NCBI RefSeq assembly: GCF_025998175.1
Contig: NZ_AP026695.1
Location: 186,001-250,000 of the forward strand
Direction: 5' to 3'
DNA: 64,000 nt
From: Nitrosopumilus zosterae
GTDB taxonomy: Archaea > Thermoproteota > Nitrososphaeria > Nitrososphaerales > Nitrosopumilaceae
Position 1 is the stretch's first letter, and each line of letters starts with the position of its first letter. The notes below the pieces were generated by a model. The model saw only the letters and a program-made list of their open reading frames with translations, was not told the DNA's origin and ran no database searches. The translations under genes were made by a program, and so were the position numbers. This document shows positions 1 to 64,000 of the stretch, in pieces.

Positions 1-336
1 GTTGATGTGATTTTTGAGCATATTGGTGGTACTCATTGGAACAAAGAACTCACCCTGTTAAATTATGGTGGAACCATTGTCACCACTGGTGCAACTACAG
101 GTTATGATGCAAAAACTGATCTTCGTCATATTTTCTTTAAGGGAATTAACATTTTAGGCTCTACTCAAGGAACTAGATCTGAATTAGAACAAGGTCTCTA
201 CTGGATGTCACAAGGAAAAATAAAATCTGTAATTGATTCGGTATTTCCATTGGAAGAAGCCGCAGAAGCTCACAGAAAGATGCTTACAGGTAAAGGACTA
301 TTTGGAAAAATCATTATGAGACCAAATTCTGATTAA
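1..336 (+). CDS. C-terminal part of zinc-type (medium-chain) alcohol dehydrogenase / quinone reductase
   Basis: The reading frame is already open at base 1, so the N-terminal catalytic domain and most of the NAD(P)-binding Rossmann fold lie upstream of the window. The visible part reads as the end of a medium-chain dehydrogenase/reductase. A strand of the nucleotide-binding fold (VDVIFEHIGG) is followed by a glycine-rich turn (YGGTIVTTGATTGY), and the typical C-terminal block with FPLEEAAEAHRKM and GKIIM closes the protein. The family oxidises alcohols or reduces enones with NAD(P)H. Substrate and metal content cannot be judged from this fragment. The stop codon lies 2 nt before the next start, so it probably forms an operon with the TPR gene. 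Confidence 0.85.
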   Translation, partial: VDVIFEHIGGTHWNKELTLLNYGGTIVTTGATTGYDAKTDLRHIFFKGINILGSTQGTRSELEQGLYWMSQGKIKSVIDSVFPLEEAAEAHRKMLTGKGLFGKIIMRPNSD

Positions 337-338
337 TA

Positions 339-938
339 ATGACTGATCCTAAAATAGATTCAATCTTAGATGAAGGTAATAGATTATTTTTACAAGGAAA
401 ACTAAAAGAAGCAATTATCTACTATGATGAAATTTTAAATGAAAATCCTTTGCATCTTAGCTCTCTTAACAATAAGGGATATGCTCTGAGCAAACTCAAG
501 GATTATGAAAATGCTATGAAGTGTTATGATGCTGCATTACAAACATTCCCTGATGATCTTTCAGTCTTGATTAACAAAGTTTCATCATTTCGTAAACTGG
601 GAAATTTTTCCAAAGCTCTATCACTTTGTGATGAAATTCTAAAAAATAATCCAAATTATAACATTGCATTATACCATAAAGAACGAATTTTATTCTCTAT
701 GGGAAAATTTGATGAGTCTATTTTATGTTGCAATAGTATATTGAATGATTATCCTAATAATGGTGATGTCTTGTTTGATAAATCCTGTAATCTTGCAATG
801 CTTTCCAAAATAGATGAAGCACTTGATATGCTTGAGCGTGCAATATCTCAAGGATTGCAATACAAAATCAAGGCTAAAAAATCCAAATCCTTTGAAAAAT
901 TATTTGATAATTCTAGATTCAACAGCATGGTAATGTGA
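339..938 (+). CDS. Tetratricopeptide repeat (TPR) protein
   Basis: A 199-residue soluble protein made almost entirely of 34-residue TPR units. Helical pairs with the hallmark spacing are seen at roughly residues 12-45 (GNRLFLQGKLKEAIIYYDEIL), 46-79 (NNKGYALSKLKDYENAMKCY), 80-113, 114-147 and 148-180. TPR arrays are protein-interaction scaffolds, and no catalytic domain is attached. It has no signal peptide or membrane segment, so it should act in the cytoplasm. The start is 2 nt after the preceding dehydrogenase stop, suggesting co-transcription. It converges on dph2 with no spacer: the two stop codons abut at 938/939. The specific partner is unknown. Confidence 0.85.
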   Translation: MTDPKIDSILDEGNRLFLQGKLKEAIIYYDEILNENPLHLSSLNNKGYALSKLKDYENAMKCYDAALQTFPDDLSVLINKVSSFRKLGNFSKALSLCDEILKNNPNYNIALYHKERILFSMGKFDESILCCNSILNDYPNNGDVLFDKSCNLAMLSKIDEALDMLERAISQGLQYKIKAKKSKSFEKLFDNSRFNSMVM

Positions 939-1934
939 TTACAACCAATGTGGGATCTCTAGATATTCTTCAATACTTTCGTTTCGTAAAATTTTAAGAA
1001 GCGCATTTGCTTGTGGTGAAGATAAAACTGGCTTGTCAAACTGATTATCCGTAGAGATTCTCGGGCATGCCACTTGAACAAAAGCATCTATTCCTTTAAG
1101 ATTTTGTAATCTATCATTAGTAATATCTGTCAAACCAAATAACTGAACTTTCTTGCCTTCTTTCTCTAGCTCTTTTTTGATCTTTAAAGCAAACACTTTG
1201 GATAACTGTCCTTCTTTGAGTCCCACAATTACCCCAAATGTCTTTGCTTCAGCTGCTTTGTATATTGCAAGAGTTGCTTTCTTTTTTAATTTTTGAGCAA
1301 ATTCGGTAATTTCTCTTACTTCATTAAAGTAAGGATCTAAAATGTATGTTGGTAAATTAGTTGATAGTGCAATTCCTGCTGCATGAAAATTACTTTGTCC
1401 TAAAAACACATAGGCATCAACTTCTTTTTTTAGTTCTGATGCAGGGTAAAACTCACAACCAAACACTTGACCGTCATTTAGTTGCCCCTTGCCTTTTCCG
1501 ATTTTTACTTTGATTCCATTTTCTGTTAAAATTTTTTCAACTTTGTCTACTTGATGTAAGTGTTGGCTGTCTGTGACCAATGAAATAGTTTTTCCTTTTA
1601 ATATTTCTGGGCATTTTTTTGCAACGCTGTCAAACTCTACATCATCATACGCGTCAATTAAAACAAGATTTTTTTCTAATGATTCAGTGTTAATTGTGTG
1701 TCCTATGTTGAATTGGATTTCTGCTCCAAGCACTTTGGAACCATTTGTATTGAGATCACATGTTCCCCATGTGGTATCTGCTAAAACATAAGCTGGAATT
1801 CCAAATTTCTCTGATATTCTCATGGCAGTTTCTTGAACCTGAGGCAAAATTCCATCCGGACCATTTAATGAAACTGAAGATGGATTTTTCTTTTCGATTT
1901 CTTTGAAAATCCTTTCTTCATCTATTATGATCAA
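939..1934 (-). CDS. dph2: Diphthamide biosynthesis enzyme Dph2 (3-amino-3-carboxypropyl transferase)
   Basis: A 331-residue protein of the DPH1/DPH2 family. In archaea a Dph2 homodimer carries a [4Fe-4S] cluster that cleaves S-adenosylmethionine and transfers the aminocarboxypropyl group to a histidine of elongation factor 2, the first step of diphthamide synthesis. Family signatures include the N-terminal SLNGPDGILPQVQETA block, LADTTWGTCD (first cluster cysteine, near residue 59), FYPASELKKEVDAYVFLGQSNFHAAG, and CPRIS near residue 290 with a cysteine that fits the third ligand. The start appears to be TTG (complement of 1932-1934). Length and motif order are normal for archaeal Dph2. It is divergent from tiaS with about 80 nt between the starts. 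Confidence 0.9.
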   Translation of the reverse strand: MIIIDEERIFKEIEKKNPSSVSLNGPDGILPQVQETAMRISEKFGIPAYVLADTTWGTCDLNTNGSKVLGAEIQFNIGHTINTESLEKNLVLIDAYDDVEFDSVAKKCPEILKGKTISLVTDSQHLHQVDKVEKILTENGIKVKIGKGKGQLNDGQVFGCEFYPASELKKEVDAYVFLGQSNFHAAGIALSTNLPTYILDPYFNEVREITEFAQKLKKKATLAIYKAAEAKTFGVIVGLKEGQLSKVFALKIKKELEKEGKKVQLFGLTDITNDRLQNLKGIDAFVQVACPRISTDNQFDKPVLSSPQANALLKILRNESIEEYLEIPHWL

Positions 1935-2016
1935 TTCAGCTTGGAATCTAACTTTATTAATTTAAATCAACTGAACCATCCAACAACTAAAAATGCCTTA
2001 ATTATCAAAGTGAAAT

Positions 2017-3357
2017 GTGGAAAAAGAAACCATTCTAAATATTGGGTTTGATGACACTGATTCACCCAAAGGAATGTGTACTACGTTTCTAGCCTACAAA
2101 ATTGTTGATTTACTCAAAAAACAAAAAACTGAATTTCTTGATTTTCCAAGATTAATACGATTTAATCCTAACATTCCTTGGAAAACTAGAGGCAATGGAG
2201 CAGTTTCCATGAAAATTAAGACAAAAAACCCATCCAGTGTTAAAAGCCAAGTCAAAAATCTTGTTTCAAAATATTCTGATGTTAAAAATGGTGCCAATCC
2301 TGGCTTGGTATTTTTTGAAAGTGAAACAATTCCATCTGATTTTATTGATTTCAGTAACTTGGCTTTATGGAGATTAATTAATAGAAACAATGCAAAAAAA
2401 TTTGCTAAAAAAAATCATCTTGAATTTTTTTACAAAGGAAACGGTCAAGGATTGGTTGGTGCAATTGGTGCAATCGGATATGATTTTCATGATCATACAT
2501 TAGAGCTTTTGAGCTATCGCAAAAGATCCAAATTTGGAAAAGAAAGAAAGATTTCTCCAGACAGTGTAAAGATTATGCAGGAAAAAACTTTGCCAAATAC
2601 ATTTAACAGTTTTGATACGAAGAAAGGACGAGTTTTGATTACGCCACATGGACCCGATCCTGTTTTTTATGGTGTTAGAGGAGAAAATGTTGATTCACTT
2701 CTTTATGCCACTAAGATTCTAAAAAGTGAGGAAAAATTAGATGGGTATATGATATTCAAATCTAATCAAGGAACTGGAGATCATCTAAAAAATGAATTGA
2801 CTTTTGAGAACATGTCACCTTATGCTTCAGGAAAAATTACTGGAATGGTGTCAAATACCCCTAAAACTGTTAAAGGAGGACATGTATTTTTTAAAATTAA
2901 TTCAAATGATCATGAACTTTGGTGTGCAGTTTACAAACCAACTGGAATTACTACTATTGCTTCAAACTTGATTAAAGGAGACAAAGTCTGTGTAGGTGGC
3001 GGAGTAAGAAAAGCCTCTAAAAACTTTCCACGCATAATCAATCTTGAATTTATTGATGTCATCCACCTTGAAAAAAAACTCGTAACATCAAACCCTCTTT
3101 GCAAAAAATGTAATAAAAAGATGAAATCTAAAGGAAAGAATCAAGGATTTCAGTGTATCCGATGCGGGAAAAAAGCTTTGAGTAAGACTAGCAATGAAGT
3201 TTCAAGAAAAATCCAAAAAAAATTATATATTCCAAAAATGTCTGCCCATAGGCATCTTACAAGACCATCACAGAGAGTGGGATTAATCAACAAATCCACA
3301 AAATTTGACGAATCTCAATCATGGTTTTGTGTTTATAGAAACTATAGCGGGGAGTAG
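2017..3357 (+). CDS. tiaS: tRNA(Ile2) 2-agmatinylcytidine synthetase TiaS
   Basis: A 446-residue protein matching archaeal TiaS, which uses ATP and agmatine to convert C34 of the CAU anticodon of tRNA-Ile2 to agmatidine so that AUA is read as isoleucine. The N-terminus carries the diagnostic GFDDTDSPKGMCTT motif (residues 9-22). A kinase-like region follows, then an OB-fold at about 270-350 (GKITGMVSNTP...GDKVCVGGGV). A C-terminal zinc ribbon has paired CxxC motifs (CKKC, CIRC) at about 365-385. The start is GTG at 2017, since no ATG upstream preserves the frame. The last four codons overlap the 3' end of a minus-strand initiator tRNA gene, an unusual antisense arrangement. Confidence 0.93.
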   Translation: MEKETILNIGFDDTDSPKGMCTTFLAYKIVDLLKKQKTEFLDFPRLIRFNPNIPWKTRGNGAVSMKIKTKNPSSVKSQVKNLVSKYSDVKNGANPGLVFFESETIPSDFIDFSNLALWRLINRNNAKKFAKKNHLEFFYKGNGQGLVGAIGAIGYDFHDHTLELLSYRKRSKFGKERKISPDSVKIMQEKTLPNTFNSFDTKKGRVLITPHGPDPVFYGVRGENVDSLLYATKILKSEEKLDGYMIFKSNQGTGDHLKNELTFENMSPYASGKITGMVSNTPKTVKGGHVFFKINSNDHELWCAVYKPTGITTIASNLIKGDKVCVGGGVRKASKNFPRIINLEFIDVIHLEKKLVTSNPLCKKCNKKMKSKGKNQGFQCIRCGKKALSKTSNEVSRKIQKKLYIPKMSAHRHLTRPSQRVGLINKSTKFDESQSWFCVYRNYSGE

Positions 3358-3434
3358 ATTTGAACTACTGAACTGCGGGTTATGAGCCCGCCGGGATGAC
3401 CTAGCCCTAATTAGTCTGGCTTCCCCACCCCGCT
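3345..3434 (-). tRNA. Initiator tRNA-Met (CAT) with a 15-nt D-loop intron
   Basis: The minus strand folds into a full cloverleaf. The acceptor is AGCGGGG (3434-3428) pairing with CCCCGCT (3352-3346), with discriminator A at 3345. The D-stem is GGGA/TCCC, the anticodon stem GCGGG/CCCGC with loop CTCATAA (anticodon CAT), and the T-stem AGTAG/CTACT with TTCAAAT. The A1:U72 pair and three consecutive G:C pairs in the anticodon stem are hallmarks of archaeal initiator tRNA. The D-arm is about 15 nt too long. Removing 3401-3415 gives a 75-nt tRNA with a normal AGCCAGGTCA D-loop. No CCA is encoded. The 3' end overlaps the end of tiaS by 13 nt. Confidence 0.95.
3401..3415 (-). other. tRNA intron with bulge-helix-bulge motif
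   Basis: On the minus strand the exon/intron junctions form a canonical hBHBh. The central 4-bp helix is AGCC (3421-3418) with GGCT (3406-3403). The first 3-nt bulge is AG|A (3417-3415) and the second is AG|G (3402-3400). The outer helix is GA/TC and the inner stem starts CT/AG around an AATT loop. Cutting after the second nucleotide of each bulge, as the archaeal splicing endonuclease does, removes 15 nt and joins tRNA positions 18 and 19. This is a non-canonical D-loop intron. Confidence 0.85.
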
Positions 3435-3516
3435 GAACATAAAAGAAGTCCAGCCGTATATACGCTTTATTAAAATCTTGAAAGTAATTAATAGGATTTG
3501 AAAAGGTAATCTTTTT

Positions 3517-4608
3517 GTGGATAAAAAAATCCAAATCGTTGCAATTGTTGGAGCTATAATATTTTCAGTATTGGTTTTAACGTCACCGTCTGATCCTATA
3601 CCTTTACCAAAACCAATTTCTAATTCTCAAAATGATTTTGTTGCTATTTTAGCTGAAAAACTTGACAAACCTCGTGCAATTGCAGTTTATGAAAATAGAA
3701 TTTTTGTTACAGAAAAAGATGGATTAATTAGAGTAGTTCAAGATGGAAATCTGTTAGAATCACCACTGGCTGCATTTCGTCCAGCTAATGTATTTGATGG
3801 AGGATTACTAGGAATTGCACTTCATCCAAATTTTCCAAATAATCATTTTCTCTATGTATTTCTGACATATGAAGAGGACGGAGAATTGTGGAATAAAATT
3901 ATTCGAATAACGGAATCAGAAAATAAACTACAAGATGCTGAAACCATACTTGATAAAATTCCTGGCTCTTCATTTACAAATGGCGGTTTTATAAAATTTG
4001 GACCAGATGAAAAATTATACGTTGGCACTGGCACAATTTCTGATGCATCTCATCTTCCCCAGGATCTTAATTCTTTGTCTGGAAAAATATTAAGACTAAA
4101 TGATGATGGAACAATTCCTGATGATAATCCGTTTTCAGATTCGCCAGTTTATTCCTTGGGACACAGAAATCCTCAAGGGATGACTTGGGATGATAAAGGA
4201 AATCTGTATGTATCTGAATTCGGACCTGAAAAAAATGATGAGATCAATATGATCAAAGCCGGAAAAAACTATGGATGGCCTGAGCAAGAATGCTCAGGCA
4301 ATGTAAATTTTGAAGATGCCGTTCTTTGTTATGATCCAAGCATAGAGCCTGGCGGAATCCTGTTTTACACTGGAGATAAACTTGATTTTGAGTTTCCATT
4401 TATTATGGCATCTATGAGATCTGCCAATCTTTATCAGGTTGATTTTGAGGAAGGACTGAGCTCTCAAAAATCTATTCTTAGCGGAATTGGAAGAGTTCGC
4501 GATGTTGTAGAGGGTGATGATGGGAGTCTTTATGTAATTACTTCAAATACTGATGGAAAAGGTTTTCCAGATAGAACGGATGATAAATTGTTAAGGATAC
4601 TAAAATAA
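3517..4608 (+). CDS. Glucose/sorbosone dehydrogenase-like (PQQ-type) six-bladed propeller protein, exported
   Basis: A 363-residue protein of the GSDH family (soluble aldose sugar dehydrogenase type). An N-terminal hydrophobic segment (about residues 6-23, KIQIVAIVGAIIFSVLVLTS) acts as a signal peptide or membrane anchor, so the propeller faces the outside. Family motifs include AIAVYENRIFVTEKDGLIRV, GGLLGIALHPNFPNN, GGFIKFGPDEKLYVGTG, GHRNPQGMTWD near residue 216 and NYGWPE. Known relatives oxidise sugars with PQQ in the periplasm. Whether this protein binds PQQ or acts on sugars in an autotrophic archaeon is unproven. The start used is GTG at 3517. The stop is immediately followed by the HMG-CoA reductase start (1 nt spacing), so they are probably co-transcribed. 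Confidence 0.85.
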   Translation: MDKKIQIVAIVGAIIFSVLVLTSPSDPIPLPKPISNSQNDFVAILAEKLDKPRAIAVYENRIFVTEKDGLIRVVQDGNLLESPLAAFRPANVFDGGLLGIALHPNFPNNHFLYVFLTYEEDGELWNKIIRITESENKLQDAETILDKIPGSSFTNGGFIKFGPDEKLYVGTGTISDASHLPQDLNSLSGKILRLNDDGTIPDDNPFSDSPVYSLGHRNPQGMTWDDKGNLYVSEFGPEKNDEINMIKAGKNYGWPEQECSGNVNFEDAVLCYDPSIEPGGILFYTGDKLDFEFPFIMASMRSANLYQVDFEEGLSSQKSILSGIGRVRDVVEGDDGSLYVITSNTDGKGFPDRTDDKLLRILK

Positions 4609-4609
4609 A

Positions 4610-5866
4610 ATGGCAGACTCGTCAATCTCAAAATTATTTGAAAAGTCAAGAAAAGAAAGACTGGACATCGTTGCAAATTTTGCAAATCTTTCTAATGATG
4701 AAATTAAAATTTTAGAAAATGAAAACGGTGGAATTTCATTTGATAAAGCAGATAAAATGGTTGAGAATGCTATTGGTACATTTTCATTGCCATTAGGTAT
4801 TGCAACAAATTTCAAGATTAATGGCAAAGATTACATTATTCCAATGGTAATAGAAGAACCATCTGTAATTGCAGCAGCTTCCAAGGGAGCAAAAGTTGCA
4901 CGAATTAAAGGTGGATTTGAAGTTTCAGCAATTGAATCATACAGTATTGGTCAAATACAAGTTTTAGATGTTGATATTCCAACAGCAATCAAGCAAATTG
5001 AAAATTCATCAGATGAAATTTTAAAATTAGCAAATTCTAAAAGTAACACTTTGTCTAAAATGGGAAAGGGCGCAAAAGAGATTTCATGTAAAGAAATTGA
5101 TACACCATCTGGAAAAATGCTCATTGTTGAACTCTTAATTGATGTTGGAGATGCAATGGGTGCAAACGTTACAAATACGATGTGCGAAGCTGTTTCACCA
5201 TTAATTGAAAATATTTCGGGAGGAAGAACATTGCTTCGTATTCTATCAAACTATTCTACTAGAAGAATTGCAAAAGCCCGAGCAATATTTGAAAAGGATG
5301 CAGTTGGAGGAGAAGAAGTAGTTGACAATATTATTTTGGCATATGAATTTGCTGACAATGATGTGTATAGAGCAGTTACTCATAACAAAGGAATCATGAA
5401 TGGAATTGTTGCAGTTGCAAATGCAGTTGGTCAAGACAGCAGAGCCATTGAGGCTGCAGCAAATGCATATGCTGCTGAATCTGGAAGATATTGTTCCCTT
5501 AGTAAGTGGAGTAAAGATGATGAGGGAAATTTAATTGGAACTTTGGAGATTCCACTATCTGTTGGAATAGTTGGTGGAATAGCAAATGTCCATCCTGTGG
5601 CAAAGGTTTGCACCAAAATTCTAGGTGTTTCATCAGCACAAGAACTTGCATGTATAATTACTGCTACAGGATTGGCTCAAAATTATAGTGCCATCCGTGC
5701 TCTTTCAACTGAAGGAATTCAGAAAGGTCACATGCGTCTTCATGCTAGGAATCTTGCAGCTGCTGCGGGAGCTACTACTGAACAAATTGATGATATTGTT
5801 CAAAAAATGATTCAAGAAAAGAAAATTTCACTTGATAGGGCTAAAGAGTTACTTGAGCAAATTTAA
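4610..5866 (+). CDS. Hydroxymethylglutaryl-CoA reductase, class II type
   Basis: A 418-residue HMG-CoA reductase, which reduces HMG-CoA to mevalonate, the committed step of archaeal isoprenoid lipid synthesis. The sequence follows class II (Pseudomonas mevalonii-like) signatures rather than class I: ENAIGTFSLPLGIATNF, MVIEEPSVIAAASKGAK, and GIVGGIANVHPVAKV. Catalytic residues are at the expected spacing: Glu83 (EEPSV), Lys260 (HNKG), Asp276 (GQDSRA) and His374 (GHMRLHARN). There is no membrane anchor, so the enzyme is cytosolic. Class II enzymes were first known as degradative in bacteria, but with no catabolic neighbours a biosynthetic role is the sensible reading. A TATA-like element for hisG lies within about 20 nt after its stop. 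Confidence 0.93.
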   Translation: MADSSISKLFEKSRKERLDIVANFANLSNDEIKILENENGGISFDKADKMVENAIGTFSLPLGIATNFKINGKDYIIPMVIEEPSVIAAASKGAKVARIKGGFEVSAIESYSIGQIQVLDVDIPTAIKQIENSSDEILKLANSKSNTLSKMGKGAKEISCKEIDTPSGKMLIVELLIDVGDAMGANVTNTMCEAVSPLIENISGGRTLLRILSNYSTRRIAKARAIFEKDAVGGEEVVDNIILAYEFADNDVYRAVTHNKGIMNGIVAVANAVGQDSRAIEAAANAYAAESGRYCSLSKWSKDDEGNLIGTLEIPLSVGIVGGIANVHPVAKVCTKILGVSSAQELACIITATGLAQNYSAIRALSTEGIQKGHMRLHARNLAAAAGATTEQIDDIVQKMIQEKKISLDRAKELLEQI

Positions 5867-5872
5867 ACATGA

Positions 5873-5882
5873 GATTATATAG
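5873..5882 (+). promoter_or_regulatory. TATA box, histidine operon
   Basis: GATTATATAG lies 27 nt (centre to start codon) before the ATG at 5905, the spacing expected for a leaderless archaeal transcript starting at that codon. This favours 5905 over 5890 as the hisG start. Confidence 0.5.
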
Positions 5883-5904
5883 ATAAAAAATGAAAAAATT
5901 GAAA

Positions 5905-6882
5905 ATGTCTGAAGTAAAATTTGCAATTCCTAAAGGAAGTTTGGAAGAGGCCACTTTCAAATTATTAGAAAGATCTTGGACTAAAGTTAATCGAAAGAGT
6001 AGAACTTATCGAGTGTATCTGGATGATCCAAGTATAATTGTCAAAATGCTTCGTCCACAAGAGATCCCAACTATGGTGGCTGAAGGACTGTATGATGTAG
6101 GCATTACTGGTAAGGATTGGGTTGGAGAGACAAATTCTGATGTTGAAGCTATTTTGGATTTAGAATATGGAAAAATCAGACTAGTGATAGCTTTTCCAGA
6201 CAAATATAATTACAAAAATCTTGATGAGATGATTGCAGATTACGGAAAAAAGAAAAAGACACTTCGTATATCTTCAGAATATCTTACTACAGCTTCAAAA
6301 TTTCTAAAACAATCAAAATCATATAAAAAATATCATGGCTCCAAAGATCCACTTATCGTAACACCCTGGGTCAGATTGGGAACAAACAAAAGCGTCCAAA
6401 TTCATTTGTCCTTTGGTGCAACTGAGGCAAAGCCTCCTGAAGACGTAGATGCTATAATGGATGTAACTGAAACCGGAACAACATTAAAACAAAATAAATT
6501 GAAAATTGTAGATGAAATTCTTACATCTACTGCACACTTGATTGTAAACAAAAACTCGCTAAAGGATCCCAAAAAACGTGAAAAAATATTTGATATCGTC
6601 ACTCTTATGAGAGGTGCTGTTCATGGCAGAAAGTATTTGCACATTTACCTGAATGTCGAGGAAAAAAATCTAAAGAAACTTTTAGCTGAAATGCCATCTC
6701 TAAAGAGACCTACTGTCAGTCCACTAAGCGAAGAGGGATGGTTTGGAATAAACACTGTAATTAAAAAAGAGGAATTCCACAAACTCATTCCTAAACTAAG
6801 AAAGATTGCTCAAGGTCTTGTGGTTCATGAACCACGACAAATTCTTGAGCTCGAGGAGATCAAGCGTGATGAAGAAAATTGA
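5905..6882 (+). CDS. hisG: ATP phosphoribosyltransferase, long form
   Basis: First enzyme of histidine synthesis: it condenses ATP and PRPP to phosphoribosyl-ATP. The N-terminus reads MSEVKFAIPKGSLEEAT from the ATG at 5905. An in-frame ATG at 5890 would add five residues but sits too close to the TATA box. The catalytic domain (about 1-225) includes GLYDVGITGKDWVGE, and the PRPP-binding loop is expected near VDAIMDVTETGTTL. The C-terminal block (about 230-320, GAVHGRKYLHIYLNVEE...PTVSPLSEEGWFGINTVI) is the ACT-like HisG_C domain of the long form. That form does not need HisZ and is normally feedback-inhibited by histidine. The stop overlaps the hisD start (TGATG). Confidence 0.93.
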   Translation: MSEVKFAIPKGSLEEATFKLLERSWTKVNRKSRTYRVYLDDPSIIVKMLRPQEIPTMVAEGLYDVGITGKDWVGETNSDVEAILDLEYGKIRLVIAFPDKYNYKNLDEMIADYGKKKKTLRISSEYLTTASKFLKQSKSYKKYHGSKDPLIVTPWVRLGTNKSVQIHLSFGATEAKPPEDVDAIMDVTETGTTLKQNKLKIVDEILTSTAHLIVNKNSLKDPKKREKIFDIVTLMRGAVHGRKYLHIYLNVEEKNLKKLLAEMPSLKRPTVSPLSEEGWFGINTVIKKEEFHKLIPKLRKIAQGLVVHEPRQILELEEIKRDEEN

Positions 6883-8153
6883 TGAGAATAATCAAAGTAT
6901 CTAATGTTGAAAAATTTGCCTCTAAAATTATTCCAAAACACCCTCAAAAAAATAAATCCATAATTGAATCCATTTTAAAAGATGTACAAAAAAATGGCGA
7001 TAAAGCAATAAGAAAATATGAAAAAAAATTCAGCAAGGCAAAAATCACTTCTTTACGTTTGTCTCAGGTTGAAATAAAAAATGCATATTCTAAAGTGTCA
7101 AAATCTGAACTTGATGCAATTCGTTTAGCAAAAACTAGACTTGAAAAAACAGAAAAATCCATTAAATCGCTATTAAAAAATAAAACGATCAATAATGATG
7201 GAATAAAAATAACCAAAAAATTCATTCCAATACAGAGTGTTGGATGTTATGTTCCTGGAGGTTTGGCACGATATCCAAGTTCTGCCATAATGTCTATAGT
7301 TCCAGCTAAAGTTGTCGGAGTGCCAAGAATTGCAGTGGTGTCGCCACCAAACTCTGATGGTACAATTGATCCACTGACAATTGTTGCAGCAGACATTTGT
7401 GGTGCAAATGAAATATACAAAACAGGTGGTGTGCAAGCAATTGCTGCACTATCGTTTGGAACAAATACAATATCCAAAGTTGATAAGATAGTCGGTCCAG
7501 GCGGTGCATTTGTAACTGGTGCAAAATTTCTTGCAAGTGCTCAAACTGGAATTGATATGCTTGCAGGTCCCACTGAATTGGGAATTATTGCAGATAATTC
7601 TGCAAATCCAAAATTTGTTGCATTGGATTTAATTTCACAAGCAGAACACAGTAGTGATACTTTTTGCTATCTTATTACTACTTCAGAAAAACTTGCAAAG
7701 TCAGTAGATAATATGATTTCTGAATTGCTCTTAAAAATTCAAAGAGTAAATATTGTAAAATCTAGTCTGAAAAATAACGGCTTTATTGCAATTTGTAAGA
7801 CTAAATCTGATATGACAAAACTTGCAAATATGCTAGCACCTGAACATCTACAAATAATGGCAAAAAACCCATCATCAATTTCCTCCCAAATTACCTCTTC
7901 TGGCCTGGTTTTACTTGGGAATGACACGCCATCTTCTGCAAGTGACTATATTTTAGGCTCAAATCACATTCTTCCTACCAATGGATTTGGAAAAATCCGT
8001 GGCTCCCTTTCAGTTTTGGATTTCATTAAAACAAATACTGAGGTCATCTGCTCAAAGTCCTCGTTGCCAAAACTTTCAAAACATTTAGAGGTCTTAACTA
8101 ATGCTGAAGGACTTTTCAATCACTATGAATCAGTTAGAGGTAGGTTAGAATGA
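6882..8153 (+). CDS. hisD: Histidinol dehydrogenase
   Basis: Zinc- and NAD-dependent enzyme catalysing the last two oxidations, from L-histidinol to L-histidine. About 423 residues, a normal length. Signature blocks are IQSVGCYVPGGLARYPSSAIM, VGPGGAFVTGAKFLASAQ, DMLAGPTELGIIAD, DLISQAEHSSDT (with the conserved Gln-Ala-Glu-His metal and substrate region), LAPEHLQIM and GSNHILPTNG. I use the ATG at 6882, which overlaps the hisG stop. A TTG one codon upstream (6879) is also in frame but unnecessary. The 3' end overlaps hisC through ATGA. The order hisG-hisD-hisC is common in archaeal his operons. Confidence 0.93.
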   Translation: MRIIKVSNVEKFASKIIPKHPQKNKSIIESILKDVQKNGDKAIRKYEKKFSKAKITSLRLSQVEIKNAYSKVSKSELDAIRLAKTRLEKTEKSIKSLLKNKTINNDGIKITKKFIPIQSVGCYVPGGLARYPSSAIMSIVPAKVVGVPRIAVVSPPNSDGTIDPLTIVAADICGANEIYKTGGVQAIAALSFGTNTISKVDKIVGPGGAFVTGAKFLASAQTGIDMLAGPTELGIIADNSANPKFVALDLISQAEHSSDTFCYLITTSEKLAKSVDNMISELLLKIQRVNIVKSSLKNNGFIAICKTKSDMTKLANMLAPEHLQIMAKNPSSISSQITSSGLVLLGNDTPSSASDYILGSNHILPTNGFGKIRGSLSVLDFIKTNTEVICSKSSLPKLSKHLEVLTNAEGLFNHYESVRGRLE

Positions 8154-9220
8154 AGAAAAACTGGTTTGATGAAAAAATAAAAAAATTCTCTTTGATTGGT
8201 GGTTACAAAAAACCTGAACTTCTTAAAGATGCGGTAAAGCTTGATTCAAATGAAAACTATGTAATTTCAAAACAATTTCAAAATGACATTCTTTTATCGG
8301 CAAAAAAAAGCTCTGATGTAAGAGAATATCCACTTGGTGGTGCAGAACGATTAATTGATATGATATCCAAATTCATCAAAGTATCTTCTTCGATGATTGG
8401 AGTAGGAAATGGCTCTGATCAAATTTTGGATTTGATACTTTCTAATTTTGCATCAAAAGAAACCAAAGTTCTTACATCAAATCCTACATTTGGATTTTTT
8501 GAAGAACGCTGTAAATTATATTCAATTCCGTTAATTGCAATTCCGTTTTCAAACTCAATGAAATTAGATGTAAAAGATTTTATGAAACAATCTAAAGATG
8601 CATCTATACTTTATCTAGACTCTCCAAATAACCCGACTGGATTTCAATTTTCCAAAAATGACTTGACCAAACTTGTTAAATCTTTTGAGGGTCTTGTGAT
8701 AATTGATGAGGCATATGGGGAATTTGGCGATTATTCTCTTGCAAACATGGTGAAAACTCAGGAAAACTTGATTGTAGTGCAGACTCTTTCCAAATCATTT
8801 GGTTTGGCTGGACTACGACTGGGGTATTTTATTGCAAATAAGAAATTCACTGATACTTTTATGACCGTACTACAATATCCTTATCCTTTGAGTACAATTA
8901 CAATTGAATCCGGAATTTCTGCTTTAGAAAAATCTGATCTCATGAAAGATGCAGTGAATAACATCAAAACTGAAAGAAAAAGAGTTATTGAAACTTTACA
9001 AAAATATGATTCCTTTGAAGTCTTTGATTCCAAGGCTAATTTTGTGCTTTTTGATGCTCATGGTTCCTACAAGCGAGTATTTGCAGCCCTTGCAGAACAG
9101 GGAATCTCAATTCGTAAACTGGGAAAAATTGGAAGTCATGAAGGATGCCTTCGGGTTACAATAGGTACTAAAGAGATGAACTCAAAATTCTTACTTGCAA
9201 TTCGTGACTTGTTGGGATGA
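8150..9220 (+). CDS. hisC: Histidinol-phosphate aminotransferase
   Basis: A 356-residue fold-type I PLP aminotransferase that converts imidazole acetol phosphate and glutamate to histidinol phosphate. Recognisable elements are KLDSNENYV near the N-terminus, VGNGSDQILDLIL (cofactor phosphate region), LDSPNNPTGFQFS, IIDEAYGEF (the conserved Asp contacting the PLP ring) and LSKSFGLAGLRLGY with the Schiff-base lysine at about residue 215. Overlaps of 4 nt with hisD upstream and with the HAD gene downstream point to tight translational coupling inside the his operon. Confidence 0.92.
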   Translation: MKKNWFDEKIKKFSLIGGYKKPELLKDAVKLDSNENYVISKQFQNDILLSAKKSSDVREYPLGGAERLIDMISKFIKVSSSMIGVGNGSDQILDLILSNFASKETKVLTSNPTFGFFEERCKLYSIPLIAIPFSNSMKLDVKDFMKQSKDASILYLDSPNNPTGFQFSKNDLTKLVKSFEGLVIIDEAYGEFGDYSLANMVKTQENLIVVQTLSKSFGLAGLRLGYFIANKKFTDTFMTVLQYPYPLSTITIESGISALEKSDLMKDAVNNIKTERKRVIETLQKYDSFEVFDSKANFVLFDAHGSYKRVFAALAEQGISIRKLGKIGSHEGCLRVTIGTKEMNSKFLLAIRDLLG

Positions 9221-10191
9221 CTTTAACAAAAAAATTTGATGGAATTTATTTTGATGATTCAAGCGTTGACTTGCTTGATGGAATAGATGCTGTGATCTTT
9301 GATTGTGATGGCGTTTTAATTGATATTACAAAATCATACGATTCGGCAATCATCAAAACCACTAAATACATTTTAGAAACTTTTGCAAAAATTAATGATT
9401 CTGTAGATGTGGATTTTAAAATAATTGATGGGTTCAAATCCACTGGTGGATTCAATGATGAGGTTGATCTTACATATGCCGCAATAATTTCCCTAGTTGC
9501 AGCAAAAAAATTACAAAAAGATCCATATGATTTTATTTTTGATGTGATAAAAAATGCTGATTCCACCGGCATTGCATCAGTAGAAAAATATTTGGATGCT
9601 CTAACTGATATATCTGAGATTAAAAAACAATTATCTTATCCCGGTCCACATCATGAAAATATTCTGTATCAAAATTTTGATCAAATTTTTTACGGCCCAG
9701 AACTGTATGAAAAATTATTTGCCAAGTCTTCAAAATTTACTTCTCCGGGTCTAATTGAACAGGATGATGTAATTTTAAATGATGAATTGCTTGAAAAACT
9801 ACAAAATAAATTTGGTTCAAAAATTGCAATGGTTACAGGTAGAGGAAAAGAATCTGTAAGTTATTCATTAAAAGAATTGATAAATAAATTTGATTTGAAA
9901 AATTCAGCATTTTTGGAGGATGAACCAAGAGAACTTGCAAAACCAAATCCTAAATCCCTTTTAGATTCAATTAGTGGCATGAATAGCGTTTCTACATTAT
10001 ATGTTGGGGATTCAATGGAAGATTTCATTATGGCAAAAAAGGTCACTGACTTGGGATACAAAACTATTTTTTGTGGAATTATGGGGACTAGCAAAAATCC
10101 TAAAGAAAAACTTGAATTATTTGAGAGAAATGGCGCCATCTTGGTATTGGACTCGATTAACTTGCTCCCGAAGGTATTAAATTTAGAATAA
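9217..10191 (+). CDS. HAD-superfamily hydrolase, candidate histidinol-phosphate phosphatase
   Basis: A 324-residue HAD phosphatase embedded between hisC and hisB. All catalytic motifs are present: FDCDGVL (nucleophile Asp29 and acid Asp31), MVTGRG (motif II), KPNPK (motif III lysine) and YVGDSMEDFIMA (motif IV aspartates). A long helical insert (about residues 35-190, with GFKSTGGFNDEVDLTYA) separates motifs I and II. The layout resembles the HAD subfamily IA group that I recall being associated with, or fused to, HisB. The operon otherwise lacks any gene for histidinol-phosphate dephosphorylation, so this is the natural candidate for the HisN step. That assignment is inference from position. 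It overlaps hisC by 4 nt. Confidence 0.75.
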   Translation: MTLTKKFDGIYFDDSSVDLLDGIDAVIFDCDGVLIDITKSYDSAIIKTTKYILETFAKINDSVDVDFKIIDGFKSTGGFNDEVDLTYAAIISLVAAKKLQKDPYDFIFDVIKNADSTGIASVEKYLDALTDISEIKKQLSYPGPHHENILYQNFDQIFYGPELYEKLFAKSSKFTSPGLIEQDDVILNDELLEKLQNKFGSKIAMVTGRGKESVSYSLKELINKFDLKNSAFLEDEPRELAKPNPKSLLDSISGMNSVSTLYVGDSMEDFIMAKKVTDLGYKTIFCGIMGTSKNPKEKLELFERNGAILVLDSINLLPKVLNLE

Positions 10192-10216
10192 AGCAAAATC
10201 TATAGTCTGAGAAAAT

Positions 10217-10804
10217 ATGGTTATTAGAAAAGCCTCAATCAAACGAAATACCAAAGAAACCAGCGTTCAAGTATCTGCAAATATTGATGGAACGGGTAAA
10301 ACAAGCATCAAAACTGGCATTAATTTTCTTGATCACCTGATGGTATCTTTTGGAAAGCACGGAATGATGGATTTGAAGGTTAATGCAAAATCTAATGATG
10401 GAATTGAACACCATCTAATTGAAGATACTGCAATTACCCTGGGGCAAGCAATAGACAAAGCACTAGGATCCAGAAAAGGAATTACAAGATTTAGCTATGC
10501 ATCAGTTCCGATGGATGAATCGCTGGCAGAAGCTTCAATTGATTTGATAAAGCGCCCATTTTGGAAATTAACTCTATTAATTAAGCGAAATAAGATTGAA
10601 GATATTTCAAAAGAAGATCTTGAACATTTTTTTCAGTCGTTACTTCAAAATCTGAATAGCTGTATTCACCTTACTGTAAAGTATGGGGATAATGATCACC
10701 ACAAAGTTGAAGCTGCCATAAAGTCACTTGCAGTTGCTTTTAGAAATGCATCTTTAATGGATAAAAAACAAAAAGGAATTCCAAGTACAAAAGGTTCAAT
10801 GTAA
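10217..10804 (+). CDS. hisB: Imidazoleglycerol-phosphate dehydratase
   Basis: A 195-residue, single-domain IGPD that dehydrates imidazole glycerol phosphate to imidazole acetol phosphate with two Mn ions. The metal-binding repeats are visible as [12 protein letters not shown] and [14 protein letters not shown] in the first half, and [10 protein letters not shown] and [22 protein letters not shown] in the second. Unlike the enterobacterial HisB it carries no phosphatase domain, which is consistent with the separate HAD gene directly upstream (25 nt gap). The stop shares a base with the hisH start (TAATG). Confidence 0.94.
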
Positions 10805-11409
10805 TGGTCAGTGTGGCAATCTTTGATTATGGTGCTGGAAATATTTTCAGCTTAAAAAACTCGTTAGAAAAAGCAGGAGCATCTGTTGATGTAATTACAA
10901 ACTTTGATGAGCCTAACAAATATTCTGGTTTGTTACTTCCAGGTGTGGGAAACTTTGATCCTGCAATTAACAGCATTCGGAATTATTCTAAAACTGAATT
11001 TCGAGACTATGTGGGAGACATGCCCGTACTTGGAATTTGTCTTGGCATGGAGATGTTTTTTGAAAAAAGCGAAGAAGGAAAAGAGAGTGGACTCAATGTA
11101 ATTGATGGTGAAGTGATTGTACTTCCACCAACTCTTAAAGTCCCTCATATGGGATGGAACGATCTTGAAATCAAAAAACCTGGAAAAATTCTTGAAGGTG
11201 TTGATGATGGCTCATGGGTTTATTTTGTTCACTCTTACAGAGTAAAACCAAGCTCTGATGATGTAATTACAGCAGTGTCTGATTATGGAATAAAGGTTCC
11301 AGCAGTAGTTGAGAAAGATAATTTCATTGGTACCCAATTTCATCCAGAAAAATCAAGTACTGTTGGAAAGATGATGATTAAGAATTTTCTTGATGTGTGC
11401 AAAAAATGA
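10804..11409 (+). CDS. hisH: Imidazole glycerol phosphate synthase, glutamine amidotransferase subunit
   Basis: A 201-residue class I glutaminase that feeds ammonia to HisF. The catalytic triad is visible: nucleophile Cys79 in LGICLGM, and His180 and Glu182 in FHPEKS near the C-terminus. The N-terminal FDYGAGNIFSL and LPGVGNFDPA motifs are standard. It starts at the hisB stop (1 nt overlap), and its TGA overlaps the ATG of hisA (ATGA). hisA intervenes between the two synthase subunits hisH and hisF, a common archaeal order. Confidence 0.94.
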   Translation: MVSVAIFDYGAGNIFSLKNSLEKAGASVDVITNFDEPNKYSGLLLPGVGNFDPAINSIRNYSKTEFRDYVGDMPVLGICLGMEMFFEKSEEGKESGLNVIDGEVIVLPPTLKVPHMGWNDLEIKKPGKILEGVDDGSWVYFVHSYRVKPSSDDVITAVSDYGIKVPAVVEKDNFIGTQFHPEKSSTVGKMMIKNFLDVCKK

Positions 11410-12113
11410 AAATTATTCCTGCAATTGACTTGATGGATGGACAAGTAGTTCGGCTCTACAAGGGTGATCCAAATCAAAAAACTGTGTATAGTGATGATCC
11501 TGTGGATATTGCAAAAACATGGGAAGCAAACGGTGCAGATATGCTGCATGTTGTGGATTTGGATGCAACTTTAGGATTGGGTTCAAACATTCCAATAATA
11601 AAGAAAATTTTAGAGCAAGTTACAATCCCAGTAGAAGTAGCTGGTGGTCTGAGAGATGAATCACTAATTTTAGATGTTCTAAAAATATGTGATAGAGTAG
11701 TAATTGGAACTTTGGCATTTAAAGACAAGGCATTGTTAAAGAAATTACTCTTATCTTTGGGTTCTGAAAGAATTGTAATATCGGTTGATCACAAAGACGG
11801 TGAAATTGTTATTCATGGATGGCAGGATAAAACCGGAATAAAACTAGTTGATTCAATTAAAGAATTCCTTGAAATGGGATTTACTGAATTTTTGCTAACA
11901 AATGTGAGTCGTGATGGGACTCTGGAAGGCCCTGACTTGGAATTTTTAGAGCAAGCATGTAATCTTGAGAATGCTAATGTAATTGCCAGCGGTGGAATCT
12001 CAAATGTCAATGATGTTAAAGATGTTAAGGAAAAAAATCCATACGGAGTAATATTGGGAAAGGCTCTTTATGAAAACAAAATTTCAATAGAGGAAGCAAA
12101 GAGAATAGCATGA
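11406..12113 (+). CDS. hisA: ProFAR isomerase
   Basis: A (beta/alpha)8-barrel isomerase converting ProFAR to PRFAR (about 235 residues). The N-terminus [21 protein letters not shown] contains the catalytic Asp8, and SVDHKDG carries the second catalytic Asp near residue 128. The phosphate-binding glycines VAGGLRD and ASGGISN show the half-barrel duplication. I choose the ATG at 11406, which overlaps the hisH stop as ATGA. A GTG three codons upstream (11397) is in frame but gives no better match to the family N-terminus. It overlaps hisF by 4 nt. Confidence 0.93.
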
Positions 12114-12913
12114 CTTTAACAAAACGAATAATCCCATGTCTTGATGTAAAAAATGGCAGAGTAGTAAAGGGTCTTCATTTTGAATCAATAAAGGATGCAG
12201 GAGATCCTGTGGAATTAGCTAGAAAATACAGTGATGAGGGTGCTGATGAATTGGTATTTTTAGACATTACCGCATCTGATGAACAAAGAGAGACAATCAA
12301 AGATTTAGTTCGAAGAGTTGCATCCGTAATTGATATTCCATTTACTGTTGGTGGTGGTGTCAAATCATTAGATGATGCAAGAAACATTTTACTTAATGGT
12401 GCTGACAAAGTAGGTATCAATACTGGCGCAATAAAAAATCCGCAAATAATTACTGAATTGATGGAATTGTTTGGCAGGCAATGTGTTGTAGTTGCAATTG
12501 ATGCAAAAAGAAATTATGATTTAAAAGATGGTGTAACTGTTTTTTCTGAAAACGGGCAATCTTTTTGGTATGAGGTTTTCATTTATGGCGGAAAAAAAGA
12601 AACTGGAATTGATGTCATACAATGGGCCAAAAAAGTAGACGAACTAGGTGCTGGAGAGATTCTACTTACCAGCATTGATAGAGATGGAACAAAAGACGGC
12701 TATGATATTTTATTGACAACATCAATTGTTGATTCTGTTTCTATTCCCGTGATTGCATCAGGTGGTTGCGGAAAACCATCTGACATGGTTGATGTATTTG
12801 AAAAATCAAATGTTGATGCTGCATTGGCTGCATCCATTTTTCACTATGAAACTCATGGAGTAAAAGGCGTCAAAACATACCTAAAAGAAAAAGAAATTCC
12901 TGTAAGGTTATAA
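12110..12913 (+). CDS. hisF: Imidazole glycerol phosphate synthase, cyclase subunit
   Basis: A 267-residue (beta/alpha)8-barrel partner of HisH that closes the imidazole ring, producing imidazole glycerol phosphate and AICAR. The catalytic aspartates are in [15 protein letters not shown] (Asp12) and VVAIDAKRN (about Asp130). The two phosphate sites are [11 protein letters not shown] and [10 protein letters not shown]. The barrel is homologous to HisA upstream. It starts through a 4-nt overlap with hisA. The next gene, hisI, begins 22 nt after its stop. Confidence 0.94.
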
Positions 12914-12935
12914 AACCTGTTATTAATTTTGAAAC

Positions 12936-13265
12936 ATGCAAAAATCTATCGATGACATTGATTTTGAAAAAAGTGGAGGCCTAGTTCCAGTAATTGTTCA
13001 GGATATACTCACAAAAGATGTTTTGACTCTAGCATATGCAAACAAAGAATCGCTTGAACTTGCAAAAAAAACAGGAAACTCTTGGTTTTGGAGCCGCTCA
13101 AGAAACAAACTTTGGATGAAAGGAGAGGAATCAGGCAATACTCAAAAAATTAAAGAAATCCTAGTTGATTGCGATTCTGATGCAATTATTTATCTTGTAG
13201 AGCCGTTAGGTCCAGCTTGTCATTTGGGTGAAAAAGTATGCTTTCACAATTCATTAGAAAAATAA
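12936..13265 (+). CDS. hisI: Phosphoribosyl-AMP cyclohydrolase
   Basis: A 109-residue single-domain HisI that opens the adenine ring of phosphoribosyl-AMP. Zinc and magnesium ligands sit in the diagnostic VDCDSDAIIYLVEP and GPACHLGEKVCF segments, and SWFWSRSRNKLWMKGEESGN is the family core. No HisE (phosphoribosyl-ATP pyrophosphatase) domain is fused, and none is encoded elsewhere in the window. It is the last gene of the his operon and converges with a membrane-anchored unknown on the minus strand, with only 1 nt between their ends. Confidence 0.93.
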   Translation: MQKSIDDIDFEKSGGLVPVIVQDILTKDVLTLAYANKESLELAKKTGNSWFWSRSRNKLWMKGEESGNTQKIKEILVDCDSDAIIYLVEPLGPACHLGEKVCFHNSLEK

Positions 13266-13266
13266 A

Positions 13267-13857
13267 CTAGCATACTGATTCATAACTATCCTCTTCACCT
13301 GGAAGAATATCTTCGGTAATTTTAAATTCTAAATTTGGATAGTCTGTACCTCTGAACACCACCCTCCAATCCCCGATGAAATCCTCTACAGAACAATATC
13401 CTTTAATTTTTGATAGCTGAGGTTCAAGATAATAATTGAATGCTGGTCTTTCAGCACCGTCAAATGGAATAGTCCAATAAACAGAGTAATGACTGCTATT
13501 TAATGGTCTGAGAAAAACTATCTGCCCTTTTTCATCATAACTAATTCCGTTAATCCTTAGAAAAATTTTCTCACCTAAAACATATTCACTACGATCAATT
13601 TGAAATGGTCCTGATGTAAGCCATTCTCTCTCTTTTGGTGAATATTCATTTTCTAAATTGATTTTTTCTATCTCATCTAATTTCTCTTGAACTTCGGCAT
13701 TCTCTTCAACTGGAACTAATTCCTTATCCATTGCATCTTCAACTTCCATTGATCCTGTTTCTTCACTCTGATTCATAATTACCATCATTGTAATTATCAT
13801 TGTAACTATTAGTAATCCTGATCCAACCAGAATCCCGATCTTTGCAATGTTTTTCAA
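13267..13857 (-). CDS. Membrane-anchored extracytoplasmic protein of unknown function
   Basis: A 196-residue protein with a single N-terminal transmembrane segment (about residues 7-28, IGILVGSGLLIVTMIITMMVIM) after a short basic start, so the rest should face outside. Residues 30-75 are acidic and probably a flexible or helical linker. Residues 80-190 look like a compact beta-rich domain (FQIDRSEYVLGEKIFLRING, SVYWTIPFDG, DWRVVFRGTDY), ending with a conserved-looking LPGEEDSYESVC tail. Two cysteines (GYCSVEDF and the terminal Cys) could form a disulfide. I do not recognise a named family. Its own promoter must lie in the 13858-14050 intergenic region. Confidence 0.7.
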   Translation of the reverse strand: MKNIAKIGILVGSGLLIVTMIITMMVIMNQSEETGSMEVEDAMDKELVPVEENAEVQEKLDEIEKINLENEYSPKEREWLTSGPFQIDRSEYVLGEKIFLRINGISYDEKGQIVFLRPLNSSHYSVYWTIPFDGAERPAFNYYLEPQLSKIKGYCSVEDFIGDWRVVFRGTDYPNLEFKITEDILPGEEDSYESVC

Positions 13858-14012
13858 TGATAGGAATTTTGTGAAAATATCTAAAAACCTTCCTCATAAT
13901 TGAGAAATTTCAATAATTGCTTCTTTTAAGAGGTTTTTTCATGTTTAAGCGTTTTTTATCAATTTTTTTATATTTCAGCAAAAATTTTCCACTATATTTT
14001 TATTGAATAGAA

Positions 14013-14027
14013 TTAAGTATTACTTAA
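14013..14027. promoter_or_regulatory. 15-bp perfect palindrome upstream of threonine synthase
   Basis: TTAAGTATTACTTAA is a perfect 7-1-7 inverted repeat centred 31 nt before the ATG at 14051. It covers the position where the TATA box of a leaderless transcript would fall, so a bound regulator would interfere with TBP/TFB. It may be an operator, but AT-rich DNA makes chance palindromes common. Confidence 0.35.
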
Positions 14028-14050
14028 CTTGATATTAGGATTTTTTATCT

Positions 14051-15289
14051 ATGTTCTGTGAGGAAAAACTGATCTTGACTAAAACATCGTTGCAATGCAG
14101 GGAATGCAAAAAAGACTATGATAATGCTTTCAAGTATATCTGTGATGAGTGTTTTGGACCCCTTGATGTAAAATATGACTTTCCTGCACTCCCTAGAAAT
14201 ACATTTACAAATCGTGAACATACCTATTGGCGATATTTTGAACTGCTGCCTGTAGAGAATAAATCAAATATTGTCAGCATTGGCGCTGGCATGACTCCTC
14301 TAATTAAGGCTGACAATCTTGGAAAAAAATTAGGACTAAACAATCTTTACATCAAAAATGATTCTGTAAATCCAACATTTTCATTCAAAGATAGACCTGC
14401 AGGAGTTGCAGTATCAAAAGCAAAAGAATTTGGATTGTCTGCTGTTGGTTGTGCATCTACTGGTAATCTGGCGTCAGCTACTGCAGCACATGCAGCAAAA
14501 GCTGGAATGCCTTGCCATGTATTTGCTCCAAGTAACATTGAGATGGCAAAAATCACACAGGCATTATCTTATGGTGCAAACTATATCGCAGTTGATGGAA
14601 CATACGATGATGCAAACAGAATTGCTGCACAAATTGGTGACAGCAAAGGAATTGGAATAGTAAACATTAACATGCGTTCTCATTATGTGGAAGGATCTAA
14701 AACATTTGCATTTGAAGTTGCAGAACAACTTGATTGGCAAGTACCAGATCAAGTTATAATTCCAGTAGGAAGTGGTGCAATGCTTAATGCTATTTGTAAA
14801 GGATTTGAGGAACTACAAACTGTTTCATTGATTAATGATGTATCTAACATGCATATGATTGCAGCACAACCACATGGATGTGCACCTATAGTTGACGCAT
14901 TTAAGAAAAATTCTAAAGCAGTGATTCCAGTTGAGAATCCTGACACCATTGCAAAAAGTCTAGCCATTGGTGATCCTGGTGATGGCAGATATGTTCTAAA
15001 ACGTTTAGCACAGTATAATGGATTTGCAGAAGAATGTAACAACAAGGAAATACTTGATGCAATTTTATTACTTGCGCAAACTGAAGGAATATTCACAGAG
15101 CCTGCAGGTGGAGTGTCAGTCTCTGTTCTCCAAAAAATGGTAGAACAAGGAAAGATTGACGCAAATGACAAAGTGGTTTGTTACGTAACTGGCAATGGTC
15201 TAAAGGCAACAGAATCAATCATGGAAGTTTTGAAAAAACCTGACGTACTAAAAGCAGACATATCAGAAATATCGGCGGTAGTAAACTAA
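14051..15289 (+). CDS. thrC: Threonine synthase
   Basis: A 412-residue fold-type II PLP enzyme converting O-phosphohomoserine to threonine. An N-terminal zinc ribbon (LQCRECKKDY...YICDECFGPL, about residues 17-42) is typical of the archaeal form. The Schiff-base lysine is in SFKDRPAGVA (near residue 115), with the substrate loop GCASTGNLASATAAHAAKAG after it. IIPVGSGAMLNA is the PLP phosphate-binding loop, and TEPAGGVSVS lies near the C-terminus. The ORF starts at the ATG at 14051 behind a palindromic promoter region, and its stop overlaps the next start by one base (TAATG), coupling it to the E1-like fusion protein. Confidence 0.92.
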   Translation: MFCEEKLILTKTSLQCRECKKDYDNAFKYICDECFGPLDVKYDFPALPRNTFTNREHTYWRYFELLPVENKSNIVSIGAGMTPLIKADNLGKKLGLNNLYIKNDSVNPTFSFKDRPAGVAVSKAKEFGLSAVGCASTGNLASATAAHAAKAGMPCHVFAPSNIEMAKITQALSYGANYIAVDGTYDDANRIAAQIGDSKGIGIVNINMRSHYVEGSKTFAFEVAEQLDWQVPDQVIIPVGSGAMLNAICKGFEELQTVSLINDVSNMHMIAAQPHGCAPIVDAFKKNSKAVIPVENPDTIAKSLAIGDPGDGRYVLKRLAQYNGFAEECNNKEILDAILLLAQTEGIFTEPAGGVSVSVLQKMVEQGKIDANDKVVCYVTGNGLKATESIMEVLKKPDVLKADISEISAVVN

Positions 15290-16620
15290 TGGCAAATATC
15301 ACATTTACAATACCCTCAGTTTTGAACCAAAGCGGAGGGGAGAAAAAGACTGAGATTTCAGCTGATTCCCTTACTGACGCGTTTGCAAAAATTTCAGAAT
15401 TAATGGGTGATGACTTTAAGCGAAGAGTTTTGGAAAGTGATGGTGTTCCACGCTCATTGATTAACATCTACATCAATGGAAAGAATGCAAAATTCTCTAG
15501 CGGCATGGACACTTTATTAAAAGACGGTGATGAAGTTTACATTTTGCCTGCAGTAGCTGGTGGTTCTGAAGAACTATCTGCAAAAGAGCTTGACAAATTT
15601 TCACGACAAGTAATGCTTGAAGAGATTGGTTATAATGGACAACTAAAACTAAAAAACTCCAAAGTCTGTGTTGTTGGAGCTGGTGGTTTGGGAAATCCTA
15701 TTACATCAAGGTTGGCTGCAATGGGAGTTGGAACTCTAAGAATTGTTGACAGAGATGTAATTGAATTATCAAATTTGCATCGACAAACAATGTTTGATGA
15801 GGATGATGTTGGCCAAATCAAAGTTGAAGTAGCTGCAAAAAAATTACAGAAGCTAAACCCTGATTGTAACATAGAGGCATTAGCTGTATCTGTTAATGAT
15901 TATACGGCACTTGAAGTAGTTGAAGGATGTGACGTTGTAATTGATGCACTTGATAGTGTCAATGCAAGATATGCGTTAAACAAAGCGTGTGTAAAATTTG
16001 GAATTCCATTTGTAACAGGAGCTGCAGTTGGGGTTTCAGGACAAGCATTTACTATTTTACCAAAGGAATCCGCATGTTATTATTGCATGTTCCCTGATCT
16101 AAATGAGGATACAATGCCAACATGTAGTATTGAGGGTGTTCACCCATCAATACTGTCTATAGTTGGTGGAATAGAAGTTGCAGAAGCTGTAAAAATCATT
16201 ATTGGGAAAAAACCAAGTCTGTCTGAAAAAATACTTCACATTGATTTGGAAAATCTTGACTTTAACAGTGTCCGAACATTTCGAGCTGAGGAGTGTCCAA
16301 TTTGCGGAACAGGAAAACTTGAAGTCATTCCTAAAGAAGAATTAATTTTGGAAGAACTATGTGGCAGAAACAGAGGAAAGCGAACATACTCTATTACTCC
16401 AACTGAAACATTTGATCTTGATGTAAATAATGTAACTGACATTGCAAAAGAGAAAGGATTCATTGTAGATAATCAAGGAAACTTGGGATTATCGATGAGA
16501 ACTAATGAATTGTCTGTAAGTTTTATGAAGAAGGGATCGGCTGTCATTGTTGGTCCAAAAGATGAGGCAGAAGCTATTGCATTGTATAAAAGCCTCTTAG
16601 GAAAAGAGATCAAGGCATAA
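15289..16620 (+). CDS. Fused MoaD/ThiS-like ubiquitin-fold and E1-like (MoeB/ThiF) activating enzyme
   Basis: A 443-residue fusion. Residues 1-92 form a beta-grasp MoaD/ThiS-like domain ending in VYILPAVAGG, where G91-G92 occupy the place of the sulfur-carrier diglycine. Residues from about 98 form a MoeB/ThiF-type adenylating domain: ATP-binding VGAGGLGNP, RIVDRDVIELSNLHRQ, IDALDSVNARY, and zinc CxxC pairs in CYYCMFPD and CPICG. A small C-terminal domain (about 365-443) follows. E1-like proteins adenylate and then thiolate the C-terminus of a sulfur carrier, but here that end is internal. The gene may act on free carriers, be processed, or work in cis. It is coupled to threonine synthase, so a role in sulfur transfer or amino-acid metabolism is possible but unproven. 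Confidence 0.85.
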   Translation: MANITFTIPSVLNQSGGEKKTEISADSLTDAFAKISELMGDDFKRRVLESDGVPRSLINIYINGKNAKFSSGMDTLLKDGDEVYILPAVAGGSEELSAKELDKFSRQVMLEEIGYNGQLKLKNSKVCVVGAGGLGNPITSRLAAMGVGTLRIVDRDVIELSNLHRQTMFDEDDVGQIKVEVAAKKLQKLNPDCNIEALAVSVNDYTALEVVEGCDVVIDALDSVNARYALNKACVKFGIPFVTGAAVGVSGQAFTILPKESACYYCMFPDLNEDTMPTCSIEGVHPSILSIVGGIEVAEAVKIIIGKKPSLSEKILHIDLENLDFNSVRTFRAEECPICGTGKLEVIPKEELILEELCGRNRGKRTYSITPTETFDLDVNNVTDIAKEKGFIVDNQGNLGLSMRTNELSVSFMKKGSAVIVGPKDEAEAIALYKSLLGKEIKA

Positions 16621-16779
16621 AATAGTCTGTAAAATTTACATAAATTATTAGAAATAAATGAAATATATGGGGATCATTTGATTAATTTAAGAAGAAATAT
16701 GACATTTATATTCAAATGTTATAGAAAATTCATAAAATTTCAAAATAATGTAAAATAATCACAAGATCCGCGTATATTG

Positions 16780-16794
16780 TGGACAAATTGTCCA
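16780..16794. promoter_or_regulatory. 15-bp palindrome upstream of the S-layer promoter
   Basis: TGGACAAATTGTCCA is a perfect 7-1-7 inverted repeat placed 4 nt before the TATA element of the S-layer gene and within a slightly GC-richer patch. Its position just upstream of BRE/TATA suits a transcriptional regulator. The protein that would bind it is unknown. Confidence 0.45.
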
Positions 16795-16798
16795 TTAG

Positions 16799-16808
16799 GC
16801 TTAAATAC
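16799..16808 (+). promoter_or_regulatory. TATA box of the S-layer gene
   Basis: GCTTAAATAC is centred 31 nt before the ATG at 16835, which predicts a leader of only a few nucleotides. Confidence 0.6.
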
Positions 16809-16834
16809 AAACTTTAAAGAAAAATGCTAATAAC

Positions 16835-19800
16835 ATGAATAACGAAATAGGACGTAAAATAACTAGTCTTACATTAATGACAATTATGTTAGCCGGTGGT
16901 TTGACATTTGCTGCTCCATCTATGATGCCAGTAGCATTTGCTGCCAACGCTAACCTATTTGTTTCCGCAGAAAACTCACAGTTTGATAACTACATGTCAG
17001 GACCTCAAGTAATTGAAGTCGTGGTAATTGATTCAGACATTAATGACACAGATGAGGCAAAGGGTGAACCAGACGTTACAGTAAACGGTAAAAAACTTAG
17101 AATGGTTCAAGCCGTCGACGGTAACTGGTATGGTTACTTTGCAGACAGAAAACAAGCATCTATCGCTGACTTTACCGCTATTGGTGGTGGTACATCAGCA
17201 GCTTCAGTTCCAGCAGGCAATGGATTGGACTTTGGTACATTATGTGCTACTGGTTCAAGAACCGATGCAGCAGTTGGATTTTCAGTTGCTGAGACAGTAG
17301 GTATTGCATTACCATTCACCGGAGCTAATGGTGGTGGTTCTAACGGTACTGCAACTGGTGCAGCATTAACACTAGAATGTGGTGGTGCTAACACCGCGTC
17401 AGTAAATGGAACCATCAATGTCGTTAGAGAAGCCAAGGATCCAAACCTCACCTTAGCTGGTGATACAAATGGGCAAATTGGTCTCAACAGTACTAACGTA
17501 GATGGCTTTGATCATGTCTGGCCTTTCGTACAACTATACAATCTAAACCCAACTGGTAACGTTGTTGTTCAGTACAACAAAGGTGGTGGTGTTCAATCAA
17601 CAACACTAACTTTTGATTCTGTAGATCAATTTGCCAGTGCAGTTGTAGATAGTACAGTATATACACGTGATGCACAAGTACATGCAACTATTACTGACCT
17701 TTGGTTAAACATTGACCCAACTGATGAAGATTCTTGGACATTTGGAACTGCAAGTGGAAGCTTGAGTACAAACTACCAAGTCTTCGATGAAAACGGTCTA
17801 GCAGCCGGTGCTGGCGTTGGTGGTGGAATCATAGACATTTCCGGAAATCTCACAAACATGATGATTGAGGATAACGGTGTCTTGAGAGTAAACACCAACA
17901 CACAAGGTGCAGCTAACACAGTTTTAACCATACAAGACAATGATGACTCTATCATCACTTGTACCAATGCACAAGTAGCTACTACTTGTAGTGCTACAAA
18001 TAATGCAGGTGGTGGTCTAGCAGCAGGTACTAACCCAGTCACAATTACAGAACAAGGACCAAACAGCGGTGTCTTTGGAACATATGATGAATCAGATAAA
18101 TCCGTATTCAAAATAACCAGTAATGCCTTAAGGGGCACTTCTGCTACAATTGATTACAATGAGACACCAAAATCAATACTTGTGGGATTCGGCTTTGCAA
18201 CAATTGATATACAACCAACTGATGATGAATGGACCTCTGGTGAAGAGATTCCAGTAGTCTTAGTTGATAGCGATGCAAACAAGAACAGTAGAGTAGATGA
18301 AGATTTAGATTTAAACAACATAGATGTTGGTCTTATACCATCTCTAGCAACTGGTGATCCATTCACATTAGGTGAAGGTGATTCATCACTTAGAGTATTT
18401 GTAACAAACTCAACAGTTAACTACCAAGTAGCAGCAGCCGGTACAACCACCTCATTAGGTGTTAACACAATCGCTACTGCAAACAGTACTGGTGTTTTAA
18501 CTGTACAAAGTTTCTCTCAAAGAGGAATCTTGAATGTTACAGGTTCTGGTGCCGTTAATAACGCCCCACCAGGATTGGTAAAAGGCATCTTTATTGATCT
18601 AGAGACAACACAAGAAGAACTAGCACAAACCATAAGAGATAATAGATTGAGCACCTTCACAGGTTTCAATTTCTTCAATTATGATGTTAGATCTTTGGGT
18701 GCTACCTCTGGAACAGTAGGAATCTATCTCATTAACGATACAATGCCAATTCTAAACAATAATGGACTCTATAATGCAAACTCTACCAACAATGCTCTTG
18801 CATTAGTTGATAATGGAGCAAGCCAGGGATTCGTTAGTTTGAATGGTGCAGCAATGAATGCTGCTTTGTTTGACGATTCGACAGCTGATGCATCTACAAA
18901 CTTAGGTTTAGCTATTGTGTTAAACAACACAGGAGTTACACTTGATGCACGCGAACCAATTGTTATGGACTTCTTCTCATTTGGTTTCACGGATGATGGT
19001 TTCCAAGCAGACGAAAGAATTGCTAACCAAATCATTAGACTTGAATTAGAAGAAACAGGTGATAATACAAGTACCTTTGAAGGTTCACTTGAATATATCA
19101 TGGTTAACCAAATTAACATCAACGATGTTAACACCTATAGTGGCTTGTCTCCAATTGCCGATGATCCAAATTTCATCGTGATTGAAGACTTGACTGATGA
19201 GGATTCACCAAGAGTTAATTATCTTGACTTAGGTGGAGACGGTGTTTCAACACAAATTGCTGATCAAGAAGAAGCTCCATCTCATTCAGGAGTAGTATCA
19301 TTTGACCAAAGCTCATACAAGACTGCTGACACAGTTATAGTTACACTAGAAGACTTAGATCTTAACGTAGACTCTGATCTTATTGATATCTTTACCGTGG
19401 TTTCAACTGCTAGTGATGCAAACAGAGATACTGTTGGTAGCGGAAGTGCTGCTAACGGTACAGGTACATCTGTTACATTAACTAATGGTGACGAACTCGG
19501 TAGATTACTAGATATCACATTTGATGATGAAAGATGGACAGCAGCCAATAGTTGTGGATTAGATTCTGCAATTGATGCTGGTTTAGCCGCCACTGGTTTC
19601 ACACTAATTGAAACTGGCGTCGAAACTGGTATCTTTACTGGTTCCTTCCAAATCCCATCAGCATGGTGTAGATCAGGTGCAACAGCATCTGAATCTGCCA
19701 CCGGTCTTGACATTGAAGTCAACTATGTTGACTTTAGAGACGCATCTGGTGAAATCATCGAAGTTGGCGACTCCGCAGGAGTTCGTGCAAATACAGGATC

Positions 19801-22003
19801 CGTCAGTCTAGATAGAACAGTCTATCCAGTACCATTTGGTACACCGGCTAGATATGACACCAATACATCAAGTTCCCCAGCAAGTAGATCACTGTTCCCA
19901 ATCCACCAAACTGGAATGGATACAACAGCCGGTCTGCAGACAGGTGAATTCCTTGAAAAAGGTGGTCTGACTATCCACGTTAGAGTTAACGATCCAGACT
20001 TTGATATTTCCGCAAGTGGTGAAGATACCATTGCTCAAAATAAAGCCGGTACCACATTAGGACCTGTCAAGCTCTCTGTTATCAGAGGCGCTAGTACAGT
20101 AGTCTTAGGTTATGCTGGTGGTCCAACTGCAGTAGCAGGGGACATTGACGTTGGTGGAAACAACTCCACAACTGGTACACAAAACATTAGACAATTCGGT
20201 CCAATGGTTGAAATCGCACCAGACGCAGGAATATTTGAATCTGATATCTTAATTAGATATACTGATGGTCCAGCAAGCAGCACATGTCCAAATACAGATA
20301 ACTATGTTCCAATTGATGGCACTGCCAACAATGGTAACAATGGTTATGTGAACAGATTTGACGCCGCCCCAAGCACAGGTGATTACTGTATCCTACAAGG
20401 AGATATTCTCCAAGTAGAGTATACTGATCCAGCTGATGCTTCAGGTGATCCAAATACTGTAACGGACTCTGCTACTTTTGACCTAAGAAACGGTGTATTA
20501 CAATCTGACAAATCTGTGTATATTATCGGCTCTGACATGATCTTGACCCTCATTGAACCAGACCTTGATCTGGACAATGACCAGGCTGAGACATATGACT
20601 TGGACTTGATCGAATGGGACTCTGATGCAGCCACACTTACCATGGGTAATAAAGGTGGTTCAGCATCTAATAACGGAGCCGCATTTGACCCAGAACCACT
20701 TAGCTTTAGAGAAACAGGTGACTCTACTGGTATCTTCCAGATAGTCATCGAGATTCCTAACACTTTAGGTGGTGATAACTTAGAAAGAGGAGAAGAAATT
20801 GTTCTCGAGTATACTGACTGGGGTCCATCAGGAGCTGATTATGTTGGTAACGAAGATGAAGATGTCAACTTGACAATCTTCACTTCAAACTTTGGCGCAA
20901 CCATAGAACTTGACCAAAAAGTTTACACATGGACTGATAAAGTATACATTACTATTGTCGCACCAGATCACAACTTTGATAGTAACTTAGTTGACGAAAT
21001 CGGTGATACCGATTCTGATCCAATTAGAGTTGCTACCAGAGGATTTGATATTGACAATTACAAACTTGTCGAAACTGGTACTGATACCGGCATCTTCACT
21101 GGTGAAGTAATCCTTACAGGATTTACCCACGATGCAGATGGCGTTGATGGTAGTGATACTAATCCAAGAACTTCCGCTGATGGCACAGGTCCAACAGACG
21201 GATTCCTACAAACTGATGATGATGACGGACTTACAGTCTCCTTTGAATTCTCAGAGGATGAAACCGTAGTCGGTTCAGCACTTATCAGATGGAATATTGG
21301 TGAAGTTCAGTGGCTTGAAGCAAGTTATCCAGCAAGCGGAACAGGTGTTGTAAGAGTTATTGACCCAGACATGAACTTAGATCCAGAATCAGTCGACAAC
21401 TTCAATGTCGATGTGTGGTCTGACTCCGATGCCGGAGGTATTGACCTTACTGTAACTGAGACTAATGAGGCAACTGGAATCTTCGAAGGTACTGTGTTCT
21501 TCACAACTACTGACGAATCTTCTGGTCACAGACTCAGAGTCGCAGAAGGTGACACTGTCACCGCAGAATATGAGGACAATACACTACCTGATCCATACAC
21601 AACTGCAGATGAACTTGATATTACTGCCACTTCACTAATCGGTACTGTCGTACCACCTCTTGAGAGAGCACCAGCTGCTAACTTGAGAACAGTTGACGCA
21701 TTCGGTAACAGTTTAGATACTGTTGCAGTTGATCAACAGGTGCAAATCAGTGCTGACTTAGCAAATGGTCAGGATAGAGAGCAAGCATTTGCATACTTGG
21801 TACAGATTCAGGATGGTAACGGTGTTACAGTCTCACTAGCATGGATTACAGGTTCACTATCTGCTGGTCAATCATTCAGCCCAGCATTATCATGGATTCC
21901 AACCCAAAGTGGTAGCTACACAGCAACCGCATTTGTCTGGGAATCAGTTGATAATCCTACGGCATTATCACCACCAGTTAGCACAACAATAACTGTACAG
22001 TAA
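16835..22003 (+). CDS. Thaumarchaeal S-layer protein
   Basis: A 1722-residue exported protein, matching in size and N-terminus the large S-layer protein that covers Nitrosopumilus cells. The signal peptide runs to about residue 36 (SMMPVAFA, then ANANLF). The mature protein is a chain of Ig-like beta-sandwich repeats. Each opens with a pattern like SYKTADTVIVTLEDLDLN, and similar blocks recur near SVYIIGSDMILTL, KVYTWTDKVYITI and GVVRVIDPDMNLD. It is rich in Asp, Thr, Gly and Asn and poor in Lys, giving an acidic surface. I count eight cysteines. The C-terminal 100 residues form a CARDB-like domain (VDAFGNSLDTVAVDQQVQI) with no transmembrane anchor. Codon choice (many AAC, GGT, GAC) is unlike its AT-rich neighbours and suggests very high expression. 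Confidence 0.92.
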   Translation: MNNEIGRKITSLTLMTIMLAGGLTFAAPSMMPVAFAANANLFVSAENSQFDNYMSGPQVIEVVVIDSDINDTDEAKGEPDVTVNGKKLRMVQAVDGNWYGYFADRKQASIADFTAIGGGTSAASVPAGNGLDFGTLCATGSRTDAAVGFSVAETVGIALPFTGANGGGSNGTATGAALTLECGGANTASVNGTINVVREAKDPNLTLAGDTNGQIGLNSTNVDGFDHVWPFVQLYNLNPTGNVVVQYNKGGGVQSTTLTFDSVDQFASAVVDSTVYTRDAQVHATITDLWLNIDPTDEDSWTFGTASGSLSTNYQVFDENGLAAGAGVGGGIIDISGNLTNMMIEDNGVLRVNTNTQGAANTVLTIQDNDDSIITCTNAQVATTCSATNNAGGGLAAGTNPVTITEQGPNSGVFGTYDESDKSVFKITSNALRGTSATIDYNETPKSILVGFGFATIDIQPTDDEWTSGEEIPVVLVDSDANKNSRVDEDLDLNNIDVGLIPSLATGDPFTLGEGDSSLRVFVTNSTVNYQVAAAGTTTSLGVNTIATANSTGVLTVQSFSQRGILNVTGSGAVNNAPPGLVKGIFIDLETTQEELAQTIRDNRLSTFTGFNFFNYDVRSLGATSGTVGIYLINDTMPILNNNGLYNANSTNNALALVDNGASQGFVSLNGAAMNAALFDDSTADASTNLGLAIVLNNTGVTLDAREPIVMDFFSFGFTDDGFQADERIANQIIRLELEETGDNTSTFEGSLEYIMVNQININDVNTYSGLSPIADDPNFIVIEDLTDEDSPRVNYLDLGGDGVSTQIADQEEAPSHSGVVSFDQSSYKTADTVIVTLEDLDLNVDSDLIDIFTVVSTASDANRDTVGSGSAANGTGTSVTLTNGDELGRLLDITFDDERWTAANSCGLDSAIDAGLAATGFTLIETGVETGIFTGSFQIPSAWCRSGATASESATGLDIEVNYVDFRDASGEIIEVGDSAGVRANTGSVSLDRTVYPVPFGTPARYDTNTSSSPASRSLFPIHQTGMDTTAGLQTGEFLEKGGLTIHVRVNDPDFDISASGEDTIAQNKAGTTLGPVKLSVIRGASTVVLGYAGGPTAVAGDIDVGGNNSTTGTQNIRQFGPMVEIAPDAGIFESDILIRYTDGPASSTCPNTDNYVPIDGTANNGNNGYVNRFDAAPSTGDYCILQGDILQVEYTDPADASGDPNTVTDSATFDLRNGVLQSDKSVYIIGSDMILTLIEPDLDLDNDQAETYDLDLIEWDSDAATLTMGNKGGSASNNGAAFDPEPLSFRETGDSTGIFQIVIEIPNTLGGDNLERGEEIVLEYTDWGPSGADYVGNEDEDVNLTIFTSNFGATIELDQKVYTWTDKVYITIVAPDHNFDSNLVDEIGDTDSDPIRVATRGFDIDNYKLVETGTDTGIFTGEVILTGFTHDADGVDGSDTNPRTSADGTGPTDGFLQTDDDDGLTVSFEFSEDETVVGSALIRWNIGEVQWLEASYPASGTGVVRVIDPDMNLDPESVDNFNVDVWSDSDAGGIDLTVTETNEATGIFEGTVFFTTTDESSGHRLRVAEGDTVTAEYEDNTLPDPYTTADELDITATSLIGTVVPPLERAPAANLRTVDAFGNSLDTVAVDQQVQISADLANGQDREQAFAYLVQIQDGNGVTVSLAWITGSLSAGQSFSPALSWIPTQSGSYTATAFVWESVDNPTALSPPVSTTITVQ

Positions 22004-22020
22004 GAAAACTAGTTCACATT

Positions 22021-22040
22021 ATCCTTTTTTTCTTTTTTTT
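22021..22040 (+). terminator. Oligo-T terminator after the S-layer gene
   Basis: Two long T tracts (six or more Ts each, interrupted by a single C) begin 18 nt after the S-layer stop. Archaeal RNA polymerase terminates on such U-runs without a hairpin, so S-layer mRNA can end here. Confidence 0.55.
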
Positions 22041-22114
22041 GAATCTTCTTTAACGTAAGTTGTAGACAATTTTTCCAGAAGCAATATCTAGGAGATAATT
22101 AACAATTAATTAAA

Positions 22115-23083
22115 ATGAAATTTCAAATTCTATTTTCTATTTTGATTGTTTTACTAATTGTAAACACACCAAATTCATTTTCAGAACTGGAATTATTTAC
22201 AAACAGCAAAGTATACGCTCCATCTCATACCTTACAAGTTTATGGAAAGGGATTGCCTGAAGAAAATTTGATTATACGAATATTTGCCCCTGATGAATCC
22301 ATTGCAAAATTTGACCAGATAACCACTAAATCAGACGGCTCTTTTAATTATGGTTTGATGACTTGGCCCCAGCCATCCACAAATCTTCCTTTTGGGACAT
22401 ATACTGTGGAAGTAATCAGTACTCAGCAAAACGGTATCTCACAAAAGATTGATGTAAAATTTTCAGCCACAACAGATCTCGTTGATGTACCAGTAGAAAG
22501 AATTGTAAATACACTGGTCTTTGCCCCTGAAACTGCGGCAATAAATAACCCAATTCGAGTATTTGTACAAACTACCAGTGATGGTTTGTTAATTGGAAAT
22601 GAACCTGCGGAATTATTGGGAACAACACATGTTCATCTGCCTTCTGGAATTTCCATCCCTCTATCAAATTCATTTAAGACTCTTCATCAGGGATTGTACT
22701 ATGTTGACTATATTCCTAGAGAAGAAGGGACACATGTGTTTCATGTGGTTGCTTTTACTCAAGGAACCACATCTCATGGTTCTGCTGCAACCAATGTTCT
22801 AAGTCAAGATCTTGGTGGAATTTCAGAGCAAATAATCAAACTAAATTCAATTTTGGATGAGACATCAGAAGAGCTTGACGTTCTTAAATCTGAAATAGCA
22901 GGATTTGATACAACATTAAAACGCGCAAGTATTCAAATTGATGAAAACATTGGAACAATTTCAACATCTGTAAAATATATCACTGAGGCTTCCTCCCAAC
23001 TCAACGCACTAATGTTGCCAATTATTGCATCAATTGGATTAATTGTTGCACTGCAAGTAGCAATTCTTACCCGACGAAGATAG
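22115..23083 (+). CDS. Exported membrane protein with coiled coil and C-terminal anchor, SlaB-like layout
   Basis: A 322-residue protein directly downstream of the S-layer gene. An N-terminal signal peptide (about 1-23, LFSILIVLLIVNTPNSFS) is followed by beta-sandwich domains: residues 24-115 with VYAPSHTLQVYGKGLPEENL, and about 125-225 with PIRVFVQTTSDG and LHQGLYYVDYIPREEG. A long helical coiled-coil stretch comes next (about 228-298, LNSILDETSEELDVLKSEIA). The protein ends with one transmembrane helix (about 299-318) and a basic TRRR tail. Sulfolobales SlaB, which anchors SlaA, has the same order of parts. Function as an S-layer stalk is inference. The next gene begins 8 nt after its stop. 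Confidence 0.75.
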   Translation: MKFQILFSILIVLLIVNTPNSFSELELFTNSKVYAPSHTLQVYGKGLPEENLIIRIFAPDESIAKFDQITTKSDGSFNYGLMTWPQPSTNLPFGTYTVEVISTQQNGISQKIDVKFSATTDLVDVPVERIVNTLVFAPETAAINNPIRVFVQTTSDGLLIGNEPAELLGTTHVHLPSGISIPLSNSFKTLHQGLYYVDYIPREEGTHVFHVVAFTQGTTSHGSAATNVLSQDLGGISEQIIKLNSILDETSEELDVLKSEIAGFDTTLKRASIQIDENIGTISTSVKYITEASSQLNALMLPIIASIGLIVALQVAILTRRR

Positions 23084-23091
23084 TTATAATA

Positions 23092-26000
23092 ATGCAAGAA
23101 AAACAATTTAACTGGATGCCCAAAGCGGCCATTTTCTTTTCAATGATTTTGCTTTCATCCATATTGTCAAACTCGTATGCGACAACTGGAGATTTAATTT
23201 TAGATGATCATTCGGTTACACCTATTTTTGATTCTGAAATATTTGATATGGATTATACTTTTTTTAAAGAAAATGATTTTAAGAGATATCTGATTTTTGG
23301 CACAGACACACAAGATATTGATTTTTTAAAAAACAATTCATTGTATGGGATCCAATCTGATACTGGTTTTTTCTATGTCTCTGTTCTTTCTGAAAAATCT
23401 GTGTCTAATCTTGTAGCACAAGGTTACCATGTCATTGAGGATTACAAATTGGATTTTCATTCATCTGATGAGATAATTTCAGATTCTTCAAGAATTGGCA
23501 AGATAACAGGATCAAGTGATGCTAAAAAAAAATATGGCGCCTCAGGTAACGGAACAATAATAGCAATTGTAGACACTGGGGTTGATTTTTCAAATCCTGA
23601 CATCCAGCATTCACTTGCACGAGACAAAATCAATCACCCAATCATGCTTGATCCTGACGGACAGGGAATTGTTCTGACAAATGCTACTTTCTTTGCCTAT
23701 ATTGATGAGAATGAAATTATCAGAAATTACAGCAAACCCCTTCCGTCAGATATGACTTCATCTGTATATGTCAATAAAGACGGCGTTTTCCTTGATGTGT
23801 CTCAAGGAGGTAAGGGAAGTAAGATTCCAATTTACAATTCGTTTTTTCCACAGCTTGGCACCTCGCCAATTTTTGAAGGAATATTAGACAAAGATATGAA
23901 GATTGGAAAAGACAATAGAAATTACATAAAATCAAAAAGTGGAATATATCATCTTGGTGTAATCTATCAGGGAGCAACACAAGGACCACAAGCTAGAATA
24001 CAAGTTGTACCGGTTCTTGTAGTTGATTCGTTTATCCCTGGAATTTATGATACTATAATTTCAGATATGAGCACCTCTTGGAAAGACTACACTAGATTTG
24101 ATCTAAAGCAAGGCCAGACACCAAATTATGATTTTGATTTTACTGATGAAAAACCTATTGTGTTGGGCAGTGGTAAAGAGTTTCTAGTATTTGATTCAAA
24201 CAATGATGGAAAAAATGATTACAGTGCAGGAACATTTGGTGCACAAGTTCTTGATGTTTATGGTGTGATTAGAAACAATGTAACTGACATTGATGATTCA
24301 TTACAAGCAATAAATGGAACGATACTGCCAGCATTGGACTCGGATGGAAACTTTTTTGGTCTAATGAGCGATTTTATGGGTCATGGAACATCAAGTGCAG
24401 CTTCCATTACCTCAAGAGGTCACGAAGTATATGACATTTACAACAATACAGAAAAACATTCCATTATTGGTGTTGCACCTGATGCAAAGATTGTACCTGT
24501 AAAGGCACTCTGGTTTGGTGATACAGTTTATGGTTGGTTGTGGTCTGCAGGATTTGAAAACAAAGATCACAATTGGAAATTCTCAGGTGAGCCCAAAGTT
24601 GATATTATTTCTAACAGCTGGGGAGTTTCAACATTCCCTTCTTTTAATGCATCTCCTGGAATGGATGTGCTGTCATTGATTCTAAGTGCACTTGTGACTC
24701 CGCATTCCTTAGATGATGATTATCCCGGAATAACAATAATTTCAAGCGCAGGAAATTCCGGACATGGATACGGGACAATTGGATTGCCAAATGCATCACC
24801 ATTTGGAATTTCAGTAGGCGCTACAACTAACAATGTCTTTGTAGGGTATGGTCCGTTCAAAGACCAGCCCCGATTTGGCAATTCTACTATTTATCATGAT
24901 GACGTTGTAGATTTCTCAAGCAGAGGCCCAGGCTCCATTGGTGATCCAAAACCTGACATTATGAGCATTGGTGCACACGGTTTTACACCATCAAATGTTT
25001 TGAAAATTAAAAAAGACTCCAAGGAAGAATCTTTCTCATTATTTGGAGGTACCAGCATGGCAGCTCCATTGGTTTCTGGAAGCGCTGCAATATTGATGGA
25101 GGAAATGAGAAAACAATCTCAAGATTATGATCCATTTCTAATTAAAAACATCCTAATGTCAACTGCAACAGATCTTCAAAACGATCCATTCACTCAAGGT
25201 TCAGGCCTGATAAATGTTGAAACTGCGTTGAATTATGTTCATGGTGATGACGGAGTTTTCATAGTGTATAATGATAAATCATATGATAATATCAAAAAAA
25301 TTCTTGAACCTGCAATTGAAAATATCAATTCAACTAAGATAGGATTTGACCAGTTTCAACTTTCTTCGTCATCTCTTCCTATGACTAGCTGGTTTGGCGG
25401 ACAATTGAATCCCGGAGATAGAAGTACTGCCACTTTTACAATTAATAATCCAACTGATGAAGAACTTTTAATTAATGTAAAATCTCAAACGCTATCTCTG
25501 ATTACAAAAAATCAATATGACGGAAAAACTGTTGTACGACAACACGATTCTATCTTAAATAAAACTGATGCATTCATTCCAAACTATGTCAAACTATCTG
25601 ATGTAACCAATCATGAAAAGATTGGCGATTTCTTTGATGATCAAAATCCAATTCCAGACGAATCTGTATTAATGATAGTTAATGTGAATTTTCCATTTGC
25701 AGATTTTATGAACGGTACGTCTGACGTATACGCTGATGATCTGAAAATCTCTTCATTGTACCTTTATGATTGGCTTGATAACAATAATGACACAAAAATT
25801 ACCAGCAATGAATTATCTATGATAAATAGAGCTGGTTCATGGGGAACGGTTCAAGAGTTAAGAGTTTCAGAACCTGATAAAAAGTTTGACGGAATACCAT
25901 TAGTTGGAGTTTATCCAGTTCCAACAAGACATTCTTATTGGCTAGGTGATACAAAACAAAATTCAACTTCGATGGATTATACAATCTCTGCAAGTTATTA

Positions 26001-26904
26001 TCAAAAAGAAAAATGGTCCATGCTCTGGCCTGAATCTGAAACAATTACTGTTCCTGCAAAAGACACTGGTACCATTAATGTCACACTAATTACTCCAAAT
26101 GATTTGCAGACAGGAGTCTATCAAGGATTCCTAACTTTTGAAAGTGACAGACACACAGTTAATGCTCCAGTGTCTTTTGTAATTAAACAGCCAATAACTG
26201 AAAATGATACAACAATACTGATTCAAGGAAAACAAAGTGACGATGTTATTTATGGAAACGGATACACAAAGGGTGCATTTGACATGGTTAATAGATACAT
26301 GACAGGAGACTGGAGACAATATTATTTTGATATCCAAAACGAATCAATTAATTCTGGAGCAATTGAGCTTTCATGGACCAGTGATGACACAAATCTTGCA
26401 GTATTTGTGATGGATCCGCAAGGAAAAATAATTCAAACCAATGTACCTTCTGGTGTGTTTGGCCATTTTCTTAAATGGCCTTCACTTGATTGGCTTGGCA
26501 ATTCTATATTCAGTCAGGGAGGTGGTTTTTTTCCAGTAAAAAACAAAGACGAGACTTCAACGGTTCTTTTCATCCCAATTAATCAAACGGGTACCTACAC
26601 ACTTTTGACACATTCAACCTTGTTTGGTGGAAATTCTACAACTGAACCAATCACGCTTGCAGCTAAATTTACAAACATTTCCTCTAATATGACATCTCAA
26701 AATCAACAAATTGAATCTGAATTAGTCTCTGAAAAAGAAGCTACTTCGCCCTCTCAAATCCCTGAAACTATCATTGTTGAAAAGTATACCCTGCCTTTGG
26801 AATCTGATTCATCTTTTGGTACAGGAATTGCAATTGGCGTTGGCATTGGCATTGCGATCGGAATACTGTCTATTTTTATCATTAGACAAAAACCTCCCAA
26901 ATAA
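23092..26904 (+). CDS. Large membrane-anchored subtilisin-family serine protease
   Basis: A 1270-residue S8-family peptidase. After a signal peptide (about 1-30) and a propeptide-like region, the catalytic triad is Asp161 (IIAIVDTGVDFSNPD), His431 (MGHGTSSAASI) and Ser655 (GGTSMAAPLVSG), with the oxyanion Asn in SSAGNSGHGYG. About 270 residues are inserted between Asp and His, where typical subtilisins have a few dozen. Beta-rich domains of about 500 residues follow, and a C-terminal glycine-rich transmembrane helix (near 1243-1264) with a basic tail anchors the enzyme outside the cell. It is co-directional with, and 8 nt from, the SlaB-like gene, so processing of surface-layer or exported proteins is a plausible job. 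Confidence 0.88.
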   Translation: MQEKQFNWMPKAAIFFSMILLSSILSNSYATTGDLILDDHSVTPIFDSEIFDMDYTFFKENDFKRYLIFGTDTQDIDFLKNNSLYGIQSDTGFFYVSVLSEKSVSNLVAQGYHVIEDYKLDFHSSDEIISDSSRIGKITGSSDAKKKYGASGNGTIIAIVDTGVDFSNPDIQHSLARDKINHPIMLDPDGQGIVLTNATFFAYIDENEIIRNYSKPLPSDMTSSVYVNKDGVFLDVSQGGKGSKIPIYNSFFPQLGTSPIFEGILDKDMKIGKDNRNYIKSKSGIYHLGVIYQGATQGPQARIQVVPVLVVDSFIPGIYDTIISDMSTSWKDYTRFDLKQGQTPNYDFDFTDEKPIVLGSGKEFLVFDSNNDGKNDYSAGTFGAQVLDVYGVIRNNVTDIDDSLQAINGTILPALDSDGNFFGLMSDFMGHGTSSAASITSRGHEVYDIYNNTEKHSIIGVAPDAKIVPVKALWFGDTVYGWLWSAGFENKDHNWKFSGEPKVDIISNSWGVSTFPSFNASPGMDVLSLILSALVTPHSLDDDYPGITIISSAGNSGHGYGTIGLPNASPFGISVGATTNNVFVGYGPFKDQPRFGNSTIYHDDVVDFSSRGPGSIGDPKPDIMSIGAHGFTPSNVLKIKKDSKEESFSLFGGTSMAAPLVSGSAAILMEEMRKQSQDYDPFLIKNILMSTATDLQNDPFTQGSGLINVETALNYVHGDDGVFIVYNDKSYDNIKKILEPAIENINSTKIGFDQFQLSSSSLPMTSWFGGQLNPGDRSTATFTINNPTDEELLINVKSQTLSLITKNQYDGKTVVRQHDSILNKTDAFIPNYVKLSDVTNHEKIGDFFDDQNPIPDESVLMIVNVNFPFADFMNGTSDVYADDLKISSLYLYDWLDNNNDTKITSNELSMINRAGSWGTVQELRVSEPDKKFDGIPLVGVYPVPTRHSYWLGDTKQNSTSMDYTISASYYQKEKWSMLWPESETITVPAKDTGTINVTLITPNDLQTGVYQGFLTFESDRHTVNAPVSFVIKQPITENDTTILIQGKQSDDVIYGNGYTKGAFDMVNRYMTGDWRQYYFDIQNESINSGAIELSWTSDDTNLAVFVMDPQGKIIQTNVPSGVFGHFLKWPSLDWLGNSIFSQGGGFFPVKNKDETSTVLFIPINQTGTYTLLTHSTLFGGNSTTEPITLAAKFTNISSNMTSQNQQIESELVSEKEATSPSQIPETIIVEKYTLPLESDSSFGTGIAIGVGIGIAIGILSIFIIRQKPPK

Positions 26905-26913
26905 TTGAACAAG

Positions 26914-26923
26914 GTTTATAAGC
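26914..26923 (+). promoter_or_regulatory. TATA box, Rieske/cytochrome b operon
   Basis: GTTTATAAGC is centred about 30 nt before the Rieske ATG at 26948, which fits a leaderless or very short-leader transcript. Confidence 0.6.
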
Positions 26924-26947
26924 AATTTGGCGAGTACGTCAGCTTGA

Positions 26948-27553
26948 ATGTCAGAACTGGGGACAAAAAAGTCTGACGGATTATCCCGAAGAGACTTTCT
27001 AAAGTTGATGGGTGCCGCAGGAACTGGACTAGCATTTGCTCCGTTTGTTCCATTTGGCAATTTCATGCCAAATCCAAATCAGGCATCACTTGAAAAAGTC
27101 CCCGTAATTTTACCTGATGGCACTCAGGCAAATATCAATACGTATCCAATTAATCACGCCGAAGTAATCACATATCCATCAACTGGTGATGCGGCACTTG
27201 ATGCTGAAGCATTTCGTAAATGGCAATTCATCAGACTTCCTGAAGAGTTAGGTGGAAGAAAAAAAGACACATCGTCTCTTAGAGCATACAGTATGATATG
27301 CTTGCATCTTTGGTGCTTGTGGAAATATTGGCCAGATGAGGGAAGAAAGAGAGGCGAATGTCCCTGCCATGGCAGTATGTATGATCCAGTTACTGGAACA
27401 GCTTTTGTTGGTCCGGCATCAGTGCAAGCTGCACCATCAAACACATTAGCTCAATTGACTCTTGAGATAGATTCTGATGGATTTGTATTTATTTTACCAC
27501 CAAAGTTTAACGCAAATGATAATGGAGTAATTGGATATGGCCGCTTCGCTTGA
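26948..27553 (+). CDS. Rieske iron-sulfur protein of the cytochrome bc-type complex
   Basis: A 201-residue Rieske subunit. The N-terminus has a twin-arginine export signal (SRRDFLK, residues 13-19) followed by a hydrophobic stretch, so the folded cluster domain is carried across the membrane by Tat and stays anchored. The [2Fe-2S] ligands follow the CxH...CxxH pattern: Cys118/His120 (ICLHLWC) and Cys138/His141 (CPCHGSMYD). Cys123 and Cys140 are in place for the usual disulfide. It transfers electrons from quinol at the Qo site to the copper-protein acceptor. The gene overlaps the cytochrome b start by 17 nt, indicating one operon. Confidence 0.93.
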   Translation: MSELGTKKSDGLSRRDFLKLMGAAGTGLAFAPFVPFGNFMPNPNQASLEKVPVILPDGTQANINTYPINHAEVITYPSTGDAALDAEAFRKWQFIRLPEELGGRKKDTSSLRAYSMICLHLWCLWKYWPDEGRKRGECPCHGSMYDPVTGTAFVGPASVQAAPSNTLAQLTLEIDSDGFVFILPPKFNANDNGVIGYGRFA

Positions 27554-29120
27554 GAGAAGAACCGGAGCTGTTGGCTTTTTTTACTGGCTTTGGGATGGTG
27601 TAGATAGAACTATCTTTACTGCAATCAAGTTTTCATTTCCTGCAAGATTTGTAAGTCCTTTTGGATTTTTGGGAATGCTAACGTTTACTGTGTTTATCAT
27701 ACTTGGAGTTTCAGGAGCTCTTCTCATGTTTTACTATCAACCAATGTTGGATAGGGCGTGGGATAGTGTCCAATTCATTAACGACGAAGTTCCATTTGGT
27801 TTTCACATAAGAAATATTCACTATCATGGTTCCAACGCAATGGTTCTCTTGGCTGTACTTCACATGTATTACCAATACTTTAGTGGAAGATACAAAATCA
27901 GAAATGAAGTTCTGTGGATGACGGGAGTCATTCTTGGAGTTGTAACAATTCTTGAAGCATTTACTGGATATGATGTTATTTTCAGTGAAAGAGCAGAACT
28001 TGCAATTAGCATTGCAGCATCTCTGACAACTTCGATTCCTGTTGCAGGTCCGACAATCCGTGACGCTGCGTTAGGCAGTGGATTCTCAGACTTTGTATTA
28101 AGATTCTATGCTCAACACGTATTCTTGTTACCTATTGTGATGCTTGGACTGATGGCTGTCCACTTTCCAAGATTTTTGGTCTTTGATGTGCCTATGGTGA
28201 TGGCAATAGGTGGCGCGATTCTCATCACTGGAGGCGTATTCCCGATTGATATGGGATTCAAGTTTGAACCAACAGTGCCGCCAGGTGTAACTGTTCCTGA
28301 ATGGTATCTGACAGGAATTTATGCATTCATGAGAACACAGTATGACAAATTTGTTACGGGATTGTTATGGCCTTTACTATTCATCATATCGTTGGTATTG
28401 ATACCCTTCATAGACAGATACAAGAAATTCTCGTGGAGAGACAGACCGCTCATCACTGCATTTGGCATTACTAGCCTTGCCCAAATTATGGTTACAACAT
28501 ATTGGGGATTCTACATTTCTCCGGATGTATCAGTTCCGCTAGTAGAGCGTTTGGTCATTGATCCGATATTCTTCTATTCGACAATGATCTTGATGGTGCC
28601 ACTTGGATTTGGATTCACATACATGATGATAAAACTTGCAAATGAAGCTGAAAGAAAATCAAAACTTGCAAAAAGTACAGGACCAAAAAAAGTGGCCACA
28701 ATCAATCTTTCTGAAAAATGGATTAACTGGCTACTTGTTGCGCTTTTGGCATTCCAAGTGTTCCTAAACATTGCAGCATACAATGCCGCATTAATTGGAA
28801 TGAAGAACATTTCATTATTCTTTGTTGGAATTATTCTGTTGGTGTTTGCAGCATTCTTCCATATCTACAGATATGCACTAAGTCAAGAAAAGAGTGCACC
28901 GCCACCCCCACCTACTCTAGTACAGGATGAAAAACCAAAACTGGCAGAACCAGTATCTGTAGAACAAAGTAAACTACCAAAAGGTGATTCTTTACCTGAA
29001 GGAAAGCCAGAACCAAAAGAATTAGCACCTGAGGTTCCAACACCAAAGACTCAGGCAGATTTGGGAGTTGGTGCAGATAACAATCTGAATGTTGGTTCTG
29101 GAGATCTTAACAAACCATGA
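27537..29120 (+). CDS. Cytochrome b (b/b6-type) subunit of quinol oxidoreductase
   Basis: A membrane subunit of about 527 residues. The heme-ligating histidine pairs are seen in HIRNIHYHGSN with VLHMYYQYFSG, and in the later AQHVFLLP and AVHFPRF helices. VTVPEWYLTGIYAFMR is the PEWY motif of the Qo site. Eight or more hydrophobic helices span about residues 30-440. The C-terminal 90 residues are hydrophilic, proline- and lysine-rich (SAPPPPPTLVQDEKPKLAEP...), an extension not usual in b or b6 proteins. The ATG at 27537 has a GGAG element 9 nt upstream. A TTG at 27531 is an alternative. With the Rieske protein and the downstream cupredoxin it forms the complex III equivalent of the ammonia-oxidation chain. 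Confidence 0.92.
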   Translation: MAASLERRTGAVGFFYWLWDGVDRTIFTAIKFSFPARFVSPFGFLGMLTFTVFIILGVSGALLMFYYQPMLDRAWDSVQFINDEVPFGFHIRNIHYHGSNAMVLLAVLHMYYQYFSGRYKIRNEVLWMTGVILGVVTILEAFTGYDVIFSERAELAISIAASLTTSIPVAGPTIRDAALGSGFSDFVLRFYAQHVFLLPIVMLGLMAVHFPRFLVFDVPMVMAIGGAILITGGVFPIDMGFKFEPTVPPGVTVPEWYLTGIYAFMRTQYDKFVTGLLWPLLFIISLVLIPFIDRYKKFSWRDRPLITAFGITSLAQIMVTTYWGFYISPDVSVPLVERLVIDPIFFYSTMILMVPLGFGFTYMMIKLANEAERKSKLAKSTGPKKVATINLSEKWINWLLVALLAFQVFLNIAAYNAALIGMKNISLFFVGIILLVFAAFFHIYRYALSQEKSAPPPPPTLVQDEKPKLAEPVSVEQSKLPKGDSLPEGKPEPKELAPEVPTPKTQADLGVGADNNLNVGSGDLNKP

Positions 29121-29140
29121 TCTCGAAGATTCTAAAGAAA

Positions 29141-29149
29141 CTTTATAAG
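29141..29149 (+). promoter_or_regulatory. TATA box of the cupredoxin gene
   Basis: CTTTATAAG is centred about 28 nt before the ATG at 29173, so the copper protein can be transcribed independently of cytochrome b. Confidence 0.55.
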
Positions 29150-29172
29150 AACTTTGGAGGCGTAAAAAAATT

Positions 29173-29631
29173 ATGAGTGGTCCGTCAAGTCATGCATATG
29201 GAATTGGAGTAATTGCATTAATTATCGGCATGTCTGCATCTGTAGTCTTTTACACTTCATTTTATCTTCCAGAATCATTGGCAAAGCCATCAGTTGATGA
29301 ACACATCTTACATCCTGAAAAAGGATTGCTGATTGAAATAGTTCCAGGTGCAGTAATTGAGGGTAATGAAAACTATGTTCCAAACAAGGCAGAAGTATTA
29401 TTGACTGTCGATAATCTTGTAACTTGGCAAAATAATGACGACACTGCACATACGGTTACTCCTGATCACAGACATTCTGATAGTTATAGTGGAGACTTTG
29501 GCTCATCAGGTGTTCTCAAACCAGGCGACACATATGAATTTCTGTTCACTGAGCCTCAAGAGGTTCATTATCACTGTCAACCACATCCATGGATGACTGG
29601 TTCCCTTACTGTAGAAATAAGTAGATTCTAG
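29173..29631 (+). CDS. Membrane-anchored plastocyanin-like blue copper protein
   Basis: A 152-residue cupredoxin. One N-terminal transmembrane helix (about residues 9-31, YGIGVIALIIGMSASVVFY) tethers it outside the membrane. The type 1 copper ligands are complete: His93 (DTAHTVTPD), Cys135 (HYHCQ), His138 (PHP) and Met141 (WM). Ammonia-oxidising archaea lack c-type cytochromes and use such copper proteins as mobile or tethered electron carriers. Its location next to the Rieske/cytochrome b genes suggests it accepts electrons from that complex and passes them to the terminal oxidase. It ends convergently with a 4-nt overlap with the next minus-strand gene. Confidence 0.93.
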   Translation: MSGPSSHAYGIGVIALIIGMSASVVFYTSFYLPESLAKPSVDEHILHPEKGLLIEIVPGAVIEGNENYVPNKAEVLLTVDNLVTWQNNDDTAHTVTPDHRHSDSYSGDFGSSGVLKPGDTYEFLFTEPQEVHYHCQPHPWMTGSLTVEISRF

Positions 29632-29978
29632 ATAGAATACTTTGCAAAAATTATTTGGCTCTCAATTTCTTTGTGCTGCTCAATAATTGATGCTCTGAAT
29701 TTTACTTCATGCTCTTGTTTTGGCTCGAATTTAATCAATGCAGTAAACTCTGCTTTGTTTTCAGGCATAACGTCTTTGTTGATAAATAACCTTGAAACGT
29801 TTTGTGAAATGTTTTTTCCATTGTATGATTTGTAAACAATATGTTCATTTGAATCCAAAATCTGCGTATTGATTACAACTCCGTCATATCTTCCAGGATA
29901 TGAAACTAAAACTGTCCCTTTGATTTCTGAATCTGGATGAATCTCAGTTAAATTAATCTTGAATTCTATGTCTTTCAC
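29628..29978 (-). CDS. Small beta-rich protein of unknown function
   Basis: The open frame runs to 30026, but that upstream part lies inside the tRNA-Arg gene. The likely start is the GTG at 29978, giving about 116 residues beginning VKDIEFKINLTEIHPDSEIK. The protein is soluble and strongly beta-patterned (GTVLVSYPGRYDGVVINTQIL, AEFTALIKFEPKQEHEVKFRASI), reminiscent of an immunoglobulin- or arrestin-like sandwich. I see no catalytic motif or signal peptide. It converges on the cupredoxin gene with a 4-nt overlap. Confidence 0.55.
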   Translation of the reverse strand: MKDIEFKINLTEIHPDSEIKGTVLVSYPGRYDGVVINTQILDSNEHIVYKSYNGKNISQNVSRLFINKDVMPENKAEFTALIKFEPKQEHEVKFRASIIEQHKEIESQIIFAKYSI

Positions 29979-30017
29979 AAAACATCCCACGTAAATAATA
30001 ATAAATAATTTTGTAAA

Positions 30018-30092
30018 CGGGCCCAAAGGGCTTCGATCCCTTGGCGTCTGGATTAGAAGTCCAGCACTCTATCCATGCTGAGTTATGAGCCC
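30018..30092 (-). tRNA. tRNA-Arg (TCT)
   Basis: The minus strand gives acceptor GGGCTCA (30092-30086) pairing with TGGGCCC (30025-30019) with one G-U pair. The D-stem is ACTC/GAGT, the anticodon stem CTGGA/TCCAG with loop CTTCTAA (anticodon TCT), and the T-stem AAGGG/CCCTT with ATCGAAG. The discriminator is G at 30018. No intron is present and CCA is not encoded. TCT reads AGA and AGG arginine codons. Confidence 0.96.
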
Positions 30093-30124
30093 AAAAACCT
30101 GACAATTAATACCATTTTAAGGGT

Positions 30125-30967
30125 TTACAGCCACTTCTTCTGGTAATTTTCTCTTTCCATTTTAAAGAGAAATTGCTGTGAATAACCTGCAAAAGGTCCA
30201 AAGTGATTAACAATCTTTTCATGTAAAGTATCGTATTGTTTTTCAGTTACAGTTTTTGTGTCTAGCTGAAATTTATCGAAATAGTATTTTTCTAAAATTC
30301 TAATCATCCACCTATCTAATGGAAATGCTTCTAATTTTTCTAATGAAAACAGCATTACACAATCTGCAACTTTGTTTCCAACTCCTGGGATCGTACAAAT
30401 ACTTTGTTTGCATTCTTCATATTTGCATTTTTTTAATAATTCCAAATCAATTTTCTCTAAAAGGATCATCCTTGCTGCCTCTTTGATGAATTTATCTCTG
30501 TACCCAACACCACAACTTTTAATTTCATTTATTGATGCTTTGGCAAGTTTCTCCGGTTTGGGAAATAAAAAAAACTCTTGATTTTCATATTCTACTTTTG
30601 TCCCAAATTTTTTTGATAAATTTTCTAAACTAGTTTTGATTTTTTGTATGTTGGAGTTTGATGATACAATAAATGATATTAAACATTGAAATGGATCTTG
30701 TCTGAGAATTCTTAAACCTGGATATTTTTTTACAGCATTTTTGACCGTCTTATCTTTTGAAATTGATTTTATGATGCTCTCTGTATTGTCTTTTTTTCTA
30801 AAGAAATCTGTTCTTGAATTATGAAAAGAATCAATTATTCCTTTTTCATCCACACGAAGAACATCTTGGCCGTTTACTCCATACCAATAATTTTCATTTT
30901 TTTTCCAAAGAAATACTTGACCGCTATTAATTGAATTTTCTACATTTATTGTGCTGTATTTTTGCAT
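30125..30967 (-). CDS. 8-oxoguanine DNA glycosylase / AP lyase (OGG1-like)
   Basis: A helix-hairpin-helix GPD glycosylase of about 280 residues. The N-terminal NSGQVFLWKK resembles the OGG1 N-domain. The HhH motif TIPGVGNKVADC contains the lyase lysine (Lys206 in the longer frame) and AFPLDRWM the catalytic Asp (Asp225). CGVGYRDKFI is also family-typical. It should remove 8-oxoguanine and nick the abasic strand. I choose ATG 30967, just past the stop of the upstream nuclease gene. An ATG at 30988 would overlap that gene by 20 nt. It lies in the same direction as the aCPSF2-like gene and is probably co-transcribed. Confidence 0.85.
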   Translation of the reverse strand: MQKYSTINVENSINSGQVFLWKKNENYWYGVNGQDVLRVDEKGIIDSFHNSRTDFFRKKDNTESIIKSISKDKTVKNAVKKYPGLRILRQDPFQCLISFIVSSNSNIQKIKTSLENLSKKFGTKVEYENQEFFLFPKPEKLAKASINEIKSCGVGYRDKFIKEAARMILLEKIDLELLKKCKYEECKQSICTIPGVGNKVADCVMLFSLEKLEAFPLDRWMIRILEKYYFDKFQLDTKTVTEKQYDTLHEKIVNHFGPFAGYSQQFLFKMERENYQKKWL

Positions 30968-30968
30968 G

Positions 30969-32234
30969 TTATACAGTAATTTCTTCATTAACTGCAGGTG
31001 AAAATGCCTCTAACCCGAATTTCTCATGAATTTCTTGTGCAAAAATATCACATGATTCAGAATCGCCATGAACGGTCAACACTTTGGGATTGCCCTTTAT
31101 TTTTTTGATCATATCAAACAGCTCTTTTCTATCTGCATGTCCTGAAAATTCAAACTGCCTTACCTCTGCCTCGACATTTAGATCTTTTCCTCTGGTTGAA
31201 ACCTTTCCTGTTTCTAGTAATTTTCTTCCTGGCGTGCCCTCTCCCTGGTATGACACAAGAGCTATCCCATTTTTGCTGTCAAAAGACAGTTGCTGCAAAT
31301 AGTATACTGCATTTCCGCCAACTAGCATCCCTGCTGGTGATATCACAACACATGGTTCTTCCATTGCACGTTTTCTATCTGCATGTTCAGTAATTGCAGT
31401 TGCACTCTTTATTGCATCAGAAAATATTTTTGGATCTCTGAGATATTCTGGATATCTAAACATTATTTCATTTACCTTCAATGCCATTCCATCCATTATG
31501 ATTTTATGTTTGAAATTCGAACTTCGTAAAACGCATGCAATCTCTTGTGAACGCTCAACTGAGAATGATGGGATGAATAATATTCCTTTTCTATCCATTA
31601 CCTCGTTTGCAAATTCTATTAGTTCGGATTCTGATTCTTTTCTTGGCTTTTGTTCTGTTTTTGCATACGTACTCTCAGTAATCAACATGTCAATTTCCCC
31701 AATGTCTAAATCCATCTCTCGAAGCATTCTTGAACCATGAGTCTTGATATCTCCTGTGTAGAAGAGTCGTCTTTTCTCTGATTCTACTAAAACCGTACTT
31801 CCACCAATCACATGACCTGATTCTCTTAACTCAAAAGTTGCATTACCTTTGGTAATTTTCTGCTTGAATCCAATCTCTTTTGCATTTTTCATCATGTTGT
31901 TTACTTCGGGCAGGTCAAATGGATGTGAATTTTTTTCAATTTTTAGCATATCCTCAATTAATAACTTTGATAAATCAAATGTTGGTGGTGTGGCATAGAC
32001 ATCGGTATTCCCACTGACAAACAGTGATGGGACATTTCCTGAATGATCTAAATGAGCATGAGAGATAATTATTGCATCCAAATCTTTTGGTTTGACATGA
32101 AGCGGATATTGCGGAGGCGTCCCCCTTCTGCCAAACAATACCCCATAATCTAGCAAGAGATTTGTTCCATTACAATTTACCAAAAATCCCGATCTGCCAA
32201 CTTCGTTTGCGGCTCCTAAAACTTTAACATTCAA
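30969..32234 (-). CDS. Beta-CASP metallo-beta-lactamase ribonuclease (aCPSF2-like)
   Basis: A 421-residue enzyme of the CPSF/RNase J beta-CASP family. The metal-binding motifs are in order: SHAHLDHSG (about residues 58-66, two-zinc site), ESGHVIGG, FYTGDIK, then the beta-CASP region PSFSVERSQEI, SPAGMLVGG and the C-terminal FSGHADRKEL. No N-terminal KH domains are present, which separates it from aCPSF1 and fits the shorter aCPSF2 type. These enzymes have endo- and 5'-3' exoribonuclease activity in RNA processing and decay. It is divergent from the small 32348 gene. The final codons abut the OGG1-like start. Confidence 0.88.
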   Translation of the reverse strand: MNVKVLGAANEVGRSGFLVNCNGTNLLLDYGVLFGRRGTPPQYPLHVKPKDLDAIIISHAHLDHSGNVPSLFVSGNTDVYATPPTFDLSKLLIEDMLKIEKNSHPFDLPEVNNMMKNAKEIGFKQKITKGNATFELRESGHVIGGSTVLVESEKRRLFYTGDIKTHGSRMLREMDLDIGEIDMLITESTYAKTEQKPRKESESELIEFANEVMDRKGILFIPSFSVERSQEIACVLRSSNFKHKIIMDGMALKVNEIMFRYPEYLRDPKIFSDAIKSATAITEHADRKRAMEEPCVVISPAGMLVGGNAVYYLQQLSFDSKNGIALVSYQGEGTPGRKLLETGKVSTRGKDLNVEAEVRQFEFSGHADRKELFDMIKKIKGNPKVLTVHGDSESCDIFAQEIHEKFGLEAFSPAVNEEITV

Positions 32235-32314
32235 GAATTATGATGCTTTTTTATCGACGTTAAAACCTTCTTAGAGTGCATCCGATCATTATGCTTGTAA
32301 TGGAATCTACACAA

Positions 32315-32324
32315 GCTTTAATTA
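32315..32324 (+). promoter_or_regulatory. TATA box of the 70-residue unknown gene
   Basis: GCTTTAATTA is centred 28 nt before the ATG at 32348, which fits a leaderless transcript. Confidence 0.5.
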
Positions 32325-32347
32325 GTGTAAGCTAAGATCCGATCCTC

Positions 32348-32560
32348 ATGGGAAGAAGCTTCCAAGAATGGTTAGGACAACAAGATCAAGCCGTCGTCGC
32401 TAAAACACGTGCTGGTGACGAAGCAAACAAACCACTCCTAAACCAAATTAACTGGATTTGGGTAAACAATCTGATGAATCAGAAAGCAGACCTTAATCCT
32501 TCTTCAGCTGAACTACTTGACTGGGTAACTTCTGGTCAAATAGATGCAATGAGAAAATAA
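32348..32560 (+). CDS. Small acidic/neutral protein of unknown function (70 residues)
   Basis: A 70-residue single-gene transcription unit with its own TATA box upstream and a hairpin plus T-run directly downstream. The sequence is soluble and helical (RSFQEWLGQQDQAVVAKTRA, PLLNQINWIWVNNLMNQK, SAELLDWVTSGQIDAMRK) with five tryptophans or other large aromatics and no cysteine. Codon use (GAC, AAC, CCA, GGT) resembles that of the highly expressed S-layer gene rather than its AT-rich neighbours, suggesting an abundant protein. I do not recognise a family. The downstream neighbour is a ferredoxin with its own promoter. Confidence 0.75.
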   Translation: MGRSFQEWLGQQDQAVVAKTRAGDEANKPLLNQINWIWVNNLMNQKADLNPSSAELLDWVTSGQIDAMRK

Positions 32561-32592
32561 ACGTGCAAAACACGTTATCTTTTTGTTTTTTA
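32560..32592 (+). terminator. Hairpin and T-run terminator
   Basis: AACGTG (32560-32565), loop CAAAA and CACGTT (32571-32576) form a 6-bp hairpin at the stop codon of the small gene, followed by several T tracts up to about 32600. It resembles an intrinsic terminator. Confidence 0.6.
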
Positions 32593-32667
32593 AATTTTTC
32601 AATCTAAATTCTACGCACATGTTTTGATTCGATCTTTTTCATAACAGAGTTATGATTTTCGATCATG

Positions 32668-32677
32668 GTTTAAATAG
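32668..32677 (+). promoter_or_regulatory. TATA box of the ferredoxin gene
   Basis: GTTTAAATAG is centred 29 nt before the ATG at 32702. Confidence 0.55.
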
Positions 32678-32701
32678 TGACCAAGCGGTATTAATTTTGT
32701 A

Positions 32702-33004
32702 ATGCCAATAGCAATACTTCCAGACATTGATGAACAAAGATGTATCGGATGTGCACTATGTGTAGAAATCTGTACAACTCTTGGTCCTGATGTCCTTAGA
32801 GTAAAACCTGTTGAAGGCTGGAAGAGAGGTAAAGCATTTGTATTTTATCCAGAAAGATGTATTTCTGATGGTGCATGCATCGGTGTGTGCCCAACAAAAT
32901 CAATCTTTTGGATGAGACCAATGAATTACACTGCTGGACAACCAGTACCTCTTCACAAAAACGGTATCTTCATCAAAGGTTGGGCAGAAGACGCAGCACT
33001 ATAA
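32702..33004 (+). CDS. Two-cluster ferredoxin with an Asp-substituted second motif
   Basis: A 100-residue ferredoxin. The first cluster motif is complete: Cys14, Cys17, Cys20 and Cys24 (CIGCALCVEIC). The second reads CISDGACIGVCP, with Cys53, Asp56 in place of the second cysteine, Cys59 and Cys63. An Asp at this position, as in Pyrococcus and Sulfolobus ferredoxins, usually gives a [3Fe-4S] or labile Asp-ligated [4Fe-4S] cluster. The C-terminal 35 residues (MNYTAGQPVPLHKNGIFIKG) extend beyond the classical fold. Likely partners are 2-oxoacid oxidoreductases or complex I-type enzymes. It is a monocistronic unit with good codon adaptation, so it is probably a major electron carrier. Confidence 0.88.
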   Translation: MPIAILPDIDEQRCIGCALCVEICTTLGPDVLRVKPVEGWKRGKAFVFYPERCISDGACIGVCPTKSIFWMRPMNYTAGQPVPLHKNGIFIKGWAEDAAL

Positions 33005-33042
33005 GCTGAATCTTTTAGCACATTCTTTTTTCTTATTTTTAA

Positions 33043-34554
33043 TCAAACAATTGATTTTCTTTTGATCTCTTTTGGAAGAGTTTTTACAAAATGTTTTAGA
33101 AACCCATCGTTCTTGTCATAATGTATTTCTAAAAACTTGTTGTTTGAAAAAAAATCATTCCATGTTTTTTCAAATGCGGGGAATTCTTTTGGTTCAAAAT
33201 TAATTCTAACCGTTTCATGATGTGCTGCAGGAAATATGTCTGAAATTTCTATTGGGATTAACCCCAAAATAGGATTGTATTGGCATATCTGCATAGACTC
33301 AAAGTCTTTGAACTTTCTTTTCAGTCCAACATATTGATTGGACAAATAACCTGGTTTTGTACTGGATTCTTTTGTGATCAGTAATTTCTTTTTCTTTGAT
33401 TTGAATTTCCTAACCATATTGTGATATGACTGAACTTCTGGACGATATTGGTCTTCTTTAGAGTATAGGAAAATAGCTTTTTCTTTGAATTTTGGTGTAC
33501 TCAAACCAAGAAACTTATAATTTTCAGTCATTACCTCGATCATTTCAAATAATTTGGGATGGGCTCTTGCTTTTTTTATAACATATTCCCATAATCTTCC
33601 CTCATGAATTGCTTGTTTTACTTTGTCAACTTCGAGTTTAATGGCATATAGGTTGTGAATTGCCAATTCATTTATCCTGTCAACTTCATCCAGATTTCTT
33701 AATTCTTCAGGTGAGTATTTTGAGCATATTTCACAATTGCACGGAAATACCGTGATATCTGACAAGTACCTAGTTCCATCATCTGTGATGTATCTTGATT
33801 GTTTAGCATAAAGCATGTATGATGCAGAATCAAATGTGTCACATCCCAAAGCTATGGCAAATGGTATTGTTAGTGGATGTCCTGCGCCAAAAAGATGTAA
33901 GGGGATTGAGTGTGGCATCTGTTTTTTTGCAGCAACTATCATTTGTGCTAATAATCTATATTCATAAGATTCCATAAACTCAACTGGACTTCCCAAAGCT
34001 AACATTTGAAAACCGATTTTGACCAGACTCTTTGTGGATTTTGCAACAAGATCAAAATGTTCGCCACCTTGGATGGGTCCGATCCAAATTTGACCATTAT
34101 CTTCACTGTTCTCAAGTGTTTGTTTTGAAACTTGAAGAGTGTGCTTGACATATGCTTCTGCTTTTTTTATTGGCATTCCAAATCCAGTTGGCTTGTCAAG
34201 TGGAATTGCAAAATCCGTTAAGATTCCTTTTTCAAAATTTGCCATTTCTGGCGGTGACACTTTGACATCGCCGTATTCTAAAACCTGATATCCTCCAGAG
34301 TCTGTCATAATCGCACCGTCAAAATCTATAACTTTGTGAATTCCTTTTTTTATTGCATCATCACCATAATTATTTCTAGTAATGTATGCATTTGTAATGA
34401 CTAAATCAAAACCGATGTCTCTGATCTTTTTTGACGGGATTGTTTGTTTTACTGGGTGAATAACTGGAACATATGCTGGAGTCTCAATTTTGCCATGATT
34501 TGTATAAAGAGTTCCGATTCTTCCAGCCAAATCCGTTTTAGATATCTCAAACAA
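33043..34554 (-). CDS. tgtA: Archaeal tRNA-guanine(15) transglycosylase (archaeosine pathway), without PUA domain
   Basis: A 503-residue archaeosine TGT that exchanges guanine-15 in the tRNA D-loop for preQ0. The catalytic barrel covers about 1-360: TDSGGYQVLEYGDV (Asp85), LGSPVEFMESYEYRLL, and the zinc site CNCEICSKYSPEEL near residue 275. The C-terminal part (about 370-503) holds the linker-type domains only (LGLIPIEISDIFPAAHHETV). The terminal PUA domain found in the roughly 580-residue Pyrococcus enzyme appears absent, perhaps encoded separately. The start lies about 30 nt from the end of the AK6-like gene, so these two minus-strand genes are probably co-transcribed. Confidence 0.88.
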   Translation of the reverse strand: MFEISKTDLAGRIGTLYTNHGKIETPAYVPVIHPVKQTIPSKKIRDIGFDLVITNAYITRNNYGDDAIKKGIHKVIDFDGAIMTDSGGYQVLEYGDVKVSPPEMANFEKGILTDFAIPLDKPTGFGMPIKKAEAYVKHTLQVSKQTLENSEDNGQIWIGPIQGGEHFDLVAKSTKSLVKIGFQMLALGSPVEFMESYEYRLLAQMIVAAKKQMPHSIPLHLFGAGHPLTIPFAIALGCDTFDSASYMLYAKQSRYITDDGTRYLSDITVFPCNCEICSKYSPEELRNLDEVDRINELAIHNLYAIKLEVDKVKQAIHEGRLWEYVIKKARAHPKLFEMIEVMTENYKFLGLSTPKFKEKAIFLYSKEDQYRPEVQSYHNMVRKFKSKKKKLLITKESSTKPGYLSNQYVGLKRKFKDFESMQICQYNPILGLIPIEISDIFPAAHHETVRINFEPKEFPAFEKTWNDFFSNNKFLEIHYDKNDGFLKHFVKTLPKEIKRKSIV

Positions 34555-34585
34555 GTAATTTCACAATCTATAAGGCGTTATTTAA

Positions 34586-35134
34586 TCAATCAACAAAAAA
34601 TTTTTGCAAATCATTATTTTTTGTAACTAGATCAAGCCAATCTACTTTTTCATCTCCTTCATTACCTGAAATCATAACCATCACTTTCTCTATTGCTTCT
34701 TGGATGGTTTTACCAGTAATGTCTATCTGAATTGTTTTTTCTTCAAATTTACTAATTGCATCATGCGAAATAATTCCTAGTATTTCACTTCCTGTATTTT
34801 CTCTGATTTTCTCATCAGGATATCTTCTCTCTTTGTAGACCTTGATCAAGTCATAGGGACTCCTTCTTAAAATAATCATTTTCTTTACTTGATTTTTTTC
34901 TAACACATATGGTGCCAAATGTCCTATAATCAGATTGTTTTCAGAAATTTTTTCAGCGATAATTTTTTCTAGTATTTCAGTATCTACATCATTTGTATCT
35001 TGATTTTCTTCAAACAATCCTGCATCTTTTGCAATTTTGTTAATATCAAATATGACCAACCCTAATCTCTGAGCAATTTTTTCAGCAATGGTGTGTTTTC
35101 CAACACCTGGATTTCCAGTAATCACTAATGACAT
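34586..35134 (-). CDS. AK6/Fap7-like adenylate kinase family NTPase
   Basis: A 182-residue P-loop kinase. The Walker A motif GNPGVGKHT is at residues 7-15. LIIGHLAPYVL and the RRSPYDLIKVYKERRYPDEKI lid region (about 108-128) match the AK6/Fap7 group, whose members have adenylate kinase/ATPase activity and, in eukaryotes and archaea, assist maturation of the small ribosomal subunit through uS11. The length is close to the family norm. It is transcribed divergently from the YchF-type GTPase, with about 60 nt between starts. Confidence 0.8.
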   Translation of the reverse strand: MSLVITGNPGVGKHTIAEKIAQRLGLVIFDINKIAKDAGLFEENQDTNDVDTEILEKIIAEKISENNLIIGHLAPYVLEKNQVKKMIILRRSPYDLIKVYKERRYPDEKIRENTGSEILGIISHDAISKFEEKTIQIDITGKTIQEAIEKVMVMISGNEGDEKVDWLDLVTKNNDLQKFFVD

Positions 35135-35197
35135 AATATAAAATCTAACGAACTAGATTAAACGATTTCTGCAATACTAATAAGTAGAATTGAGTTT

Positions 35198-36394
35198 TTG
35201 ACAATATTGCAAATTGGTTTACTAGGTAAGGCAAATGTGGGAAAGTCAACATTTTTCTCAGCTGCAACTGAAACCTCAGTACCATCAGGCAATTTTCCTT
35301 TTACAACAATTGAGCCAAATGTTGGTGTGGCATATGTCAAGGCAGACTGTGCGTGCAAACATTTTGAAATTAAGCATGAAAATGAATTTTGTGTTAATGG
35401 AATTCGTTTCATTCCAGTAAAACTCATTGATGTAGCTGGACTAGTCCCAGGAGCACATGAAGGAAAAGGATTGGGAAATCAGTTTCTTGATGATGCAAGG
35501 CAAGCTGAAGTTTTGATTCATGTAGTTGACATTGCAGGAACTACTGACATTCAAGGACAACCAGTTCCCGCTGGAACTCATGATCCTTTGGAAGATATAG
35601 CATTTGTTCAAGATGAGTTTGATCAATGGTTTGCAGATATTCTAAAACGGGAATGGGATAAGATTACGCGCGAAATAGATCAAAAACGAGCAAAACTTGT
35701 TGATGGAATCGCGAAACGATTTAGTGGTTTAGGAGTCAAAGATTTTCAGGTCCAAGAAGTATTGCAAAAACTTGGATTTATGGCCAAAAATCCAAAAGAA
35801 TGGAACGACTCTGATATCCAAAACTTTGCTAAAGAACTAAGAAAAAATACAAAGCCACTGATAATTGCTGCAAATAAAGCTGATCTGTGTAAGGATCTTG
35901 GAGTTCTTGAAAAAATCTCTGATTGTGTGGTTCCCTGTAGTGCAGAAACCGAATTATTATTGAGGAAAGCATCAAAAGCTGGAATTGTAAATTATTCTTC
36001 AGGTGATGCAAATTTTACAATTGTACATGGAAAAGAAATTCCACCACCACAACAAAAAGCGCTTGATCTAGTAAAATCTGTCTTTTCTAAAATACCTTCA
36101 ACAGGAATTCAAAAAATTCTGAACACTGCCGTTTTTGATTTATTAAAATTCATAGTAGTTTATCCTGTTGAAGATGAAACCAAACTAACTAACAAAGATG
36201 GCGTGATTCTACCTGATGCAAAGTTGCTCCCGCTTGATTCTACTGCAAAAGATTTAGCAAGTTTAATTCATGCCGATATTGCAAAGGGATTCTTGCATGC
36301 CATTGATTGTAAAACCAAGCAAAGAATTAGCGGTGATCAGAAACTAAAAAATGGCGATGTGATCAAAATCGTTTCTACATTAAGTCGTGGATAA
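35198..36394 (+). CDS. OBG-type GTPase with TGS domain (YchF-related)
   Basis: A 398-residue GTPase of the Obg/YchF branch. G1 is GKANVGKST. Switch elements are in GNFPFTTIEPNVG, G3 is DVAGLVPGAHEGKGLG and G4 NKAD (IIAANKADL). A helical insert follows and a C-terminal TGS domain (about 315-395, VYPVEDETKL...LKNGDVIKIV) closes the protein. These proteins associate with ribosomes and some hydrolyse ATP. Start choice is uncertain: TTG at 35198 opens the frame, while TTG at 35207 (MQIGLLGKANVGKST) better matches relatives and sits at the usual distance from an AT-rich promoter element near 35180. It is followed within 2 nt by kae1. Confidence 0.85.
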   Translation: MTILQIGLLGKANVGKSTFFSAATETSVPSGNFPFTTIEPNVGVAYVKADCACKHFEIKHENEFCVNGIRFIPVKLIDVAGLVPGAHEGKGLGNQFLDDARQAEVLIHVVDIAGTTDIQGQPVPAGTHDPLEDIAFVQDEFDQWFADILKREWDKITREIDQKRAKLVDGIAKRFSGLGVKDFQVQEVLQKLGFMAKNPKEWNDSDIQNFAKELRKNTKPLIIAANKADLCKDLGVLEKISDCVVPCSAETELLLRKASKAGIVNYSSGDANFTIVHGKEIPPPQQKALDLVKSVFSKIPSTGIQKILNTAVFDLLKFIVVYPVEDETKLTNKDGVILPDAKLLPLDSTAKDLASLIHADIAKGFLHAIDCKTKQRISGDQKLKNGDVIKIVSTLSRG

Positions 36395-36395
36395 T

Positions 36396-37379
36396 ATGTT
36401 GGGTTTGGGTATAGAAAGCACAGCTCACACATTTTCTTGTGCGATAATTGAAAAAAATGGAAAAAAAGGAAAAATCCTTTCAGATGTTAGAAAAATTTAT
36501 CGTCCTGCAGAAGGAGAAGGAATTCATCCACGTGAGGCATCACGTCATCACATTGAAAACAGTTCTTTAGTGTTATCTGAATGTCTAAAAGAAGCAAACA
36601 CATCAATCAAAGAACTAGATATTGTATCATACGCTGCAGGACCTGGATTAGGACCGTGCTTACGTGTAGGCGCAGTGGTAGCAAGATCTTTGTCATCTTT
36701 TTACAAAATTCCAATATACCCTGTTAATCATGCAATTGGTCATATTGAATTGGGAAAATTACTTACTGGCGCAACAAATCCTTTGGTACTTTTAGTTTCT
36801 GGAGGTCACACAATGCTTTTGGCATTTCTGAACAAACAATGGAGAGTCTTTGGTGAAACTCTGGATATCACACTAGGTCAATTGCTTGATCAGTTTGGAA
36901 GATCAATAGGGTTTGCTTCTCCCTGTGGAAAAAACATTGAAGAATTGGCATCTACATCAACAAACTATGTTACATTACCTTATTCTGTAAAAGGAAACGA
37001 TGTTTCTTTTTCTGGTCTACTATCTGCAACTAAATCTGTAGCAAAAAAAAGTAAAACCGATGCATGCTACTCCCTTCAAGAAACTGCCTTTGCAATGATT
37101 AGTGAGGCTGTAGAACGTGCCTTGTCATTTACACAGAAAAGGGAACTAATGATAGTGGGTGGTGTTGCAGCCAACAAAAGATTATCTGAAATGCTTCAAG
37201 ATGTTTGTAAACGTCACAATTGCAAATTCTTTGTAGTTCCCTTACGTTATGCAGGTGATTGCGGAAGTCAAATATGTTGGACCGGTCTCTTAGAATCTCA
37301 AGTCAAATCAGGATCTTCTCTAAAGGATACTTTTGTTACACAATCTTGGAGATTAGATACAGTTAAAGTAAATTATTGA
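36396..37379 (+). CDS. kae1: KEOPS subunit Kae1, tRNA threonylcarbamoyladenosine transferase
   Basis: A 327-residue ASKHA-fold protein (Kae1/TsaD/Qri7 family), the catalytic subunit that transfers threonylcarbamoyl to A37 of ANN-decoding tRNAs. The N-terminus is MLGLGIESTAHTFSCA. The iron-binding motif is VNHAIGHIELG, LVSGGHTML is the phosphate loop, and VVGGVAANKRL-type and YAGDCGSQI motifs follow. I use the ATG at 36396, one base after the YchF stop. A GTG at 36387 would overlap that gene. Bud32, often fused to Kae1 in archaea, is separate here and lies 360 nt downstream beyond an opposite-strand gene. Confidence 0.93.
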   Translation: MLGLGIESTAHTFSCAIIEKNGKKGKILSDVRKIYRPAEGEGIHPREASRHHIENSSLVLSECLKEANTSIKELDIVSYAAGPGLGPCLRVGAVVARSLSSFYKIPIYPVNHAIGHIELGKLLTGATNPLVLLVSGGHTMLLAFLNKQWRVFGETLDITLGQLLDQFGRSIGFASPCGKNIEELASTSTNYVTLPYSVKGNDVSFSGLLSATKSVAKKSKTDACYSLQETAFAMISEAVERALSFTQKRELMIVGGVAANKRLSEMLQDVCKRHNCKFFVVPLRYAGDCGSQICWTGLLESQVKSGSSLKDTFVTQSWRLDTVKVNY

Positions 37380-37699
37380 TTTTTGTTTTCATCTATTTGT
37401 CTTTGAATGCTTTTAGTCCAATCTTTTGTGTTAAACACTCCGAACTTGAAAGTCTGTTCGCCTTCTTTTGTTTTTGCAGTAAAGCACACTTTTTTCATTA
37501 ACAATCCTTCTTTCCAAACTTTTGTGATATCATTCAATTGAATATCCATTACGGTTTCACCAAAATGTTTTGAAAAATCCATAATTCTTGCATTAGTTTT
37601 GTCAAATGCCAATCTTTTGTTTGTTAAAGTTAGAATTCCTGCACCCAAATTATCCTCGCTACAATCCTCTTGTTTTATTCTATTTTCTCCTTTTTCCAT
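37373..37699 (-). CDS. Small GRAM-like domain protein
   Basis: A 108-residue protein with a beta-rich pattern like a GRAM/PH-type domain (GAGILTLTNKRLAFDKTN, VMDIQLNDITKVWKEGLLMKK, FKFGVFNTKDWTKSIQRQI). Bacterial and archaeal members of this kind are poorly characterised, and lipid or protein binding is the usual guess. It has no signal peptide. It lies antisense between kae1 and bud32, overlapping the kae1 end by 7 nt, and starts about 37 nt from bud32 in a divergent arrangement. Confidence 0.65.
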   Translation of the reverse strand: MEKGENRIKQEDCSEDNLGAGILTLTNKRLAFDKTNARIMDFSKHFGETVMDIQLNDITKVWKEGLLMKKVCFTAKTKEGEQTFKFGVFNTKDWTKSIQRQIDENKNQ

Positions 37700-37736
37700 G
37701 ATTAATTTTTATTGAATTCATCTGGATATAACGTTA

Positions 37737-38357
37737 ATGAAATTAATCAAAAAAGGTGCAGAGGCTGACATTTTTCAAACCCAATGGCAAAACAATAATG
37801 CAATTCTTAAAATTAGAAAAATAAAAAATTACAGAAATTCTTTACTTGATACAAAAATACGAAAACAAAGAACAATAAAAGAATCTCAAATGTTATCCAG
37901 CGCTAGAACTTTTGGCATTCCTACGCCTCTAGTTTATTTTGTAAACCTGGAAAAATCATATATCATAATGCAGGAAATTCCTGGAACTCCTGTGCATGAC
38001 TTATCTGAATCTAAAATTATTAAATTATCCAAAGAAATTGGAAAACTGGTTGGAATCTTGCACAAAAATGGAATAATGCACGGTGATCTTACCACCTCTA
38101 ACTTTATCTTATTCAAGAAAACGATTTATGTGATTGATTTTGGATTGTCTCAAAAAACAATAAAACCAGAAGATCATGCAGTTGATTTGAGGCTAATTAA
38201 AGAAATTCTCAACAGTGCGCACGCAAAAATCATGCAGTCTTCTTGGAAAAATTTCCTTCTTGGTTACAAGTCTATAGTTGGAAATGCCTACCATAACAAA
38301 ATCGTTAAACTTGTTTCAGATATAGAAAGTCGTGGTAGATATGCAGAAGTCGTTTGA
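37737..38357 (+). CDS. bud32: KEOPS subunit Bud32 (atypical protein kinase/ATPase)
   Basis: A 206-residue minimal RIO-like kinase. The glycine-poor N-lobe begins LIKKGAEADIFQTQW, with the ATP-binding Lys in AILKIRK. IMQEIPGTPVHDL is the hinge, HGDLTTSNFIL the catalytic loop and VIDFGLSQ the metal-binding motif. Bud32 activates Kae1 in the KEOPS complex by ATP hydrolysis. The basic C-terminal tail is partly encoded in sequence shared with the next gene, since the last 17 nt overlap the start of the RdgB-like gene in another frame. Confidence 0.92.
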   Translation: MKLIKKGAEADIFQTQWQNNNAILKIRKIKNYRNSLLDTKIRKQRTIKESQMLSSARTFGIPTPLVYFVNLEKSYIIMQEIPGTPVHDLSESKIIKLSKEIGKLVGILHKNGIMHGDLTTSNFILFKKTIYVIDFGLSQKTIKPEDHAVDLRLIKEILNSAHAKIMQSSWKNFLLGYKSIVGNAYHNKIVKLVSDIESRGRYAEVV

Positions 38358-38889
38358 TCTGTTTTTTGTTTCTTCAAATGATCACAAATATCTGGAAGCA
38401 AGAAAGATTCTGCACGGATTTGGTATTGCACTTGGTTTTTTAAAATCTGATTTAGAAGAGGTTCAATCAAATACTCTTAATGAAATTGCATTAAGAAAAG
38501 CAAAAAATGCATTTTCAAAATTCAAAAAACCTATAATTATTGAAGATGACGGGTTGTTCATTGATTCACTAAAAGGTTTTCCAGGACCTTATTCATCATA
38601 TGTTTTCAAAACTATTGGTAATGATGGGATTCTTAATCTCTTGAAAAATAACAGAAAAGCAAAATTTGTTTCAATCATAACTTATTGTGATGAATCTGTT
38701 CTACAATCATTTGATGGAAAGCTGGATGGCACGATATCAAGATCACAAAAAGGAAAAGGTTGGGGATACGATCCAGTATTTATTCCAAAAAATTCAAAGA
38801 AGACATTTGCAGAAATGAATGACAAGAATAATTTTTCTCATAGATACAAGGCACTGAAAAAATTTTCTAATTGGTATTTGAATAAGTAG
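38341..38889 (+). CDS. Non-canonical purine NTP pyrophosphatase (RdgB/HAM1 family)
   Basis: About 182 residues from the ATG at 38341. A GTG at 38332 is an alternative. The enzyme hydrolyses ITP, XTP and their deoxy forms to monophosphates to keep damaged purines out of nucleic acids. Family motifs are FFVSSNDHKYLEAR (nucleotide site), IIIEDDGLFIDSLKGFPGPYSS (catalytic acid residues), GKGWGYDPVFIPKNSKKTFAEM and SHRYKALKKF. It overlaps bud32 by 17 nt and converges with the TYW1 gene, overlapping its end by 23 nt. Confidence 0.9.
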   Translation: MQKSFDLFFVSSNDHKYLEARKILHGFGIALGFLKSDLEEVQSNTLNEIALRKAKNAFSKFKKPIIIEDDGLFIDSLKGFPGPYSSYVFKTIGNDGILNLLKNNRKAKFVSIITYCDESVLQSFDGKLDGTISRSQKGKGWGYDPVFIPKNSKKTFAEMNDKNNFSHRYKALKKFSNWYLNK

Positions 38890-39895
38890 GAATAAAACGA
38901 TCAATATATCGTTCATTATTTTGTAAAATTGAAATTCTTGAAATAATACTTTCGTCCATTACTGAAAATACTCTGCTTTGTTTTGCTATCTCCTCACTGA
39001 ATTTTTTAACTTCTTCCATTTCTAGCATATTTGCATGTTCTAATCTGTTAGTGGAACGTCCAATGTGCATGTATGATTTTATTTCAATAAAGTGCGGACT
39101 AGCTTTTCTAAACATTTCAGCAAATGCCGGAATTGATTCTTTTTGGTCGTTATAATTTCTGATTAATGTAACTCTTAGGACAGTTCTAGTGTTCAAATCT
39201 TTTAGCATATTTAGAGTTCTGTTCCATCTTTCCCATGAATCGTCATATTTTGGCTTGTTTATTCTGATAAATGATTCATAATCTGCAGCATTTGTTGACA
39301 AATACAATTGAGTTGGCAGCGCATCTTCGTCTTGTAATTTTTGAATCATGTCTGGTTCTTGACCGTTTGTTACAAGAAAAATTGATTTTGTTGATTCTAA
39401 AGAATTAAGATACTTGATTAACTCAGGTAATTTTGGATACATTGTTGGCTCGCCAGACAATGAAATTGCATAATGACTTGGTAACAATGACTCATCTAAT
39501 CTCTGTTTGTCATTTCTAGAATCTCCATAGTATCCATTGATCAGTTTTTTTCTTTCAGCCATTAGTTTTGTTAGAATTTCTTTTGGTTCTGCAACTTGTT
39601 CTGGTTCCATTTTCATTGAATCATAAAACTCCATTGGTCTCCAGCAATAGACACATCGATTCTCACAATGCATGCCAGCTGGTGAAAATTCCATACATCT
39701 GTGGGTTGAAATTCCATAGAACTTGTGTTTGTAACAACTTCCTTCATGCTTGAATGATTTTTTTGTCCAATGACAGAGCTCTACTGTAGAGTGATCAGCA
39801 ACACCATACTTTGCTTTTTTTAATTGCTCAGATATTGCAGGCTTGATCTGAATTAATCGATCATCTTCTTCGATTATTTCACCTGAGCAACTCAT
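38867..39895 (-). CDS. 4-demethylwyosine synthase (TYW1, radical SAM)
   Basis: A 342-residue radical SAM enzyme that condenses pyruvate carbons onto N1-methylguanosine-37 of tRNA-Phe, the first cyclic step to wyosine bases. The SAM cluster motif is CENRCVYCW. A second cluster is indicated upstream by three cysteines spaced 13 residues apart (ELCHWTK, EGSCYKH, THRCMEF), as in Pyrococcus TYW1. LSGEPTMYPKL and KSIFLVTNG belong to the barrel. No flavodoxin domain is present, as expected for archaea. It converges with the RdgB-like gene through a 23-nt overlap. Confidence 0.92.
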   Translation of the reverse strand: MSCSGEIIEEDDRLIQIKPAISEQLKKAKYGVADHSTVELCHWTKKSFKHEGSCYKHKFYGISTHRCMEFSPAGMHCENRCVYCWRPMEFYDSMKMEPEQVAEPKEILTKLMAERKKLINGYYGDSRNDKQRLDESLLPSHYAISLSGEPTMYPKLPELIKYLNSLESTKSIFLVTNGQEPDMIQKLQDEDALPTQLYLSTNAADYESFIRINKPKYDDSWERWNRTLNMLKDLNTRTVLRVTLIRNYNDQKESIPAFAEMFRKASPHFIEIKSYMHIGRSTNRLEHANMLEMEEVKKFSEEIAKQSRVFSVMDESIISRISILQNNERYIDRFIPTYSNTN

Positions 39896-39997
39896 GTGTT
39901 CAAATTCTGTTTCGGTTTACTTAAATTGATCGAGTTTTTCACCAAGATGGAAATATTTTCTCAAAATTATTAAAAATCCAAGTCGATTCCAGAGTGA

Positions 39998-40007
39998 GGT
40001 TTAATTA
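39998..40007 (+). promoter_or_regulatory. TATA box of the first TSP3 gene
   Basis: GGTTTAATTA is centred 32 nt before the TTG start at 40034. The spacing supports that non-ATG start. Confidence 0.5.
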
Positions 40008-40033
40008 CTGGATCCTCTGGGTAATTTTAGGCA

Positions 40034-42469
40034 TTGAAAAAAATACACATTTTACCGTTCCTATTGTTGCTTGTAACGACATTAACTAGTATGCCACTCA
40101 ACCCAGCTTTTGCTGATGATGACTTGGATAACGATGGAGTTGATGATTCCGTTGACGCTTGTCCAAATTTGCAAGAAGATTATGAAGGTGCAATAGATGG
40201 ATGTCCCTCCAATTTTGTTCCATGGTATGATGAAGACTTTGATGGAATAGAAGATCATATAGATCAATGCCCTACTCTCAAAGAGCGTTACAACAAATTC
40301 CAAGATGAAGACGGCTGCCCTGATTTTTCCCCTGATGGAGGAAAAGGTGGATTACCTGATTCAGATGGTGACGGTATTGTTGACACCCTAGATAAGTGTC
40401 CAAACCAACCAGAAACATTTAATGGAATTCTTGATACAGACGGTTGTCCAGATACATATGGATCTGGTGACAGAGATAGGGATGGTGTTCCAGATGCTGC
40501 AGATAAATGTCCACTAGCTGCTGAGACTTATAATAGATTCCAAGATGAAGACGGCTGCCCTGATTCTGTTAATGATTTTACTTTTATTGATACTGACAAT
40601 GATGGATTACAAGATAAAATTGATCTGTGTCCGACAGAACCTGAAGTATACAATGGTTACAGAGACACAGATGGTTGTCCTGATGTTTTACTAGATACTT
40701 CATTTAATGATAAAGATGGTGATGGAATTGCAGACCAGTTTGATATTTGTCCAAACCAACCTGAAACTTTCAATAGATTTGCTGATTATGACGGTTGTCC
40801 TGATTCAGCTCCTTCATTTGATGGTACGTTAAATGATGCAGATGGTGATAGAATAATGGACGTTAATGATGTATGTCCATTAGAACCAGAAAGGTATAAT
40901 GGATTCCAAGATGAAGACGGTTGTCCTGATGTTCCTCCTTATTCTAGTGATGTTGATTCTGACCTTGATGGAATTCCTAACAGCATTGATCAGTGTCCAC
41001 AAGTAAAAGAAACTTACAATAGATTCCAAGATGAAGACGGCTGCCCTGATTATGTTGGTACTAGTAAAGATATGCCAGATACTGATGGCGATGGAATTAA
41101 TGATTATTCAGATCTTTGTCCAAACCAACCAGAAACTTTCAATGGCATATTTGATAGAGACGGTTGTCCTGATACTATCTCTACACAAGATAGAGATAGA
41201 GATGGTGTTCCCGATGGTCTAGATAAATGTCCAACCTCCAAAGAAATCTACAATGGATTCCAAGATGATGACGGTTGTCCTGACAGTGTCTCTGGATTAT
41301 CTGCAATGGACTTTGATGGAGATGGAATTACTGACTTGAATGATAAATGTCCACTAAAACCTGAAACATTTAATGGATATCAAGATGAAGACGGCTGCCC
41401 TGATGTTGCAGTGTTAGATTCAGATGGAGATGGAATTAGAGATGATTTAGATCAATGTCCCACATCTTCTGAAACTTGGAATAGATACCAAGATCACGAC
41501 GGTTGTCCTGATAATCCTTCAGAATCTGACTCAGACTTTGATGGAATACTAGATTCAGTAGATCAATGTCCTCTTGATAGAGAAAGATACAATGGATTCC
41601 AAGATGATGATGGATGTCCTGACTATCCTGATTATATTACAAGTTTGGATTCTGATTATGATGGGATTGTTGATTCACAAGATCAATGTCCATTAGCTCC
41701 AGAAACTTACAATAAATTCCAAGACTTAGACGGTTGCCCTGATTCTGTGGCCGATAACAAGGGAATACCTGATACTGATGGCGATGGAATTAATGATTAC
41801 AATGATCATTGTCCAAACCAACCAGAAACCTATAATGGAATTCTTGATAGAGATGGTTGTCCAGACACCTATATTGGAAAGAATGATCGTGATCTAGACG
41901 GCATTCCAGATGCCATTGATGCATGTCCAACTGCCAAGGAAACTTACAATAAATTCCAAGATGACGACGGCTGCCCAGATACTGTATTCAAATCATTTGT
42001 AATTGATACTGATAATGATGGAATTATTGATGTCAATGATGATTGTCCACTTGTTGCTGAAAACTACAATGGATATCTGGATGACGACGGATGCCCAGAT
42101 GTTGATGACACTCAACCTGATTCAGATGGAGATGGTGTACCAGATGTGATGGATTTATGTCCAACACAAAATGAAGTTTGGAACAAATATGTTGATTATG
42201 ACGGATGTCCTGACACATTACCAACCGGAAATATAAGAATAGATACTGACGGTGATGGAATCTATGATGATAACGATTTATGTCCAAATGATAAAGAATC
42301 TTGGAACAAATATCTAGATGACGACGGCTGCCCAGATATTGTACCTGAACAATCAAGATACAAACATGATGCTGACTTGGATAATATTACTGATGATCTA
42401 GATTTCTGTCCTCTTGAACCCGAAGATTATGATGGTGACACAGATTCTGATGGATGCCCTGACCCATAG
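40034..42469 (+). CDS. Secreted thrombospondin type 3 repeat protein 1 (Ca-binding, Asp/Cys-rich)
   Basis: An 811-residue exported protein. The TTG start is followed by a clear signal peptide (about 1-27, HILPFLLLLVTTLTSMPLNPAFA). The entire mature chain is thrombospondin type 3 repeats of about 36-40 residues: a DxDxDGxxDxxDxCP Ca-binding loop, a PExYNxF linker and a D(E)DGCPD closing motif. I count about twenty GCP closers. Each unit has two cysteines and five or more acidic residues, so the protein should bind tens of calcium ions and be rigid when loaded. It has no transmembrane anchor, LPXTG-like tail or S-layer-type domain, so it is either released or bound to the envelope non-covalently. 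It lies 11 nt upstream of a paralogue. Confidence 0.88.
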   Translation: MKKIHILPFLLLLVTTLTSMPLNPAFADDDLDNDGVDDSVDACPNLQEDYEGAIDGCPSNFVPWYDEDFDGIEDHIDQCPTLKERYNKFQDEDGCPDFSPDGGKGGLPDSDGDGIVDTLDKCPNQPETFNGILDTDGCPDTYGSGDRDRDGVPDAADKCPLAAETYNRFQDEDGCPDSVNDFTFIDTDNDGLQDKIDLCPTEPEVYNGYRDTDGCPDVLLDTSFNDKDGDGIADQFDICPNQPETFNRFADYDGCPDSAPSFDGTLNDADGDRIMDVNDVCPLEPERYNGFQDEDGCPDVPPYSSDVDSDLDGIPNSIDQCPQVKETYNRFQDEDGCPDYVGTSKDMPDTDGDGINDYSDLCPNQPETFNGIFDRDGCPDTISTQDRDRDGVPDGLDKCPTSKEIYNGFQDDDGCPDSVSGLSAMDFDGDGITDLNDKCPLKPETFNGYQDEDGCPDVAVLDSDGDGIRDDLDQCPTSSETWNRYQDHDGCPDNPSESDSDFDGILDSVDQCPLDRERYNGFQDDDGCPDYPDYITSLDSDYDGIVDSQDQCPLAPETYNKFQDLDGCPDSVADNKGIPDTDGDGINDYNDHCPNQPETYNGILDRDGCPDTYIGKNDRDLDGIPDAIDACPTAKETYNKFQDDDGCPDTVFKSFVIDTDNDGIIDVNDDCPLVAENYNGYLDDDGCPDVDDTQPDSDGDGVPDVMDLCPTQNEVWNKYVDYDGCPDTLPTGNIRIDTDGDGIYDDNDLCPNDKESWNKYLDDDGCPDIVPEQSRYKHDADLDNITDDLDFCPLEPEDYDGDTDSDGCPDP

Positions 42470-42480
42470 GTGTTATCAGA

Positions 42481-44652
42481 ATGAATAAACAATTTCTTTT
42501 AGGATTTTTACTTTTACTTACCTCATCTATTGGCATGCTACCTAGTGGTGTTTTTGCTGCAGAAGGAATAGATACTGATGGAGACGGAGTTCCAAATAAT
42601 ATTGATCAATGTCCAAATCTATTAGAAGATTATGATCCACAGTACGGCAATAATATTGACGGCTGCCCAGCTGATTTCGTTCCTTGGTATGATGCAGATT
42701 ATGATGGAATTGAAGATCACATAGATGATTGCCCAACAGTAAAAGAAACTTACAATAGATTCCAAGATGAAGACGGTTGTCCTGATTTGTCTCCTGATGT
42801 TGGAAAGGTAATTGCTGATACTGATAATGATGGCTATCCAGATTACATGGATTTATGTCCAAACCAACCTGAAACATTCAACGGTGTTGATGATAAAGAC
42901 GGCTGCCCAGATAATGCTTCTAATTTAAGAGATACTGACAGAGATGGCATATCTGATACATTAGATGAATGCCCACTTGAGCAAGAAACTTACAATAGAT
43001 TCCAAGATGAAGACGGCTGTCCTGACACTGCTGACACTACCACCTTACAATACCAGTTCCCAGATACTGACGGTGATGGAATCATAGACAGATGGGACTC
43101 ATGCATTGATGAACCAGAGAACTTTAATGATTATCTAGATTGGGATGGCTGTCCTGACATACCCGGTGCTATTTCTTTGAAAGCGCCAGATGCTGATTTT
43201 GATGGAATTCCAGATGATAAGGATGAATGTCCCTTAGATCGTGAAAATTACAATAAATTTGAAGACACAGACGGCTGCCCAGACGTTATTCTTTACAAAT
43301 TAGTTGGTGATATAGATGGTGATGGGCTCTTAGATCAGAATGATTTGTGTCCTTTTAGTCCTGAAACTTACAATAGATACCAAGATGAAGACGGCTGCCC
43401 TGACTATGTTGCAGACAACAAGTTTGCATTTGATACTGATGGTGATGGCATCATTGATAACTTAGACTTGTGTCCAACCCAACCTGAAACATTTAATGGA
43501 TTCCAAGATAAAGACGGCTGTCCTGACAAGCAATCATATAAGATAGATTCTGACATGGATGGAATCCTAGATGTAGATGATGAATGCCCACTTGAGCAAG
43601 AAACTTACAATAGATTCCAAGATGAAGACGGCTGTCCTGACACTGCTGACACTACCACCTTACAATACCAGTTCCCAGATACTGACGGTGATGGAATCAT
43701 AGACAGATGGGACTCATGCATTGATGAACCAGAGAACTTTAATGATTATCTAGATTGGGATGGCTGTCCTGACATTAAGGGAACAACTGCTGGTGATATG
43801 CTTGATGCTGATTATGACGGTATAGCGGATCATCTAGACGAGTGTCCAACAATTGCTGAAAGATACAATGGATTCCAAGATGAAGACGGTTGTCCTGACA
43901 GCATTGATTTCCAAACAGTGGCCGATTCTGACTTTGATGGCATCTATGATGATTTAGATCAGTGTCCATTTGCTAAAGAAACTTACAATAGATACCAAGA
44001 TGAAGACGGCTGCCCTGACTATGTTGCAGACAACAAGTTTGCATTTGATACTGATGGTGATGGCATCATTGATAACTTAGACTTGTGTCCAACCCAACCT
44101 GAAACATTTAATGGATTCCAAGATAAAGACGGCTGCCCTGACAAGCAATCATATAAGATAGATTCTGACATGGATGGAATTCCAGACCTCTTTGATGAAT
44201 GTCCAAACCAACCTGAAACTTACAACAAATTCCAAGATGAAGACGGCTGTCCTGACACTGCTGACACTACCACCTTACAATACCAGTTCCCAGATACTGA
44301 CGGTGATGGAATCATAGACAGATGGGACTCATGCATTGATGAACCAGAGAACTTTAATGATTATCTAGATTGGGATGGCTGTCCTGACATACCAGGTGCA
44401 GAATCAACAACTCCTGTTTATGCAGATTCAGATCGTGATGGTTATCCTGATGTAGTTGATTCCTGTCCAACTGAACCTGAAACTTGGAATAAATATTTGG
44501 ATTGGGATGGCTGCCCAGATATTGCTCCTGAACAACAGAGATTTGTCCATGATGATGATCTTGATGGCATAATCAATGATAAGGATTTATGTCCTCTAGA
44601 TCCTGAAGATTATGATGGTGATAGAGACACAGACGGCTGCCCTGATCCATAA
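42481..44652 (+). CDS. Secreted thrombospondin type 3 repeat protein 2
   Basis: A 723-residue paralogue. The signal peptide is residues 1-28 (LLGFLLLLTSSIGMLPSGVFA). The mature part is about seventeen TSP3 units ending with the conserved closing block QRFVHDDDLDGI...CPLDPEDYDGD. Some units are of a variant type (WDSCIDEPENFNDYLDWDGCPD) in which the CP is replaced. A 615-bp (205-residue) super-unit is repeated: bases 42964-43565 align with 43579-44180, and a third partial copy runs to 44390, with long stretches identical at DNA level. It begins 11 nt after the first gene, so it shares its transcript, and it has the same length as protein 3. Confidence 0.88.
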   Translation: MNKQFLLGFLLLLTSSIGMLPSGVFAAEGIDTDGDGVPNNIDQCPNLLEDYDPQYGNNIDGCPADFVPWYDADYDGIEDHIDDCPTVKETYNRFQDEDGCPDLSPDVGKVIADTDNDGYPDYMDLCPNQPETFNGVDDKDGCPDNASNLRDTDRDGISDTLDECPLEQETYNRFQDEDGCPDTADTTTLQYQFPDTDGDGIIDRWDSCIDEPENFNDYLDWDGCPDIPGAISLKAPDADFDGIPDDKDECPLDRENYNKFEDTDGCPDVILYKLVGDIDGDGLLDQNDLCPFSPETYNRYQDEDGCPDYVADNKFAFDTDGDGIIDNLDLCPTQPETFNGFQDKDGCPDKQSYKIDSDMDGILDVDDECPLEQETYNRFQDEDGCPDTADTTTLQYQFPDTDGDGIIDRWDSCIDEPENFNDYLDWDGCPDIKGTTAGDMLDADYDGIADHLDECPTIAERYNGFQDEDGCPDSIDFQTVADSDFDGIYDDLDQCPFAKETYNRYQDEDGCPDYVADNKFAFDTDGDGIIDNLDLCPTQPETFNGFQDKDGCPDKQSYKIDSDMDGIPDLFDECPNQPETYNKFQDEDGCPDTADTTTLQYQFPDTDGDGIIDRWDSCIDEPENFNDYLDWDGCPDIPGAESTTPVYADSDRDGYPDVVDSCPTEPETWNKYLDWDGCPDIAPEQQRFVHDDDLDGIINDKDLCPLDPEDYDGDRDTDGCPDP

Positions 44653-44693
44653 ACATACTTTGTAAATTCTAATTAAGAATCTATTTAACGCGA

Positions 44694-44707
44694 GACTTAA
44701 TAAATAC
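44694..44707 (+). promoter_or_regulatory. TATA region of the third TSP3 gene
   Basis: ACTTAATAAATACC is centred 31 nt before the ATG at 44732. This supports that start over the GTG at 44720, and indicates the third gene has its own promoter. Confidence 0.45.
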
Positions 44708-44731
44708 CTGATAATAGCTGTGTCAGAGATA

Positions 44732-46903
44732 ATGAAAAAACAGTACATTTTAGGGTTTTTACTTTTACTTACTTCTACCATTGGTATGTTGCCTAGTGGC
44801 GTTTATGCAAATGAAGAAATTGATACTGATGGTGATGGGGTTCCAAACTCTATTGATTTTTGTCCTAATCTATTAGAAGACTATGATCCACAGTATGGCA
44901 ATAATATTGACGGCTGCCCAGCTGATTTCGTTCCTTGGTATGATGTTGATTATGATGGAATTCAAGATCACATTGACAGTTGTCCAACAGTAAAAGAAAC
45001 TTACAATAGATTCCAAGATGAAGACGGTTGTCCTGATTTGTCTCCTGATGTTGGAAAGGTAATTGCTGATACTGATAATGATGGCTATCCAGATTACATG
45101 GATTTATGTCCAAACCAACCTGAAACATTCAACGGTGTTGATGATAAAGACGGCTGCCCAGATAATGCTTCTAATTTAAGAGATACTGACAGAGATGGCA
45201 TATCTGATACATTAGATGAATGCCCACTTGAATCTGAAACTTACAATTTTTACTTGGATGAAGACGGCTGCCCAGATACTGTAGATGATGCATATTCACC
45301 ATATAATTTTCCAGACACCGACGGTGATGGTATTGATGATAGGTGGGATCAGTGTTTAAATGAGCCTGAAAATTATAATGGCTATCTGGATTGGGATGGA
45401 TGTTCAGATGTAATTGGTGCATCATCTAATGGATTAATTGACTCTGACTATGATAGTATACTAGATTCAGTAGATATGTGTCCACTAGAACGTGAAAATT
45501 TTAATGGATTCCAAGATGATGACGGCTGCCCAGATGAAGTTGAATATGCAATATCTGGAGATACTGACGGTGATGGAATATTAAATCAATTTGATGTTTG
45601 TCCATACAATAAAGAAACATACAACAAATTCCAAGATGAAGATGGATGTCCTGATTTTATAGGAGACAATTCTTCTACATATGATAGCGATGGTGATGGA
45701 ATTGTTGATAATTTAGATCATTGTCCAAACCAACCTGAAACTTACAATGGTATTTTGGATTCAGACGGCTGCCCAGATAAACTAAATACTACACTTGATT
45801 CTGACATGGATGGAATCCCAAATACTTTAGATGATTGTCCATTTGAACCTGAAACTTATAATTTTTTCAAAGATGGTGACGGCTGTCCTGATACTACAGA
45901 TCCAACCATTTCGTCATATGTATTTCCAGATGCTGATGGTGATGGTATAGATGATAGATGGGATGCATGTCTTGATGAACAAGAAAACTATAATGATTAC
46001 TTGGATAAAGACGGCTGCCCAGATGTTCCAGGAATATCAAAATCTGCATTATCTGATATTGATTATGATTTGATTCCTGACATATTTGATGAATGTCCAA
46101 CAATTGCTGAACGATATAATGGATTCCAAGATGAAGACGGCTGTCCAGATACTATAGCATATGACTCATTTGGTGATTCTGATTTTGATGGGATTCCAGA
46201 TAATATTGATCAATGTCCAAATGCTAGAGAAACTTACAATAGATTCCAAGATGAAGACGGCTGTCCTGATACCATTTTTGATAATAAACCAACAGCTGAT
46301 TCTGACGGTGATGGAATTGTTGACAATATAGATTCATGTCCAAACCAACCTGAAACATTTAATGGATTCCAAGATGAAGACGGCTGTCCCGATAATTATC
46401 ATTCAACTCTTGATTCTGACAGAGATGGAATTATTGACGTGTCCGATACATGTCCACTAGAACCTGAAACCTACAACTATTATCAAGATGAAGACGGCTG
46501 TCCTGACGCTACTGGTTCAAATGTGTCATCATTTACTTTCCCAGATACTGACGGTGATGGCATTGATGACAGAAAAGATGCATGTATTGATGATCAGGAG
46601 AACTTTAATGGATATTTGGATTGGGACGGCTGCCCAGATGTATTAGCTGCTCAATCCACAACACCAACAAGAATTGATTCAGATGGAGATGGCTATCATG
46701 ATGGAATTGATTCCTGTCCAACTGAGCCTGAAACCTGGAACAAGTATAATGATTATGACGGCTGCCCAGATATTGCTCCTGAACAACAGAGATTTGTCCA
46801 TGATGATGATCTTGATGGCATAATCAATGATAAGGATTTATGTCCTCTAGATCCTGAAGATTATGATGGTGATAGAGACACTGATGGCTGCCCAGACAAT
46901 TAA
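44732..46903 (+). CDS. Secreted thrombospondin type 3 repeat protein 3
   Basis: A 723-residue paralogue of protein 2 when started at the ATG at 44732 (KKQYILGFLLLLTSTIG). A GTG at 44720 is in frame but too close to the TATA box. It has a signal peptide and about seventeen TSP3 units, one with GCSD instead of GCPD. The N-terminal third and the last 110 bp are almost identical in DNA to gene 2 at a constant offset of 2251 bp, while the middle has diverged and lacks the 615-bp super-repeat. There is no anchor. The likely role is as a Ca-dependent surface or extracellular scaffold, inferred from the repeat type only. Confidence 0.88.
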   Translation: MKKQYILGFLLLLTSTIGMLPSGVYANEEIDTDGDGVPNSIDFCPNLLEDYDPQYGNNIDGCPADFVPWYDVDYDGIQDHIDSCPTVKETYNRFQDEDGCPDLSPDVGKVIADTDNDGYPDYMDLCPNQPETFNGVDDKDGCPDNASNLRDTDRDGISDTLDECPLESETYNFYLDEDGCPDTVDDAYSPYNFPDTDGDGIDDRWDQCLNEPENYNGYLDWDGCSDVIGASSNGLIDSDYDSILDSVDMCPLERENFNGFQDDDGCPDEVEYAISGDTDGDGILNQFDVCPYNKETYNKFQDEDGCPDFIGDNSSTYDSDGDGIVDNLDHCPNQPETYNGILDSDGCPDKLNTTLDSDMDGIPNTLDDCPFEPETYNFFKDGDGCPDTTDPTISSYVFPDADGDGIDDRWDACLDEQENYNDYLDKDGCPDVPGISKSALSDIDYDLIPDIFDECPTIAERYNGFQDEDGCPDTIAYDSFGDSDFDGIPDNIDQCPNARETYNRFQDEDGCPDTIFDNKPTADSDGDGIVDNIDSCPNQPETFNGFQDEDGCPDNYHSTLDSDRDGIIDVSDTCPLEPETYNYYQDEDGCPDATGSNVSSFTFPDTDGDGIDDRKDACIDDQENFNGYLDWDGCPDVLAAQSTTPTRIDSDGDGYHDGIDSCPTEPETWNKYNDYDGCPDIAPEQQRFVHDDDLDGIINDKDLCPLDPEDYDGDRDTDGCPDN

Positions 46904-46961
46904 TGCTAAATTTAATTCACACATTTTAATAGTAAATATATTGATGCTCTAAAGTTATCAT

Positions 46962-47924
46962 ATGCTTCCAAAATTTTCTAGTAGGGCATTTCTAGCTCCC
47001 ATGGCAGGAGTGAGTGATCCTGCTCTTAGATTACAATGCAAAAAAATGGGAGCTGGATTGGTTGTCACCGAATTTACAAATATTCACAGTATTATTGCAA
47101 AAGAAAAGCAACTTAAGGAAAATATGCAAACAATACAAAATTTTATTGAATACTCTGAGGAAGAACGTCCTTTATCGATTCAGTTATTTGGTTCTGATCT
47201 TGTTGCATTAGAAAAAGCTGCAAAAATTGTAGAGCCCTATTTTGATATAATTGATTATAATATGGGTTGTCCTGCACCGCACATTACTCAACAAATGGCC
47301 GGCGGTGCTCTCTTACAAGAAGTAAACCTTACTCAGCAAATTTTTAGTACTTTAGTTAATGCTGTGAAAAAACCTGTAACGTTAAAAATTCGTTCTGGAG
47401 TAACAAATGCAAGTCAATTTCTATTTAGAGACATTGCTGAAATTGCAGAAGATGAGGGTATTCAGATGATCACTCTTCATCCCAGAACTGTTAGTCAAGG
47501 ATATTCTGGAAGCGCTGATTGGAAAATGATCAAAGAACTCAAAGAAATTTCTAACATTCCAATAGTTGGGAATGGTGATATTACTACCCCTGAAGATGCT
47601 AAAAATATGATTGACGAAACTGGTTGTGACTATGTAATGATAGGTCGTGGCGCAATGGGAAATCCCTTTTTATTTGAACAAATTAATGATTATTTTAAAA
47701 CCAACTCTTATCATGAATACTCTTTCAAAGATAGATTGGATTCCTTTTTTGATTATCTTCATCTAACTGTTAGATACAAAATCAAATTTGCAAATATTAA
47801 GAGTCAGGCAATGAGATTCACCAAAGGAATGAAAGGAGGTTCTAAATTACGTTCCAAGATCACCATTTCAAAAAACATTGCCGAATTAGAAAAAATTATG
47901 ACCGATGCGTATTTTGAGTCTTAA
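46962..47924 (+). CDS. tRNA-dihydrouridine synthase
   Basis: A 320-residue FMN-dependent Dus-family protein that reduces uridines in the tRNA D-loop. Key elements are LAPMAGVSDPALR (FMN site), IQLFGSD, the catalytic cysteine in YNMGCPAPHITQQMAGGALL, LKIRSG, TLHPRTVSQGYSGSADW (active-site His and Arg) and IVGNGDITTPEDA/IGRGAMGNPFLF for the flavin phosphate. The length is normal. The start is ATG at 46962, 58 nt after the TSP3 gene, with an AT-rich promoter-like region between. Confidence 0.92.
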   Translation: MLPKFSSRAFLAPMAGVSDPALRLQCKKMGAGLVVTEFTNIHSIIAKEKQLKENMQTIQNFIEYSEEERPLSIQLFGSDLVALEKAAKIVEPYFDIIDYNMGCPAPHITQQMAGGALLQEVNLTQQIFSTLVNAVKKPVTLKIRSGVTNASQFLFRDIAEIAEDEGIQMITLHPRTVSQGYSGSADWKMIKELKEISNIPIVGNGDITTPEDAKNMIDETGCDYVMIGRGAMGNPFLFEQINDYFKTNSYHEYSFKDRLDSFFDYLHLTVRYKIKFANIKSQAMRFTKGMKGGSKLRSKITISKNIAELEKIMTDAYFES

Positions 47925-48061
47925 ATTTATAAAATTATAGTGTTTTCTCTTACGTTTGTTTATGATTTCACCTAAATTAGTATTGAATTTTTAAGTATTT
48001 TTGACTATTCTTATATATTTCATAATGTCATTTTATGTATGAAAATTGGAGTTGAATCATA

Positions 48062-48301
48062 ATGGCAACAGCTTATGTTCTCATAAACTGTGAGCTTGGT
48101 TCTGAAGAAGCAGTGATTTCAGAATTAAAATCCATTGAAGGTGTTAAGGAAGTACATGGAACTTTTGGTGCGTATGACATTTTGGCCAAAGTTGAATCAG
48201 GACAAGTAGAAGCATTACGTGAAACTATTACATGGAAAATTAGAAAAATTCCAAAGATACGTTCAACTCTTACATTAATGGGAATTGAAGGACAACAATA
48301 G
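48062..48301 (+). CDS. Stand-alone Lrp/AsnC ligand-binding (RAM) domain protein
   Basis: A 79-residue protein made only of the alpha/beta RAM domain (AYVLINCELGSEEAVISELK, GVKEVHGTFGAYDILAKVE, IRKIPKIRSTLTLM). It lacks the DNA-binding helix-turn-helix. Such proteins oligomerise, bind amino acids or other effectors, and may modulate full-length Lrp regulators. A TATA-like TTATATATTT and a GGAG 10 nt before the ATG precede it. It faces a P-II-like gene across a 150-nt intergenic region holding a candidate small RNA. Both neighbours are small-molecule sensors, so nitrogen or amino-acid status is a reasonable theme. Confidence 0.85.
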   Translation: MATAYVLINCELGSEEAVISELKSIEGVKEVHGTFGAYDILAKVESGQVEALRETITWKIRKIPKIRSTLTLMGIEGQQ

Positions 48302-48344
48302 AATCAAAATCATTTGCTTTTATACTTAAATTGCAATATAATGT

Positions 48345-48436
48345 ATCCCTTCAAAAAACATGTCCCCCAAAGGGATCCCACACTGAGAGGTTAAGATCCT
48401 CTCAGTAGTCCATTTCAAATAAAAAATTTTTTTATT
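48345..48436 (+). ncRNA. Candidate small structured RNA between Lrp-like and P-II-like genes
   Basis: A GC-rich island in AT-rich intergenic DNA contains two hairpins. The first pairs ATCCCTT (48345-48351) with AAGGGAT (48370-48376). The second is a perfect 9-bp stem, ACTGAGAGG (48382-48390) with CCTCTCAGT (48398-48406), closing a 7-nt loop. A TATA-like TTTATACTTAAA at about 48319-48330 is at the right distance for a transcript starting near 48345, and a run of seven Ts at about 48427-48433 could end it. Alternatively the second hairpin and the A/T tracts are a bidirectional terminator for the convergent genes. No known family recognised. Confidence 0.45.
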
Positions 48437-48452
48437 TTATAAAAGAAAATAA

Positions 48453-48800
48453 TTAGAGGGCTTCAGAACCACTCTTTTTGGTTGCTATGTTCGTAACATT
48501 TTCAACATTTGATACAACAATAATTCCATCTCCACCTTTTCCGGTAAAAGCTGCATCAGTAATTGCGTTTGAAACCTTTTCTACATCTGTATCATCAACA
48601 ATTGTACTTACAGTTGCAACTGAATTGTAGTCTTTGGTGATTGAACCTGTTCCTCTACCTGATCTGACTTGTTGTCTTATTCCGGAACCTCTACCTTTTC
48701 CTTCAAGAATGGTAAATCCTCCTACAAGGTCATTTATTGCCTCAGTGACAGCTCCTATCTTGGTAGCTTGAATAGTTGCCTCAATTCGTTTCATTTTCAT
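48453..48800 (-). CDS. P-II family (GlnB-like) signalling protein with atypical T-loop
   Basis: A 115-residue protein with the P-II ferredoxin-like fold. The start MKMKRIEATIQATKIGAVTEAI and the C-terminal nucleotide-binding signature TGKGGDGIIVVSNVENV (about 86-102) are clear. The T-loop (about 37-57, GRGSGIRQQVRSGRGTGSIT) lacks the tyrosine that is uridylylated in bacterial GlnB and the usual sequence around it. P-II proteins sense ATP/ADP and 2-oxoglutarate and control ammonium uptake or assimilation. Here partners are unknown, since no amtB or glnA is adjacent. In an ammonia oxidiser, signalling of nitrogen status is likely but inferred. Confidence 0.82.
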   Translation of the reverse strand: MKMKRIEATIQATKIGAVTEAINDLVGGFTILEGKGRGSGIRQQVRSGRGTGSITKDYNSVATVSTIVDDTDVEKVSNAITDAAFTGKGGDGIIVVSNVENVTNIATKKSGSEAL

Positions 48801-48919
48801 TTGTTTTTAACTATTGTTTAAAAAAGATCATATGTTTTTATCTTAATTTTATGATACTATGGAATTATTGGTTATTTCATTATCCACTTGGCTTTTTAAT
48901 ATTAGAATAAATCAAAAAT

Positions 48920-49096
48920 ATGAAAAATGACGAAAGAAGATCTCACAGACTCAATTATCTTTTAAAATATTATCTGGTGAATCCCAAAGAAAGTGATCTT
49001 TTTTTGAGGGCCAAACAGATGGGCATATCTGATAATACTGCCAAGGACTACATCAGAACCGTAATTATTCAAGCCCAAAAAATTCATTCACAATAA
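48920..49096 (+). CDS. Small helix-turn-helix-like protein (58 residues)
   Basis: An ATG-started open frame fills most of the gap between the P-II-like gene and the 49201 gene. The product is basic and helical, beginning MKNDERRSHRLNYLLKYYLV. A stretch reading LRAKQMGISDNTAKDYIRTV (about residues 29-48) looks like a DNA-recognition helix-turn-helix: helix, GIS turn, helix. A small transcriptional regulator is possible. There is no recognisable domain beyond this, and the short length keeps confidence moderate. Apart from this frame, the 400 bases 48801-49200 show only AT-rich promoter-like DNA and a GGAGGG ribosome-binding site for the next gene. Confidence 0.55.
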   Translation: MKNDERRSHRLNYLLKYYLVNPKESDLFLRAKQMGISDNTAKDYIRTVIIQAQKIHSQ

Positions 49097-49200
49097 ATTC
49101 TAAAATTTTCTCTAGAAACAAACTGTATATTTTCATGAAAGAATTCCATAGAAATCTTAAACAAGGTATTCATAAATAATCAATAGGAGGGAAAATACAC

Positions 49201-49893
49201 ATGAATGATTCTTTACTTGATGACGTCAAGGCACTTTTAGATAAAGATTTTGGAGATGATAGAATACTCAAGCAAATTTACCGAGCTTGTGAAAATAACG
49301 AAGTAATTAGTAATTATGAAAGAACCTATGTTCAAAAACTTGCAGAAAAACATTTAGGAAAAAGGCCCGAAATACTTCGAACACCAACAATAGAACAAAA
49401 ACCAATAACTCCTGATGTGGCGATACCCCAAACTCAATCTATCCAAAAAATGCAAACATTTCAACAAGAACCACCACGAAAATCCTATTTGAAATCAAAA
49501 AATTCGAAAATAATGTTGGGCATTACGGGTCTTGCATTGATAATAATTATCGGAGTTGCAGCATCATTTAGTTTTGATATGTCTCCAAAAGTAGAAACAC
49601 CAACCACTACTGTTCCAGTTACATTGTCCATTCAATCTGATTTATCATCTTATAACAAAAAAGATTTGATTTCAATTAGTGGTGTGTCCAACACTTCTGG
49701 GACTGTAAATCTCTCAATAGAAAATCCAAACAATGAGCTTGTATGGGCAGAACAAGTGTCCCTAAAAAGCAATGGAGCATACTCCACATTAGCTATTGCT
49801 GGAGGACAAGGATGGGAAAATTCTGGTACATATACAATCAAAGTAGATAATGGCAAAGAAACAAAATCAATTACATTTGCATTTAAAGCGTAA
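49201..49893 (+). CDS. Bitopic membrane protein with extracellular beta domain
   Basis: A 230-residue protein preceded by a strong ribosome-binding site (GGAGGG at about 49186-49191), rare in this window. Residues 1-60 form a small helical cytoplasmic domain (LLDDVKALLDKDFGDDRILKQ, EVISNYERTYVQKLAEKHLG). A Pro/Gln-rich linker follows, then one transmembrane helix (about 103-122, GITGLALIIIIGVAASFSF). An external beta-sandwich (about 135-230, LSIQSDLSSYNKKDLISISG) ends the protein. The layout suggests linking an outside binding domain to an inside helical module. The family is not recognised. It overlaps the end of the minus-strand nuclease-like gene by 11 nt. Confidence 0.7.
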   Translation: MNDSLLDDVKALLDKDFGDDRILKQIYRACENNEVISNYERTYVQKLAEKHLGKRPEILRTPTIEQKPITPDVAIPQTQSIQKMQTFQQEPPRKSYLKSKNSKIMLGITGLALIIIIGVAASFSFDMSPKVETPTTTVPVTLSIQSDLSSYNKKDLISISGVSNTSGTVNLSIENPNNELVWAEQVSLKSNGAYSTLAIAGGQGWENSGTYTIKVDNGKETKSITFAFKA

Positions 49894-50467
49894 TTTTTTC
49901 AAATTCATTCCAATGTGAATCTACCAAATCTCTTAGTTTTTCTACACTAATTTCTTCCATGTATTCACGATAAACAATGTATTTATTTTGTTTATTCTCC
50001 TCACTGTAAATATCGATAGTATTCTTAGGAATGATCCCGTCTCTCCATTGACTCATTTCAAAAACCCATACTGTTGAATCTGGATTTGAAAAATCAATGT
50101 CGTCACATCCAACAACATAAAGATAGCATTTTGTGGTTTGATTTAATTTCTCATGCAATTTTTCATAAGCAATCATTTGTCCTTTTGCAATGTTGATTTT
50201 ATCATTATGAAATCCCTTGAATTCTAAGATGACAAACCCTCCTTTGTGCTCTATGAGCCAGTCAATATCCGTTCCACCTGAGGCAATCATTCCATGAACA
50301 ATTAGATTACCTAATACTTTTCTTCCATGTGTAAATTCTGACTCATCAAAAATCTGGTATTTTGCCTTTGGACTTTTACGAATAATTTGTTGAGATATGT
50401 GCTCAGACTGAATTGAATTATCTTTTTTATATAGTGTATCAATTAAATCACTAGTATCATTGGCCAT
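49883..50467 (-). CDS. PD-(D/E)XK nuclease-like protein
   Basis: A 194-residue soluble protein with a putative restriction-endonuclease-like core. GGTDIDWLI (Asp67 and Asp69) is followed 13-15 residues later by VILEFKG (Glu82, Lys84), i.e. D-x(12-14)-ExK. Upstream, KVLGNLIVHGMIASGG fits a helix preceding the core, and KCYLYVVGCDDIDF and STVWVFEMSQW fit later strands. The family includes nucleases in defence, repair and recombination. No methylase or helicase neighbours are seen, so its target is unknown. The C-terminal part (about 140-194) is helical. It ends inside the opposite-strand 49201 gene (11-nt overlap). Confidence 0.55.
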   Translation of the reverse strand: MANDTSDLIDTLYKKDNSIQSEHISQQIIRKSPKAKYQIFDESEFTHGRKVLGNLIVHGMIASGGTDIDWLIEHKGGFVILEFKGFHNDKINIAKGQMIAYEKLHEKLNQTTKCYLYVVGCDDIDFSNPDSTVWVFEMSQWRDGIIPKNTIDIYSEENKQNKYIVYREYMEEISVEKLRDLVDSHWNEFEKITL

Positions 50468-50528
50468 AAATTTTCAAGTTTTTAACTGAATGATAAGCGG
50501 ATTTGTAAAATTTAGTACAGTTGATGAT

Positions 50529-50756
50529 TTATCTGCATAAAAATTCCTCTCCAGCTCCTTTATACAATACAAAGTACTCTTCAGGATTTTTTCTATCTTT
50601 TTTGGCATTTAGTGCATCTTGATACATTTCAAAATGTTCCACCAAGTATAACTGATTACCAGGCTCTGCAAAATAATCAATACTAACCAAATTAAATCCT
50701 GTGTCTGGGGTTAATTTTCTCTTCTCATTATCAAATCTATCTTCAGACAATTTCAA
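50529..50756 (-). CDS. Small conserved-looking unknown protein (75 residues)
   Basis: A 75-residue soluble protein without recognisable domain. It contains TPDTGFNLVSIDYFAEPGNQ, LYLVEHFEMYQDALNAKKDR and NPEEYFVLYKGAGEEFLCR, suggesting a small beta-alpha-beta fold. It lies just downstream of tbp on the same strand (stop of tbp at 50775, start at 50756), so it may be co-transcribed with it. I do not infer a function. Confidence 0.6.
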   Translation of the reverse strand: MKLSEDRFDNEKRKLTPDTGFNLVSIDYFAEPGNQLYLVEHFEMYQDALNAKKDRKNPEEYFVLYKGAGEEFLCR

Positions 50757-50774
50757 AAATATGTGAATTTTGAA

Positions 50775-51338
50775 TTATTGATCATAAATCATTAGATTTT
50801 TTTCTTCTAATAAAGCATGCAAATTATGCACTGAACGATAAACATCTGACTCTTTTTTTGCACCAGTACACACTAATTTTCCAGATGCAAATAACAATAT
50901 CACTGTTTTTGGATCAAGCATTCTATGTATTAGTCCTGGGAATTGTTCTGGTTCATACATGCTTCTTGGTAAAGTTCTTGCCGCTTTTTCTAAGTGAATT
51001 TTTCCTCCAAGATTAATTGCGGCAACTATGTTTTGAACTGTAATGACTGCGTCTTTTTTTATTTTGATTTTCCCCTTTCTTAATTTCTGAACAACTGTGT
51101 TTACAGCTTTGATTGCCATCTCTTCTGATTTTGCACCAGTACACACCATCTTTCCTGTTCTAAAAATCAATGTTGCAGTTCTAGGACTCTTCAATCTGAA
51201 AACCAGTCCTGGAAATTGTTCAGGATGATATTCTGTATCTGGAAATTTTTCTGTAATATCATTAAGATCAATTTTTTGATCTACTGATGCTGAAGCAACA
51301 ACATTTTCAACACTAACAATTGGTTTTGTTTGAGGCAT
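50775..51338 (-). CDS. tbp: TATA-box-binding protein (TBP)
   Basis: A 187-residue archaeal TBP with the two imperfect direct repeats that form the DNA saddle. Repeat 1 (about 5-92) has FPGLVFRLKSPRTATLIFRTG and KMVCTGAKSEEMA. Repeat 2 (about 95-183) has FPGLIHRMLDPKTVILLFASG and KLVCTGAKKESDV. It recruits TFB and RNA polymerase to TATA elements. It has its own strong TATA box upstream. The length and composition are standard, with only a short tail after repeat 2. Confidence 0.95.
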   Translation of the reverse strand: MPQTKPIVSVENVVASASVDQKIDLNDITEKFPDTEYHPEQFPGLVFRLKSPRTATLIFRTGKMVCTGAKSEEMAIKAVNTVVQKLRKGKIKIKKDAVITVQNIVAAINLGGKIHLEKAARTLPRSMYEPEQFPGLIHRMLDPKTVILLFASGKLVCTGAKKESDVYRSVHNLHALLEEKNLMIYDQ

Positions 51339-51360
51339 AACGAGGGACTTTAAATAGCGC

Positions 51361-51371
51361 CTTTATATATA
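51361..51371 (-). promoter_or_regulatory. Strong TATA box of tbp
   Basis: On the minus strand TATATATAAAG is centred 28 nt before the tbp ATG (51338), giving an essentially leaderless transcript. A second AT-rich element (TTTAAAG, around 51350) lies between it and the start. Confidence 0.65.
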
Positions 51372-51400
51372 CTAGTCAACTTTTTGAAAAACTTTGAGTC

Positions 51401-51856
51401 TTAATGATGTCCAATCCATTGGTAACGATATTCTTCATCGATAATCTCTGACACTATCTCTGTGTTTTTGATTTTTGTTTTAGGGATATCTACATCAAAG
51501 AATCCTAGTTGGCCTTTGCATGTAATTGGAATTCGCAATGATTTTGCATTTTTCAATCTAAATCCAAAAGTTTTATCATGAAAATTTTTTGATGCTAAAT
51601 GGAATTTTTGATCCATTTTTATTTCTCTAATTGAATTGTATTTTTTTACATCATAAATTTCAGCTTTTCCAATAATTGCTCCTGTTACAAATTTCTTATT
51701 CATCTTTAATCTCTTGCAATCTTCTACTCTAATTTTTAATGGTGCGTGAATCAAAAATTCACCACGAAAATTAGTGTTCCATTTTCGTAATTCGATAGTT
51801 TTTTTTCCTGAAATAATTAAATCCGCAAATGGTTGAGAAACTGAAAGACATTTCAA
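51401..51856 (-). CDS. ASCH domain protein
   Basis: A 151-residue protein with the ASCH (PUA-like) signature at its N-terminus: LSVSQPFADLIISGKKTIELRKW. GEFLIHAP and GAIIGKAEIYDVKKY strands follow. ASCH folds resemble PUA domains and are linked with RNA binding or, in some bacteria, with hydrolysis of modified nucleosides. The basic surface (KIRVEDCKRLKMNKK) fits RNA contact. It begins 3 nt after the end of the cysteine synthase-rhodanese gene in the same direction, so the two are probably transcribed together. Confidence 0.8.
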   Translation of the reverse strand: MKCLSVSQPFADLIISGKKTIELRKWNTNFRGEFLIHAPLKIRVEDCKRLKMNKKFVTGAIIGKAEIYDVKKYNSIREIKMDQKFHLASKNFHDKTFGFRLKNAKSLRIPITCKGQLGFFDVDIPKTKIKNTEIVSEIIDEEYRYQWIGHH

Positions 51857-51859
51857 GAT

Positions 51860-53419
51860 TTATTCAGTAGCTGCTTTAATGAATTCACCTGGATTTTTGC
51901 CTCTACCTGCAGGCAAATTTGTTATTCCTCCATTCAAACTTTGAGTGATTATTCCTTTACTTGCTAGTACCTGTGCAGTCATGAGTGAGGTATTTCCAGC
52001 CATACACACTAACAACGATTTCCCTTTAGAACCGTCTAGTTCTTTATTTAATTCATCTGGGATTTGCTGTGTTGATAATAACTCGTTGATGGTTCTTGCT
52101 TTAGGTACAGAAATTTTTGATTTATCCACACCTAATGATTTTGCAAGCATCTCAATTCCCTCTTCTTTAGGAGTGTATTGTGTATGCACCCAGATAATTC
52201 TATCATAGTCATTCACTGTTGATGATGCATCTTCTAAAGAAACGGTCATTGGAATCTTATTTTTTGAAATTTGCTCAAAATTCTTTCTGTATTTTCCAAT
52301 TCCGTCAGCTACTATTATTACAAACTTTTTATTAATTCCTGAACTTGCCATTTGCATTGCAGCGAATAATTCTAGTGCTGTACTTTCACCTATGTCGTGA
52401 CCCTTATCTACAAAAAACTTCAAAAGGAATTTTGCCTTTTCAAAATCAATTTCATGCTCTGCGGCATATGTGTCTGGTTTGTATAATGACAAGCCTGCAG
52501 CTTTTGCCTTGGTTCTAATTCCTGCGACATCTTGACCTGGACTAGGAAAGACAACATGTATTGATTTTTTTTCATATTTTTCAGCCATGTATTGACTCAA
52601 ACCTCCAGATGTACCACCAGTTCCAAATGAACAAATAATTTGATAATTTTCCAATGAATCTCCACTTTCATGCAATTGTTGATCAATCTCTTTCGCAGTT
52701 ACAGTTCTATGGATATCGATATTCAATTCGTTATCATATTGTTCTGGACAGAATAAATCATAAATTTTTGCAAGAAACCTTGCCAAATTTATGATGTCTT
52801 GTTTTGCCAATAATTTCTCAATTTCTTGAATATTTATATCAAAAATTTCTGGATTAAATCCTAGTTCTGATAACTGTGATCTGATGTTTCCTGCAGTTGC
52901 TTTTGCAGCTAACTCATCTGCTTTATTTTCCATTCCTGGTGCTGGACAAATATCCATATCTAAATCCATAATTCGAATATTTTCGTTTCTTAATTCCTTG
53001 AATACTCCTTCTTGTAATTTTCTTGATACAAGTGCAACTACTTTCATTCCGATCTTTGATAATTGTCCAAGTGCTATTCCAAAATTTCCTGAAGTAGCTT
53101 CAATCACCGTTTGATTTCCTTTTAGTTTTCCAGAAATTATTGCATCATGAATGATATGAGCCGCAGCTCTTACTTTGATTGAACCACTTAGTAATGTAGA
53201 ATCAAATTTACCATAAACTTTCAAATTATCCCCAAGATCTAATTTGTAGACACTTTTGGCACATTCTTTGAAATCTTCTGTAAGATCAACTAATGGTGTT
53301 GGGTTGACAACCTTTGTTTCTTCTATGTGAGGTATTTTATTCCATATTTCTTGTTCAAATTTTTGCAGTAGTGTATTGTCAACGTTATTACTTTGATTTT
53401 CGTTCAATTTTCTCTTCAA
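51860..53419 (-). CDS. PLP-dependent cysteine synthase-like enzyme fused to a rhodanese domain
   Basis: A 519-residue fusion. Residues 1-390 are a fold-type II PLP enzyme: the Schiff-base lysine is Lys82 in LSGSIKVRAA, with the substrate loop ATSGNFGIALG, the phosphate loop FGTGGTSGG, and an insertion of about 90 residues between them (about 150-240). Residues 395-519 form a rhodanese-like module, with the sulfur-accepting Cys472 in LLVCMAGNTS and GGITNLPAG after it. Such a pairing would let sulfur bound as persulfide be used or removed at the PLP site. The amino-acid substrate is not identifiable. It precedes the ASCH gene on the same strand. Confidence 0.8.
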   Translation of the reverse strand: MKRKLNENQSNNVDNTLLQKFEQEIWNKIPHIEETKVVNPTPLVDLTEDFKECAKSVYKLDLGDNLKVYGKFDSTLLSGSIKVRAAAHIIHDAIISGKLKGNQTVIEATSGNFGIALGQLSKIGMKVVALVSRKLQEGVFKELRNENIRIMDLDMDICPAPGMENKADELAAKATAGNIRSQLSELGFNPEIFDINIQEIEKLLAKQDIINLARFLAKIYDLFCPEQYDNELNIDIHRTVTAKEIDQQLHESGDSLENYQIICSFGTGGTSGGLSQYMAEKYEKKSIHVVFPSPGQDVAGIRTKAKAAGLSLYKPDTYAAEHEIDFEKAKFLLKFFVDKGHDIGESTALELFAAMQMASSGINKKFVIIVADGIGKYRKNFEQISKNKIPMTVSLEDASSTVNDYDRIIWVHTQYTPKEEGIEMLAKSLGVDKSKISVPKARTINELLSTQQIPDELNKELDGSKGKSLLVCMAGNTSLMTAQVLASKGIITQSLNGGITNLPAGRGKNPGEFIKAATE

Positions 53420-53485
53420 TCTGTTTCGTCTGTAATCTCATATAAAATATCTCATAGGAAAAATAGTGGGAATTCAATTTTTCAT

Positions 53486-55048
53486 TTATACATTTAAAAT
53501 TCCAATTACCTTACTTGGAATATCTTTTAGTCTACTTACAGCCATTGTTTTTTCATAACCCAAATGTTTTAGATTATTTGCTATTGTGGTCGCTCTTACA
53601 GTATTCGGACCTAGACCTAAAGAAACCATATTGATGCCCAATCCTTTGAATTGCTTTGTCATAATTCTGACTGCATCTGGATCTGAAGGCTCTCCATCTG
53701 TTAATGTCAAAAAAATATCTGGCCTTTTTGACTGTAAAATTGGGAACATTTTATCATAAACTTCTGCTAGTGGCGTTGAACCATTGGCAACTATTTGAGC
53801 TAATCTTTTTGCGGTAATGCTATTCCATTTAACATTATCTGGTTTTACAGACCAGCAAACTACCGATCTGTTTTCTGTACTAAATGCATAAACTGCAAAC
53901 TTTACTTTAAGATAAGATAAAACTTCACAAAGGGCTAATGTTGCTTTTTTATATTCTATAGCATCTGATGCAATACTTGAAGAATGGTCCAATAATATTA
54001 CAATTTTTGTTTTAATGGATTTTTTTTCATCTGTAAAAAATGGTTCATTCCCATCAATGTAATTTTCTTCATCAAATTCATCTCCAGTTCTTAGATGTTG
54101 TTCTTTCCAACCTGTTTTCCATTCCTTAAATCTCATTTTTAATCCATTTATCAAACTCATGTCAAAAATTACCGTTTCATCTACATTTTTTGTAGAAGGC
54201 GTTTGAACTCCTATTGGTTCTGGATTCAAACCTTTGTTTTCTGTTTTTTTATTTTCATCTAGTAATACTTTGTATTCATCATAGACATTGTCGCCTTTTA
54301 TTATTGATGCCGGATCAATTGAACCAAAATCACCTTCTTTGTTTTTTGAAATTATTTTTAAAACTTTTAACAGTTCTTCTTCTGAAAGTGCCATCCCTGC
54401 TTTCATAAAAGGCAATGAAATTGGAATTGTTAAGAGTGAATCAATATCTAAAATTTTAATTATTTCACTTATTTTCTCTTCAAGCCATTCAGTGTCATGG
54501 TTTTCTTCGATTGCCTTATTGACAATTTTTTTTCCAAATGCTGCTGCTTTTTTAATTTGTTCAAACTGACTTGATTGGATTTCGCCTTTTATTGTGCCAA
54601 ACATGAAATATTGATAAAATGCCTCTACAATCCTTGCTTTTCCATAAACCGTATGCAGCTGAGGTCTTGCTACAAGCATGTATGTATAATTGAAGATGAT
54701 TTCATCATCCATTCCTTTCCAAATTTTTCTACCTATTCTTTCAACTCTTTGTGTTTCCAATGTGTTTAGAATAAATCCAAATGCATGATCATTGCTGAGA
54801 ATCTTCTTGCAAAACTTTATTCTCATTGCTTCATACCATAACGATGTTCTAAATTGACGATACGTTTGAAAATCATTGCCGATTCTTTTCTCAAGCGGAG
54901 TTAGGATTACTTTGTTCTCATTTAATCTAGTTCTTGTTTCTACTTTGTCTGAAATTTCAACAATTATGTTGTCTTTTTCAGACCATCTTCTTATAAGAAA
55001 AGTGGCAATCTCTACAATCGATTCTGTTTGGAGTTGAATTGCTTGCAT
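53486..55048 (-). CDS. VWA-domain protein partner of a MoxR-type ATPase
   Basis: A 520-residue protein. The C-terminal third is a von Willebrand factor A domain with an intact MIDAS metal site: DHSSS (near residue 352), GSTP and LTDGEPSD. The N-terminal 300 residues are helical (SLWYEAMRIKFCKKIL, RIGRKIWKGMDDEIIFNYTYM) with an acidic linker. This matches proteins such as NorD, CbbO or CoxE that work with MoxR AAA+ ATPases to activate metalloenzymes or insert metals. It directly follows the MoxR gene (stop of one at the start of the other), so they form one unit. The client is unknown. Confidence 0.82.
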   Translation of the reverse strand: MQAIQLQTESIVEIATFLIRRWSEKDNIIVEISDKVETRTRLNENKVILTPLEKRIGNDFQTYRQFRTSLWYEAMRIKFCKKILSNDHAFGFILNTLETQRVERIGRKIWKGMDDEIIFNYTYMLVARPQLHTVYGKARIVEAFYQYFMFGTIKGEIQSSQFEQIKKAAAFGKKIVNKAIEENHDTEWLEEKISEIIKILDIDSLLTIPISLPFMKAGMALSEEELLKVLKIISKNKEGDFGSIDPASIIKGDNVYDEYKVLLDENKKTENKGLNPEPIGVQTPSTKNVDETVIFDMSLINGLKMRFKEWKTGWKEQHLRTGDEFDEENYIDGNEPFFTDEKKSIKTKIVILLDHSSSIASDAIEYKKATLALCEVLSYLKVKFAVYAFSTENRSVVCWSVKPDNVKWNSITAKRLAQIVANGSTPLAEVYDKMFPILQSKRPDIFLTLTDGEPSDPDAVRIMTKQFKGLGINMVSLGLGPNTVRATTIANNLKHLGYEKTMAVSRLKDIPSKVIGILNV

Positions 55049-55843
55049 TTAATTTCCAAACATCGACGTTATGATGTCACTTACTTTTTGATATTCTATA
55101 TTTCCCCATTGTGTGTAAACATTTCCAAAAACAAATTTTGCTGCATCTTTACTGGACATTCCCTTGTCTAACAATTTTGCAAATGCAATTGTTTCCCTCA
55201 GACTAGGAGAATAAAACAATTCTTCAACTGCAGCTGCTTGTCTGAGTGTGTTTGCTAATTTTATTGCCTGAATAATTTCTGATTCATGTTTTCCAGAAAC
55301 ATGTTTTTTGACAATCTCTAATTCTATATCTTCTGGAGGATATTCTAATCTAATTCTTACTGGGAACCTGCTTAGTATTTGAGGTGGCAATTCTTTTGTT
55401 CCGCTGTGAGTTAATGGATTGATTGTTCCAATCACAAACCAGTTTTCTTTAGCTTTGATTAATTCCCCTGTTGATTCTTTTAGTACAATTTGTCGTCTAT
55501 CATCCAATGCTTCATCCAGTCTAAGCAAAACATCTGCCTCTGCTGCATTTATCTCATCTAAGTATAGTGTATTTCCTTCTCTCATAGATTTTATCAAAAC
55601 TCCTTCATCAAAAGTGACAGTTCCATCAGTGAGTGTCTTTGAGCCTACCAAATGACTCTCTCTTGTTCTTAGGCTGAAATTAATTGATTGTAAATTCATA
55701 TTTTTGCTTTGAGCAAAATCTCTGACAAGCGATGTTTTTCCAGTTCCCTTGGGTCCTATAATGAGTACAAAAAGACCTGCTTCAAATGCCTTGTTTAAAA
55801 TCTGGATTGAATTATTCCAATCAAGATATTGAACTTCTTCCAA
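55049..55843 (-). CDS. MoxR-family AAA+ ATPase (NorQ/CbbQ-like)
   Basis: A 264-residue AAA+ ATPase. Walker A is GPKGTGKTS (about 30-38), Walker B NTLYLDEINAA, sensor 1 WFVIGTINP, and the arginine finger region LSRFPVRIRLEYPP. A C-terminal helical lid follows (SPSLRETIAFAKLLD). The short form without extra domains matches the NorQ/CbbQ subgroup, which remodels partner enzymes together with a VWA protein. Here the VWA gene starts at the next base downstream (55049/55048), making a two-gene unit. The activated enzyme might be a copper or iron protein of the cell, but nothing in the window proves it. Confidence 0.88.
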   Translation of the reverse strand: MEEVQYLDWNNSIQILNKAFEAGLFVLIIGPKGTGKTSLVRDFAQSKNMNLQSINFSLRTRESHLVGSKTLTDGTVTFDEGVLIKSMREGNTLYLDEINAAEADVLLRLDEALDDRRQIVLKESTGELIKAKENWFVIGTINPLTHSGTKELPPQILSRFPVRIRLEYPPEDIELEIVKKHVSGKHESEIIQAIKLANTLRQAAAVEELFYSPSLRETIAFAKLLDKGMSSKDAAKFVFGNVYTQWGNIEYQKVSDIITSMFGN

Positions 55844-55883
55844 AGTACGTTTTCATTGATTTAAACAATATTTAATATTAGAT

Positions 55884-57341
55884 CTATTTTCCAAATGCTT
55901 CTACTTTTGTAAAAGCTTCATCAAGTCTTTGATGTAGTGTCTTATTCCATTCATCAAAACCAGACGGATCTTTTGGATAATTATGATAATGTTCTACTAA
56001 CCATTGGTTTTGTTTTGATGTGTATCTTAATCCATCTGCAACTGTTTTGTTCATTGCACCTCTGATGATCATTCCAATTTTTCCTAATCCTGTAAAATCT
56101 GGATGTTCTCCTTTACTAATCGCTTCAACATCAAGATTTCCCAAAAAGTGTTTCATCCCATAACTGATCTGCTCATTAGTCATCTGTTGCACTAGTCTTC
56201 TAAAGAGTTCAAGACCTGCGGTTTTGTATCCATATTCTTTGATATAGTCAAGATTGTATTGCCAAAGGCTAGCTTCTGACACATCATTTGCTTGTAGTGC
56301 TTGAGCAACATTATTTCCCAAAATTGTTCCTGCAATTAATGCTGGTCCAATTCCTCCTGCATCAATTGGTTTTGGCATCCATGCAGAATCTCCAACCATC
56401 ATATAGCCACCTGAAACCATACAATCATTTTGTCGTCTAACTGACACTTGGAAAACTCCTGAGCTATTGTTAATGTCTTGAGGATCTTCAGATAGTTTTG
56501 GATTTTTAATAGCTATATTTCTTGCAAGATATTCTTTCATTAATGACTCGACATTATCTTTTTTCCCCAATCTCTTGTTTCTTTTATCTAGTAGTGATTT
56601 CTCTACTCCTAAACCAATATTCACTTTGTTTTCTGCTTTAGGAAATACCCATCCATATCCTCCTGGCGCAATGTCCTGGTCTAAATGAATAATACAATAA
56701 TTCGGATCAAATTCTGAGAGATCTTTCTGTCCTGGCTCAAAATACATAATGTATCTCCCTGTTGACTCTAAATCTCGTCTGTCGATTCTCTTTTCTACTT
56801 TGGTTGAGTTCTGAAGTCCATTTCTAAGCATAGATGTAACCCCTGTGGCATCAATTACAATTTTTGCTGTTTTTTTGAAAGGTTGTTTTGTTTTATTGTC
56901 AATTCCTTGAACTCCTACTACTTGTTGACCGTCATAAACTAGCCCCGTAAGATTAATTTCATATTGAAAATCAATTCCCATTTTTCTACATCTTTCATTT
57001 TGAATTTCAGGAAGTTTTTGACGATTTAGCATATATCCTGCACCATCAAATGGAATGGCAGTTTCTTTGTCTGGTGAAAATGCCATTACACCCTTTACGT
57101 CATGCTCAATTTCGGGTTTTGTCCACTTGACCTTGATTCGATCTGACATGTAATCTACAGCTTCTTTAGAACAAGCATCCCCACATACCCAACCTGCTAA
57201 TGATTTTCTACCAGGTAAAAATTCGGTATTTCTATCAACAACCAAAATTTTTGCATTTTGATTCGAATAATGAGAAATAGCTTGGGCTGTAATTGTACCT
57301 GCAAGACCTCCTCCTGCAATTATGACGTCATAATCTACCAC
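55884..57341 (-). CDS. Geranylgeranyl reductase-family flavoprotein
   Basis: A 485-residue FAD enzyme of the GGR family. The N-terminal dinucleotide fold is DYDVIIAGGGLAGTITAQA (about 3-21). CGDACSKEAVDYM, GAGYMLNRQKLPE and VIDATGVTSMLRN continue it, and PGGYGWVFPKAENKVNIGLG and MVGDSAWMPKPIDAGGIGPAL are the diagnostic family blocks. In archaea these enzymes saturate the geranylgeranyl chains of membrane ether lipids using FADH2 or ferredoxin. It is slightly longer than Thermoplasma GGR (about 400 residues) because of a longer C-terminal helical region. A candidate C/D sRNA lies just upstream. Confidence 0.88.
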   Translation of the reverse strand: MVDYDVIIAGGGLAGTITAQAISHYSNQNAKILVVDRNTEFLPGRKSLAGWVCGDACSKEAVDYMSDRIKVKWTKPEIEHDVKGVMAFSPDKETAIPFDGAGYMLNRQKLPEIQNERCRKMGIDFQYEINLTGLVYDGQQVVGVQGIDNKTKQPFKKTAKIVIDATGVTSMLRNGLQNSTKVEKRIDRRDLESTGRYIMYFEPGQKDLSEFDPNYCIIHLDQDIAPGGYGWVFPKAENKVNIGLGVEKSLLDKRNKRLGKKDNVESLMKEYLARNIAIKNPKLSEDPQDINNSSGVFQVSVRRQNDCMVSGGYMMVGDSAWMPKPIDAGGIGPALIAGTILGNNVAQALQANDVSEASLWQYNLDYIKEYGYKTAGLELFRRLVQQMTNEQISYGMKHFLGNLDVEAISKGEHPDFTGLGKIGMIIRGAMNKTVADGLRYTSKQNQWLVEHYHNYPKDPSGFDEWNKTLHQRLDEAFTKVEAFGK

Positions 57342-57429
57342 GATAATTCGGTCCGTCTATCCGTATTTAAAATAATACCATGATGATGTGTATGGATCTA
57401 ATGTTGTTATATTTTTGATCGATTAAAAT

Positions 57430-57498
57430 GGGGTCGGTTCGTCGCGGCGTCTTCATAGCTTTAACTCAGACTGGAGCGGCTGTTATTTCCTCATTCCC
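57430..57498 (-). ncRNA. Candidate C/D box sRNA
   Basis: A GC-rich island between two minus-strand genes. Reading the minus strand: C box-like ATGAGGA (57494-57488), an 18-nt guide region, perfect D' box CTGA (57469-57466), a 9-nt spacer, C' box-like ATGAAGA (57456-57450), a 12-nt guide region and D box-like CCGA (57437-57434). The D' guide GCCGCTCCAGT is complementary, with one G-U, to ACTGGGGCGGC of the 23S P-loop as I recall it. The fifth base before D' faces the G equivalent to E. coli G2251, a known ribose-methylated site. The C, C' and D boxes each deviate by one base. Confidence 0.5.
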
Positions 57499-57529
57499 AA
57501 ATTGAATTACTCCGTCATTCCTATTTAAT

Positions 57530-57955
57530 CTAGGTGGCAATTTGAAAAATTTCTGTAAATGTTTTAACAGTCTCTTTTTTGTTGTAAATCGGCGTGTGAA
57601 TTTTTATTTTTATTGTGTCTTTTTCTCTAATTACGACATTTCCTTTGATTAGTTCTTGTTTGTCTAATCTCATGTGAAATCTAGAATCCACTGTTCTTTC
57701 TTCAATCTCTTCAATTAACTCGTTGATTTGCTGATGAGAGAGCAGTCCTAAAAGTTTCTTCATGAAATTCTCAGCCTCTTTTTTTACAATTTTTGCATTT
57801 AACATGGTGATTGGATTCTCAAAGTATCCTGTGGTTTCATGAATTGTGAAATCTTCTTTTTTTAGATTTAGTAATTCAAACGCCTGGAATATTTTTGAAA
57901 TATCCTCTGTTGCATGTACAATTACGTCGATTGTTACTTCAATTTTGTCAATCAT
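57530..57955 (-). CDS. Archaeal RNA-binding protein (COG1325-type, exosome-associated family)
   Basis: A 141-residue protein resembling the small archaeal RNA-binding family once predicted to be exosome-related. Residues 1-60 give a beta-alpha pattern (KIEVTIDVIVHATEDISKIFQ, TTGYFENPITMLNAKIV). A helical centre (FMKKLLGLLSHQQINELIEEI) and a C-terminal FHMRLDKQELIKGNVVI segment follow. It is the last gene of a minus-strand run that starts with rpsO, 26 nt after the eS1 stop, which fits an RNA-related function. The molecular role is unproven. Confidence 0.72.
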   Translation of the reverse strand: MIDKIEVTIDVIVHATEDISKIFQAFELLNLKKEDFTIHETTGYFENPITMLNAKIVKKEAENFMKKLLGLLSHQQINELIEEIEERTVDSRFHMRLDKQELIKGNVVIREKDTIKIKIHTPIYNKKETVKTFTEIFQIAT

Positions 57956-57981
57956 AATTGTAAAAGAATTACTTGGGTTAA

Positions 57982-58593
57982 TTATGCTTCAAGTAACACT
58001 GTTTCTTTATCTGCTGTTCTGATGAGTTTTACTTTCTCAAGACCCACATGTCTTACTCTGATAACTTTCTTAAATGCTGCCATAATATCCGAGTTGATCT
58101 TGCTATAACAAGTTGCTTGGACAAACTGCTCGATTGTCATTTCTGGAACTGTCTTGTTAATTACATCTCTTGCAATCAATCTAAGGGCGTGTTTTCTAGA
58201 TGTGTTTAATTGTCTATGGGTTAGGGCAATAACCTTGATTCTAAAGATGTATCCGTCTTTTGTTTTAATATCTATAATGAAATTAATTTTTGATGAGCCA
58301 CGTCTAACTAAACTTCGTAAAAATTCTTTTGAATATTCAAATCTCTTGAAAATTGTTGTTGCCTTATCACCATCAACCTTGTCAATTTGAAAATAAATCT
58401 TGTATTGGTGTTGTGATGGATCTCCTTTCAAAATATCATAGAGTGTAACTTCTAAAACTCTACCTGATGCATTTTCATCATCAGTAATTGGTACATAAGC
58501 AATTGGTACGTTGTTAAATGAATCTGGAGCATTAACAGTGATCCACCGTTTTTCTCTCCACTTGTCTTTTACTCGACCTTTTCTACGTGCCAA
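57982..58593 (-). CDS. rps3ae: 30S ribosomal protein eS1 (S3Ae)
   Basis: A 203-residue ribosomal protein of the archaeal/eukaryotic small subunit. The basic N-terminus (ARRKGRVKDKWREKRWITVNAP) and family blocks IAYVPITDDENASGRVLEVTLYD, LRSLVRRGSSKINFIIDIKTKDG and RLIARDVINKTVPEMTIEQFV are clear. It binds 16S rRNA near the mRNA exit and platform. The gene is 40 nt downstream of serS in the same direction, inside a translation-related cluster. Confidence 0.94.
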   Translation of the reverse strand: MARRKGRVKDKWREKRWITVNAPDSFNNVPIAYVPITDDENASGRVLEVTLYDILKGDPSQHQYKIYFQIDKVDGDKATTIFKRFEYSKEFLRSLVRRGSSKINFIIDIKTKDGYIFRIKVIALTHRQLNTSRKHALRLIARDVINKTVPEMTIEQFVQATCYSKINSDIMAAFKKVIRVRHVGLEKVKLIRTADKETVLLEA

Positions 58594-58633
58594 TTATTAT
58601 CGACCTTTGAACCCAAAATATAAGGGTATGTCA

Positions 58634-59899
58634 CTAGATCTCTTTCTGATTTCCCATGTAACTCTGCAAAACATAAGGAATTTTGATGTGTCCATCTTTT
58701 GTTTGAAAATTCTCCATAATTGCTACCAAAATTCTAGTTGTAGCAATTAGAGTGCTATTTAGCGTGTGCAAATATTGAGTGTCTTCATTTGTTTTATCTC
58801 TAAATCTTATTTTCAATCTTCTTGCTTGATAATCCAAACAGTTTGAGCAAGATACGATTTCTCTATAGGCATTTTGTCCTGACATCCACGCTTCAATATC
58901 GTATGTTTTTGCTGAAACTTTTCCCATGTCTCCACTTGACAGCAGCATTACTCTGTATGGGATTTCCAAGCTTTGATAAAATTCTTCGGCAACTGATATC
59001 ATTTTTTCATGTTCATTCCAAGAGTCTTCAGGTCTTGAAAAGACAAATTGTTCAATTTTGTCAAATTGATGTACTCTGAAAATTCCTTTCTGATCTCTGC
59101 CATGTGCTCCCGCCTCTTTTCTAAAACATGGACTGATTCCTGCATATCTTAAAGGTAAATCTTTTCCCTCTATGATTTCTTTTGAATGCATTGCTGCCAT
59201 TGCATGTTCTGATGTTCCAATCATGTAAAGATCCTCATCTTCAACTTTGTAAATTACATCTTCGAAATCGTCTGCAATTACTGCCCCCTCCATTGATTCC
59301 CGATTAATCATATAGGGTGGCTGAACAAGTGAATATTCTTTTTTTGCAAGAAAATTCAGTCCATAGTGAATTAATGACTGGTTGAGTCTTACAAGATCGT
59401 TTTTTAGATAATAAAATCTAGCTCCTGCTACTTTAGCTGCCCTTTCAAGATCAACCAAATCTAAATTTTCAGAAATATCTATATGATCATTTACTTTAAA
59501 ATTAAAATTCGGTATCTTTCCCCATTTTCTAATTTCTATGTTGGAACTTTCATCTATGCCTATGGGAACTGATTTATCGACAAGATTTGGAATAGTTAGT
59601 GCCAATTTTGAATAATATTTTTTAATACTTTCTTGTTCTGATTCTAATTCAGAAAGTTTAGCTGAAACATTTTTCATTTCTTTTAAAATTCCTGATGTGT
59701 CTTCACCTTTCTTCTTCTTTAGTGAAATCTCCGATGCTACTTGGTTTTTCTTTTTTCTCAATTCATCTGTTTTAAGGATAAATTCCCGCCTTTTTTGATC
59801 AGATTCTATCAATCCGTTCAAATCAAATTCTACTGATCTTGCTTTGAGCATATCTCGAATAATTTGAGGATTTTCTTTGATTAATTTTGGATCTAACAT
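58634..59899 (-). CDS. serS: Seryl-tRNA synthetase
   Basis: A 421-residue class II aminoacyl-tRNA synthetase of the common (bacterial/eukaryotic) type, not the rare methanogen type. An N-terminal coiled-coil arm (about 30-105, RREFILKTDELRKKKNQVAS) contacts the long variable arm of tRNA-Ser. Motif 2 is in RYAGISPCFRKEAGAHGRD, GIFRVHQFDKIEQFVF follows, and motif 3 is near LNSTLIATTRILVAIMEN. It charges tRNA-Ser and, where present, tRNA-Sec. The stop of pcc1 overlaps its start by one base, showing translational coupling. Confidence 0.94.
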   Translation of the reverse strand: MLDPKLIKENPQIIRDMLKARSVEFDLNGLIESDQKRREFILKTDELRKKKNQVASEISLKKKKGEDTSGILKEMKNVSAKLSELESEQESIKKYYSKLALTIPNLVDKSVPIGIDESSNIEIRKWGKIPNFNFKVNDHIDISENLDLVDLERAAKVAGARFYYLKNDLVRLNQSLIHYGLNFLAKKEYSLVQPPYMINRESMEGAVIADDFEDVIYKVEDEDLYMIGTSEHAMAAMHSKEIIEGKDLPLRYAGISPCFRKEAGAHGRDQKGIFRVHQFDKIEQFVFSRPEDSWNEHEKMISVAEEFYQSLEIPYRVMLLSSGDMGKVSAKTYDIEAWMSGQNAYREIVSCSNCLDYQARRLKIRFRDKTNEDTQYLHTLNSTLIATTRILVAIMENFQTKDGHIKIPYVLQSYMGNQKEI

Positions 59900-60141
59900 T
59901 ATTCTATCACCTTTAATGATACTTGGATGTGCTCAACCACTTCATCAATTGTCCCAATAAGTTGTTTCATATTCTTCTTACTTTCAAAATTAAAAACTAG
60001 TTTGTTATCAATATTTTCAACATAAAGACTCAATCCTTCTGGAAAATTTACATTATCTGGTTCTAGTGCTTTTTTGATAGTTTCAGCCTTTTCTTTAGAT
60101 ATGTTATTGAGTACTACTTTTACTTGGCATGTTAACGACAT
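59899..60141 (-). CDS. pcc1: KEOPS subunit Pcc1
   Basis: An 80-residue protein with the Pcc1 fold. The family-typical core is AETIKKALEPDNVNFPEGLSLYVE followed by LVFNFESKKNMKQLIGTIDEV. Pcc1 dimerises and docks tRNA and Kae1 in the KEOPS complex for t6A37 synthesis, so it belongs with kae1 and bud32 found 22 kb away. The start ATG at 60141 lies 38 nt inside the preceding DHH-nuclease gene in another frame. The reading MSLTCQVKVVLNN gives a proper first strand, so the overlap is likely genuine. No Cgi121 gene is visible in the window. Confidence 0.85.
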   Translation of the reverse strand: MSLTCQVKVVLNNISKEKAETIKKALEPDNVNFPEGLSLYVENIDNKLVFNFESKKNMKQLIGTIDEVVEHIQVSLKVIE

Positions 60142-61525
60142 TTACTTCTAAATAATTGAGAAATTCGTCCAATTTGTCTTTAGTTATTTTTGCGCCTGCT
60201 GCTGCATTATGTCCTCCTCCAATACCGTCAAATTTCTCCGCACCTGTTCTCATTATTTCGCTGAGATTGATATCTGAATTGCAACTAAACGATTTTCTTG
60301 ATGAGAACTTTATTGTATTTTCTTCTCCCTTTGTTCTCAAAATTACAATTTTACCTGAATTTTTTGGAGAGCCTGCAATTAATGATGAAATAGTTCCAGT
60401 CATTGTTTCTGGTACTATATCTTCACCATTTACCATAACACAAGTCTCACTTTCAGAAATTCGCCACCTCTCATTTGATAATATGCTCATGTATTCTCTG
60501 ATCATTTTTCTATAGTCTGTCAAAATTGATTCTCCTTCCCTTAGTATCTTATTTCTGTCTCCCATGCATATTGCCATGCCTACCCCAGAACGATTGATTC
60601 TTCCACAGGAGTTTAACATGGTGGAAAATTCCCTTCCGTCCCTCAAGAAACTTCTATTATCTTCTCTTGGAAATGTGTATGTATATCCAATTAATTCTGA
60701 CATTATCTCAGTAGCATTTTTGCCTGATGTGAATTTGGTAATTGATTCGATTACCTGTCTTTTTTCCTCTTCGTTTAATTCTGCTGGAACTCTCCATCTC
60801 CCTCCCTCCTTTAACTTGATTCCTGATGAGTTTAGAAGAGAAAGACATGCATCTCTATTCCAGGTCAATCCTTCAATAAATGGCTGTGAAGTAAATGCAA
60901 GTGCATCCGGAAGAGGTCTAGTTTCTCTTCCTACTAATAATAAATCTAAATCAATATCTACCAAACCTAGTTCTTTTGCAGTATTTGAAATTTCAAAATT
61001 TTTACCAGTAAATGATTTTCTTTCTCCTTGATCTTGTCTATCCCCTAATGCTGAGACAACTGCAATTGCAGACAAGTCTGAATTTTTTTCATCTAGTGCA
61101 ATTGATGCAAGATATGCCATTCCTCCTGCACAAATCTCTACCCCTCCATCAATTCCATATTTCCATGCATTAATGACATTTTGATTATCTATCTCTTTAT
61201 CTGGAATTTGGTGATGATCTAAAACAATCCAATTATCTCCTAGTGTAGAATCTAGCTCGTTTGCAAAACCTCCTCCTAAATCTGTTACAACATGAAAATC
61301 CCTAGAGTCTTTTTTGAAAGATTCGACCACATTTTTACTAAATTCTTTTGATGTTCTGACAGTACAATTTGCACCTTCTCTGATTAGAGCTTTGGCAATA
61401 ATGCTGCCCGATGTAAGTCCGTCGCAATCAATATGGGTTGTAACAAAAATTGATTTTTTAGATTTTATACAATCTGAAATTTTATCTTTGAAATATGAAA
61501 GTGACTCATCAAGCGATTTTGTCAT
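60104..61525 (-). CDS. DHH-family nuclease/phosphoesterase (archaeal RecJ-like)
   Basis: A 473-residue DHH-DHHA1 protein. The N-terminal metal motifs are FVTTHIDCDGLTSGSIIAK (Asp-rich motif I, about 29-47), VVTDLGGG, VLDHHQIPD (the DHH motif) and ALGDRQDQG. The C-terminal DHHA1 glycine motif is FDGIGGGHNAAAGAKI. Archaeal relatives (GAN/RecJ-like) are 5'-3' or 3'-5' single-strand nucleases, some bound to GINS/CMG. Its position right after rpsO, with a 1-nt TAATG overlap, is a conserved-looking archaeal arrangement. Confidence 0.85.
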   Translation of the reverse strand: MTKSLDESLSYFKDKISDCIKSKKSIFVTTHIDCDGLTSGSIIAKALIREGANCTVRTSKEFSKNVVESFKKDSRDFHVVTDLGGGFANELDSTLGDNWIVLDHHQIPDKEIDNQNVINAWKYGIDGGVEICAGGMAYLASIALDEKNSDLSAIAVVSALGDRQDQGERKSFTGKNFEISNTAKELGLVDIDLDLLLVGRETRPLPDALAFTSQPFIEGLTWNRDACLSLLNSSGIKLKEGGRWRVPAELNEEEKRQVIESITKFTSGKNATEIMSELIGYTYTFPREDNRSFLRDGREFSTMLNSCGRINRSGVGMAICMGDRNKILREGESILTDYRKMIREYMSILSNERWRISESETCVMVNGEDIVPETMTGTISSLIAGSPKNSGKIVILRTKGEENTIKFSSRKSFSCNSDINLSEIMRTGAEKFDGIGGGHNAAAGAKITKDKLDEFLNYLEVNVVNMPSKSSTQ

Positions 61526-61974
61526 TACTCTAATTGAGCAACTACGGATTTATATTTCCAGGTTTTAGGAATTCTTTCAATTCTTTTGTAGTAAACTGAT
61601 AGTCTATGAACTTTGGCTTCTATTAGTTCCAAAGATCTTACATTTCTATTGTCACCCTTGTTTTCTTTTAGGTGCTTTTGAAGACCAACTGCTTTTTTAA
61701 CCATATTTTCAAGATCTTCTGGCATTTCCGGCCTCAAATCATTTTCCTTTAGAATATCGCCCATACTTTTCTTGGTAATTGGTTTGATGAGAGGAATTGA
61801 ATGCTGATCTCTTAATTTAATTCCAATTTGACTTGGGGTTAAACCATCTTTAGAATATTTTACAACTAATTCTTCTATTTCTTTAGGACTTTGTGTTATC
61901 CATGAAGGAGCACGCAATGTAGCTGGCCTGATGGAATGTGACTTTCCATGTCTATGAGTATGCATTCGTCCCAT
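61525..61974 (-). CDS. rps15: 30S ribosomal protein uS15
   Basis: A 149-residue archaeal/eukaryotic-type S15 with the N-terminal extension (MGRMHTHRHGKSHSIRPATL) before the conserved helical core (SPKEIEELVVKYSKDGLTPS, GIKLRDQHSIP, KKAVGLQKHLKENKGD, RSLELIEAKVHRLSVYYKRI). It binds the three-way junction of the 16S central domain. It heads the minus-strand cluster rps15-DHH-pcc1-serS-eS1-RNA-binding protein and is divergent from the small exported protein gene at 62098. Confidence 0.96.
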   Translation of the reverse strand: MGRMHTHRHGKSHSIRPATLRAPSWITQSPKEIEELVVKYSKDGLTPSQIGIKLRDQHSIPLIKPITKKSMGDILKENDLRPEMPEDLENMVKKAVGLQKHLKENKGDNRNVRSLELIEAKVHRLSVYYKRIERIPKTWKYKSVVAQLE

Positions 61975-62097
61975 GATTTGGCTGATTAAAGTACCGAATT
62001 AAACGTTACTTTACTGATCTCGTACATTATGTCGAAAATTGGTGTTTAGAATAAAAGTTAAATAAGTCTCTGGCTTCAAAACGAGCAGGTAAACGGT

Positions 62098-62430
62098 ATG
62101 AATACAAAAATACTATTAGCAGCATCCTTAGTTGCTGTCTTCACTATGGGATTCTATGCAGAAGATGCAATAGCATTTGCACAATACATGGGAAACGTTG
62201 GTAGTGAAGGGGAAACCGGATCTTACACATTAGAAGAAGCACTTGAAATTCAAAGAAGAAGAATCGAAGCTGCTGAAGCAAATCCCGCCTCTGGTTCAGG
62301 AACTCCATATCTTGACGCAAGTGGTGTAGTTGGTGCCTCAGTTATCGCAGGTGCAGTGTTCGGTGGTATTGCAGGAGCATTCTTCATTAGAGGAAGATCT
62401 GGCAAATACGCAGCAATGGGCAGAGGATAA
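62098..62430 (+). CDS. Small exported/membrane protein near the AMO locus (candidate accessory AMO subunit)
   Basis: A 110-residue protein. An N-terminal signal peptide (about 1-27, LLAASLVAVFTMGFYAEDAIAFA) precedes a helical acidic segment (EEALEIQRRRIEAAEANP). One C-terminal transmembrane helix (about 76-97, VVGASVIAGAVFGGIAGAFFI) and a basic tail (RGRSGKYAAMGRG) end the protein. A TATA-like AAGTTAAATAAG lies about 35-45 nt upstream. Codons are of the highly expressed kind. Extra archaeal AMO subunits (AmoX, AmoY, AmoZ) have been reported from Nitrososphaera. The size, topology and location 1.5 kb from amoB make this a candidate, which I cannot prove from sequence alone. Confidence 0.75.
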   Translation: MNTKILLAASLVAVFTMGFYAEDAIAFAQYMGNVGSEGETGSYTLEEALEIQRRRIEAAEANPASGSGTPYLDASGVVGASVIAGAVFGGIAGAFFIRGRSGKYAAMGRG

Positions 62431-62508
62431 TCAAACCTCACTTTTCTCTTATTTTATTTTCTACGTCTCAGTGGATACTGATCTCGTACTTTCTGATAAT
62501 AAAAGAAA

Positions 62509-62518
62509 TGTATATATC
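62509..62518 (+). promoter_or_regulatory. TATA box of the 62541 gene
   Basis: TGTATATATC is centred about 28 nt before the ATG at 62541, implying a leaderless, separately controlled transcript. Confidence 0.6.
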
Positions 62519-62540
62519 GCACAAATAGAGCCAAATTATC

Positions 62541-62810
62541 ATGACTCCTATCGTAGGAACTTTCCTAAGCATCCTGTCATCACTTACAGGACAACTGGGA
62601 CCAAACTATGATCCATTATTCTATGATGTAATGATTTACATCTTCGGAACCATGATGTTCACAATATTCCTTCTAGGAATTATCTCATTCTGGTTACGTG
62701 TACACGGATGGGCTTACAAGGACAACCGTGAGAGATGGGTCGATGAGTTGGACAGACACTTTGAAAGAGAAGGCATTGGTCTGATTCCAGACAACGGCAA
62801 ATACTGGTAA
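62541..62810 (+). CDS. Small single-span membrane protein near the AMO locus (candidate accessory AMO subunit)
   Basis: An 89-residue protein with one transmembrane helix (about 29-51, YDVMIYIFGTMMFTIFLLGII) and a hydrophilic, charged C-terminal half (RVHGWAYKDNRERWVDELDR...LIPDNGKYW). By the positive-inside rule the C-terminal half should be cytoplasmic. It has a strong TATA box at leaderless spacing and codons typical of abundant proteins. Together with the 62098 gene it forms a pair of small membrane proteins about 1.1-1.8 kb from amoB. An accessory role in ammonia monooxygenase (AmoY/AmoZ-like) is my inference. It could also be a subunit of another membrane complex. Confidence 0.75.
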   Translation: MTPIVGTFLSILSSLTGQLGPNYDPLFYDVMIYIFGTMMFTIFLLGIISFWLRVHGWAYKDNRERWVDELDRHFEREGIGLIPDNGKYW

Positions 62811-62921
62811 AATTACTACCTTTCTTCTTTTCATTATTTTTAATAATTTTAGAAAACTCTGTTTATTTTCTAAAGTTATGATTTTTTCTAGTTCTCAATT
62901 ACTAATTTTTTAATTATGGGA

Positions 62922-63455
62922 TTAATCACTAGTTTTCAATTCTGGAAGGTAATCTTTGTCTTTTGATGAATCATAATCTTTTGATGTAAATACTGCTTTG
63001 TAGTGATACTTGTCTTGTAATGGGGTTTTGAGACCCATCTCTGATAACCTGTCATTAACATAAATTTCTGTTTTTGACTCTTCCATATCTCTAATTTTAA
63101 ACTTGGAAATGTATAGGAAATGTCCTATTTCAAAATTAGGGTTTTCAGTCCATTCTGCATATACCGTGCCATCATTAGAAAGCGTGTATATGGCCCTTTG
63201 ACACCCTTCTGTGATTCCGATATTTGGTTGAACTTCGGCTTTCTGACCATCCAAAATCATTTCAAATGTGAATGATATTTTCCAATCAGTATCAATATTG
63301 TCAATACAAGCATTATGTGGTTGTCCACCTATCATTGGGTTTACTACGAAACTAGTAAGCAGTACTGCAATACCACCTATGATGGCACTTATCACAAGAA
63401 ATTTTATTGTCTTATTTCTTTTGTAAGGATCTCCCATTCCAGGATATTTCATCAT
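62922..63455 (-). CDS. Membrane-anchored extracytoplasmic protein of unknown function
   Basis: A 177-residue protein with one N-terminal transmembrane helix (about residues 18-39, FLVISAIIGGIAVLLTSFVV) after a basic, glycine-containing head. An external beta-rich domain (about 50-165) contains DWKISFTFEMILDGQKAEVQ, IGITEGCQRAIYTLSNDG and GHFLYISKFKIRDMEES. Two cysteines (NACID and EGCQR) could pair. No named family recognised. Its plan resembles the anchored protein at 13267. The start may be the ATG at 63455 or the next codon. It is downstream of, and co-directional with, the 63491 gene and amoB, 35 nt apart, so it may be in the same transcript. Confidence 0.7.
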   Translation of the reverse strand: MMKYPGMGDPYKRNKTIKFLVISAIIGGIAVLLTSFVVNPMIGGQPHNACIDNIDTDWKISFTFEMILDGQKAEVQPNIGITEGCQRAIYTLSNDGTVYAEWTENPNFEIGHFLYISKFKIRDMEESKTEIYVNDRLSEMGLKTPLQDKYHYKAVFTSKDYDSSKDKDYLPELKTSD

Positions 63456-63490
63456 GATGATTTTAGACGGATTCCTTAAAGTCCTTTCTC

Positions 63491-63856
63491 TTACTCAAAC
63501 ATTATCTCAATAGTATCAAATTGATCTTGATGATCTGCAAGAAAATATGTGATTTCATCTGAGTCAATCTCTAGCCATTCTGATTCACCTTTGTAAGGGA
63601 GGTAATCTTCTACAAACAAATCATCTGCTCCCGTCATTCTGACAATTACTTTGTCATTTTTTGATTTTAACTCAAAGGGTAATTTGAGAACTTTACCTCG
63701 TCTCTGGTTTTGAATGTTAACTTTGAAAATATCTGAACGAAATTCAACTTCTCCAAAAAAATAACTCTGAAAAATATCTAGTTTGATTATTCTAAAACTT
63801 AGCACAATTTCAATACTATTTTCTAGAAGATAAAACTTGGTTTCAAATCGATACAC
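63491..63856 (-). CDS. Soluble beta-rich protein of unknown function downstream of amoB
   Basis: A 121-residue protein without signal peptide or membrane helix. It is beta-patterned (RFETKFYLLENSIEIVLSFR, GEVEFRSDIFKVNIQ, KVLKLPFELKSKNDKVIVRM) with an acidic C-terminus (DSDEITYFLADHQDQFDTIE). I recognise no family. It lies 46 nt after the amoB stop on the same strand. It could be read through from amoB, but the AT-rich gap also resembles a promoter. The true start may be internal, since the first 20 residues are weakly supported. Confidence 0.6.
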   Translation of the reverse strand: MYRFETKFYLLENSIEIVLSFRIIKLDIFQSYFFGEVEFRSDIFKVNIQNQRRGKVLKLPFELKSKNDKVIVRMTGADDLFVEDYLPYKGESEWLEIDSDEITYFLADHQDQFDTIEIMFE

Positions 63857-63902
63857 TACTCATATGACTAATTATAAAATGAAAAGGAAAAGGTTGGGTT
63901 GT

Positions 63903-64000
63903 TTAGATTACTTGCCAGGGTCGTGTTGCAAACGTAATGACATAACCAACACCTATTATGATTGATTGATATGCGATGTTAGTATATGGGATTGGTTTGA
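63903..64000 (-). CDS. amoB: C-terminal fragment of ammonia monooxygenase subunit B
   Basis: The minus-strand frame is open from the window edge to a TAA at 63905-63903 and encodes 31 residues: KPIPYTNIAYQSIIIGVGYV followed by ITFATRPWQVI. This matches my memory of the extreme C-terminus of Nitrosopumilus AmoB, a short external stretch followed by the single C-terminal transmembrane helix. AmoB is the copper-containing, largely extracytoplasmic subunit of ammonia monooxygenase. The other amo genes should lie beyond the right edge. The identification rests on a short fragment, but it fits the thaumarchaeal context well. Confidence 0.75.
   Translation of the reverse strand, partial: KPIPYTNIAYQSIIIGVGYVITFATRPWQVI

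Follow-up and report, generated by a model that had tools for sequence, protein, structure and literature searches.

How the S-layer of ammonia-oxidizing archaea (AOA) is held above the cell membrane is an unsettled question, and the spacing matters because ammonium is thought to be concentrated in the gap between lattice and membrane. In Sulfolobus, SlaB forms a membrane-anchored trimer with Ig-like domains pointing toward the SlaA canopy (PMC10903991). A SlaB homolog is also encoded by N. maritimus and most Nitrososphaerota, and the N. maritimus protein was described as a minor component with a C-terminal transmembrane (TM) domain that proteomics placed well below the lattice protein NmSLP in abundance (von Kugelgen et al. 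2024, Nature; PMC11153153). The authors of that structure doubt that SlaB suffices as an anchor. Elsewhere, slaB has been scored across AOA genomes (PMC11559005), and the N. viennensis protein has been identified as A0A060HR06 (PMC8640222). The main idea of a SlaB anchor in Nitrososphaerota is already published and is not new here. By analyzing a 64,000-nucleotide stretch of the Nitrosopumilus zosterae genome (contig NZ_AP026695.1; henceforth termed the window), we add a short, two-domain form of SlaB, an apparent slaB promoter preceded by a poly-T tract, and an Ig domain at the C-terminus of the lattice protein that is conserved and recurs in other secreted proteins. A limited search of the open-access literature found no report of phylum-wide slaB synteny, a separate slaB promoter, or the shared C-terminal domain. 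The phylum-wide pairing and the candidate docking domain make attachment testable and point to a specific pair of domains that may be in contact.

A lattice protein gene and its downstream neighbor

The open reading frame at 16835-22003 (+) encodes a 1722-aa S-layer lattice protein that matches NmSLP (Nmar_1547, PDB 8c8k) over its full length (phmmer, E=0, 2349 bits) and is its ortholog. The first-pass annotation had described this S-layer protein as lacking a transmembrane anchor; indeed, because the best 19-residue stretch after the signal peptide scores just 1.33 on the Kyte-Doolittle scale, the lattice protein has none. On the same strand, 111 bp after the lattice gene, begins a 322-aa reading frame with an ATG start, 22115-23083 (+), whose coordinates and frame had already been given exactly. 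We refer to it as slaB.

Its product opens with a putative signal peptide (residues 1-23; 22115-22183), assigned from a hydrophobic helix at residues 2-15 followed by SFS/E. Two beta-sandwich domains follow, the first (D1) at residues 24-120 (22184-22474), homologous to domain 1 of SlaB, and the second at residues 121-231 (22475-22807), of filamin/Ig-like type and weakly colinear with domain 3 of Sulfolobus acidocaldarius SlaB. A coiled-coil stalk (residues 232-297; 22808-23005) leads into a conserved TM helix (residues 298-318; 23006-23068), whose best window, 300-318, has a hydropathy of 2.48, and the protein ends in the basic tail TRRR (23069-23080). The C-terminal end reads R-x-R in 30 of 31 orthologs, in the form RRR in 28 of these. 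An AlphaFold model built with the 31 orthologs (mean pLDDT 83.8) places strands at 26-116 and 131-229 and a single continuous helix at 233-321.

The periodicity of the helix is that of a coiled coil. Across residues 233-297 the strongest hydropathy period is 3.50 residues, a value reached by none of 2000 shuffles, and L, I, V or M nearly always occupies position a over a run of ten heptads. Five orthologs from two genera have a longer helix with an insertion of exactly seven residues, so that the coil register is kept. The coil proposed in the first-pass annotation therefore stands, with a length of about 65 rather than about 70 residues. Pfam alone returned only weak filamin- and Mce-like matches for the slaB product, a PEF-type motif of the kind that precedes the C-terminal helix in PEFG-CTERM archaeosortase substrates is absent, and tblastn of plasmid records gave zero matches.

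Shared ancestry with SlaB

The order of parts had been likened to that of Sulfolobales SlaB, with convergence or shared ancestry as possible explanations. The order itself (signal peptide, beta-sandwiches, coiled coil, C-terminal TM helix, basic tail) is the same, although here there are two beta domains and not three. Four independent tests agree in supporting an ancestry shared with Sulfolobus SlaB and not merely a shared shape. First, homology to characterized SlaB is detectable in sequence. When a profile of the 31 orthologs was searched against all PDB sequences, the best match was S. acidocaldarius SlaB (8qox_B, E 9.4e-5), with an alignment that begins at the N-terminus and a second colinear stretch spanning the last beta domain and the coil; 29 of the 31 orthologs also match the NCBIfam SlaB model (best E 2.4e-11). 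Second, 8qox_B ranks first among 350,542 chains in a Foldseek search with the predicted fold (E 3.7e-10). Over the full chain the TM-score is low, at 0.27, which presumably reflects differing angles between domains. Third, the search is reciprocal. A profile of 14 SlaB sequences from other lineages, two of which, at 790 and 776 bits, exceed the curated SlaB cut-off of 700, has the 22115-23083 gene as its best match in the host genome, a single contig of 1.78 Mb (E 2.4e-19; next best 1.1e-12), and hhalign aligns the two SlaB profiles over 285 columns reaching into the TM helix (P 99.5%, E 4e-23). Fourth, synteny is shared, as described below.

Convergence, with an unrelated protein of beta-sandwich, coil and TM parts coming to resemble SlaB, might account for the smaller number of beta domains, for a second domain unlike the carboxypeptidase-regulatory-like domain of other SlaBs, and for the score of the slaB product with NF040788, the equivalog model of Metallosphaera-type SlaB, which at 35.9 bits falls under the 700-bit cut-off. 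This score does mean that the slaB product is not a Metallosphaera-type SlaB. The cut-off is, however, clade-specific, because a protein with the full SlaB architecture and position (L089) obtains only 144 bits with the same NCBIfam model. Against convergence stand also the reciprocal best hits of the profiles, the end-to-end hhalign alignment, the top fold rank, the shared synteny and the intermediate homologs that a phylum-wide search found in families f2, f3 and f6. We therefore reject convergence, which we regard as extremely improbable, in favor of shared architecture by descent. The gene very probably encodes the Nitrosopumilaceae form of SlaB, an exported, membrane-held and presumably oligomeric stalk that would bind beneath the S-layer.

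D1 is a common module that several other secreted proteins of the genome carry. It is therefore not diagnostic alone, and it is the combination of parts that identifies SlaB: among the genome's proteins matching the SlaB profile, a coil with a plain TM helix occurs only in the slaB product. A second SlaB-like paralog was considered and rejected, as neither the coil nor a plain TM helix is present in the other D1-bearing reading frames examined, several of which terminate in PEF-type signals. Elsewhere in the genome (L106, L109), several secreted proteins of 266-290 aa combine a SlaB-type first domain with a PEF motif and a TM end, an arrangement typical of archaeosortase substrates. Within the window, a 230-aa reading frame at 49201-49893 (+) matches the domain-1 profile over its C-terminal 90 residues (E 1.4e-13) and contains a hydrophobic helix in its interior, near residue 104.

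Conservation of the gene pair

Of 150 Nitrosopumilaceae genomes, 127 gave a match to the slaB product and every one gave a match to the lattice protein. The first-pass annotation had named conservation of the gene pair as a check on its reading, and the pair proved widely conserved. The distance from the end of the upstream lattice gene to slaB is 69-231 bp (median 118) in 75 Nitrosopumilaceae genomes, and outside the family all 18 fetched genes of SlaB architecture have a lattice-type gene immediately upstream; in three of these the lattice-type gene is cut by the contig end with its C-terminal domain still present. The exceptions are genera g6, g8 and g15 and part of g2, where slaB is kept and the lattice gene lies elsewhere. 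A pairing that extends from Nitrosopumilaceae as far as genomes of the Sulfolobaceae type favors an early origin of the two-part S-layer in the phylum.

Among the genomes without slaB (G108 and others), most MAGs of the same genus likewise have no match to the full length of the lattice gene, which makes loss of the S-layer locus in assembly or binning more probable than loss in evolution. At one locus (L042; G018:C1, around 1043749) we observed two 410-aa fragments of the 3' part of the lattice gene, arranged as a mirror-image pair with equal match scores, which reflect either an error of assembly or a genuine inverted duplication.

Downstream of slaB, at 23092-26904 (+), lies its usual neighbor by synteny, a gene for a membrane-anchored S8 subtilase of 1270 aa (Pfam Peptidase_S8, E=6.7e-33), followed by Rieske, cytochrome b and plastocyanin genes. 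In most Nitrosopumilaceae, and also in family f2 (L070, 9150-14621), the gene after slaB encodes an S8 subtilase with a hydrophobic helix at its C-terminus, an order that recalls the stalk-bound STABLE protease of Staphylothermus. The slaB product might thus be a stalk for the adjacent protease and not for the lattice, in the way that tetrabrachion carries the STABLE subtilisin (PMC5744192), and the S8 gene follows slaB even in g6 and g8, which no longer have the lattice gene at this site; it is the more constant neighbor in the genera where the pair is broken. Yet two loci (L034, L036) have no S8 gene beside slaB and retain the adjacent lattice gene, outside these families slaB pairs with a lattice gene and no S8 gene is present, and the protease has a C-terminal hydrophobic helix of its own. 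A stalk for the protease in place of the lattice is accordingly very unlikely in our view. The slaB product could be a stalk for both.

A recurring Ig domain at the C-terminus of the lattice protein

The last 120 aa of the lattice protein (21641-22000, +) form an Ig-like domain, here termed D10 (AlphaFold, pLDDT 94.7). It matches residues 1614-1733 of NmSLP, the tenth Ig domain, which is flexible, hangs below the lattice and is unresolved in the cryo-EM maps (PMC11153153). D10 is conserved in slaB-adjacent lattice proteins from Nitrosopumilaceae to Sulfolobaceae-type genomes, the window copy being 32-38% identical to those of families f2 and f6, and three f3 genomes without a SlaB match also have no D10 match. 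We propose D10 as a candidate site by which the lattice protein would dock on SlaB.

The same domain has been given a different partner. Because SlaB is scarce and the domain is flexible, von Kugelgen et al. suggested that it may itself anchor the lattice to the envelope, lessening the need for SlaB (PMC11153153). D10 would then bind glycans, glycolipids or other envelope molecules and hold most of the lattice, with the SlaB homolog as a minor or accessory tether. The closest solved folds to the D10 model fit such a role, namely O-antigen-binding domains of Wzt (E 7.5e-5, TM 0.75) and CARDB domains, but an Ig-like fold match is not proof of glycan binding. The conservation of D10 across lineages in which the neighboring gene is slaB, and its parallel absence in the three f3 genomes, likewise speak against this reading, which we consider rather unlikely; D10 may instead dock on SlaB. 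Homology of D10 to the dimerization domain of Sulfolobus SlaA was also considered and is unsupported: PDB searches for a SlaA-type match, by sequence and by fold, brought up just NmSLP itself and Ig-like, Wzt and CARDB folds of a generic kind.

D10 also recurs in seven other reading frames of the genome (L097-L103). It is C-terminal in six, a second lattice protein (1700 aa) and proteins of ~395, 141, 318, 632 and 354 aa, the 141-aa protein consisting of little beyond a signal peptide and D10; a 651-aa protein carries it internally. D10 may be a common surface-docking domain. One could go further and picture the cell's only SlaB as a general surface receptor that docks the D10 of the lattice protein, its paralog and other secreted proteins, in which case S-layer attachment and exoprotein display would use one anchor module in AOA and their relatives. 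We raise this idea tentatively and judge it unlikely.

The intergenic region

The gap between the lattice gene and slaB holds a conserved poly-T tract and, after it, AATATCTA, which in most cases stands 32 bp ahead of the start codon. In the window the tract is TTTTTTTCTTTTTTTT (22025-22040, +), terminator-like and conserved in position. In most orthologs that have the lattice gene upstream, the tract lies near position -90 relative to the slaB start, and it is absent where the lattice gene is not upstream. The second element, CAGAAGCAATATCTA (22076-22090, +), resembles a TATA box; AATAT[C/T]TA occurs 23-41 bp (mostly 32) before the slaB start in all but three of the orthologs examined. Since this element is present also without a lattice gene upstream, it belongs to slaB. 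It has one exact copy in the genome, and none of the four near-matches examined precedes an open reading frame. These sequence features suggest that the lattice gene is followed by a terminator and that slaB is transcribed from its own promoter. Such a promoter would let slaB be made in smaller amounts, which would match the low abundance reported for the N. maritimus homolog (PMC11153153).

Between the poly-T tract and the promoter-like box, orthologs carry a TAAC-N4-GTTA inverted repeat, imperfect in the window (22051-22062). At three loci (L036, L041 and L046) it reads TAGC-N4-GCTA, with the symmetry kept. The repeat is a possible regulator site.

Proposed anchoring and comparison with known systems

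In the arrangement that we propose, the slaB product would be exported, with its C-terminal helix staying in the membrane and its RRR tail inside. It would oligomerize through the coiled coil, likely as a trimer by analogy with Sulfolobus, and its two beta-sandwich domains would face the inner side of the S-layer, where they may contact the flexible D10 of the lattice protein. As Sulfolobus SlaB is a membrane-anchored trimer facing SlaA, the slaB product should by homology span the gap between membrane and lattice, and the lattice would stand above the membrane on sparse SlaB stalks.

Sulfolobales SlaB, represented by the S. acidocaldarius protein (8qox_B) and the Metallosphaera type (NF040788), shares with the slaB product a signal peptide, N-terminal beta-sandwiches, a coiled-coil stalk, a TM helix with a basic end, and a gene position directly downstream of the lattice gene, together with detectable homology in sequence and fold. 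The Sulfolobales proteins are larger (416-475 aa versus 322 aa), with three beta domains and a longer coil, whereas the slaB product has two and lacks the carboxypeptidase-regulatory-like middle domain. S. acidocaldarius SlaB has 14 predicted N-glycosylation sequons, and the slaB product has none. The Sulfolobales slaAB genes are described as bicistronic, in contrast to the apparent separate promoter behind the poly-T tract here. Tetrabrachion and STABLE of Staphylothermus marinus resemble this locus in combining a coiled-coil stalk and beta-rich arms with an associated subtilisin (PMC5744192). Tetrabrachion, however, is one gene product cleaved in two, with a four-stranded, right-handed coil of 11-residue period that extends 70 nm, while at the locus described here the parts are encoded separately and the coil has a plain 7-residue repeat. 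NmSLP, with its tenth domain outside the resolved structure, is the lattice and not the anchor, and the lattice protein of the window is its ortholog. Closest to the slaB product are the SlaB homolog published for N. maritimus and other Nitrososphaerota, given in the published text without a gene number, and A0A060HR06 of N. viennensis: these probably form one ortholog group with it, and they have been assigned the same role.
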